Shown one piece after another: positions 1 to 34,568 of a stretch of DNA of 34,568 bases. Positions within the stretch are counted from its first letter, which is position 1, and the number at the start of each line of letters is the position of its first letter. The notes under the pieces are model-generated. The model had not been told where the DNA came from. It did no database searches and saw only the letters and a program-made list of their open reading frames with translations. The position numbers and the translations under genes are program-made. The DNA is from a virus: positions 1 through 34,568 of IMG/VR virus record IMGVR_UViG_3300027899_000038. One strand, given 5' to 3'.

Positions 1-86
1 GGTCAAATAACCGTCTTCATCGTGACCGGATGAAGGAAAACAATGGAATGGAATATGGAAATTACTTAACCTATGGCAACAATTGA
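1..86 (+). CDS. 3' end of an upstream gene (partial)
   Basis: The frame beginning at base 3 is open from the window edge to a TGA at 84-86 and gives about 27 codons of hydrophilic, Asn-rich C-terminus. It would overlap the start of the helicase gene by 14 bases, which fits the tight packing seen downstream. A second frame, beginning at base 1, ends with TGA at 31-33 and is an equally possible gene end. The product cannot be identified. Confidence 0.35.
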   Translation, partial: SNNRLHRDRMKENNGMEYGNYLTYGNN

Positions 87-1608
87 AGAAATTCAGGAAA
101 TGGTCGCTGAGCGTGTGCTTGCTGAAGGATCAACAGAAGTTATCGATTCATCAGAATCGATCGAGATAAACAGCAAGTTTATCTCAGACTGCATCCAGGC
201 AAACGAACTGGGTGACGCCCTGATGTTCATTGCAGTCAATAGGGGAAAGCGACTCTATAACCAGACATCAACAGAATGGATGCGATGGACTGGCCATCAT
301 TGGGAAATCGACCGAGGATCAGCAGACGCCCTGTCATCCATAGAAGATGTTGTAGCCCATTACCTGCAGGAGGCAAAAAGGCTTGTGGATGCCATAGCCA
401 AAGAAGACAACAGCGATTCAAAAAAGAAGTTGATCGACAAGCAAAAGCGAATCTACAAGCGCGTCGAAAGGCTTCGCTCGGTTCATGGATGCAACAACTG
501 CCTTACCTTTACAACCAGATGCCATGACAGAATGGTGGTAACATCAGATCAATTTGATAAAGACCCATGGGTCTTGCCGGTAAAAAATGGGGTCGTTGAT
601 CTTAAAACCGGAAACCTTTACCCGGGAGATCCAAGCGATCTTCTATACAACGCCTGCCCGCACGAATGGACTGGCATCGACACACCCTGCCCGACATGGG
701 ATCATGCAATTACCGATATCATGTCCGGATCAACAGACATGGCGGAGTTCCTGAGTCGGCTTTTCGGATATAGCATAACCGGCCTTACCACAGAACACAT
801 CATGCCGGTGTTCTTCGGAAAAGGTCGAAACGGAAAAACAGTAATCGTTGAAACCATCCGGTATATCATGGGGCCAATGGCCTCACCGATACGCTCAGAA
901 ATGCTGCTGGATCAAAGTTACATGAAATCATCGTCTGGCCCAAGTCCAGACATCATGGCCCTTAAAGGGCTTCGAATCGCATTCGCATCCGAGACAGACG
1001 CCGGCCGCAAAATTTCATCCAGCCAGGTCAAACTCCTTACCGGTGGCGACACCCTCGTCGGTCGTAATCCCCACGATCGATATGAAACCCGCTTCGAACC
1101 ATCTCACACGTTGTACCTAATGACAAACAACAAACCCCATGCACCATCTGATGAATTCGCCCTTTGGAAGCGTCTTATCCTGGTTCCGTTCCTGGTCAGC
1201 TTTATTGAAGACCCGGTAGAGAACGACGAGCGCCAGATAGATAAAGACCTGCCATCCAAGCTTAAAAACGAGGCTTCCGGTATTCTGGCATGGCTGGTTC
1301 GAGGCTGTCTGAAATGGCAAACAAGAGGGTTGGAGCTTCCCGCGCTGGTTTGCGAGGCAACGGGGGGGTACCGCAGAGATGAAGATCCAATATTAGATTT
1401 TATCGATGCGTGCTGTGAAATAGGCCCAGATTTTCAGGTTTCAAGCTCAGACTTATATGATTCCTTCAAGGAATGGCACTCGGCCAATGTTTCCAAGAAA
1501 TACGTACCTGCCCACAAAACATTCAGCACATCTGTAAAGCTTAAATTTAAATGGCAAAAGAAGGGAATCGTATATTTTTACGGGCTCCGCCTTTTATTCG
1601 ACGGATAG
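73..1608 (+). CDS. Phage replicative helicase, P4 primase C-terminal/D5 type (SF3)
   Basis: A 511-residue protein of the D5/P4-type superfamily 3 helicases, which unwind DNA at phage and plasmid origins. The Walker A motif GKGRNGKT lies at residues 249-256. A Walker B-like segment (GLRIAFASE) ends at Glu307. Motif C (LYLMTNN) begins at residue 347. The N-terminal 150 residues match the D5_N-type region that precedes the ATPase, and the C-terminus resembles a small winged-helix tail. There is no primase active site here; a separate Zn-finger/Toprim gene at 2112 supplies it, so P4-alpha-like functions are split over two genes. The ribosome binding site is weak. The start at 73 gives the family-typical length. 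Helicase identity is secure from the motifs. Confidence 0.9.
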   Translation: MATIEEIQEMVAERVLAEGSTEVIDSSESIEINSKFISDCIQANELGDALMFIAVNRGKRLYNQTSTEWMRWTGHHWEIDRGSADALSSIEDVVAHYLQEAKRLVDAIAKEDNSDSKKKLIDKQKRIYKRVERLRSVHGCNNCLTFTTRCHDRMVVTSDQFDKDPWVLPVKNGVVDLKTGNLYPGDPSDLLYNACPHEWTGIDTPCPTWDHAITDIMSGSTDMAEFLSRLFGYSITGLTTEHIMPVFFGKGRNGKTVIVETIRYIMGPMASPIRSEMLLDQSYMKSSSGPSPDIMALKGLRIAFASETDAGRKISSSQVKLLTGGDTLVGRNPHDRYETRFEPSHTLYLMTNNKPHAPSDEFALWKRLILVPFLVSFIEDPVENDERQIDKDLPSKLKNEASGILAWLVRGCLKWQTRGLELPALVCEATGGYRRDEDPILDFIDACCEIGPDFQVSSSDLYDSFKEWHSANVSKKYVPAHKTFSTSVKLKFKWQKKGIVYFYGLRLLFDG

Positions 1609-1646
1609 CCATCGCCAAAATCCCGGCGACTACCCGACAAGCTTTT

Positions 1647-1822
1647 TGGAGGTTTGGAGGGTTTGGAGCTTTTTCCTTATAATATAGCCAAAACATAAAA
1701 ACACATAATCACATTTATATATATATATACATTAATCCTCCAACCCTCCATATAATAGATAATAGATAATGATAATAAATAATAAAAATAAGTATTTATC
1801 TTTTTGGAGGGTTTTCCCATTC
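1647..1822. repeat. Direct repeat unit, copy 1
   Basis: It begins TGGAGGTTTGGAGGG, continues through TATAGCCAAAACATAA, an AT-alternating tract, CCTCCAACCCTCCATATAAT, and ends with AAAAATAAGTATTTATCT. The same series of segments recurs in copy 2. The GGAGGGTTTGGAG and CTCCAACCCTCC segments are inverted relative to each other, so the unit could also fold as a cruciform. Two ATAGATAATAG(ATAA) micro-repeats follow the inverted arm. Confidence 0.85.
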
Positions 1823-1970
1823 TGGAGGTTTGGAGGGTTTGGAGCTTTTACGCATATATATAGCCAAAACATAATATTAAATAATCACATTTACATATTT
1901 ATATATATTAACCCTCCAACCCTCCATATAATAAAGAATAAAGAATAAAAATAAGTATTTATCTATTGGA
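1823..1970. repeat. Direct repeat unit, copy 2
   Basis: It repeats the segments of copy 1 in the same order: TGGAGGTTTGGAGGG, TATAGCCAAAACATAA, an AT tract, CCCTCCAACCCTCCATATAA, AAAGAATAAAGAAT, and AAAAATAAGTATTTATCT. It is about 28 bases shorter than copy 1. Tandem duplication is clear from the sequence. A role as origin iterons is inference. Confidence 0.85.
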
Positions 1971-2111
1971 ATGTTTTAAACCGAACAGCGCCAAGGCCAC
2001 CATGGCGCACAAGTAATGGAGCCAGGCCTCCCCAAGTATCCTTTCGCCACCGTTTTCCCGGGTGGTGGGCCGTTACGGGATTTTAATCCTCAAAATTAAA
2101 CTGGAATCGCC

Positions 2112-3512
2112 ATGAACGTTTTAGACCTTGCCATGAATCACGGGCTTGCACCCAAAAAGATCAGCAACTCAAAAGGCGGAGAATTCGCTGGAGCATGCCC
2201 GTTCTGCGGCGGAGACGACCGGTTTCGAATCTGGCCCGAACAAAACAACGGCAGCGGGTCATATTGGTGCCGGCAATGCAACGTATCCGGAGACCGAATC
2301 CAGTTTGTCATGGAAACCAAAAAAATTGGCTTCAAGGCAGCCTGCCGGATCACCGGAGACGAGTCTGTGTCGGATCAATACAAAACAGAATCAAGCGCTC
2401 CTCAAAGATTGCGGATTCCGGTTAAGTCAAGTCCGGCATTTGTGCCTAAAGTTTCATCGCCTTCATCCGCCCTTGATAATGCTGATATCTGGATGGAAAA
2501 AGCGTGGAAACTCACACAATGGGCAGCCGAAAAGCTTCCATCATCACCCGGTCAAGCGCTTTTACAGCAAAAAGGAATCACGCTTGAAACCGCCCAAAGC
2601 TTAAAACTCGGCTGGCTCCCAGAAGATATTTACCGACCGCGAGAATCCTGGGGCCTTGCAACCGTCATTAAACCCGATACCGGAAAACCAAAGCGCATGT
2701 GGCTTCCAACCGGCCTTGTAATACCAAACATATCAGGCCCTGCATCGGTCAACCGGTTAAGAATCCGCAGACCGGAAGGAGAGCCCAGATATTACATCGT
2801 CCCAGGATCAAGCCCATCCCAGATGATCCTTGGAGCCAACAATTGCAGGTCAGTTGTCATTGTCGAGTCAGAACTTGATGCAATCCTGCTGCACCAATGC
2901 GCGGGCGATATCACATCCATCATCGCCATGGGAACAAGTCATGCAAAGCCGGATACCCGGGCAGCCGCAGCCATAAGTCAAGCATCCTGCATCCTGATTG
3001 CCCTCGATTACGACGATGCCGGAAAGTCCGGATATGCCTGGTGGAATAAAAATTATCCCAATAAAACCGTTCGCCTTCCCTCCCCTGCCGGCAAAGACCC
3101 CTCAGACGTCGCTCAGAAATCGAAATTAGGCATTAGCGACCTCAGAACATGGATTATATCGGGCTGGCCCCTTGGGTGGCGTCTGGATGAACCACAGGCC
3201 CAAATAACGCAAAAAAAAGAAGACACCACCGGTCAAATTATAAATCATCCTGAAAAACAGGCCGAACACACCCAGCACGCTTCACATATTACAGAGCTTC
3301 ACGATCTCTTGAAAAAAAATCGAAACATCAAAATTATCGTCACCCCGAACAGGTTAACAATCGATGCTCCGATCGAATGGCAGCACAGGCACCCGTCTGT
3401 TTTAAACCGGTTATCAACCCTGATATTTTTTGATCCATCTGTTTTTGGCTATCTGCACAATCACGGCGCAAACAACATCAACGCACAAAACTTATTGGAG
3501 GCAAGATCATGA
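2112..3512 (+). CDS. Phage DNA primase (zinc finger plus Toprim domain)
   Basis: A 466-residue primase that would synthesise RNA primers for phage replication. The N-terminus has a CHC2-like zinc finger with Cys29, Cys32, Cys53 and Cys56 (CPFC...WCRQC). The Toprim domain carries its conserved Glu at residue 252 (VVIVESELDA) and the DxD motif at residues 299-302 (DYDDAGKSG). A Lys/Glu-rich linker near residue 365 leads to a roughly 80-residue C-terminal domain of unknown role. It pairs with the helicase upstream. The stop codon overlaps the start of the next small gene (ATGA). No strong Shine-Dalgarno sequence precedes the start; the start was chosen because the zinc finger lies close behind it. 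Confidence 0.88.
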   Translation: MNVLDLAMNHGLAPKKISNSKGGEFAGACPFCGGDDRFRIWPEQNNGSGSYWCRQCNVSGDRIQFVMETKKIGFKAACRITGDESVSDQYKTESSAPQRLRIPVKSSPAFVPKVSSPSSALDNADIWMEKAWKLTQWAAEKLPSSPGQALLQQKGITLETAQSLKLGWLPEDIYRPRESWGLATVIKPDTGKPKRMWLPTGLVIPNISGPASVNRLRIRRPEGEPRYYIVPGSSPSQMILGANNCRSVVIVESELDAILLHQCAGDITSIIAMGTSHAKPDTRAAAAISQASCILIALDYDDAGKSGYAWWNKNYPNKTVRLPSPAGKDPSDVAQKSKLGISDLRTWIISGWPLGWRLDEPQAQITQKKEDTTGQIINHPEKQAEHTQHASHITELHDLLKKNRNIKIIVTPNRLTIDAPIEWQHRHPSVLNRLSTLIFFDPSVFGYLHNHGANNINAQNLLEARS

Positions 3513-3667
3513 AAATAAACAGCTTACTGATGGCTTTCCGCCTTTACCCCGATTCATCAAGCAAACTCGTATTATTGCGCGACTGGCTATTCAACCGACG
3601 ACGGTTTCACTCCAGAATGGCTTTAGACCGTCGATTTCTGGCCGGTAACTTCATGGCAGGCAGGTGA
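3509..3667 (+). CDS. Small Arg-rich protein, 52 aa, unknown
   Basis: A short gene of 52 codons that begins with an ATGA overlap on the primase stop. GGAGG at 3498-3502 sits at good spacing before its ATG, and the gene ends three bases before the next start. The product (MKINSLLMAFRLYPDSSSKL...) is basic, with an Arg cluster (FNRRRF) and no recognisable domain. The translational coupling on both sides and strong ribosome binding site make it more credible than the longer frame that crosses it. Function unknown. Confidence 0.7.
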   Translation: MKINSLLMAFRLYPDSSSKLVLLRDWLFNRRRFHSRMALDRRFLAGNFMAGR

Positions 3668-3670
3668 TTT

Positions 3671-4120
3671 ATGTCCGGTAAAGGCACCCTCGAATCCCTT
3701 GCCATTCTTGGCCTGGTCAAAACCATGTCGGATCAATTCGTCATCCAGACCCACATGACCCCAGCCCTTACCGAAATTTTGTCAGATATCGACCGCAACA
3801 TCGATGCCGCCTTTCTTTTGTGGCCCGAGCAATTGACCCACCGCGATATCCTGCGGATCAACTGCAAACTGGTGGCCCTGTCAGACATGATCCCCATGGA
3901 TCACGAAACAACCATAACGGTTTTCACATCATTTATCATGGCAACACTCGAAGACTTTTCTAAAAAACTGCACCCAATCAAAAAAACAGCAATCCAGCGG
4001 ATCATCTCGTCTGTCCTTCGCCTGCATCTGTATTTCATGGGCCATGAGTCAGACGAATACACAGACAACACCCACGGCGCAAAGGCCGCAGACGCATGGC
4101 AGGAGGCAACAATCATATGA
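3671..4120 (+). CDS. Hypothetical phage protein, 149 aa
   Basis: A 149-residue, mostly alpha-helical-looking protein without a recognisable motif. It follows the 52-aa gene by three bases, has GGCAGGTGA just before its start, and its stop overlaps the next ATG. Position in the early operon behind the primase suggests a role in replication or takeover, but nothing in the sequence identifies it. Confidence 0.75.
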   Translation: MSGKGTLESLAILGLVKTMSDQFVIQTHMTPALTEILSDIDRNIDAAFLLWPEQLTHRDILRINCKLVALSDMIPMDHETTITVFTSFIMATLEDFSKKLHPIKKTAIQRIISSVLRLHLYFMGHESDEYTDNTHGAKAADAWQEATII

Positions 4121-4287
4121 CAGAGCAACTGAAAGATTATGAAAGAGTCGAACGCGAAAAATGGCAAAAGAAAGCCGACACCTGCCCTTTGCGTGGAGAA
4201 GAACTAGGCTTATGCCTTATTTCAGAACACTATCGCCTCGACTTCTGCTCGTTTGATATTTGCATTTTCAACTACTGGAACAGATGA
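4117..4287 (+). CDS. Small Cys-containing protein, 56 aa
   Basis: The start at 4117 is preferred over an in-frame ATG at 4096, because AGGAGG at 4101-4106 is correctly spaced for it and the ATG overlaps the upstream stop (ATGA). The product has a charged N-terminus (KDYERVEREKWQKK) and four cysteines in the second half (TCPL, GLCL, DFCS, DICI). These could bind a metal, but spacing does not match a known finger. Confidence 0.65.
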   Translation: MTEQLKDYERVEREKWQKKADTCPLRGEELGLCLISEHYRLDFCSFDICIFNYWNR

Positions 4288-4290
4288 ACC

Positions 4291-4329
4291 ATGTCCACCA
4301 TGTCCACAATGTCCATAACGTCCACGATC
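4291..4329. repeat. Nine-base tandem repeat, ATGTCCAYN type
   Basis: Four head-to-tail copies of a nine-base unit related to ATGTCCACC / ATGTCCATA sit just before the ribosome binding site of the zinc-ribbon gene. The same motif occurs again at 12236-12263, and a degenerate piece at 8011-8025. In the frame of the next gene it reads as MSTMSTMSITST, which is probably not translated. Confidence 0.75.
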
Positions 4330-4347
4330 TCGATTCAGGAGCTTTCA

Positions 4348-4914
4348 ATGCAAAACTGTACAATCTGCAACACCCCACTACCAGCCAGTAATTCAAAGTA
4401 CTGTTCAAAAGAATGTGCTACGAAACACAATCTTGCAGTTAAAAGGGCAAGACACCGGGCCACAATACCCATCAGGTTTTGCATCGTATGCAACGCACAA
4501 CTGGTTGTCCGGCAAAAATTCTATTGCAGCCAGACCTGCAAATCAAAATACGAGGCAGGCGTAAGGCGGTTAAACTTGGCAAATGGAAAGCGTATCCGAA
4601 GATCATGCGCATTCTGCGGAGAAATGTTTAAAATCGGAGAAGGTTACGGCAAAACATGCAAAAGCCCACAATGCCTACAAGACGCCAGAGACCAGCGCCA
4701 GGCAGAAAAACAAAGCTACATATTTACAGCCCTATGCCCGGGCTGCGGCATTCATCATCAATACGATTTTTCCCCCGGAGGTTGGATCGGTAACGGGATA
4801 CCACGCGTAGGGTGCGAACGTTATCCACAATGCGCCCATAGCCCGAAAGATATCGGAGATAAATTTTACATCACAACAATTTTTGAATCAGATAACAGGG
4901 CAATATCGCTATGA
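4348..4914 (+). CDS. Multi zinc-ribbon protein
   Basis: The start at 4348 has AGGAG at 4337-4341 and is preferred over the in-frame ATG at 4291, which lies in a tandem repeat. The 188-residue product carries at least four Cys-pair modules: CTIC..YCSKEC, CIVC..YCSQTC, CAFC..CKSPQC and CPGC..CERYPQC. These resemble short treble-clef or MYM/TRASH-like zinc ribbons. Such proteins usually bind nucleic acid or protein. The stop overlaps the next start. A nucleic-acid-binding role is inference. Confidence 0.75.
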   Translation: MQNCTICNTPLPASNSKYCSKECATKHNLAVKRARHRATIPIRFCIVCNAQLVVRQKFYCSQTCKSKYEAGVRRLNLANGKRIRRSCAFCGEMFKIGEGYGKTCKSPQCLQDARDQRQAEKQSYIFTALCPGCGIHHQYDFSPGGWIGNGIPRVGCERYPQCAHSPKDIGDKFYITTIFESDNRAISL

Positions 4915-5105
4915 CAATCAAACCAGATGCAGACACCTGCAAATCATGCCACAAACGCCCAATAGCCGGATACGTTTACCGCTACGGGGTTTACCTTGAA
5001 TCCCTATGCTGCAAATGCTGGAAAAAAGGCGAAATAATACCGGAAAACAAGCGAAATTATCATTTTTCATCAGGACATTATCACCCATCACCTGCCAGAT
5101 CATAG
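4911..5105 (+). CDS. Small zinc-ribbon protein, 64 aa
   Basis: Its ATG overlaps the stop of the larger zinc-ribbon gene (ATGA). The product has two CxxC pairs, TCKSC near residue 9 and CCKC near residue 33, spaced as in a compact zinc ribbon, and a His-rich tail (YHFSSGHYHP). It is the second of a run of Cys-rich early proteins. Function unknown. Confidence 0.7.
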   Translation: MTIKPDADTCKSCHKRPIAGYVYRYGVYLESLCCKCWKKGEIIPENKRNYHFSSGHYHPSPARS

Positions 5106-5113
5106 GATAAATC

Positions 5114-5296
5114 ATGGCCCAAATAGACAATGCAATCAAAAATGAACTCATGGATCTGTCTGTTCAGATGCTTAAAATCTCATGCAGAATGCACAATGCC
5201 CCTGCGTTTAAACATAACGAAGAAACACTTAAATACGCGGCCATAACCATGCTTACGATAGCCGCAGACTACACAGAGGAACCAAATCAGCCATGA
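5114..5296 (+). CDS. Hypothetical protein, 60 aa
   Basis: A 60-codon gene whose last codons overlap the start of the kinase-like gene by four bases. The product looks like two amphipathic helices and has no motif I can name. Retention in a compact operon with overlap is the main evidence that it is real. Confidence 0.6.
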   Translation: MAQIDNAIKNELMDLSVQMLKISCRMHNAPAFKHNEETLKYAAITMLTIAADYTEEPNQP

Positions 5297-5892
5297 CAGA
5301 ATTGCAGACGCCATACGATAGCACACCCCCCGGCAATGTCGTAGCGTTTTCAGGAACCCACGGCACCGGAAAAACAACGGCTGTCCTTGATATGGCCAGA
5401 AAACTAAAAATCTGGAACATATCTTCCGGAAACATCGGCATCATCCAGGAAACATCCCGTTTGTGCCCGATGCCGGTGTTATCAAGCCACTGCAACCAGC
5501 CAACAGAGGCCGCCCAGATGTGGATATTCTCCCGCCAGTTGCAGGCTGAAATAGAGTCCGCACAAATGTATGGAATGGTCGTAAGCGACCGTACTCTTGT
5601 GGATTGCGTGGCCTATACCCTGTTTTTCAAATACTACAAACTGGCATCGGCCATGGAAGCTTTCGTTTCAGCAAGAAAACCCTATCGAGCGATATTTTTC
5701 AGATCAATTCTTGACAATCCTTATTGCAAACAGGACGGATTCAGGCACATGAACCACGAAGACAGATCAAAGATAGAGCGGATTATGATAAATCTTTATA
5801 GACAACTCAACATTGATATCTACAGAGATATTCCAGACGGCGACTGGGACACAAAACTTTCAATTATCGCAAAGGTAAATGAAACCCCATGA
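5293..5892 (+). CDS. P-loop NTPase, nucleotide/nicotinamide kinase-like (AAA_28 type)
   Basis: A 199-residue P-loop protein. Walker A GTHGTGKT is at residues 21-28, following a hydrophobic strand (NVVAFS). An SDRTLVD segment near residue 97 resembles the substrate/lid DR motif of deoxynucleoside and thymidylate kinases and the NadR/AAA_28 group. Length suits a single-domain kinase. In an early operon that also holds a MazG-like enzyme it may act in nucleotide metabolism. The substrate cannot be told from the sequence. Its stop overlaps the next ATG (ATGA). Confidence 0.75.
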   Translation: MTELQTPYDSTPPGNVVAFSGTHGTGKTTAVLDMARKLKIWNISSGNIGIIQETSRLCPMPVLSSHCNQPTEAAQMWIFSRQLQAEIESAQMYGMVVSDRTLVDCVAYTLFFKYYKLASAMEAFVSARKPYRAIFFRSILDNPYCKQDGFRHMNHEDRSKIERIMINLYRQLNIDIYRDIPDGDWDTKLSIIAKVNETP

Positions 5893-6530
5893 TGGATTGG
5901 TACTGCGAAAAACTTCACTGCATGATGTCACGATCCGCGTGCCAGAAGCGTCGGGCACTGGCCAACGACAAAAGACTTCGAACTGATGGCAACCAATACC
6001 GAAATGCAGGATGTGGAACCTGCACCCAAACGGAGGCAAACATGGAATCAATAGAAAACGATTTATCAAACACTCAAAAAGTGTGCAAAATCTGCGGAGA
6101 AACAAAAAATTTAAGCGAATTCGCCTTAAACGCCCGATCTTCAGACGGCATGCAGCACAAATGCAAAGACTGCCGAAAAAAACCAGACACCCCATGTAGG
6201 GGCGACCGGCCGGTCGCCCTAGTCCAGAATGAAAACAATATGGTTTTTGATCCCCACGAGGGCGACCGGCCGTTCGCCCCTACAATTCCCGATCCACAGA
6301 TGACCAACGCCTACGATGATCTGGATATCGATGCAACCATCAGCGCCGCCCGGGACGACCGAATCATCATCGCAATCGATTTTTCCGACTACCCAGACCT
6401 TCACTCGGCCCTGCAACTTCACGCATATTCCGAAATGCGCACCCCCGAGATGCAGGCCGCCTACATGCTGCGCGAACTTCTGGCCGAAATAAAGCCTATC
6501 ATCGAAAAAAAATGGGGTGAATGGGCGTAA
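5889..6530 (+). CDS. Zinc-ribbon early protein with in-frame REPIN insertion
   Basis: A 213-residue protein built of three parts. The N-terminal 100 residues hold several Cys pairs, including a C-x2-C...C-x2-C ribbon (CKICGETK...HKCKDC) of the type common in HNH-associated phage proteins. Residues 103-132 are the translation of a paired palindromic element (6196-6283), reading GDRPVA and GDRPFAP at its two arms. The rest is an acidic helical domain (about residues 133-213). The reading frame survives the insertion, which is 88 bases long with both boundaries in frame. Whether the inserted peptide is tolerated or the protein is damaged cannot be told. Confidence 0.7.
   Translation: MMDWYCEKLHCMMSRSACQKRRALANDKRLRTDGNQYRNAGCGTCTQTEANMESIENDLSNTQKVCKICGETKNLSEFALNARSSDGMQHKCKDCRKKPDTPCRGDRPVALVQNENNMVFDPHEGDRPFAPTIPDPQMTNAYDDLDIDATISAARDDRIIIAIDFSDYPDLHSALQLHAYSEMRTPEMQAAYMLRELLAEIKPIIEKKWGEWA
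6196..6283. repeat. REPIN-like paired palindrome, inside a gene (copy a)
   Basis: The left arm GTAGGGGCGACCGGCCGGTC and a right arm ending GCCCCTAC are inverted copies around a unique spacer of about 38 bases. Each arm is itself palindromic (GGGCGACCGGCCGGTCGCCC), and one base in the right arm differs (GGCCGTTCGCC). The spacer differs from those of the other copies. It lies inside the coding region 5889-6530. Confidence 0.9.
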
Positions 6531-7270
6531 TGACAACAGACATCCAGAACCTGATCGATAAAAGTGCAGATTCAGACGTCGGAGCCCTGCTTTCGACCAA
6601 AGAATCCGCCAAACGCCGGATGATCGAAGACCCGACAGCAGCAAACGTCTCAAGCTACGAACGTGCGTCTGCGTTACTCGAAAAGGCTCTGGATAAGCAG
6701 AAATCAACCATCATATCCAATTCAGCACCAGAACCGGAGCCAATCAAGTTTAAAAAGCTCTCTGAAGTGGTCAAATGGCTCACCGACGAGGGTTACAAGA
6801 TCAAAAAATCCAAGGTATATCTGGATGCAAAAGCCGGATTCTTGGTAGGCACAGAAGACGGATTCACCTTAAACGATGTCCTGGCCTATGTTCACACGCA
6901 ATCACTTGATAAAATCGCCGACAACAAGGCCGGAAAACTCGACGCCTTATCCGAAAAACGCCTTGAAAAAGAAGTAGAAAAGCTGACCGTTCAGGTTCAA
7001 AAACTCACCTGGGACATGGATCGAGATCAAGGCAAATATTTGCTGAAAGAAGACGTCAGAATCGAATTAGCGCTTAAAATATCGGCTTTTGAAGCCGGAT
7101 TTAAGCACACGGTCGCCACCAACGCCCAGGACTGGGTATCTCTTGTGGGCGGCATCAGCGAGAAATCTCAAATACTGGTCGAGCGGATCCATCACGCAAT
7201 CGACGCCCTTCTGGCTGAATTTGCAGAGGTGGACGAGCTTGATCTGATAATTACAAAGGCTGAAGGATGA
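6530..7270 (+). CDS. Candidate terminase small subunit (Nu1-like DNA-binding protein)
   Basis: The start at 6530 forms a TAATG overlap with the previous stop and has GGGGTGA at 6514-6520; an ATG nine bases earlier is possible. The 246-residue protein has a winged-helix-like segment (LSEVVKWLTDEGYKIKKSKV, then GFTLNDVLAYV), a coiled coil (KRLEKEVEKLTVQVQKL) and a helical C-terminus (GKYLLKEDVRIELALKISAF). This HTH / coiled-coil / helical layout recalls Nu1/DUF1441-type small terminases and similar proteins in deltaproteobacterial phages. The large terminase lies downstream but is separated by about 2.5 kb. Assignment is by architecture, not by a diagnostic motif. Confidence 0.55.
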   Translation: MTTDIQNLIDKSADSDVGALLSTKESAKRRMIEDPTAANVSSYERASALLEKALDKQKSTIISNSAPEPEPIKFKKLSEVVKWLTDEGYKIKKSKVYLDAKAGFLVGTEDGFTLNDVLAYVHTQSLDKIADNKAGKLDALSEKRLEKEVEKLTVQVQKLTWDMDRDQGKYLLKEDVRIELALKISAFEAGFKHTVATNAQDWVSLVGGISEKSQILVERIHHAIDALLAEFAEVDELDLIITKAEG

Positions 7271-7297
7271 ACCAACACTTCATACTTTTTCGATTAC

Positions 7298-7435
7298 ATG
7301 ACCGGCCAACTCCGGCCGGTGCCCCGTCCACCGGAGCATACCAATACCCCTCGCAAGGCCGGACAAGGAAGCCAGACTACCCATCGTATGGCAACTTCCA
7401 TCGAAGGAAAGGGGTTTCGGCGGGATCAAATTTGA
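7298..7435 (+). CDS. Possible small protein, 45 aa
   Basis: A 45-codon frame rich in Pro, Arg, Thr and Gln, whose TGA overlaps the ATG of the following signal-peptide gene (TGATG). It competes with a longer frame starting at 7267 that has an ATGA overlap with the upstream gene but a less protein-like composition. No clear ribosome binding site precedes 7298, so this is tentative. Confidence 0.3.
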   Translation: MTGQLRPVPRPPEHTNTPRKAGQGSQTTHRMATSIEGKGFRRDQI

Positions 7436-7587
7436 TGCAGATTCTCTATTTCATACTTCTATTTTCGTATTTAACGCTTTACCCGGCGCACGTATCAAGC
7501 GACGCCTACGTAATATCAGACCCGACACCGATCATCCAGATCGAAAACAACATGATTTATATCCTCGATAACAAGGAGTTTAAATGA
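7435..7587 (+). CDS. Small secreted or membrane-anchored protein, 50 aa
   Basis: The product begins MQILYFILLFSYLTLYP and then has a short polar region ending NMIYILDNKEFK. The N-terminus is a good signal peptide or membrane anchor. The ATG overlaps the upstream small frame, and the stop overlaps the MazG-like start. An in-frame ATG at 7267 would give a 106-residue form with the hydrophobic segment internal. A membrane or envelope role, for example exclusion, is possible but unproven. Confidence 0.5.
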   Translation: MQILYFILLFSYLTLYPAHVSSDAYVISDPTPIIQIENNMIYILDNKEFK

Positions 7588-7970
7588 TCACAGACGACGA
7601 TATCACCCTAAACGATAACGACCAGCTTCACGAAATCTTCAGAGACAGATTTATCATAGCGTGGGAAGCCATGCAGTCCGAAGTCCACCACATCGCAACG
7701 AATCACGGCTGGTGGGAAGCAGAGCGTAACCCCGGAGAGAGCATAGCCCTCATGCACAGCGAGCTGTCCGAGGCCCTCGAAGGGCTTCGAAACGGCAACC
7801 CGCCTGATGATAAACTTCCGGATCACGACAGCGTTTCGGTAGAACTTGCCGACTGCGTTATCCGGATCATGGATTATGCTGAAGGAACCGGACTTGATAT
7901 CGCCGGCGCCCTGGCCGCAAAAATCGAGTATAACCGGCAGCGGGAATATCGGCATGGGAAGGAGTTTTGA
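7584..7970 (+). CDS. MazG-like NTP pyrophosphohydrolase
   Basis: A 128-residue all-alpha NTP pyrophosphohydrolase. It shows the family metal-binding pattern EXXE(12-28)EXXD: Glu60 and Glu63 (HSELSEAL) and, 23 residues later, Glu87 and Asp90 (VELADCVIRI). These enzymes hydrolyse NTPs or dNTPs to the monophosphate and are common in phages, where they may balance nucleotide pools or blunt the stringent response. AAGGAG at 7574-7579 serves the start. The next gene is 112 bases away, so the early operon probably ends here. Confidence 0.85.
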   Translation: MITDDDITLNDNDQLHEIFRDRFIIAWEAMQSEVHHIATNHGWWEAERNPGESIALMHSELSEALEGLRNGNPPDDKLPDHDSVSVELADCVIRIMDYAEGTGLDIAGALAAKIEYNRQREYRHGKEF

Positions 7971-7975
7971 TTTCA

Positions 7976-7998
7976 GTTGTTAAGGATTATTTAACAAC
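7976..7998. terminator. Hairpin after the MazG-like gene, possible terminator or operator
   Basis: GTTGTTAA (7976-7983) and TTAACAAC (7991-7998) form a perfect eight-base stem around a seven-base loop, six bases after the stop codon of the MazG-like gene. It lacks a following T-run, so intrinsic termination would be weak. A repressor-binding dyad is the alternative. Confidence 0.4.
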
Positions 7999-8030
7999 TC
8001 AAATCAGCAAGTCCACAATGACCATAAACA

Positions 8031-8065
8031 ATAGTGGTTAGTTCCAAAATGGAAACAACCACTAT
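8031..8065. promoter_or_regulatory. Long inverted repeat before the 8083 gene, possible operator or leader hairpin
   Basis: ATAGTGGTT (8031-8039) pairs with AACCACTAT (8057-8065), and inside it GTTCC pairs with GGAA-C with single-base bulges. The loop is about five bases. The hairpin ends five bases before the AAAGGAGAAAGAG ribosome binding site of the next gene. It could be an operator dyad or an RNA hairpin controlling translation. Confidence 0.45.
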
Positions 8066-8082
8066 CACAAAAGGAGAAAGAG

Positions 8083-8748
8083 ATGCAAAAGAACTACAGA
8101 GTAGAAATAACCGGAATGAACGATCTGTTACTGCATAAAGACAACATCATCTGGTCGGAACGTATAAAAAAATGGGCCAAAGACCCAACCAACAAGAAAA
8201 TCTCCGTTGCGGGTGATGATAGAACACCAGCGTGGTCATGGCTGGGATGTTGTTATGACGCCAACGGAATTATGACGATGGATTCCGATTGTATCATGTC
8301 GATGTTGCGGGAAGGCGGAAAGAAATGTGCTGCCCCTACCGGGAAAGGCAGCATGAAATCCCAAACACAGAGCGGAATTATCTGTGCAGAGATTGGCTGG
8401 CCGCTGATTATCAACGGTAAAACCATCAACTACAAAAAGATGCTCGATGTGCTTGCAAACGAACTTGATTTTGAAGTTCATGAGCAGTTCGCCAGAGATA
8501 ACGGGTTTGAACTGTTCGTCAAGAGGGCCAAAATCGGCAAGAACAAGCATGTCAGAGTCCGGCCAAGACTGTCTAAATGGAGCTGTTCGGGAACCTTGAT
8601 GGTTACGGATAGACAGATCACGGCTGAAATGCTTAAAAACATCCTGCTTTTCGGAGGAGCTTACTGCGGGTTAGGTGATTGGAGACCCGGAAGCCCTTCA
8701 CCCGGTCAGTTCGGAACGTTTATTGCGGATGTTAGCGAGATCAAGTGA
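8083..8748 (+). CDS. Unknown protein upstream of the pentamer array, 221 aa
   Basis: A 221-residue protein with a strong ribosome binding site (AAAGGAGAAAGAG). I do not recognise the family. It starts with a strand-like segment (YRVEITGMNDLLLHKDN), has a Gly/Lys/Ser-rich loop (APTGKGSMKSQTQSG) near residue 85, and ends with a distinctive Gly/Pro-rich motif (GLGDWRPGSPSPGQFGTF). Codon use is more AT-tolerant than in the early genes. It has its own upstream dyad and is followed directly by the GGTNN array, so it looks like the first gene of an independently acquired cassette placed between the two terminase genes. Confidence 0.75.
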   Translation: MQKNYRVEITGMNDLLLHKDNIIWSERIKKWAKDPTNKKISVAGDDRTPAWSWLGCCYDANGIMTMDSDCIMSMLREGGKKCAAPTGKGSMKSQTQSGIICAEIGWPLIINGKTINYKKMLDVLANELDFEVHEQFARDNGFELFVKRAKIGKNKHVRVRPRLSKWSCSGTLMVTDRQITAEMLKNILLFGGAYCGLGDWRPGSPSPGQFGTFIADVSEIK

Positions 8749-8761
8749 TATTATTTATATT

Positions 8762-9305
8762 GGTAAGGTCCGGTCGGGTACGGTCAGGTAAGGTGCGGTA
8801 AGGTAAGGTATGGTATGGTAAGGACTAAGGCGAGGCGAGGTGTGGTAAGGTGCGGTCAGGTGTGGTGTGGTAAGGTTTGGCGAGGTCTGGTAAGGTTTGG
8901 TCAGGTTTGGTAAGGACTAAGGTACGGTAAGGTGCGGTACGGTAAGGCCGGGTATGGTAAGGTAAGGACTAAGGCTCAGGTGCGGTAAGGTCAGGTGTGG
9001 TGGGGTGAGGTTCGGTGAGGTCTGGTTTGGTAAGGTAAGGACTAAGGCCAGGTTTGGTAAGGTACGGTAAGGTGCGGTAAGGTGAGGTAAGGTAAGGACT
9101 AAGGCGTGGTCAGGTGAGGTAAGGACTAAGGCCTGGTCGGGTGCGGTAGGGTGCGGTAGGGTGGGGTAAGGTAAGGTAAGGACTAAGGCTTGGTGTGGAG
9201 GGGTATGGTGTGGTCGGGTGAGGTTAGGTTTGGTAAGGTAAGGACTAAGGCCAGGTTTGGTAAGGTACGGTGCGGTAAGGTAAGGTGCGGTAAGGTAAGG
9301 ACCAA
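8762..9305. repeat. GGTNN pentanucleotide array in nine blocks punctuated by GGACTAA
   Basis: The region parses without remainder into 96 five-base words, nearly all GGTNN (one six-base unit, GGCTCA, at 8973), in nine blocks of 12, 17, 9, 13, 10, 4, 10, 11 and 10 words. Every block is closed by the seven-base mark GGACTAA (GGACCAA at the last), at 8822, 8914, 8966, 9039, 9096, 9123, 9180, 9242 and 9299. The word before each mark is always GGTAA, and the word after it is nearly always GGC-type. The NN pair takes almost every value. TAA within GGTAA closes all frames on the plus strand, so it is non-coding there. GG at five-base spacing is also the pattern of two-tier G-quadruplexes. Confidence 0.95.
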
Positions 9306-9341
9306 GGCAATAACCAAAATAAAATATTATATGGAGGCGAA

Positions 9342-9791
9342 ATGACAAGGCCAGAAAATCTGTTGTTTCCAAGTCGGATGACAACAAAGATCGATGTGGA
9401 TATGATTATCCAAAAAATCGGAATACCAAAAGAAGGAGACAAGATCACATATGAAGTGATTGAGGATTTGATCGGGTTAAAAAAGAATTCTTCACGGTGG
9501 AGGACAGTTGTGTATACATGGCGCAAAAAACTCTTTGTTGAAAACAATCTCGTGTTGAAATCACTGATGAACAAAGGGTTTTTAGTGTTAAATCCATCTG
9601 AGCGGGTATCATATGCAGACAGGAAAATCGTGTGCGGCAGAAATATAATTTTAAAGGCTGTCAATATCGTTCAGGCTACAGATATGGACAATTTGGATGA
9701 AGAAACGAAAACAAAATATAATTTTATAACATCAATTCCAAACAGATTGAGATTGGCTACACTGGTAGAATCAAAAGAAATGCCATATTGA
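9342..9791 (+). CDS. Unknown protein downstream of the pentamer array, 149 aa
   Basis: It has a strong ribosome binding site (GGAGG at 9333-9337) between the last array mark and the ATG. The 149-residue product is basic in its middle and could contain a winged-helix-like DNA-binding region (YEVIEDLIGLKKNSS, then RWRTVVYTWRKKLFVENN). The codon use is clearly more AT-rich than in the terminase that follows. I do not recognise the family. Its position directly behind the array makes it a candidate array-binding protein, which is inference. Confidence 0.7.
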   Translation: MTRPENLLFPSRMTTKIDVDMIIQKIGIPKEGDKITYEVIEDLIGLKKNSSRWRTVVYTWRKKLFVENNLVLKSLMNKGFLVLNPSERVSYADRKIVCGRNIILKAVNIVQATDMDNLDEETKTKYNFITSIPNRLRLATLVESKEMPY

Positions 9792-9794
9792 ATC

Positions 9795-9822
9795 GACCGA
9801 TTTCAGACCGATTTCTGACCGA
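9795..9822. repeat. Eleven-base direct repeat before the large terminase
   Basis: GACCGATTTCA (9795-9805) and GACCGATTTCT (9806-9816) are adjacent, followed by a partial third copy (GACCGA). They lie between the array-associated gene and the large terminase start. They may be a regulatory site or a recombination scar. Confidence 0.6.
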
Positions 9823-9836
9823 AAACAAAGGCCATC

Positions 9837-11780
9837 ATGCAACTCCAACTAATCAACACCCCCAAACACCCACCCCTCCCCATCACCCCTGCATGGCTCC
9901 CCCCCGCCATGCAGGCCCCAGGCACACGCCTAAAAATCCGCTTTTCCGCAGCAGACCGTCACGCCATGCGGCGCAAAAAACAAATCCCCGTCTCCGAATG
10001 GGCGGAACGATACCGGTTCATCCCAAAAGACGCAGCCCTCCCCGGCCCCTGGCGAAACTCAACCGTGCCCTACATGGCAGGCGTTATGGATGCCGCCATG
10101 TTCCCGTCTGTCCAGCAGATCATCCTCTGCTGGCCCCCGCAATGCGGAAAATCAGACGGCGTCAACACAGTCATCGGCTACCTTACCGACCGCCGGCCCG
10201 GAAACGTCCTCTATGTTTTCCCAGATGAGCTCACCGCCCGGGAAAACAACCGCGACCGCATCACCCCCATGTTTCAAGACAGCGACCAACTCAAAAAATA
10301 TTTCACCGGATATGCAGACGACACAGCCTCTCTTTGCCTGCGTCTCAAACACGCAAAAATCTACATGGCATGGGCAAACTCAGCCTCCCGTATGGCCAAT
10401 AAACCCCTCCCCTACGTCGTCCTGGACGAAGAAGACAAATACCCATCCACCCCAAACGCCAAAGAAGCCTCACCAGCCGACCTGGCCAAAAAGAGAACCC
10501 GAACATTTTCTCACATGAGAAAAGTCTTCCGCATGTCAACGCCAACAGTTGAGTCCGGTGCAATCTGGAAAGCCCTCACAGAAGAAGCCGAAGTCATCTT
10601 TGATTATTGGGTACGCTGCCCTGCCTGCAACTCGCTCCAACAGATGGTATTCAGCCAGATCAAATGGCCGGATACCGAAAGAGACCCCCGGGCCATCGAA
10701 ACAGAGAAACTGGCGAAATACCACTGCATATCCTGCCCGGATATCTGGGACGACAGCCGGCGCAACATGGCAGTCCGGGCCGGAGAATGGCGAGACCGCG
10801 AAAAGGGCCTGTCCGTCGCCGCCGTTCTAAATAGCAGAAGACCAACGACCATCGGTTTCCACCTGCGATCCTACGTCTCCCGGTTTGTGTCGCTCTCCGA
10901 ATCAGCCGCAGCCTTCCTATGGGGCCTAAAAGATCGAAACAAACACAAAGATTTTTGCAACTCCCACGAGGCCGAACCATGGCGGGAATACTCTCACGAG
11001 AAAACAGACGACGCCATTCTGGCTCTCAGAGACGACAGACCCATGGGCCGGGTGCCTGGCGGAGGAGTTGTCTCCGGACTGGTTGCCGGCATCGACACCC
11101 AGGACGACGGCTTTTTTTACGAGATCCGCGCCTTTGGCTTTGGCCTCGAACAGGATTCATGGCAGATAAGATCAGGATTTGTAACATCCCTCGAAGCCCT
11201 CAAAACAGTGCTGTGGTCAGACGCCTACCTTGACCCGGACGGAAAACGCTACATGGTCTCCCGATCCCTTATAGACGCCATGGGCCACCGAACTTCAGAA
11301 GTTTACGACTTCTGCCGCATTAACCCCGGCCGGATATTCCCCACCAAAGGCGAGCGCACCATGCGTCAGCCCCACGCCTGGAGCCGGATCGATTTCTATC
11401 CCGGCACCAATAAACCCATCCCATCTGGCCTGCAACTGGTGCGCGTGCATACCACCCACTTTAAAAATCAACTCGCGTCCATGCTCGAAGTCCCCTTTGC
11501 AGACCCTGGATCCTGGAAATACTGCGCCGACACCACAATCGACTGGGCAACCCAGATGACGGCTGAATACATCGCAGAAACCGGCTTCTGGGAAACAAAA
11601 GGCAACCGCCCAAATCACGCCTGGGACTGCTCAGTCCTGGCCCTTTGCGCCGCCGACATGGCCGGATTCCGGTTTTTGCAGCCCTCCCCCAAAAAACGAG
11701 ACCCACAACACACCCGAAACGAAGACACAGAACGCGGCGGATGGATCGAGCGCAGCGGCAGCGCATGGATCAACAGATAA
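9837..11780 (+). CDS. Phage terminase large subunit, GpA family
   Basis: A 647-residue packaging motor and nuclease, close in length to lambda gpA (641). The ATPase has a P-loop-like PPQCGKSD at residues 100-107 and a Walker B VVLDEED at 194-200. A zinc-ribbon insertion follows (CPACN...YHCISC, near residues 260-300). The C-terminal nuclease region shows an acidic strand (GIDTQDDG) and a conserved late motif (NHAWDCSVLAL). A GpA-type terminase implies cohesive-end-like cutting. The start has AAAGG a few bases upstream; later in-frame Met codons at residues 25 and 44 are alternatives. The compact GC-rich codon use contrasts with the gene just before it. Confidence 0.93.
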   Translation: MQLQLINTPKHPPLPITPAWLPPAMQAPGTRLKIRFSAADRHAMRRKKQIPVSEWAERYRFIPKDAALPGPWRNSTVPYMAGVMDAAMFPSVQQIILCWPPQCGKSDGVNTVIGYLTDRRPGNVLYVFPDELTARENNRDRITPMFQDSDQLKKYFTGYADDTASLCLRLKHAKIYMAWANSASRMANKPLPYVVLDEEDKYPSTPNAKEASPADLAKKRTRTFSHMRKVFRMSTPTVESGAIWKALTEEAEVIFDYWVRCPACNSLQQMVFSQIKWPDTERDPRAIETEKLAKYHCISCPDIWDDSRRNMAVRAGEWRDREKGLSVAAVLNSRRPTTIGFHLRSYVSRFVSLSESAAAFLWGLKDRNKHKDFCNSHEAEPWREYSHEKTDDAILALRDDRPMGRVPGGGVVSGLVAGIDTQDDGFFYEIRAFGFGLEQDSWQIRSGFVTSLEALKTVLWSDAYLDPDGKRYMVSRSLIDAMGHRTSEVYDFCRINPGRIFPTKGERTMRQPHAWSRIDFYPGTNKPIPSGLQLVRVHTTHFKNQLASMLEVPFADPGSWKYCADTTIDWATQMTAEYIAETGFWETKGNRPNHAWDCSVLALCAADMAGFRFLQPSPKKRDPQHTRNEDTERGGWIERSGSAWINR

Positions 11781-11783
11781 CCC

Positions 11784-11869
11784 GTAGGGGCGACCGGCCG
11801 GTCGCCCTCGATCTTGCGCATAATGTAGTTTATGGCGTGCTACCAGGGCGACCCGCCGGTCGCCCCTAC
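11784..11869. repeat. REPIN-like paired palindrome, subfamily A (copy b)
   Basis: Arms beginning GTAGGGGCGACCGG and ending CGCCCCTAC flank a spacer beginning TCGATCTTGCGCATAAT. It is 86 bases long and shares its spacer with copies c and d. The right arm has a CCGCC variant at its centre. It starts three bases after the terminase stop codon. Confidence 0.93.
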
Positions 11870-11906
11870 GAAATCGAATAAAAATCGATAGATTAAAAGG
11901 AGGCGG

Positions 11907-12131
11907 ATGGTTCAGCCAATATCCAAACAAACCACAGGCGTTTTAATAGGGAAAAAAGCCATCGCCGAATACCTGCACGTCAGCCGAGACAGCTTTTATG
12001 AATTTATAAAGCTGGGCCTTCCGGCAGTTGTCATCAACAATCGATATTATGCGCACAAAGAAAACATTGAACTATGGTTCCAGGGCATCACCCGGCAGCA
12101 AACCCGCACCCCACAAACAGATGCAGAATAA
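11907..12131 (+). CDS. Small helix-turn-helix DNA-binding protein
   Basis: A 74-residue protein with AAAGGAGG just before the start. Residues 13-57 (LIGKKAIAEYLHVSRDSFYE, then a linker ending ELWF) match the excisionase/MerR-like HTH layout used for DNA recognition in phage regulators. It lies alone between two REPIN copies and directly before the methyltransferase, so it may regulate that gene or late expression. An excisionase role is less likely here as no integrase is visible. Confidence 0.75.
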   Translation: MVQPISKQTTGVLIGKKAIAEYLHVSRDSFYEFIKLGLPAVVINNRYYAHKENIELWFQGITRQQTRTPQTDAE

Positions 12132-12141
12132 TCACAACCCC

Positions 12142-12227
12142 GTAGGGGCGACCGGCCGGTCGCCCTCGATCTTGCACATAATCTCGTTTATGGCGTGCTA
12201 CCAGGGCGACCGGCCGGTCGCCCCTAC
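12142..12227. repeat. REPIN-like paired palindrome, subfamily A (copy c)
   Basis: 86 bases with perfect GGGCGACCGGCCGGTCGCCC arms and a spacer nearly identical to copies b and d. It lies between the HTH gene and the methyltransferase, in the same orientation as its neighbours. Confidence 0.95.
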
Positions 12228-12235
12228 ATATTATA

Positions 12236-12263
12236 ATGTCCATAACGTCCACAACGTCCATAA
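12236..12263. repeat. Nine-base tandem repeat before the methyltransferase
   Basis: Three nine-base units (ATGTCCATA, ACGTCCACA, ACGTCCATA) follow REPIN copy c and precede the methyltransferase start by about 18 bases. They match the unit at 4291-4329. They may be remnants of a slippage-prone leader. Confidence 0.75.
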
Positions 12264-12281
12264 AAACAGGAACAATCCCAA

Positions 12282-13532
12282 ATGAAATGGAAAAACCGCA
12301 TCATCGAAACCGGCATTGCAAACCCATCAGAACTCATTGCAAACCCGGTCAATTTCCGAAAACACCCCAAACGGCAACAAGAAGCCATCAACGGCAGCCT
12401 CGATGCTCTTGGATGGATTCAAAACGTAATCGTCAACAAACGCACCGGCCGTATCATCGACGGACACCTGCGTGTTGATCAGGCCATTGCCCATGGGGAA
12501 GCCGCCGTACCGGTTCAATGGGTCGATTTATCCGAAGAAGAAGAAGGGCAGGCACTGTTATCGCTTGACCCGATTGCAGCCATGGCGGAAACCAACAAGC
12601 AATCCATGACCGATATCCTGAAGCAGATAAACGCCACCCAGGACGCCCTGGCGCCCTATCTTGAGGAAATCGCAAAATCAAGCGGGATTGATATTGGGGA
12701 TATTCTCGGCAAAGATGAAGATGATCCCCCTGAAGAAAGCGAGGCCGAATCGTTTCGGGTGAAATGGGGGGTGGAAAGCGGGCAGATGTGGGAGCTGGGG
12801 GAGCATCGGGTTTTGTGCGGGGATTGTACGGATAAACTATTTTCAGAAATGTTGATGGATGGATTAAAAGCCAATTTGGTTATCACCGATCCACCTTATG
12901 GCGTCTCATACAGTGACAAAAACACGTTTTTAAATGCGATCGATAAAGGTAACCGAATCCAAACTGAAATTGAAAACGATCATTTGTCAAAAGAAGAAAC
13001 AAAAATATTATGGAAAAAAGCATTCAATGTCATGAATCAAGTCATGGACAATGGCGCAACTGTTTATTGTTTCATGCCCCAAGGTGGCGATCAGATGATG
13101 ATGATGATGATGTTGGATGGTGCAGGAATAGAACCGAAACATGAGCTGATATGGTTGAAAAATAATCATGTTTTGGGCCGTGTGGACTATGCATACAAAC
13201 ATGAACCGATATTATACGCATGGAAAAACACTGGTCATAAATTTTATGGTGGATTCCAAACCAGTATCATAGAATGTAATCGACCGACAAAAAGCAAATT
13301 TCATCCGACCATGAAGCCAGTTGAATTGATAGAAAGATTGATATCAAATTCCAGTTTACAAAATCAAATAATTTACGATCCATTCCTCGGTTCCGGCACC
13401 ACCCTAATCGCCTGCGAAAACCTCCACCGCAAATGCCGTGGCATCGAAATATCCCCTGAATACGTCGCCGTAACCATAGAACGCTGGAACCGCCTAACCG
13501 GCAAAATCCCAACATTAATTTCAACCCTGTAG
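12282..13532 (+). CDS. ParB-domain DNA adenine/cytosine-N4 methyltransferase, beta class
   Basis: A 416-residue protein with an N-terminal ParB/Srx-like domain (NFRKHPKRQQ..., IIDGHLRVDQA) in roughly residues 15-85. The methyltransferase follows: the catalytic DPPYGV motif at residues 203-206 comes before the SAM-binding motif (DPFLGSGTT) at 366, the beta-class order. It would methylate an amino group (N6-A or N4-C) in DNA, probably protecting phage DNA from restriction. Bases 12830-13370 have visibly more AT-rich codons than the two ends, so the target-recognition part appears to have been exchanged. A run of six Met codons lies at 13098-13115. The stop TAG is supplied by the following REPIN. 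Confidence 0.9.
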   Translation: MKWKNRIIETGIANPSELIANPVNFRKHPKRQQEAINGSLDALGWIQNVIVNKRTGRIIDGHLRVDQAIAHGEAAVPVQWVDLSEEEEGQALLSLDPIAAMAETNKQSMTDILKQINATQDALAPYLEEIAKSSGIDIGDILGKDEDDPPEESEAESFRVKWGVESGQMWELGEHRVLCGDCTDKLFSEMLMDGLKANLVITDPPYGVSYSDKNTFLNAIDKGNRIQTEIENDHLSKEETKILWKKAFNVMNQVMDNGATVYCFMPQGGDQMMMMMMLDGAGIEPKHELIWLKNNHVLGRVDYAYKHEPILYAWKNTGHKFYGGFQTSIIECNRPTKSKFHPTMKPVELIERLISNSSLQNQIIYDPFLGSGTTLIACENLHRKCRGIEISPEYVAVTIERWNRLTGKIPTLISTL

Positions 13533-13614
13533 GGGCGACCGGCCGGTCGCCCTCGATCTTGCACACAATCTCGTTTATGGCGTGCTACCAGGGCGACCGG
13601 CCGGTCGCCCCTAC
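13529..13614. repeat. REPIN-like paired palindrome, subfamily A (copy d)
   Basis: 86 bases with perfect arms and the subfamily A spacer (TCGATCTTGCACACAATCTC...). Its GTAG overlaps and provides the TAG stop of the methyltransferase, so the insertion may have set the current C-terminus. Confidence 0.95.
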
Positions 13615-13643
13615 ATATTACATCATAATCACAGGAACAACCC

Positions 13644-14387
13644 ATGAACCTTATCACCATCAATTCAAAAAACCTTAAACACCTACCCCACAACGCCCGA
13701 AAACTAAAAACCGCCAGAGGCATCGAAAAACTCTCAGAACAAATCCGAATCCACGGCTTCCAAAACCCCCTAAACGTCTGGTTAGACCCAGAAGACGGCA
13801 AATACGCTATCATCGCCGGAAACCACCGTTTCAAAGCAGGTTTTTCAATCGGCATGCGCGACTTCCCTTGTGTCATCTACGAGGGCACCAAAGACCAGGC
13901 ATACGCCAGATCAATATCCGATAACAAAATGTCAGAACTCACCACATGGGATTATTCCGAATTCTGCGTTGCAATAAAAAATCTCGAAATAACCCCGATA
14001 GACTGCGGTTTCGATAAAATCAAATTCTTTGAAATATCAGAATTCAACGAAAAAGAAGAATTAAAAGAAAGAATCAATAACGAAAAAGAATATCATTACA
14101 AACAATTAGATATCGACAAACTCCTTGCAAAATACAGCCAGAAACTGATGCAGATATGGCAGGACGACCCGGAAAGCATGACCAAATCCACATTGGTATG
14201 CCTGCCAAACGATTCCGGCACAAAAGCCATCATGATCATGACAGACCCCAGCACCAGCGACATCATCACAGAAATTAGGCGCTATGCAGAAGCCGGAGAA
14301 AAATCCCCCCTTGAAAAATTAACCCAATCAATGGTCAATTATGAAAAAATCGTTGCAGATTATCGATCAAGCCATCAGCCAACATAA
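13644..14387 (+). CDS. ParB/Srx-like protein, IbrB-type partner
   Basis: A 247-residue protein with an N-terminal ParB-like nuclease/sulfiredoxin fold: LPHNARKLKT near residue 13, LSEQIRIHGF near 35, and a signature GNHRFKAG near 68. The rest is helical and charged with no recognisable domain. Its 3' end overlaps the PP-loop gene by 47 bases, indicating coupled expression. ParB-like plus PAPS-reductase-like pairs are known as IbrB/IbrA in E. coli and occur in phages and islands; their biochemical role is not settled. DNA modification or regulation is inferred. Confidence 0.75.
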   Translation: MNLITINSKNLKHLPHNARKLKTARGIEKLSEQIRIHGFQNPLNVWLDPEDGKYAIIAGNHRFKAGFSIGMRDFPCVIYEGTKDQAYARSISDNKMSELTTWDYSEFCVAIKNLEITPIDCGFDKIKFFEISEFNEKEELKERINNEKEYHYKQLDIDKLLAKYSQKLMQIWQDDPESMTKSTLVCLPNDSGTKAIMIMTDPSTSDIITEIRRYAEAGEKSPLEKLTQSMVNYEKIVADYRSSHQPT

Positions 14388-20610: not shown

Positions 20611-21588
20611 ATGTCTTATTCAATTGGAACCAAAACCTTTATGGCCGGCGAAGCCCTGGCCGCGTATCGCCTGGTCAAAGTCGAATCCGGCACCGCCATG
20701 GATCCACCCGAAGTCATTTATGCAGACGCCGGAGAAGACGCCATCGGATCAACCGAATACGCTGTTGCAGACGGCCTGCCCGTCACCATCAAACTGCTGA
20801 ACAACCCGGGCACGTTTGAACTCGAAGCTGTTGTCAGCTCTGCCATTGCACGCGGGACCCTTTTATATGCGGCAGCAGACGGCAAAGTCAGCGACGCCTC
20901 CAGCGGCTCTGTTCTTGGCGTAGCCCTTGAGGCCGCCGTCACCGGAAAAATTATTGAAGTCGCCGCAGACTACCGCAAGGCCACCACGGCCGCCGGAACG
21001 TCTCTGGCAGACACCGGCACATTCACCGAAGCCGCAACCGTTGAAGCCGCCCTGGCCGAAATCTACCAGGACAGCAAATCCGTTCAATGTTTCGTCCCCA
21101 TTCCCCTTGCGTCACTGCGGGAAGCCAGCACCTTTAACGTCGGCAACGCATCGGCAAACGGCGGCCTTCTGGCAAGCGACACCACCCCAATCCTTTCAGC
21201 CATCAACGGCGCAACCGATGGATGCCAGATTCTATCCTGGGCAGCCTCAAATGGAGACCAGGTCGTTTTCCAGACCCCACTTCCCCCAGACCTTGACGAC
21301 ACCGCCGATCTGGTCGTTCATTTCCGCACCAAATCAGCCGGCACCACCGACGCTGTCGGTTTCACCGTCGATTCCTTTTTTAACGAAGGCGATACCAAAG
21401 TCGTAGACACCAGCGCAACAAACCAGACAGCCACGTGGGCGGAGAAAATCGCCACCATAGCAGCCGCAGACGTTCCGGCCGGCGCGCAAACACTTACCAT
21501 AGGCCTTACCCCCGCCGCGCACACCACCGACATCATGTATTGCTCGGCGATCTGGCTCGAATACAAGCGAACGATTTTAACATCGTAA
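20611..21588 (+). CDS. Capsid decoration/cement protein (DUF2190-like N-terminus)
   Basis: A 325-residue protein with AAGGAGG before its start. The N-terminal 125 residues (FMAGEALAAYRLVKVESGTA, VVSSAIARGTLLYAAADGKV, then GVALEAA) match the DUF2190 capsid-cement fold. A linker leads to a strand-rich second domain of about 170 residues resembling a jelly-roll or adhesin-like surface domain. The two-domain fusion suggests an outward-facing head ornament. Position between protease/scaffold and major capsid is typical. Confidence 0.75.
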   Translation: MSYSIGTKTFMAGEALAAYRLVKVESGTAMDPPEVIYADAGEDAIGSTEYAVADGLPVTIKLLNNPGTFELEAVVSSAIARGTLLYAAADGKVSDASSGSVLGVALEAAVTGKIIEVAADYRKATTAAGTSLADTGTFTEAATVEAALAEIYQDSKSVQCFVPIPLASLREASTFNVGNASANGGLLASDTTPILSAINGATDGCQILSWAASNGDQVVFQTPLPPDLDDTADLVVHFRTKSAGTTDAVGFTVDSFFNEGDTKVVDTSATNQTATWAEKIATIAAADVPAGAQTLTIGLTPAAHTTDIMYCSAIWLEYKRTILTS

Positions 21589-21594
21589 CAAATA

Positions 21595-21674
21595 GTTGAA
21601 ATGGTTGAAAAGGTTGAAAGGGTTGAAAAGTTCTCAACCCATCAACCCCGTCAACCCCATCAACCCAATCAACC
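21595..21674. repeat. Nine-base repeats forming an extended inverted repeat
   Basis: Four GTTGAAANG units are followed by five CAACCC(N)AT-type units. GGTTGA in the first half is complementary to TCAACC in the second, so the RNA could pair in several registers as a long hairpin. It ends just before the AAGGAGG of the major capsid gene, where it could stabilise or regulate the capsid message. Confidence 0.85.
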
Positions 21675-21690
21675 ATAATAAGGAGGCATT

Positions 21691-22662
21691 ATGCCAAGAC
21701 CAACTTCAGCAACCACCATCGAGCGCCCCGACTTGGGCGCACTGGCCTATGAATACGCCATGGCCGCTCCTAATCGGGGATTTATCGGGATGGAAATCCT
21801 GCCCGTTTTCGAGACCCCCGAGCAGGCAGCCGATTATCCCGTTATCCCTGTCGAGTCACTCTTGAAAAGCCCGTCCTCTATCCGCCGCGAGGCCCGAGGC
21901 AACTACACCCGGGACGACTTCGAGTTCGAAACTGCCACCTATTCATGCCTGGAATATGGTTATGAAGCCCCGGTAGACGACAGCGAATCCGCCCTTTACA
22001 GCCGCTTTTTCGATGCAGAGTCCATTGCCGCAGAACGGGCGACCGATATCCTCATGCGTGCTCACGAAATGCGCGTGGCCGCCAAAGTGTTTAACACCGG
22101 CAACGTCACCAACACCGGATCCGTCTCCACTGAATGGAGTACTGCCGCAACCTGCACCCCATACGACGACGTCCAGGATGCCATCACCACCCTGCGTTAC
22201 GCCACCGGTGTTCAACCAAACGCCATGGCCATGAGCCTCAAAGTCTTTGAAAACGTCATGCGATCCGCAAAAATCCAGACCCTGACCCAATACGCCAACC
22301 AGGTTCAGATTCTCGGAATGCAGGCCAAAATCGATCTTCTCAAAGCCTATTTCGGCATGGACACCATCCTTATTTCCGGCGCCATGCGCGACTCCGCCGG
22401 CAAAGGCCTGGCCTTCTCCCTCACCGACATCTGGGACGACGAATATGTCCTGTTGTTCCGCAAAGCATCCGCCCCCGGAAACCTAAGAGAACCATCACTC
22501 GGCCGCACCTTCCTGTGGACTGGCGACAGCCCCCAAATCTTAACCACCGAACAGTACCGTGAAGAAGCCATCCGCTCAAACGTTTACCGCGTCCGCCACT
22601 ATGTCGGAGAAGTCCTAACATTTTCCGGAGCAGGTTACCTGCTGTCGAACATCACGGCATAA
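21691..22662 (+). CDS. Major capsid protein, lambda gpE family
   Basis: A 323-residue capsid subunit (lambda gpE has 341). Motifs of the family include RGFIGMEILPVFETPEQAAD near the N-terminus, YEAPVDDSESALYSRFFDAE in the spine region, a strand GVQPNAMAMSLKVFENVM, and the C-terminal NVYRVRHYVGEVLTFSGAGY. The ribosome binding site AAGGAGGCATT is nearly the same as that of the decoration gene. It would assemble the head on the Nu3-like scaffold. Confidence 0.93.
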   Translation: MPRPTSATTIERPDLGALAYEYAMAAPNRGFIGMEILPVFETPEQAADYPVIPVESLLKSPSSIRREARGNYTRDDFEFETATYSCLEYGYEAPVDDSESALYSRFFDAESIAAERATDILMRAHEMRVAAKVFNTGNVTNTGSVSTEWSTAATCTPYDDVQDAITTLRYATGVQPNAMAMSLKVFENVMRSAKIQTLTQYANQVQILGMQAKIDLLKAYFGMDTILISGAMRDSAGKGLAFSLTDIWDDEYVLLFRKASAPGNLREPSLGRTFLWTGDSPQILTTEQYREEAIRSNVYRVRHYVGEVLTFSGAGYLLSNITA

Positions 22663-22722
22663 CCGTCGCCAACGATCACACCGTATTTGGAACATGGTTG
22701 CACCAATGGGTACATGGCCACC
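22663..22722. repeat. Orphan half of a REPIN spacer
   Basis: TATTTGGAACATGGTTGCAC through GGGTACATGGCCACC (about 22685-22722) repeats, with a few changes, the spacer inside copy f (about 22765-22803). It has no palindromic arm on its left. It looks like the remains of an earlier or partly deleted element next to the intact one. Confidence 0.75.
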
Positions 22723-22828
22723 GTAGGGGCGACCGGCCGGTCGCCCTCGTGCAGATTGCACAATATTTGGAACATGGTAGCGCCAATGGGTACATGGCCA
22801 TCGAGGGCGACCGGCCGGTCGCCCCTAC
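22723..22828. repeat. REPIN-like paired palindrome, subfamily B (copy f)
   Basis: 106 bases with perfect arms and a longer spacer beginning TCGTGCAGATTGCACAATAT. It shares the TCGTGCAGAYTGCAC start with copies g and h. It lies between the major capsid and the first head-tail joining gene. Confidence 0.93.
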
Positions 22829-22852
22829 AATAAATTTAATGGTTAAAAACAC

Positions 22853-23170
22853 ATGACCCTAAACGAAGACTTCAGCGCCGCCCTCGCCCCGATCTTTGAC
22901 CCCGTCACCGGTCTAGGCGAAGAAATCATCCTAAACGGCGAATACATCAACGCCCTCGTCCGCTACGAAATCGACGTCGATTCCGGCGGTCTCCGTTTCG
23001 ATGTTTTAGACCTCGATATTCTAAGGTCAGACTACAACGACATCCCAACAAAACGCACCACCGCCATCGTAGACGACGCCACCTGGTTTTTCTGGCGTCA
23101 GGTTTCAGCAGACACCATATCGCGCCGTCTGCGATTTATCCGCAACCAGATGTTTACATCAGGAAAATAG
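22853..23170 (+). CDS. Head-tail joining protein (head completion)
   Basis: A 105-residue protein with a pattern of short strands (IILNGEYINALVRYEIDVDS, then GLRFDVLDLDI) and a basic C-terminus (RRLRFIRNQM). Size and position after the capsid gene fit lambda gpFII-like head completion proteins. No diagnostic motif. The ribosome binding site is weak because the REPIN ends only 24 bases before it. Confidence 0.6.
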   Translation: MTLNEDFSAALAPIFDPVTGLGEEIILNGEYINALVRYEIDVDSGGLRFDVLDLDILRSDYNDIPTKRTTAIVDDATWFFWRQVSADTISRRLRFIRNQMFTSGK

Positions 23171-23172
23171 AA

Positions 23173-23856
23173 ATGCTTGAAATCACCATAGACCGTCGCG
23201 GGGAAATATCTATCGAGAACATGGAGTACATGCTCGATAACTTCCCCGGCTATGCCACCCGGGCCATTGCCTCCGCGATGAAATCCGAAGGCTTTCGGCT
23301 GTCTCAGCTCATCAAGCTTGTCATTGCAGGCCGTGGTGTCGATGGTTCATGGCCAGATCTTTCCCCGCACACCGGAATCCTTTCCAGGCGCTACGGAAAA
23401 GACGGCCGCGCCCGATCGGTCAAGAATTATCGCATGGTCTGGAAAGGCGAAAAAGGCCACAAAGTCCGTGTTCGCGAATACAAACCCGTGATGCTCTCAA
23501 CCCGCAAAAACCCACAAGACAGAATCAAAAACGCCATCGGATATCTTTACGATGAAAACACCCAAACCGTAGACGTCAGTTTCCAGAACGGACTTTTTAA
23601 ATCCAAGCGCGACCGCCTTCGATTCCTACTTCACCTTCAGGCCGAAGGCTACACCAAAGTCATCACCCCGCGCATGCGCAAAATGCTTTTCGCCATGGGT
23701 TTCCCCATCCGAAAAGGCACCACGATGCTTAAAGTCCCCAAACGAGAAAGCATCCAACCCGTATTCGATCAACAGAAAAACACCATCGTTAAAAATCTTG
23801 ATGAAAAATTCGCCGCAGCCATGAACCGGTACATCTTTGGAGGGTCAAAAGCATGA
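23173..23856 (+). CDS. Virion morphogenesis / minor tail protein (gpZ-like)
   Basis: A 227-residue basic protein. The order after the joining protein and before a tail terminator, a helical start (YATRAIASAMKSEGFRLSQL) and a late helix (IVKNLDEKFAAAMNRYIFG) fit lambda gpZ/phage virion morphogenesis proteins that mature the tail end joining the head. Stop overlaps the next ATG (ATGA). Family assignment by context and gross features. Confidence 0.6.
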   Translation: MLEITIDRRGEISIENMEYMLDNFPGYATRAIASAMKSEGFRLSQLIKLVIAGRGVDGSWPDLSPHTGILSRRYGKDGRARSVKNYRMVWKGEKGHKVRVREYKPVMLSTRKNPQDRIKNAIGYLYDENTQTVDVSFQNGLFKSKRDRLRFLLHLQAEGYTKVITPRMRKMLFAMGFPIRKGTTMLKVPKRESIQPVFDQQKNTIVKNLDEKFAAAMNRYIFGGSKA

Positions 23857-24323
23857 TCGACACCACCGCCATGCTCGAACTCGTCCGGGACACGCTGGCC
23901 GCAGACGCCCGAATCGAAACATTCTGCCGCACAAACTACAGCCGAAGCATCGCCCTCTATCTGGGATTTAACGACGACAAAGACGCCCTGTCATCCACGG
24001 CATACCCGCTGGCCGAAATATACAGCGCGTCACGCCTGAGAGGGGCAGACAAACACCGAAACATCTGGGACGTCGAAATCAGCGCCCAGGTTGTAAACGA
24101 TACCGAACAATCCATTTCAAACGGCATCACCTATACCGGGTTCCTGCACGCCGAAGAACTCCGAGACTTAATCGAAAACGCCCTTTACCGGGCAAAAATA
24201 GCCAGCATCGACAGCGCCGGCGCATCCGGAACGTTCTCCAACTACCCGCTGTTTGAAGCCGTCACCAAAATAAGAATCACACTTATTGCCGATGCCAGAA
24301 GCGGCATCAGTAAACGACTATAA
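23853..24323 (+). CDS. Tail terminator-like protein (gpU-like)
   Basis: A 156-residue protein with alternating strands and helices (YPLAEIYSASRLRGADKHRN, VEISAQVVND, FEAVTKIRITLIAD), as in the gpU-type tail terminators that cap the tube. It comes directly before the tail tube gene. Identity rests on position and predicted fold. Confidence 0.6.
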   Translation: MIDTTAMLELVRDTLAADARIETFCRTNYSRSIALYLGFNDDKDALSSTAYPLAEIYSASRLRGADKHRNIWDVEISAQVVNDTEQSISNGITYTGFLHAEELRDLIENALYRAKIASIDSAGASGTFSNYPLFEAVTKIRITLIADARSGISKRL

Positions 24324-24338
24324 AGAAGGAGAATTTAC

Positions 24339-25313
24339 ATGGCACTTGCATCCTCAAACGGAAATTACCTATACGGTAAAGGGCGAGTTTATTTTAAGAC
24401 CAGTGGCGGAACCGCCTACATCGACCTTGGCAATGTGCCTAAATTCGAGCTGGCCATCGAACTCACCAAAGCAGAACATTACAGCAGCAGAAGCGGCATC
24501 AAAGAAAAAGACCTGGAGCTTATCACCCAGAAAAAAGCCACCACCACGTTTTCCTTGGAAGAATTTTCCGCAGAAAACATCAATCTGGCATTTTTGGGAG
24601 ACACACTCCAAACATCGTCTCAAGCAGCCGGATATGTCGCAAACACATCCACCGCCCTTGTCGATGATCAATATGTCGATCTTGGAAAGCACAACGTATA
24701 TGTCACCAAAATCACCCACGGTACAGTTACCGGCACAGCCTTTGCCGCCGGGGAAACCATTACCGGAGGCACCAGCTCAGCAGCCGGAAAAGTCGGATGG
24801 AAAACCAGCACATACGTAGAACTCTACGATGTAATCGCCGCCGATAATTTTGTCGTAGGTGAAACCATCACCGGCGGAACCGGCAACGGCACCGCCACCA
24901 TCACCGCCGTTGAAACCGTCGAGGATATCATCGTCGGCAACGCCTCCCCCATCGTCACCCGGTATGTCGCCGGAACCGATTACAATGTAGACTCCCAGGC
25001 AGGCTTTATCCGAATGCTCGCATCCGGTGCTATCACCAGCCCTGCATTCTTGACCTACGACTACGAGGCCAATACCCTCCGGGCCGTCCGAGCCATGGCA
25101 AACTCCACATCACGCGGAGAACTCATGTTTATCGGAGATCCCGACCAGGGCCCCAAAATGCGCGTGCAATGCTGGGATGTATCCCTTACCATATCCGGTT
25201 CCGTCGGCCTCATCTCTGATGACGTCGCATCAATCCCCATGACCGGAGAAATCCTCTCCAGCGCAACCCTTCACAGCACCGAGCCATTTTTCCGTGCAAC
25301 AGTAATTTCATAA
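24339..25313 (+). CDS. Major tail tube protein
   Basis: A 324-residue tail tube subunit with AGAAGGAG before its start. The N-terminal region (GRVYFKTSGG, YIDLGNVPKFELAIELTKAE, then RSGIKEKDL) and C-terminal strand-rich part (VQCWDVSLTISGSVGLISDD) match phage tail tube proteins. In the middle two similar segments (AAGETITGGTSSAAGKVG and VGETITGGTGNGTATIT) form a duplicated surface insertion, likely exposed on the tail. It precedes the chaperones and tape measure. Confidence 0.85.
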   Translation: MALASSNGNYLYGKGRVYFKTSGGTAYIDLGNVPKFELAIELTKAEHYSSRSGIKEKDLELITQKKATTTFSLEEFSAENINLAFLGDTLQTSSQAAGYVANTSTALVDDQYVDLGKHNVYVTKITHGTVTGTAFAAGETITGGTSSAAGKVGWKTSTYVELYDVIAADNFVVGETITGGTGNGTATITAVETVEDIIVGNASPIVTRYVAGTDYNVDSQAGFIRMLASGAITSPAFLTYDYEANTLRAVRAMANSTSRGELMFIGDPDQGPKMRVQCWDVSLTISGSVGLISDDVASIPMTGEILSSATLHSTEPFFRATVIS

Positions 25314-25317
25314 CCAT

Positions 25318-25425
25318 GTAGGGGCGACCGGCCGGTCGCCCTCGTGCAGACTGCACATTATTTCAAATACAATTTAACACCATTGGTCGCCTGACCATCG
25401 AGGGCGACCCGCCGGTCGCCCCTAC
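25318..25425. repeat. REPIN-like paired palindrome, subfamily B (copy g)
   Basis: 108 bases; the right arm has a CCGCC centre variant. The spacer (TCGTGCAGACTGCACATTAT...) is the reverse complement of the spacer of copy h, so g and h are in opposite orientation around the chaperone gene. Confidence 0.93.
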
Positions 25426-25441
25426 ATTAAAATGGGAAATC

Positions 25442-25792
25442 ATGCGAAAAATAAAACAGATCAAAATAGACGACCGCGAGATCACAATAAAAGAACTCCG
25501 CGTCAAAGACATAAAGGCGGTGTTCAATGGCGAATCTGCCACCCTTCTTGATCATCTTCCGCTTGTCACAAATCTATCTGCAGCAGATATCGATGATCTT
25601 GCGCCAAGCGAGCTTGCTATAATCTGGGAGTCCGTCCAGGAGGTCAACGCCTCTTTTTTGGCCCTGATGGAAAAAAGCGGCCTGATGAAAAGCATCGAAG
25701 CGACAGCCATGCAGCTTTTAACACAGCCATCTGTCGCCTCATCGAATCCGGACACAAGTCAGTCTGGCAATACGGCTACTCTTTTTTCCTGA
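25442..25792 (+). CDS. Tail assembly chaperone, gpG-like
   Basis: A 116-residue protein between tail tube and tape measure, the usual place of lambda gpG. It begins with a basic strand-helix region (REITIKELRVKDIKAVF) and is mostly helical. The downstream sequence in the -1 frame is open and protein-like, so this gene is likely the short product of a programmed frameshift pair. REPIN copies flank it on both sides. Confidence 0.75.
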   Translation: MRKIKQIKIDDREITIKELRVKDIKAVFNGESATLLDHLPLVTNLSAADIDDLAPSELAIIWESVQEVNASFLALMEKSGLMKSIEATAMQLLTQPSVASSNPDTSQSGNTATLFS

Positions 25793-25905
25793 CCGCCATT
25801 TCAGAAAACGCCAAAAACCGCAAAGACCACATCAAAGAAATGGCCCTTGCCATGCGGTACGCCCAGGCAGAAGTCAAAGACTGGCAAGAATTCATTAAAA
25901 ATTAA
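25442..25905 (+). CDS. Tail assembly chaperone, -1 frameshift product (gpGT-like)
   Basis: A switch to the -1 frame near CTT-TTA-AC (25715-25722) would extend the gpG-like protein with about 60 residues (NTAICRLIESGHKSVWQYGY, then FFLTAISENAKNRK) to a TAA at 25903-25905. That extension has good protein-like composition and no start codon of its own near its beginning. G/GT fusions are established for lambda and most siphoviruses. The exact slip site is uncertain because CTTTTAAC is not a canonical X XXY YYZ heptamer. Confidence 0.6.
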
Positions 25906-25907
25906 AT

Positions 25908-26016
25908 GTAGGGGCGACCGGCCGGTCGCCCTCGATGGCCAGGCAACCAATGGTGTTGAAATTGTATTCGAAATAATGTGCAGTCTGCACGAGGGCGACC
26001 GGCCGGTCTCCCCTAC
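25908..26016. repeat. REPIN-like paired palindrome, subfamily B inverted (copy h)
   Basis: 109 bases; the right arm has a GTCTCCCC base change. The spacer is the reverse complement of copy g with scattered differences. It starts two bases after the stop codon of the frameshift product and ends 40 bases before the tape measure start. Confidence 0.93.
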
Positions 26017-26055
26017 AATAATCACCCGATTGTCTCCAAAGAGGATTTTGCCTAC

Positions 26056-28809
26056 ATGGATTCAAACATAAACATCATCCTCAACGCCTACGACAAAGGC
26101 CTCAAAGCCGGCATCTCCCAGGCCAAAAAAGAATTCAAAGACTTCTCCTCATCCGTCAACAGCGCCGTCACCGAATCCAACAAAGCCCTGTCCTCTTTGG
26201 GCAGCACCATATCAACCGTAATATCCGCAATCGCCCTTTATAAAATCGGTGATTTTTTAAAAGACACCGCTCTTGCATCATCGCGCTTTGCCGAAATGGG
26301 CATTGTCATGAACGTTGTCGGCAAAAACGCCGGCTACTCCGCCCAGCAACTGGCCTACGTCGATGAACAAATGCGTGCAACCGGCATATCCATGACCGAA
26401 AGCCGCACAGCGATTACAAAACTATCCCAGGCGCACATCGATCTATCCCTTGCCACCAAACTGGCACGGGCCGCCCAGGACGCAGCAGTCATTGGCAACA
26501 TGAATTCCAGCGAAGCCCTGGACGCCATGATCCACGGCATCCAGTCCGCACAAGTCGAAGTATTAAGGAATATCGGAATCAATGTCAGTTGGGAGCAGTC
26601 ATACGCAAAAGTAGCCAAGGAAACGGGTCGCGCGGCAACATCATTTACCGAACAGGAAAAAATGATGATCCGCGTCAATGCAGCACTCGAAGCCTCCACC
26701 CGGATCACCGGAGCATACGAGGCCTCCATGACCAACGCCGGAAAGCAGCTCCGCACCCTGACCGGCAGAGAACTTCCTGACTTCAAGGTCGCCATGGGCA
26801 AAGCCTTCGACCCGGTTATGTCTGATTTTATAAAGGATATGCGAGAAGCTCTTGAAAAATTACGAGCGGAAGTTACAAAACCAGATATTCAAAAAGCACT
26901 ACAGAACCTCAGTAAAGCCGTAACTGATACAGCAAAGGCACTGGCAACAGATTTCCCGATTGCTGTTTTAACCTTTCTAAAAGCCATAAACCCTTTATTG
27001 GAATGGTATAACAGCCTACCGGAAGACATTAAAGCAGGAATTGGCGCGGGACTTGTTGGGAGGATTCTATTCGGAAGAATTGGCGTTCTACTCGGTTATT
27101 TTGATTTAACTTTTAGGAAAATAAAACAGTTCAAACAAGATCACCCAGAAATCTTTGGAGAAGACACTTACAGTGGAGATAAGCCATGGATAGCCGGCCC
27201 CTTCAAAATCCCCACCGAAGAGCCAGCCAACCTTAAGTCATCTCTCCCCCCCGAAAAAGTAATCCCAGACTTAAAGTCTGCCAGCTCCGTCATATCCTCA
27301 GAACTCGATAAAATGAAGTCCGCCAATCAGACAGTACTCCTTCTTCTGGAAGACGCCTATAAAAAGGGCAGCATATCCCTCGAAAAATACTTTGCCGACC
27401 GCCTTGCCATCATCAATCAGGAATACGACAAAGAGGCCACCGTCCTTCAAGAAATCGCCGCAAACGATAAGACCCCAGACGCCAAAGCCAAAACAAACGC
27501 CAAACTATTCGAACTGGAGCAATCCCACACCCGCGATATCGTAAAGCTGAATCAGCAGAAGGCAAAAGACATTGCCGACTACGAAGACGCCTTATCCAAA
27601 AGCGCCATAGACCGGAACAAAGCCGTAACCGAAACAGAACTCGAATCACTCAAAAACCAGTACGACCAGCAGATCATCACCATCGATCAATATGTCGCCT
27701 CGCGCACCGCCATATTAAACAAGACCTTTGAACTCGACAAACAGGCCATATCAAACCAACTGGCAGTAGAAGACGAAATAAAAAAACGCATGACCCTTGA
27801 GGATCAACTGTATATCCTGGAGCAGAAGCACAAAAAAGATATCCTCGATATAAATAACGAACTGCTGGAGTCAGAAAAGAAAACCGCCCTCGAACGCTCC
27901 CAGGCAATCGCCTCGATGTATCAAGCCATGGGCGAATCCAGTCAGGCCTCCTACGACGCCCAGATCGAGATTCTAAACGAACAGGCGAACCGGTACAAAC
28001 AACTTAAAATCGATCAACTGGTAATTGATAAATGGTATCAGGATCAAGTTTACAGCATCCAGAAACAGCAGGCATTAACATCAAACGATATATACGAAGG
28101 CTGGAAACAAGGCTACAAAGACCTGATAAGAGATCAAGCCAAAGCCGGGCAGCAGGGCTATGACCTGTTCAACGGCATTATCGGAGACATGAAAACATCC
28201 TTTTCATCTCTCATCGAAGACGCTTTCGGCGGAAAACTTAAATCCGCAACAGATTATTTCCAGGCATTTGCACAGTCCATCACCAAAACATGGGCCAACA
28301 TGATATCGGAAATGATCGCCCGCTGGATCATGCTATCCGCCATGAAGGGATTCGCCTCCATGTTTGGTTTCTCCGCTGGCGGAGAAGTCCCAAACATGAC
28401 CGGCATGAACCTGGTCAACCCATCCGGTGTCGCCATCGGCTTTGCAGACGGCGGACGCATCCCAGGTATTTCTCCAACACCCACAGCAGACAACATCATG
28501 ATCCGGGCCACAGCCGGAGAATGGGTGCAGCCCGTATCATCCGTTAACTATTACGGCGCGCAAGTCATGGAAGCCCTACGTCAAAGACTCATCCCAAAAG
28601 ATTTCTTCAACGGATTCCATCTCCCGAACATTCCGGCCTATCGCCCAGCATTTGGATACGCAGACGGCGGCGCAGTATCCTCCAAGGGTTTTTCAGTATC
28701 GGTGCCGGTCAGCATCACCGGCACCGACAACGCCCGGTGGCTGTCAAAAACGCTGCCATCAGAAATAGAGAGAACCGTCATCCGGGTTATGAGGGAACAA
28801 CTTTCATAA
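26056..28809 (+). CDS. Tail tape measure protein
   Basis: The ATG at 26056 follows AAGAGGA and is preferred over an ATG at 25978 that lies in a REPIN. The 917-residue protein sets tail length, roughly 130-140 nm at about 1.5 angstrom per residue. It has an N-terminal tape-measure domain (SRFAEMGIVMNVVGKNAGYS), a hydrophobic stretch (ADFPIAVLTFLKAINPLLEW to GIGAGLVGRILFG, near residues 300-350), long charged coiled-coil repeats (about 420-700) and a C-terminal Gly-rich lambda-type end (FGFSAGGEVPNMTG; FADGGRIPGISP). Bases 26815-27190 are more AT-rich than their surroundings. Confidence 0.92.
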   Translation: MDSNINIILNAYDKGLKAGISQAKKEFKDFSSSVNSAVTESNKALSSLGSTISTVISAIALYKIGDFLKDTALASSRFAEMGIVMNVVGKNAGYSAQQLAYVDEQMRATGISMTESRTAITKLSQAHIDLSLATKLARAAQDAAVIGNMNSSEALDAMIHGIQSAQVEVLRNIGINVSWEQSYAKVAKETGRAATSFTEQEKMMIRVNAALEASTRITGAYEASMTNAGKQLRTLTGRELPDFKVAMGKAFDPVMSDFIKDMREALEKLRAEVTKPDIQKALQNLSKAVTDTAKALATDFPIAVLTFLKAINPLLEWYNSLPEDIKAGIGAGLVGRILFGRIGVLLGYFDLTFRKIKQFKQDHPEIFGEDTYSGDKPWIAGPFKIPTEEPANLKSSLPPEKVIPDLKSASSVISSELDKMKSANQTVLLLLEDAYKKGSISLEKYFADRLAIINQEYDKEATVLQEIAANDKTPDAKAKTNAKLFELEQSHTRDIVKLNQQKAKDIADYEDALSKSAIDRNKAVTETELESLKNQYDQQIITIDQYVASRTAILNKTFELDKQAISNQLAVEDEIKKRMTLEDQLYILEQKHKKDILDINNELLESEKKTALERSQAIASMYQAMGESSQASYDAQIEILNEQANRYKQLKIDQLVIDKWYQDQVYSIQKQQALTSNDIYEGWKQGYKDLIRDQAKAGQQGYDLFNGIIGDMKTSFSSLIEDAFGGKLKSATDYFQAFAQSITKTWANMISEMIARWIMLSAMKGFASMFGFSAGGEVPNMTGMNLVNPSGVAIGFADGGRIPGISPTPTADNIMIRATAGEWVQPVSSVNYYGAQVMEALRQRLIPKDFFNGFHLPNIPAYRPAFGYADGGAVSSKGFSVSVPVSITGTDNARWLSKTLPSEIERTVIRVMREQLS

Positions 28810-28940
28810 TTTAAAGCACACTTTACCATTAACCGTGCATATAAAACGCCGCACAGGCGATTACAGAGCGCCTGATTGCAAACACCCATGTTTACTACGT
28901 TCACAACGAAATAACCTATAATTCATATTTAAGGGTCATC
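28810..28940. other. Intergenic region after the tape measure gene
   Basis: No convincing gene. CAGGCG (28854-28859) and CGCCTG (28869-28874) form a six-base hairpin with a nine-base loop, without a T-run. The frame of the next gene is open for about 35 codons upstream of its ATG, but no better start with a ribosome binding site is visible. Confidence 0.5.
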
Positions 28941-29294
28941 ATGCAACAACTCGGCGGAATAACCTTCACATTCAACCCAGACCGGCAATCAATCCCGGCC
29001 CTCAAAAAATCCGTCGCCGCCGTGCAGACATATTCATCCAACGCGGTTTTCCAGTGGACAGCCGTATGGCCAGGATCAATCATCACCCTGGAATGGGAAT
29101 TTATGCCGGCCGCACAATACGACGACCTTGTCGATGTGTATCTCTCGATAGACCCCGTCGAGTTCAACCCGGACATCGGCGGCAGCACATATCAAGTCGT
29201 TATCACCGATATGTCGGGAGAATACTTTGAAGTCGTTGCAGACGATCTATCATATCGAAAAAACGTAAAGTTAACCCTTATGGTAACTGAATAA
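28941..29294 (+). CDS. Minor tail protein
   Basis: A 117-residue strand-rich protein (ITFTFNPDRQ, AVFQWTAVWPGSIITLEWEF, STYQVVITDM). AAGGG precedes the start. The position after the tape measure suits a small distal-tail component, in the place of lambda gpM. No motif is diagnostic. Confidence 0.65.
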   Translation: MQQLGGITFTFNPDRQSIPALKKSVAAVQTYSSNAVFQWTAVWPGSIITLEWEFMPAAQYDDLVDVYLSIDPVEFNPDIGGSTYQVVITDMSGEYFEVVADDLSYRKNVKLTLMVTE

Positions 29295-29295
29295 A

Positions 29296-29886
29296 ATGAT
29301 AATCCTTGATTCAACACTAAAATCCGCCCAGGACTCCCTGATCCGAGCCCCCATCTGCCGGGTCAACAGCTCCTCTTTCGTGGATGCCATCCCATTCGAC
29401 GGGAATTATTTCAACACATCCCCCACAGCCGAACAATATCCATACCTGATCGAGACGTCTTCTGGCAGGCTGGCTATGGTGCTGTCTGTAGGCACAACAT
29501 TGGTGTATCGATATTCAGACACTGGTAAAATACAATTTACAGACGTTATCCTGCTGACCGGCTCCGCTTCCATGTACGAGGCGGCCCTGGTAGAGATAAT
29601 CTCAGGCGTTATTGGAATAATTTTTTCAGATCGATATCAAAACAATATAAGACTTCGATCGTTTAAAATAGATGAAACCGGTCAAATCATCACAAGCCCA
29701 TCCACCATCCAGTTTTACGCAAGCGAAGACTATCATGTCAGAGAGGTATGCGTCATCAAACTATCCACATCCGGTTATCTATGCGTCTACCGAAAAACTG
29801 TGATCGACACGACAGAACAATTTTTAATGCAGCGCACATCATCAGATTTTATTACATGGTCATCCGAATCGATTGTGGGAATATAA
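29296..29886 (+). CDS. Hypothetical tail protein with beta-propeller-like repeats
   Basis: A 196-residue, strand-rich protein with repeats resembling BNR/sialidase blades (PYLIETSSGRLAMVLSVGTT; GYLCVYRKTVIDTTEQFLMQ). It lies one base after the small minor tail gene and ends right before the large tail gene, which also has blade-like repeats. It may be a receptor-binding or adhesion part that was split from, or serves, the next protein. Function inferred. Confidence 0.55.
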   Translation: MIILDSTLKSAQDSLIRAPICRVNSSSFVDAIPFDGNYFNTSPTAEQYPYLIETSSGRLAMVLSVGTTLVYRYSDTGKIQFTDVILLTGSASMYEAALVEIISGVIGIIFSDRYQNNIRLRSFKIDETGQIITSPSTIQFYASEDYHVREVCVIKLSTSGYLCVYRKTVIDTTEQFLMQRTSSDFITWSSESIVGI

Positions 29887-32800
29887 ATGGCAAACCCAAC
29901 GCAATTTCAATCTTTACATGAAGATTTAGGCAGGGCTGATGCCGCTACAGGGTACTATCGTATGCCTTTCGTTTTGGTAACAGGATATATCCCTAGTTTT
30001 CGTGTGTTTATTCCACCAGGAACGCTGACAGTAACTTTATCTATATACGAGTGGGGTGGACAGGCTGTTAGAGCAAGATACAAAATAGTGCCTACAGTGC
30101 TGAGTACCACTGGAGCGACTGATCCTGGTTCCCGAACTCTGGAAGTACTTGAAGCCTCAGATCAATTGATTGCGGAAAACGCAGAGGGTAAAATTACTAT
30201 TTTGGATTACCCGAATGAGGACATGATTACAGATAGTCAAGCTGGTTGGATGTATGTATATGTCGCGGGAGGATCGTCTAATACCCAAATTTACAATAAC
30301 GAATTTATGTTATCGGTCGAAGCCAGTGTCTACAACGCCTGGTATGACTCCATAGACTGGGAGGTAGATGTAGAATCCGTTGAAACATACGTTTATGGCG
30401 GCACAGACCCAGACCCAGACCCGGAACCAGAAGAGGGCACAATTACCGCTCTGCCAACATCGATAACTTTTGGTTATACTGAATCAGGCACAGAATCCAT
30501 CCCCAAAACCATCACGATAACAAACGGAACAGACGCGGCCACAACGGTATCTGTAACCTGCCCGGATGGGTTTGAAGGCAACTGGCAGGGCGGAGAAATC
30601 GCATCTCTTGCCTCTCAATCCGTCAATATTATCTTTATACCAGAAGAAGAGAAAGCCTATAGCGGATATTTTTATATCTCAAACGGAGACATAACATGCC
30701 GGGTATATCTATCCGGAACAGCCACCACCGATCTGCCAGGAGACGACACCGACAGCGGGCGCAGAAAATCAAACCCGAATTTGATGTATAACGCAACCGG
30801 CGACCTTTGCCTTTTTTATGATTTTGTTACTGCGCTAAAGCTCGACGGCTCCGAAATCACAAACATCTATTACGCCATATCCTCAGATCACGGGTCAAAC
30901 TGGTCAACCCCAGCCGCCATAACATCCATCGCCAGTTACGGAACGAAAGCCGTTCACCCGTATGCAGCCCGAGGGGCAGACGGTCAGTTAACCCTTGCCT
31001 ACACAATGCAACTTGCATCCCTTCACGCCGACCCATCCACTTATGGATGGTGCAGCGCCGGCCAGTGGTGCGGATATACGACCGACCTGCATTTTGATAG
31101 AACTACTGCAAAACTCTATGTTTATAACATCTACAGCTACTCAGGAACAAAAGCCCTTTGCTCAGTTGTCGTAATCGACACCGTTACATGGTCGGTAGAA
31201 AAATGCTACTCGTACGAATCATCCCCCGGGTACAATGCAATTTTCGCCAATACGCATGTGTGGTGGCATCGAAACCAGGGCGACGGCAAATATGCCGCTG
31301 TCGGTACGGCCAACGGTGGGTTTTATGCCATGGCCATCAATCATGATGCAGAGACAATCACGGAATATTATTTCCAGAGCGACAACGTCAACGGGATTAC
31401 CCAGAATATCGATGTTGACTGGCGAGGGGTAGTCGGAGCCGCTACCGTTGCAGCAACCCAGGTGGATGAAGCAACAGACAGACTTTATATCCTGTTTAAA
31501 CACACATACGCATGGAGTGGATGCACTCTATGGTTTGGCTACATCGATTTAACCGAAACGATGGATCCGATAACCGGAAAATACCGATGGAACGAAATCT
31601 TCTACACATATAACATGGCCCCAGAATCCACCGGTGTCGGCTTCAACTCCATGGAAATCGTCAAAAGCGAAGACATGGTTATCCTGGCTTTCGATAATTC
31701 AGGCGTTTCATACAGGAAAGGCGGACTCTGGATTTACAGTCTCTCAAGCGGAGCCCTGATAAAATCCTACACAGTAGACAGCAACAACGGATTTCCGTTT
31801 AACGGTGTCATTTATCCGGTGTATTACGACGGCCACATCTATGCCCATTTCCCCTACCAGGCCGGATATGACCAGGCAGACCGGCGCGGACTTGTAGACA
31901 TCAACCTTTCATCAGACAGCATCGCATACATCACCCCAACCTATGCCGCAGGCGTAAACGATTTTGCATTATGGCGAAAAGTGGCCACAGGCGACGGCCG
32001 TTTGGTTATCTCAACCCAAGGCTACGGAATACAGATTTTCGATACCTTAAGTGGATCCTGGACATCATACAACGCAGACACAGTTCCAGGCCTTACGCCA
32101 GACGGATCAAACGTCTTTTTCGATGTGGAGTACGACCCGGCCACCGGAAACATTTTCGCAGCAGCCGGTAACGTCTCCACACTCTGGAAAGGTGTCGTCA
32201 TGTTCTCCGAAACCGGAGACTACAAACAGACCGTTTACCGAATAGGAGACTTTACCGAGCCGGGCACTTATGGATCCGAGGCCAATCTGACCCAGGGTGT
32301 TCTTGACTATGAAATGGCCGTAATCAAAGACTCTGGCGATTACCTGTGGGGAGTTTGGACGCGAAAAGACGGATCTGAACTGTCATCTATCTGGGATGTA
32401 GACGAATCACAAAAAGAGATTACAGATTACCTTACCGGAGAGGCAACGCTTTCATGGGATATCGAAAGCGCAAACAAACTCAGTTTCTCCGTTGCAAACG
32501 GGCATCTCTTTGATCCCTACAATCTGCAATCAACCCTTGCCCCGTCACTTAAAAAAGGCCGGCTTATCCTCTTTCAACTGGGAGAGATGATATCCGGTGT
32601 TGAAACCATGCAGGCCCAGGGGTCTTTTATCGTCACCGAAAAAAGCATGACCTACCGGCGCGGAGAACACCCGATCATGCGGGTAACATGTGAGGATATC
32701 CGCACCCTGTGGCAGCAGTCCACAATTACCGCAACAGAGTTTTACGATGCTGCAAACCCGGCCGACGTACTTCTCGATCTGGTAACCACCCACGGAAACC

Positions 32801-33867
32801 TGAACGCAGAAACCCAGGTTGATCTTCCAAATGATCTTGTCGGAGGACACACCATCGATCACCAGTGGATCGACACAAAAACAATGGACTGCATCAAAGA
32901 CATCACCGACCACTGGGGATATTATCCGTTTTTTGATGTTACCGGAAAATTTACGATCCGCCAGATTGCCCTTACCGCAAGCCCGGCCCACATTTACACA
33001 TCCGCAAATTCGCTTATCGGATTCAGCCCAGATGACAGTTACGGAGATTTTGTCAACCAGGTGATCGTAAAAGGCGAAGGCAGGTATTTTATCGAGGTAA
33101 CCTATGCCGAAGAGCTGATGACATCAGACGCCGGAACCATGGGCTGGTGGGGATGCAGCGAGACCAAACGCTATTATTTTTCAGATGATCAAAAAGCAAA
33201 GGCCAGGCTTCCCAGACTTGCAAACATCGAATCCCCGTCAATCAACGTGCTGTTTGTGGAAAAAGGCGGCGGAGAGGTCTCGATGTCAACCATCGACGCC
33301 GACGGATATTATGTCGAGGTTTACATCGCCGCCCCGGACTTGATCCTTGTTGTCGTATCATCCATTGCAGCCCTTGTGGCCATGGCAGCAGTCGCAATGA
33401 CTTGTACGCTCGAATGCGGATATTATATTTTTGCCTGCGCTATTTTAACAAGCATTGTTTTTTATCTGCTGGCGGCCGTCGCAAACTACTCATTTGATAT
33501 TTACGCCCGGCCCACCGGCAGCGAAAAACAAACATTCCAAGCCGAGGCCAATGATTACGATCTGCAACGTGAACTCGCCACCATCATCAAAACAGAAATA
33601 GATGACCCGTTCTGCTACGACGTTGCCAATTGTCAACTCGTTGCAGACCGTGAAATGGCAGTCGTAATCGCTCAGCGGTCTCGCGTAACATTTGAAAAAA
33701 TCGCCCATCTGCAAGATGAAATCGGAGACATCATTCAGATCGTTCACCCCTACTCTGGCCAGGCAATGAACATCTATATCACATCGCTTTCCAGAACCTA
33801 TTCCAAGCCAGAAGGGTCGGCAGACGGCGGCGTGATAGATCGCATCGAAGGCTGGTGGCTGTCATGA
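29887..33867 (+). CDS. Large chimeric tail hub/adhesion protein
   Basis: A 1326-residue, multi-domain protein. About residues 1-170 are AT-rich in codon use and unlike the rest. A PDPDPDPEPEE linker leads to an Ig-like ASH-type domain (about 180-278: PKTITITNGTDAATTVSVTC). Residues about 290-830 are propeller-like repeats. From about 850 comes a gp27/tail-hub-like region (NPADVLLDLVTTHG; TMDCIKDITDHWGYYPFFDV), expected to sit at the tail tip. A strongly hydrophobic stretch at about 1151-1201 would make one or two membrane helices inside that region. It may join host recognition to the hub and membrane contact. The stop overlaps the next ATG. Confidence 0.75.
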   Translation: MANPTQFQSLHEDLGRADAATGYYRMPFVLVTGYIPSFRVFIPPGTLTVTLSIYEWGGQAVRARYKIVPTVLSTTGATDPGSRTLEVLEASDQLIAENAEGKITILDYPNEDMITDSQAGWMYVYVAGGSSNTQIYNNEFMLSVEASVYNAWYDSIDWEVDVESVETYVYGGTDPDPDPEPEEGTITALPTSITFGYTESGTESIPKTITITNGTDAATTVSVTCPDGFEGNWQGGEIASLASQSVNIIFIPEEEKAYSGYFYISNGDITCRVYLSGTATTDLPGDDTDSGRRKSNPNLMYNATGDLCLFYDFVTALKLDGSEITNIYYAISSDHGSNWSTPAAITSIASYGTKAVHPYAARGADGQLTLAYTMQLASLHADPSTYGWCSAGQWCGYTTDLHFDRTTAKLYVYNIYSYSGTKALCSVVVIDTVTWSVEKCYSYESSPGYNAIFANTHVWWHRNQGDGKYAAVGTANGGFYAMAINHDAETITEYYFQSDNVNGITQNIDVDWRGVVGAATVAATQVDEATDRLYILFKHTYAWSGCTLWFGYIDLTETMDPITGKYRWNEIFYTYNMAPESTGVGFNSMEIVKSEDMVILAFDNSGVSYRKGGLWIYSLSSGALIKSYTVDSNNGFPFNGVIYPVYYDGHIYAHFPYQAGYDQADRRGLVDINLSSDSIAYITPTYAAGVNDFALWRKVATGDGRLVISTQGYGIQIFDTLSGSWTSYNADTVPGLTPDGSNVFFDVEYDPATGNIFAAAGNVSTLWKGVVMFSETGDYKQTVYRIGDFTEPGTYGSEANLTQGVLDYEMAVIKDSGDYLWGVWTRKDGSELSSIWDVDESQKEITDYLTGEATLSWDIESANKLSFSVANGHLFDPYNLQSTLAPSLKKGRLILFQLGEMISGVETMQAQGSFIVTEKSMTYRRGEHPIMRVTCEDIRTLWQQSTITATEFYDAANPADVLLDLVTTHGNLNAETQVDLPNDLVGGHTIDHQWIDTKTMDCIKDITDHWGYYPFFDVTGKFTIRQIALTASPAHIYTSANSLIGFSPDDSYGDFVNQVIVKGEGRYFIEVTYAEELMTSDAGTMGWWGCSETKRYYFSDDQKAKARLPRLANIESPSINVLFVEKGGGEVSMSTIDADGYYVEVYIAAPDLILVVVSSIAALVAMAAVAMTCTLECGYYIFACAILTSIVFYLLAAVANYSFDIYARPTGSEKQTFQAEANDYDLQRELATIIKTEIDDPFCYDVANCQLVADREMAVVIAQRSRVTFEKIAHLQDEIGDIIQIVHPYSGQAMNIYITSLSRTYSKPEGSADGGVIDRIEGWWLS

Positions 33868-34568
33868 AATTATACGGGAAAAAATATGCTCAGAAATACG
33901 TAGACAGCCGAGCCGCACGCGGCACCGAAACCCGGGACGCTGTGCTATGGACAATTGATGACGGCAACTACCGCTGCACCGTAAAAATCCAGGGCAGCAG
34001 CGAATTAATCCTCGCCCACTACCCCAGGAACTGGAAGTCTCAACCCTACTGGCTTAAACCCGGAAACGCAGTCCGGATCCTGCACAGATCTGGCGTGCGC
34101 GGATATGTAGAAGTCATCGGAGAGGGCCGCGCCATCCCCATCCCCGTTGAAGGTGCGGTCATGCCCCCGGCGCCGTCACTTCCGGATATGATCCTGTCCG
34201 GCCTTAAAATGACAGCCACAACCCCAGAATCAATGGGTGTCATCATCTCAGCCGGAACATTCCGCATCGCAGGCGTTGTGTACACCTACACCGGCGGCCT
34301 TACCGGAGACGCCACCGTCATGAACGACCCGGCCCCCATGACCCTTGGTGTCGGATCAAATTACATGGGAACCGTCCTGCACACCGAAACACTCGACGCC
34401 GCCCCCGGCGCCGGTTTCTATCGCTACGACGCATTTGTCATCGGCGCAAACGCAGAAGTCGATTATCTTAAAGGATCCTCGGCTTCCACAAACCCGGTCG
34501 CCCCGGCCATCCCAACCAGCCACCTTAAAATCGGAGATTACATCCTCGTAAAAGGCGGCGCAACAGCC
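33864..34568 (+). CDS. Tail/baseplate protein with OB-like N-terminus (partial)
   Basis: The ATG overlaps the hub stop (ATGA), and the frame is open to the end of the window, giving 235 residues. The N-terminal 90 residues (AVLWTIDDGNYRCTVKIQGS; WLKPGNAVRILHRSGVRGYV) fit an OB-fold like that of tail-tip spike/hub cap proteins. A Pro-rich hinge (AVMPPAPSLP) then leads to a strand-rich region. The C-terminus lies outside the window. Function inferred from fold and position. Confidence 0.7.
   Translation, partial: MKLYGKKYAQKYVDSRAARGTETRDAVLWTIDDGNYRCTVKIQGSSELILAHYPRNWKSQPYWLKPGNAVRILHRSGVRGYVEVIGEGRAIPIPVEGAVMPPAPSLPDMILSGLKMTATTPESMGVIISAGTFRIAGVVYTYTGGLTGDATVMNDPAPMTLGVGSNYMGTVLHTETLDAAPGAGFYRYDAFVIGANAEVDYLKGSSASTNPVAPAIPTSHLKIGDYILVKGGATA

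What the first reader, a model, noticed from the sequence alone, without database searches (positions are those of the whole stretch)
8031..9791. Gene-array-gene cassette inserted between the two terminase subunits
The unknown 221-aa gene, the array and the unknown 149-aa gene form one unit with its own upstream dyad, strong ribosome binding sites and more AT-rich codon use. It separates the terminase small-subunit candidate from the large subunit, which are normally adjacent. That is the signature of a moron or defence/counter-defence island. The flanking proteins have no family I recognise.
Basis: partly seen in the sequence, partly recalled or inferred. Interest (0 to 1): 0.75.

Follow-up and report, generated by a model that had tools for sequence, protein, structure and literature searches.

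The report
VIPR guide-RNA system in a phage
A phage carries a compact RNA-guided DNA-binding system of the recently described VIPR kind (a CRISPR-Cas7-like protein plus an array of five-base repeats whose two variable bases spell targets), and in sister phages the same genomic slot holds either a different VIPR with another repeat code or an unrelated guide system, TIGR-Tas.

Summary
The cassette is real. The 221-aa protein belongs to the family of Vipr of phage SUSP1 (phrog_4652, E 8e-18; PDB 36pp "SUSP1 Vipr protein", E 8.5e-10) and its predicted fold is a Cas7/RAMP. The array is NNGGY pentamers in nine tracts of 5-18, separated by GGACT/GGACC. The 149-aa protein is weakly in the family of SUSP1 Vap1 (phrog_5926) and is modelled as a winged-helix protein. 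Together they are a VIPR system (bioRxiv 2026, PMC13142463), most likely an RNA-guided repressor of competing phages. A blind IMG/VR scan for the pentamer array alone gave 80 loci; 56 carry a Vipr-family gene, 54 of them on the array's strand.

The "terminase small subunit" is a MazG-like pyrophosphatase, so the cassette does not split the terminase. Only the 149-aa gene is AT-rich. The slot between the pyrophosphatase and TerL is exchangeable: sister phage L002 holds a divergent VIPR with a GACNN code, and L003/L008 hold a TIGR-Tas system; more distant relatives have neither.

No natural target was found, so targeting and the 1-nt-skip rule remain untested here.

The parts
7968..8006 (.). inverted repeat (16-nt arms) in the MazG-vipr intergenic region; role unknown, possibly operator or mRNA hairpin
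   Evidence: folds at -14.8 kcal/mol
8031..8065 (.). inverted repeat upstream of vipr; no T-run, so not a classical terminator; possibly operator or 5' hairpin
   Evidence: folds at -16.0 kcal/mol
8083..8748 (+). vipr: RAMP/Cas7-like guide-RNA-binding protein, 221 aa
   Evidence: phrog_4652 E 7.9e-18, same family as SUSP1 Vipr, PDB 36pp E 8.5e-10, AF2 pLDDT 91 with Cas7-type fold
8760..9308 (+). vrRNA array: NNGGY pentamers in nine tracts (5-18 pentamers) plus a terminal stub, separators GGACT/GGACC
8760..8821 (+). guide unit 1
8827..8913 (+). guide unit 2 (longest, 17 consecutive pentamers)
8919..8965 (+). guide unit 3
8971..9038 (+). guide unit 4 (contains one 6-nt step)
9044..9095 (+). guide unit 5
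9101..9122 (+). guide unit 6 (short, 5 pentamers; possibly a remnant)
9128..9179 (+). guide unit 7
9185..9241 (+). guide unit 8
9247..9298 (+). guide unit 9 (NN series close to unit 5)
9299..9308 (+). last separator GGACCAAGGC, end of the array
9342..9791 (+). vap: Vap1-like accessory protein, 149 aa, predicted winged helix plus helical hairpin
   Evidence: phrog_5926 E 2.6e-6, the family of SUSP1 Vap1; model pLDDT 87, pTM 0.71; weak matches, largely to winged-helix DNA-binding proteins
7584..7970 (+). left border of the slot: MazG-like pyrophosphatase (not a terminase small subunit)
   Evidence: phrog_3301 E 1.8e-34
9837..11780 (+). right border of the slot: terminase large subunit, gpA type
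   Evidence: PF05876 E 1.1e-61, PF20454 E 6.9e-48

Best explanation
The cassette 8083-9791 is a VIPR system. Shown here: a Vipr-family protein with a predicted Cas7/RAMP fold, an array of NNGGY pentamers on the same strand, and a Vap1-like protein, forming one unit in a slot whose content is exchanged between sister phages. Inferred from the VIPR preprint (PMC13142463): the array is transcribed and processed into about nine guide RNAs; Vipr subunits polymerise along each RNA and hold the constant GGY; the variable NN pairs base-pair with DNA in which one base is skipped after every two; the bound complex represses a gene of a competing phage, satellite or prophage, helped by the DNA-binding Vap. 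Own inference: the GGACT separators mark the 3' ends of the guides and take the place of the structured tail of SUSP1 vrRNAs.
For: phrog_4652 is shared with SUSP1 Vipr, pair E 1e-16, PDB 36pp E 8.5e-10; Cas7-type fold; phrog_5926 shared with SUSP1 Vap1; pentamer array far beyond chance; blind array scan: 56 of 80 loci hold a Vipr gene, 54 on the same strand and 54 within 705 bases, 18 control loci hold none; other loci with the order vipr-array-vap; tract lengths of 5-18 pentamers against 9-16 published.
Against: No target found for units 2, 4 and 8 and no excess at any skip length in related phages. No SUSP1-type structured tail; one unit has only 5 pentamers. The Vap match is weak (E 2.6e-6). 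No expression data.
Confidence: 0.93

Rival explanations
1. The same proteins and array serve the phage's own regulation (an RNA-guided repressor of its own or its host's genes, for example lysis/lysogeny or late-gene timing) and are not a weapon against other phages.
For: No competing-phage target was found; the preprint shows that VIPR can act as a plain transcriptional repressor.
Against: No self-target in the window at any skip length; the cassette is replaced by other systems in sister phages, which is unlike a core regulator; published natural targets are mostly satellites and prophages.
Confidence: 0.12
2. A decayed or inactive VIPR whose array has lost its tails and no longer makes guides.
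For: Tails absent, unit 6 short, one frame slip in unit 4, repeated AA in the NN positions.
Against: Both genes are intact with good ribosome binding sites; GGY is kept while NN varies (3.5 of 4 bits); compact arrays with 1-11-nt separators recur in many Vipr loci.
Confidence: 0.06
3. An ordinary slippage-prone tandem repeat that happens to lie between two unrelated genes.
For: Simple tandem repeats arise easily; no expression data.
Against: Constant GGY beside highly diverse NN, and a Vipr-family gene in 56 of 80 loci chosen by the array alone.
Confidence: 0.02

Closest known systems
VIPR of Escherichia phage SUSP1 (vipr, vap1 and four vrRNAs; PMC13142463; KT454805)
   Same: Same Vipr family (phrog_4652) and same Vap family (phrog_5926), GGY/NN pentamer guides, phage-encoded.
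   Different: 26% identity; array lies between vipr and vap, not on both sides of the gene pair; nine compact units with 5-nt separators and no structured tail.
Other phage VIPR loci with compact arrays (L036, L078, L094 and L076-type arrays in IMG/VR)
   Same: 8-14 pentamers per tract, short phase-breaking separators; L036 uses AAGGACTTTAGGGC, close to AAGGACTAAGGC here.
   Different: Different separators and divergent Viprs (about 15-26% identity; closest Vipr overall is L054, 47%).
Class 1 CRISPR-Cas Cas7 proteins (type VII Cas7, Csm3)
   Same: Predicted fold (VIA-align Z 10-11 over about 160 residues).
   Different: No other cas gene, no CRISPR repeats or spacers; about 10% identity.
TIGR-Tas (PMC12045711), found in the same slot of L003/L008
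   Same: Same genomic slot; guide array beside its protein gene; phage-encoded.
   Different: Unrelated Nop/IS110-type protein and a different array format (9-nt spacers between 9- and 10-nt repeats).

Membership tests
VIPR | Vipr protein, a RAMP homologue | tested here: met
   phrog_4652 shared with SUSP1 Vipr; 36pp E 8.5e-10; Cas7-type fold
VIPR | array of alternating GGY/NN motifs, about 9-16 repeats per guide | tested here: met
   nine tracts of 5-18 NNGGY pentamers; eight of nine have 10 or more
VIPR | vap accessory gene | tested here: met
   phrog_5926 E 2.6e-6, the family of SUSP1 Vap1; weak by pairwise blastp (E 0.003)
VIPR | vrRNA is expressed and bound by Vipr | not testable with these tools
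   needs RNA sequencing
VIPR | DNA recognition by the 1-nt skip rule | tested here: inconclusive
   no target found in the collections searched
SUSP1-like VIPR subclade | structured 3' tail on each vrRNA | tested here: not met
   units are separated by GGACT only; so filed as VIPR with a Vap1-like protein, not as a member of the SUSP1 subclade
Class 1 CRISPR-Cas | CRISPR array and several cas genes | tested here: not met
   no other cas-like gene in the cassette; array is 5-nt periodic
Terminase small subunit (gene 7584-7970) | membership of a small-terminase family | tested here: not met
   best matches are MazG-like pyrophosphatases (phrog_3301 E 1.8e-34)
TIGR-Tas (loci L003/L008 only) | Tas protein with a Nop-type domain, and two alternating 8-12-nt repeats with 9-nt spacers | tested here: met
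   304-aa protein hits 9mty (IS116/IS110/IS902 C-terminal domain protein, E 1.5e-18) and TasH 21kl (E 9.6e-7); 16 units of 9+9+9+10 nt

The most novel reading that the evidence does not exclude
The site between the pyrophosphatase gene and TerL in this phage lineage is a port for exchangeable RNA-guided weapons: a GGY-code VIPR, a GAC-code VIPR and a TIGR-Tas replace one another there, which implies that VIPR and TIGR-Tas do the same job for the phage although protein and guide format are unrelated.
Probability: 0.5. Interest if true: 0.75.

Novelty: new member of a known kind. Interest (0 to 1): 0.6.

Why it matters
VIPR was described only in 2026, and its authors argue that it is older than CRISPR. 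Sister phages with VIPR and TIGR-Tas in one slot suggest that TIGR-Tas, whose natural role is open, also serves conflict between phages, and give a natural set of phages to test it. The compact array with 5-nt separators is a minimal guide format, and GACNN and GCANN arrays beside related Viprs would let the relation between protein and constant triplet be mapped.

Tried and rejected
Single-protein search of IMG/VR with the 221-aa protein: no relative. The sequence GGTAAGGTAAGGACTAAGG was not found in other viral contigs. Targets by the 1-nt skip rule: unit 2 with 9 pairs in viral contigs and 10 pairs in genome contigs gave 1 and 2 hits that do not extend and are near the chance rate; units 4 and 8 gave none in viral contigs. 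Skips 0-3 against the window and related phages: no excess over shuffled NN order. TIGR spacers of L003 against the same phages: no excess. Rfam and PADLOC: nothing relevant. CRISPR, ordinary tandem repeat and split-terminase readings were rejected as given above. A search of host genomes was not possible because the record is viral. The supplement of the VIPR paper, with the type definitions, could not be read, so the type (II-like by its Vap) is provisional.

Full report
Observation. The two genes and the array are present as described. The array runs from 8760 to 9308 and consists of NNGGY pentamers. Up to 17 follow in phase; dinucleotide shuffles of the array reach 4 and the rest of the window 2. 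Nine tracts of 5-18 pentamers and a terminal stub are separated by GGACT (GGACC at the end) in the context AAGGACTAAGGY, which breaks the pentamer phase. The 81 interior NN have an entropy of 3.5 of 4 bits, with AA in excess.

Corrections to the finding. The gene 7584-7970 is a MazG-like pyrophosphatase (phrog_3301, E 1.8e-34), not a terminase small subunit. Only the 149-aa gene is AT-rich (GC 0.36); the 221-aa gene has 0.47 against 0.49 for the window.

What the proteins are. The 221-aa protein has a single PHROG match, phrog_4652 (E 7.9e-18). Vipr of phage SUSP1 is in the same family (E 1.4e-96); blastp of the two gives E 1e-16, and the solved chain 36pp, named SUSP1 Vipr protein, matches at 8.5e-10. 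AlphaFold2 with 52 sequences gives pLDDT 91 and pTM 0.88. The 49 Foldseek matches at E <= 0.001 are subunits of CRISPR effector complexes, and the second look with VIA-align puts Cas7-type subunits (type VII Cas7, Csm3) on top at Z 10-11. The 149-aa protein's best match is phrog_5926 (E 2.6e-6), the family of SUSP1 Vap1 (E 1.1e-75). Its model is a winged helix followed by a helical hairpin; PDB matches are weak (best E 0.047) but many are winged-helix DNA-binding proteins.

What it works like. The VIPR preprint (PMC13142463) describes Vipr, Vap and vrRNAs made of 9-16 YNNGG repeats. The NN pairs recognise DNA with one skipped base, no PAM is needed, and the complex represses transcription; natural targets are mostly satellites and prophages. 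The sequence-level features are met here. Of the 80 loci obtained, 56 have a Vipr-family ORF: 54 on the same strand as the array and 54 within 705 bases of it. Of the 24 without, 14 have a single array match and several of the others lie near an end of the stretch held. Eighteen loci not chosen by array (176 kb) have none. Distant Viprs in Pseudomonas, Gordonia and Vibrio phages and an Azospirillum plasmid also sit beside pentamer arrays; in the Vibrio phage the constant triplet is GCA.

Architecture. The order vipr-array-vap also occurs in L098, L050 and L082. In some loci long tails separate the guides (gaps of about 40-65 nt); in others, as in the window, the separators are 1-11 nt. L036 uses AAGGACTTTAGGGC, close to the window's AAGGACTAAGGC. 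The compact format is therefore recurrent and not the decay of one locus. That the separators are guide ends is inference.

The slot. TerL relatives were collected twice. In more distant members (for example L004, L007, L009) the 249-aa gene p249 lies almost directly before TerL; in L030 and L031 small unrelated genes lie between. In the closest sisters the slot after the pyrophosphatase gene is filled differently. L002 (TerL 78% identical) has a 185-aa protein of phrog_4652 (E 1.4e-11), about 30 pentamers of the form GACNN, and a protein of phrog_5926 (E 2.1e-5): a second, divergent VIPR with another constant triplet. The preprint mentions related consensus motifs, so a changed triplet is not new in itself. 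L003 and L008, identical in the slot, have a 304-aa protein that hits 9mty (IS116/IS110/IS902 C-terminal domain protein, E 1.5e-18) and TasH (E 9.6e-7), beside 16 units of 37 nt made of a 9-nt spacer, TnAAAATCA, a 9-nt spacer and TGCAAGACCA. This fits the TIGR definition of two alternating 8-12-nt repeats with 9-nt spacers, and the UG...CCA repeat ends (PMC12045711). Three cases are few, so the 'port' reading is a hypothesis.

Targets. None was found. For unit 2 a 9-pair pattern had one hit in viral contigs and a 10-pair pattern two in genomes; none extends convincingly beyond the searched pairs. Patterns of units 4 and 8 had none. Local scoring against the window and related phages gave no excess at skips 0-3. 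The collection scans need exact matches and the host is unknown, so this does not argue against targeting. TG is absent among the 81 interior NN while CA occurs 8 times, which would suit NN read as the first two codon bases in sense; the signal is weak.

Verdict. A VIPR system, with confidence; its type (II-like, by its Vap) is provisional. It is a new member of a known kind. The exchange of VIPR and TIGR-Tas in one slot was not found in the papers searched, a limited search.

Noticed in passing
L002:3047-4293 (IMGVR_UViG_3300020048_000562): A second, divergent VIPR in the same slot of a sister phage: 185-aa Vipr, about 30 GACNN pentamers (3612-3770) without separators, Vap1-like protein.
   Followed up: partly
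L003:7346-8895 (IMGVR_UViG_3300044991_001880) and L008: A TIGR-Tas system (304-aa Nop/IS110-type protein, 16 units of 37 nt) in the same slot of other sister phages.
   Followed up: partly
L022:1285-2444 (Vibrio phage 1.266.O): A Vipr relative flanked by arrays with the constant triplet GCA (GCANN), another variant of the code.
   Followed up: no
6201-6278, 11789-11864, 12147-12222, 13534-13609, 22728-22823, 25323-25420, 25913-26011 and 19498: Fifteen copies of the palindrome GGCGACCGGCCGGTCGCC (up to 2 mismatches; none expected), mostly in pairs 58-81 bases apart between genes: an interspersed paired-palindrome repeat, perhaps a small mobile element.
   Followed up: partly
16933-17043 and 17567-17678: A near-identical duplicated intergenic segment of about 110 bases (94-99% identity), followed at 17662-17712 by a short tandem repeat with an 11-base unit.
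   Followed up: partly
13644-15219: By eye from the translations, a ParB-like gene (247 aa) overlaps a PAPS-reductase-like gene (292 aa).
   Followed up: no

Follow-up and report, generated by a model that had tools for sequence, protein, structure and literature searches.

The window analysed here, the whole stretch of 34,568 nucleotides of the virus record IMGVR_UViG_3300027899_000038, carries terminase, primase and other phage genes together with a long run of five-base words, which begin with GGT, end in a variable dinucleotide and are interrupted by a recurrent stop mark. The question raised by this locus is what such a run is for and which neighbouring proteins act with it. An earlier note had named tandem protein-binding sites, a structured RNA and slippage among the possible meanings, and this interpretation is supported in part, although its options did not include a guide RNA whose code is non-contiguous.

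An answer is offered by VIPR, a phage-carried CRISPR-like weapon described in a 2026 preprint (PMC13142463; bioRxiv 2026.04.26.720920) and defined there by an ancestral RAMP protein, Vipr, by guide RNAs with GGY/NN words (vrRNAs) and by a vap gene. According to this preprint, a vrRNA is built from 9-16 YNNGG repeats, in which GGY is constant and NN hypervariable, and a conserved 3' tail, which is structured in the SUSP1 clade; the RNA is held in a Vipr filament through GGY, and DNA is read through NN, one base being skipped between pairs. Vipr itself is a small RAMP homologue with an RRM core and a G-loop. The system has been proposed to be a forerunner of CRISPR whose guide code is non-contiguous; seven types are distinguished, the system of Escherichia phage SUSP1 being type II. 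No other VIPR paper was found in a literature search. The locus in the window is very probably a phage VIPR system which would act as published and is composed of a vipr gene, a vrRNA array with nine guides and a vap1-like gene (Table 1).

Table 1. Features of the locus in the window
Feature	Position	Strand	Description and basis
vipr	8083..8748	+	221-aa Cas7/RAMP-like predicted RNA-binding protein; phrog_4652, PDB 36pp, AlphaFold/Foldseek
vrRNA (guide RNA) array, very probable	8762..9305	+	nine guides, 96 GGYNN words; parse and statistics
Guide block 1	8762..8828	+	12 words + GGACTAA
Guide block 2	8829..8920	+	17 words + GGACTAA
Guide block 3	8921..8972	+	9 words + GGACTAA; starts with GGT instead of GGC
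Guide block 4	8973..9045	+	13 words (six-base GGCTCA counted, + 12 words) + GGACTAA
Guide block 5	9046..9102	+	10 words + GGACTAA; start in common with block 9
Guide block 6	9103..9129	+	4 words + GGACTAA
Guide block 7	9130..9186	+	10 words + GGACTAA
Guide block 8	9187..9248	+	11 words, one of them GGAGG, + GGACTAA
Guide block 9	9249..9305	+	10 words + GGACCAA
vap (VIPR accessory protein), very probable	9342..9791	+	149 aa, related to SUSP1 vap1; phrog_5926, BLASTP

Anatomy of the Array

When positions 8762-9310 are parsed, the array splits exactly into 96 words and nine 7-base stops. The words comprise 85 GGTNN, 9 GGCNN, one GGAGG and one six-base GGCTCA, and the total of 96 × 5 + 1 + 9 × 7 is 544 bases. 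All nine blocks end in GGTAA and a stop, which is GGACTAA eight times and GGACCAA in the last block, and seven of the eight following blocks start with GGC, the exception being block 3 with GGTAC. Blocks 5 and 9 have their first 20 or so bases in common. Of GGTNNGGTNNGGT the window has 62 copies, every one of them inside the array (expected, 0.20), and dinucleotide-preserving shuffles never approach the array pattern. T or C occupies the third position of 76 of the 77 window words counted, and the NN positions use 15 of the 16 dinucleotides, TG being absent, with an entropy of 3.51 of 4 bits; pooled over the array loci described below, the entropy is 3.91 of 4 bits (1107 words). The earlier note had described this division to the base, including the single off-length unit, the constant block end, the usual GGC start, the common start of blocks 5 and 9 and the nearly complete set of dinucleotides, and all of its numbers that were checked proved correct.

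The array starts 13 nt after the stop codon of vipr, vap starts 36 bases after the array, and one strand is used throughout. Blocks 6 and 2, with 4 and 17 words, respectively, fall outside the published range of 9-16 repeats, and block 6 is probably too short for guide function. The structured RNA proposed earlier is not supported, as the predicted folding of the array RNA does not surpass that of its shuffles (z −0.82), and the G-quadruplex tract of the same note is not needed as an explanation; no structure is predicted for the RNA, and the constant GGTAA-GGACTAA terminates every block. A search of Rfam gave no match in eight sources. Open reading frames on the minus strand across the array (for example, 8917-9387) are by-products of the stop-poor ACCNN sequence and have no independent support. 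Elsewhere in the window there are a short tandem repeat with an 11-base unit, CCGTTTCCATA, in 4.6 copies (17662-17712) and two 9-base tandem arrays of complementary flavour, AAATGGTTG and TCAACCCCA (21590-21674).

The Adjoining Cas7-Like Protein

The gene directly upstream of the array gave no Pfam match and belongs to phrog_4652, a family of unknown function which is also matched by SUSP1 Vipr (1.4e-96). In the PDB, its family has a clear match to one sequence only, 36pp, "SUSP1 Vipr protein", with E = 8.5e-10 for the single sequence and 1.6e-30 with the family profile, and in BLASTP against SUSP1 Vipr (KT454805) the identity is 26% over 214 aa (E = 1e-16). Among 26 family sequences, across A1 and A2, four residues are invariant, G192, G196, R201 and G211, and these sit in the C-terminal glycine-rich motif G-x-G-D-x-R-P...G-x-F typical of RAMP proteins, which reads GLGDWRPxxxxxGQFGTF in the G-loop of the window protein. 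The AlphaFold2 model computed from the family alignment has a pLDDT of 83.5 and a pTM of 0.81, and all Foldseek matches in the PDB below E = 1e-3 are CRISPR effector structures, mostly Csm3/Cas7-type subunits. By its predicted fold, therefore, the gene product is a Cas7/RAMP-like protein. The window protein forms a long branch without firm placement in the Vipr tree, and no close relatives of it were found in viral contigs.

Recurrence and Punctuation

When IMG/VR was scanned for seven consecutive GGTNN words, at least 120 stretches were returned, some of which are simple satellites and many of which are true word arrays. The latter consist of blocks of about 8-13 different words, in up to 22 runs, with a separator specific to the contig, such as GGCA, GGCTAATG, GGCAGTTRN or long AT-rich linkers. 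Clustering of open reading frames placed a homologue of vipr close to the array, usually adjoining it on the same strand, in 30 of 36 loci including the window; in the remaining six the array lies within about 450 bases of the edge of the stretch examined. An unbiased scan of the collected loci for XYZNN words of period 5 returned only GGT or its complement ACC, plus a single GAC array. The exact punctuation of the window, GGTAAGGACTAAGGC, had seven unrelated chance matches in viral contigs and none in an array.

These results bear on the view that the locus is a slippage-generated low-complexity satellite or an assembly artefact. Duplication does occur, as the common start of blocks 5 and 9 indicates, and slippage may create words, but it leaves the fixed GGY with free NN, the fixed comma and the conserved neighbour gene unexplained. 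As the same architecture with vipr is found in many unrelated contigs from different metagenomes, this recurrence refutes the explanation, which is given almost no credence here. Accordingly, the earlier statement that the array is neither CRISPR nor a simple satellite stands, both on its period-5 words and on its recurrence beside a conserved gene, and the contrary case named at that time, a satellite with no conserved neighbours, is overturned by the 30 loci with vipr. The suggestion that relatives of both flanking genes accompany such arrays in other contigs was likewise borne out.

In the VIPR reading, the separator type tracks the Vipr clade: GGCA is found in L016, L030, L033, L121 and L125, a clade with support of 100/100 in the Vipr tree, and GGCTAATG in L021 and L134. 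This suggests that Vipr or its processing partner reads the separator. A second accessory family of about 150-170 aa stands beside seven VIPR loci (the five GGCA loci, L081 and L095); it is phrog_15946 in the members scanned, most of its loci are GGCA-punctuated, and it is probably another vap family.

The Accessory Gene and Its Genomic Slot

The gene downstream of the array matches phrog_5926 (E = 2.6e-6), of which SUSP1 vap1 is a full-length member (1.1e-75). Its pairwise BLASTP match to SUSP1 vap1 is weak (E = 0.003), and that to the vap-like gene of L136 gave E = 7e-7; by analogy only, the product is predicted to be DNA-binding. Taken together, the Cas7-like protein, its homology to 36pp and the membership of the downstream gene in the PHROG of SUSP1 vap1 identify the locus as VIPR in the sense of PMC13142463, at the probability given above.

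L136 (IMGVR_UViG_3300020048_000562) is a related phage with a terminase 78% identical to that of the window. Its slot between a pyrophosphatase-like gene and the large terminase gene, terL, contains a different Vipr-like gene (phrog_4652, 1.4e-11), about 30 GACNN words and then the vap-like gene (L136:3047-4293), whereas in a further relative, L137, the slot is occupied by unrelated genes (ORFs of 304 and 256 aa). The slot (window 7970-9837, L136 3025-4852, L137 7301-10001) thus holds GGTNN-VIPR, GACNN-VIPR or unrelated genes in three related phages, and looks like an exchange hotspot. The GACNN array in the same slot is also a possible change of anchor word.

Proximity to the terminase, the end of the array lying 532 bases ahead of terL (9837-11780), and the presence of ParB-like genes at 12282-14387 invite a function at the DNA level, namely tandem sites bound in packaging (pac/cos) or in partition. 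Nevertheless, a GGYNN array is missing from the vicinity of terL in the terminase relatives L137 and L138, in other contigs it is vipr rather than the terminase that precedes the array, and the SUSP1 vrRNAs are RNA (PMC13142463), so this function is highly improbable for an array that is best read as VIPR guides.

As to the genes farther downstream, ParB-like and DNA-methyltransferase PHROGs are matched both by 12282-13532 and by its neighbour, 13644-14387, which looks like a partial relative of it, and 14341-15219 is a PAPS-reductase-like auxiliary metabolic gene (phrog_424).

The One-Base-Skip Code

Megablast revealed that SUSP1 shares a baseplate segment of about 500 bases with elements integrated into a dozen or so E. 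coli genomes. Six E. coli elements were taken, and the guides of SUSP1 and tootiki were slid along them with 0-4 skipped bases. Against L212, an E. coli SUSP1-related satellite, SUSP1 guides 1, 2 and 4 matched with a one-base skip at 20/22, 19/22 and 18/20, respectively, while 100 word-shuffles of each reached at best 18, 18 and 16, that is, none of the 100 attained the score of its guide; the matches appear at skip 1 only, with no comparable signal at any other skip. For tootiki guide 1 the match is borderline (17/20, reached by 3 of 100 shuffles), and nothing was found in the six elements for SUSP1 guide 3 or tootiki guides 2 and 3. A distant blastn of the capsid and baseplate regions of SUSP1 against E. 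coli gave no match. The published one-base-skip rule is thus reproduced independently, with targets reached through homology only.

The mismatches of SUSP1 guides 1 and 2 to L212 lie at the end of the guide, in the words that adjoin the tail, and, by this parallel, the constant GGTAA words that precede GGACTAA in the window probably belong to the tail and not to the guide.

The same matches weigh against a regulatory RNA of the TRAP type. TRAP binding sites repeat a triplet every 5 bases, and the fixed triplet of period 5, in an array located between the vipr and vap genes and sharing their strand, resembles them, so that a ring or filament protein could bind GGU-NN repeats and autoregulate the operon at the level of translation or termination, the NN being mere spacers. 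Against this, NN is near-uniform (3.9 of 4 bits in 1107 words) in arrays of up to 22 runs, the NN of SUSP1 spell satellite DNA targets at skip 1, and the neighbour protein is no TRAP homologue, having a predicted Cas7 fold and homology to Vipr. A TRAP-like element is consequently very unlikely, and the VIPR reading, in which NN carries information, is retained. What endures of the earlier proposals is that of tandem protein-binding units, here very probably in a non-coding RNA.

Targets of the Guides in the Window

No convincing target of the window guides was found in the collected loci, three scans of viral contigs and 297 genomes of the class of L148's genome, and these negatives say little. 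Exact eight-word cores of blocks 8, 2 and 4 matched 2, 4 and 4 viral contigs, respectively, with no significant extension. The best candidate, block 4 in a terminase gene of L156, has its skipped base away from the wobble position and is probably a chance match. In the 297 genomes, blocks 2, 4, 8 and 1 gave 0, 1, 0 and 1 matches at the allowed mismatches, and reversed-pattern controls gave two in all, so the apparent guide matches are at chance level. Written out as a target pattern, block 2 is GANGANGTNAANGCNCANGTNGTNAANTTNGANCTNAANTTNCANTT, with 32 fixed bases. Two apparent scores of 20/22 in the collected loci are the same pre-selected matches, and the codon-phase statistics of the NN words in the window are not significant (p = 0.26).

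SUSP1 guide 1 also had 43 matches in viral contigs, which were rejected as a common peptide motif (mostly NVSKAGNY) with the rest of the guide unmatched. This peptide, conserved in the 43 contigs (L169-L211) and caught by the gapped 16-base pattern, is unrelated to VIPR.

Comparison with Known Systems

Judged from sequence, the window has several of the features that characterize VIPR, namely a Vipr homologue, GGY/NN repeats, a vap gene and carriage by a phage, with a weak pairwise vap match and with blocks 6 and 2 beyond the usual repeat number. It resembles the VIPR of SUSP1 (KT454805, 36pp) in its small Cas7-like Vipr, its vap1-family gene, its GGY/NN words and its location on a phage, but the Vipr proteins are only about 26% identical. 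Furthermore, SUSP1 has four separate vrRNAs of about 100 nt, one upstream and three downstream, with long structured tails (PMC13142463), whereas the window has nine guides in direct succession, placed between vipr and vap, which are set off by a 7-base comma and lack predicted structure. The GGCA-punctuated loci are similar in their compact arrays, very short separator and adjacent vipr, and differ in their 4-base separator, Vipr clade and accessory family, phrog_15946.

The Cas7 backbones of class 1 CRISPR-Cas systems (Csm/Cmr, type VII) are alike in predicted fold and, by analogy, in an RNA-guided filament with periodic base skipping, but the guide information in the window is split into dinucleotides. 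Direct repeats of 20-40 bases with unique spacers are absent, their place being taken by period-5 words, and no cas families were found among the window proteins scanned.

Proposed Mechanism and Significance

Since vipr, the array and vap are all on one strand, their co-transcription is likely, and the array would give a single transcript. Small, Cas7-like Vipr molecules would then bind successive GGY triplets and form one filament per block, in which the NN pairs are presented. These would pair with double-stranded DNA in NN-skip-NN-skip spacing, the skip falling usually on the codon wobble base, and such pairing may block the gene expression of competing phages or satellites, the presumed targets. 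The comma, GGUAA-GGACUAA-GGC, would end one guide, start the next and shift the 5-base register; under this model, discrete RNAs with ends at or near GGUAAGGACUAA are expected.

Array anatomy, the homology of Vipr and vap, the Cas7 fold prediction, the recurrence of arrays beside vipr and the skip-1 code of SUSP1 come from the sequence analysis itself, and from these the transcription, the filament, the processing of the commas and the identity of the targets are inferred. The locus in the window is a divergent member of the kind of VIPR already described, with a compact, unstructured array and a 7-base comma. A more far-reaching possibility, held only tentatively and thought less probable than its opposite, is a distinct architecture in which a run-on, comma-delimited array without folded tails stands in the vipr-vap operon, Vipr itself reads GGUAA-GGACUAA as stop and start, and the lineage may have changed its anchor word, as the GACNN words of L136 suggest. 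Part of this may already be recorded in the supplement of PMC13142463, as that preprint speaks of staggered arrays and "a related consensus" with reference to its supplementary figures.

The locus, a divergent VIPR of an uncultivated phage whose guides are very compactly arrayed, is useful for asking what marks the limits of a guide when a folded tail is absent. In addition, the one-base-skip code was reproduced independently, from the sequence outwards, and the punctuation of the arrays was found to follow the Vipr lineage.
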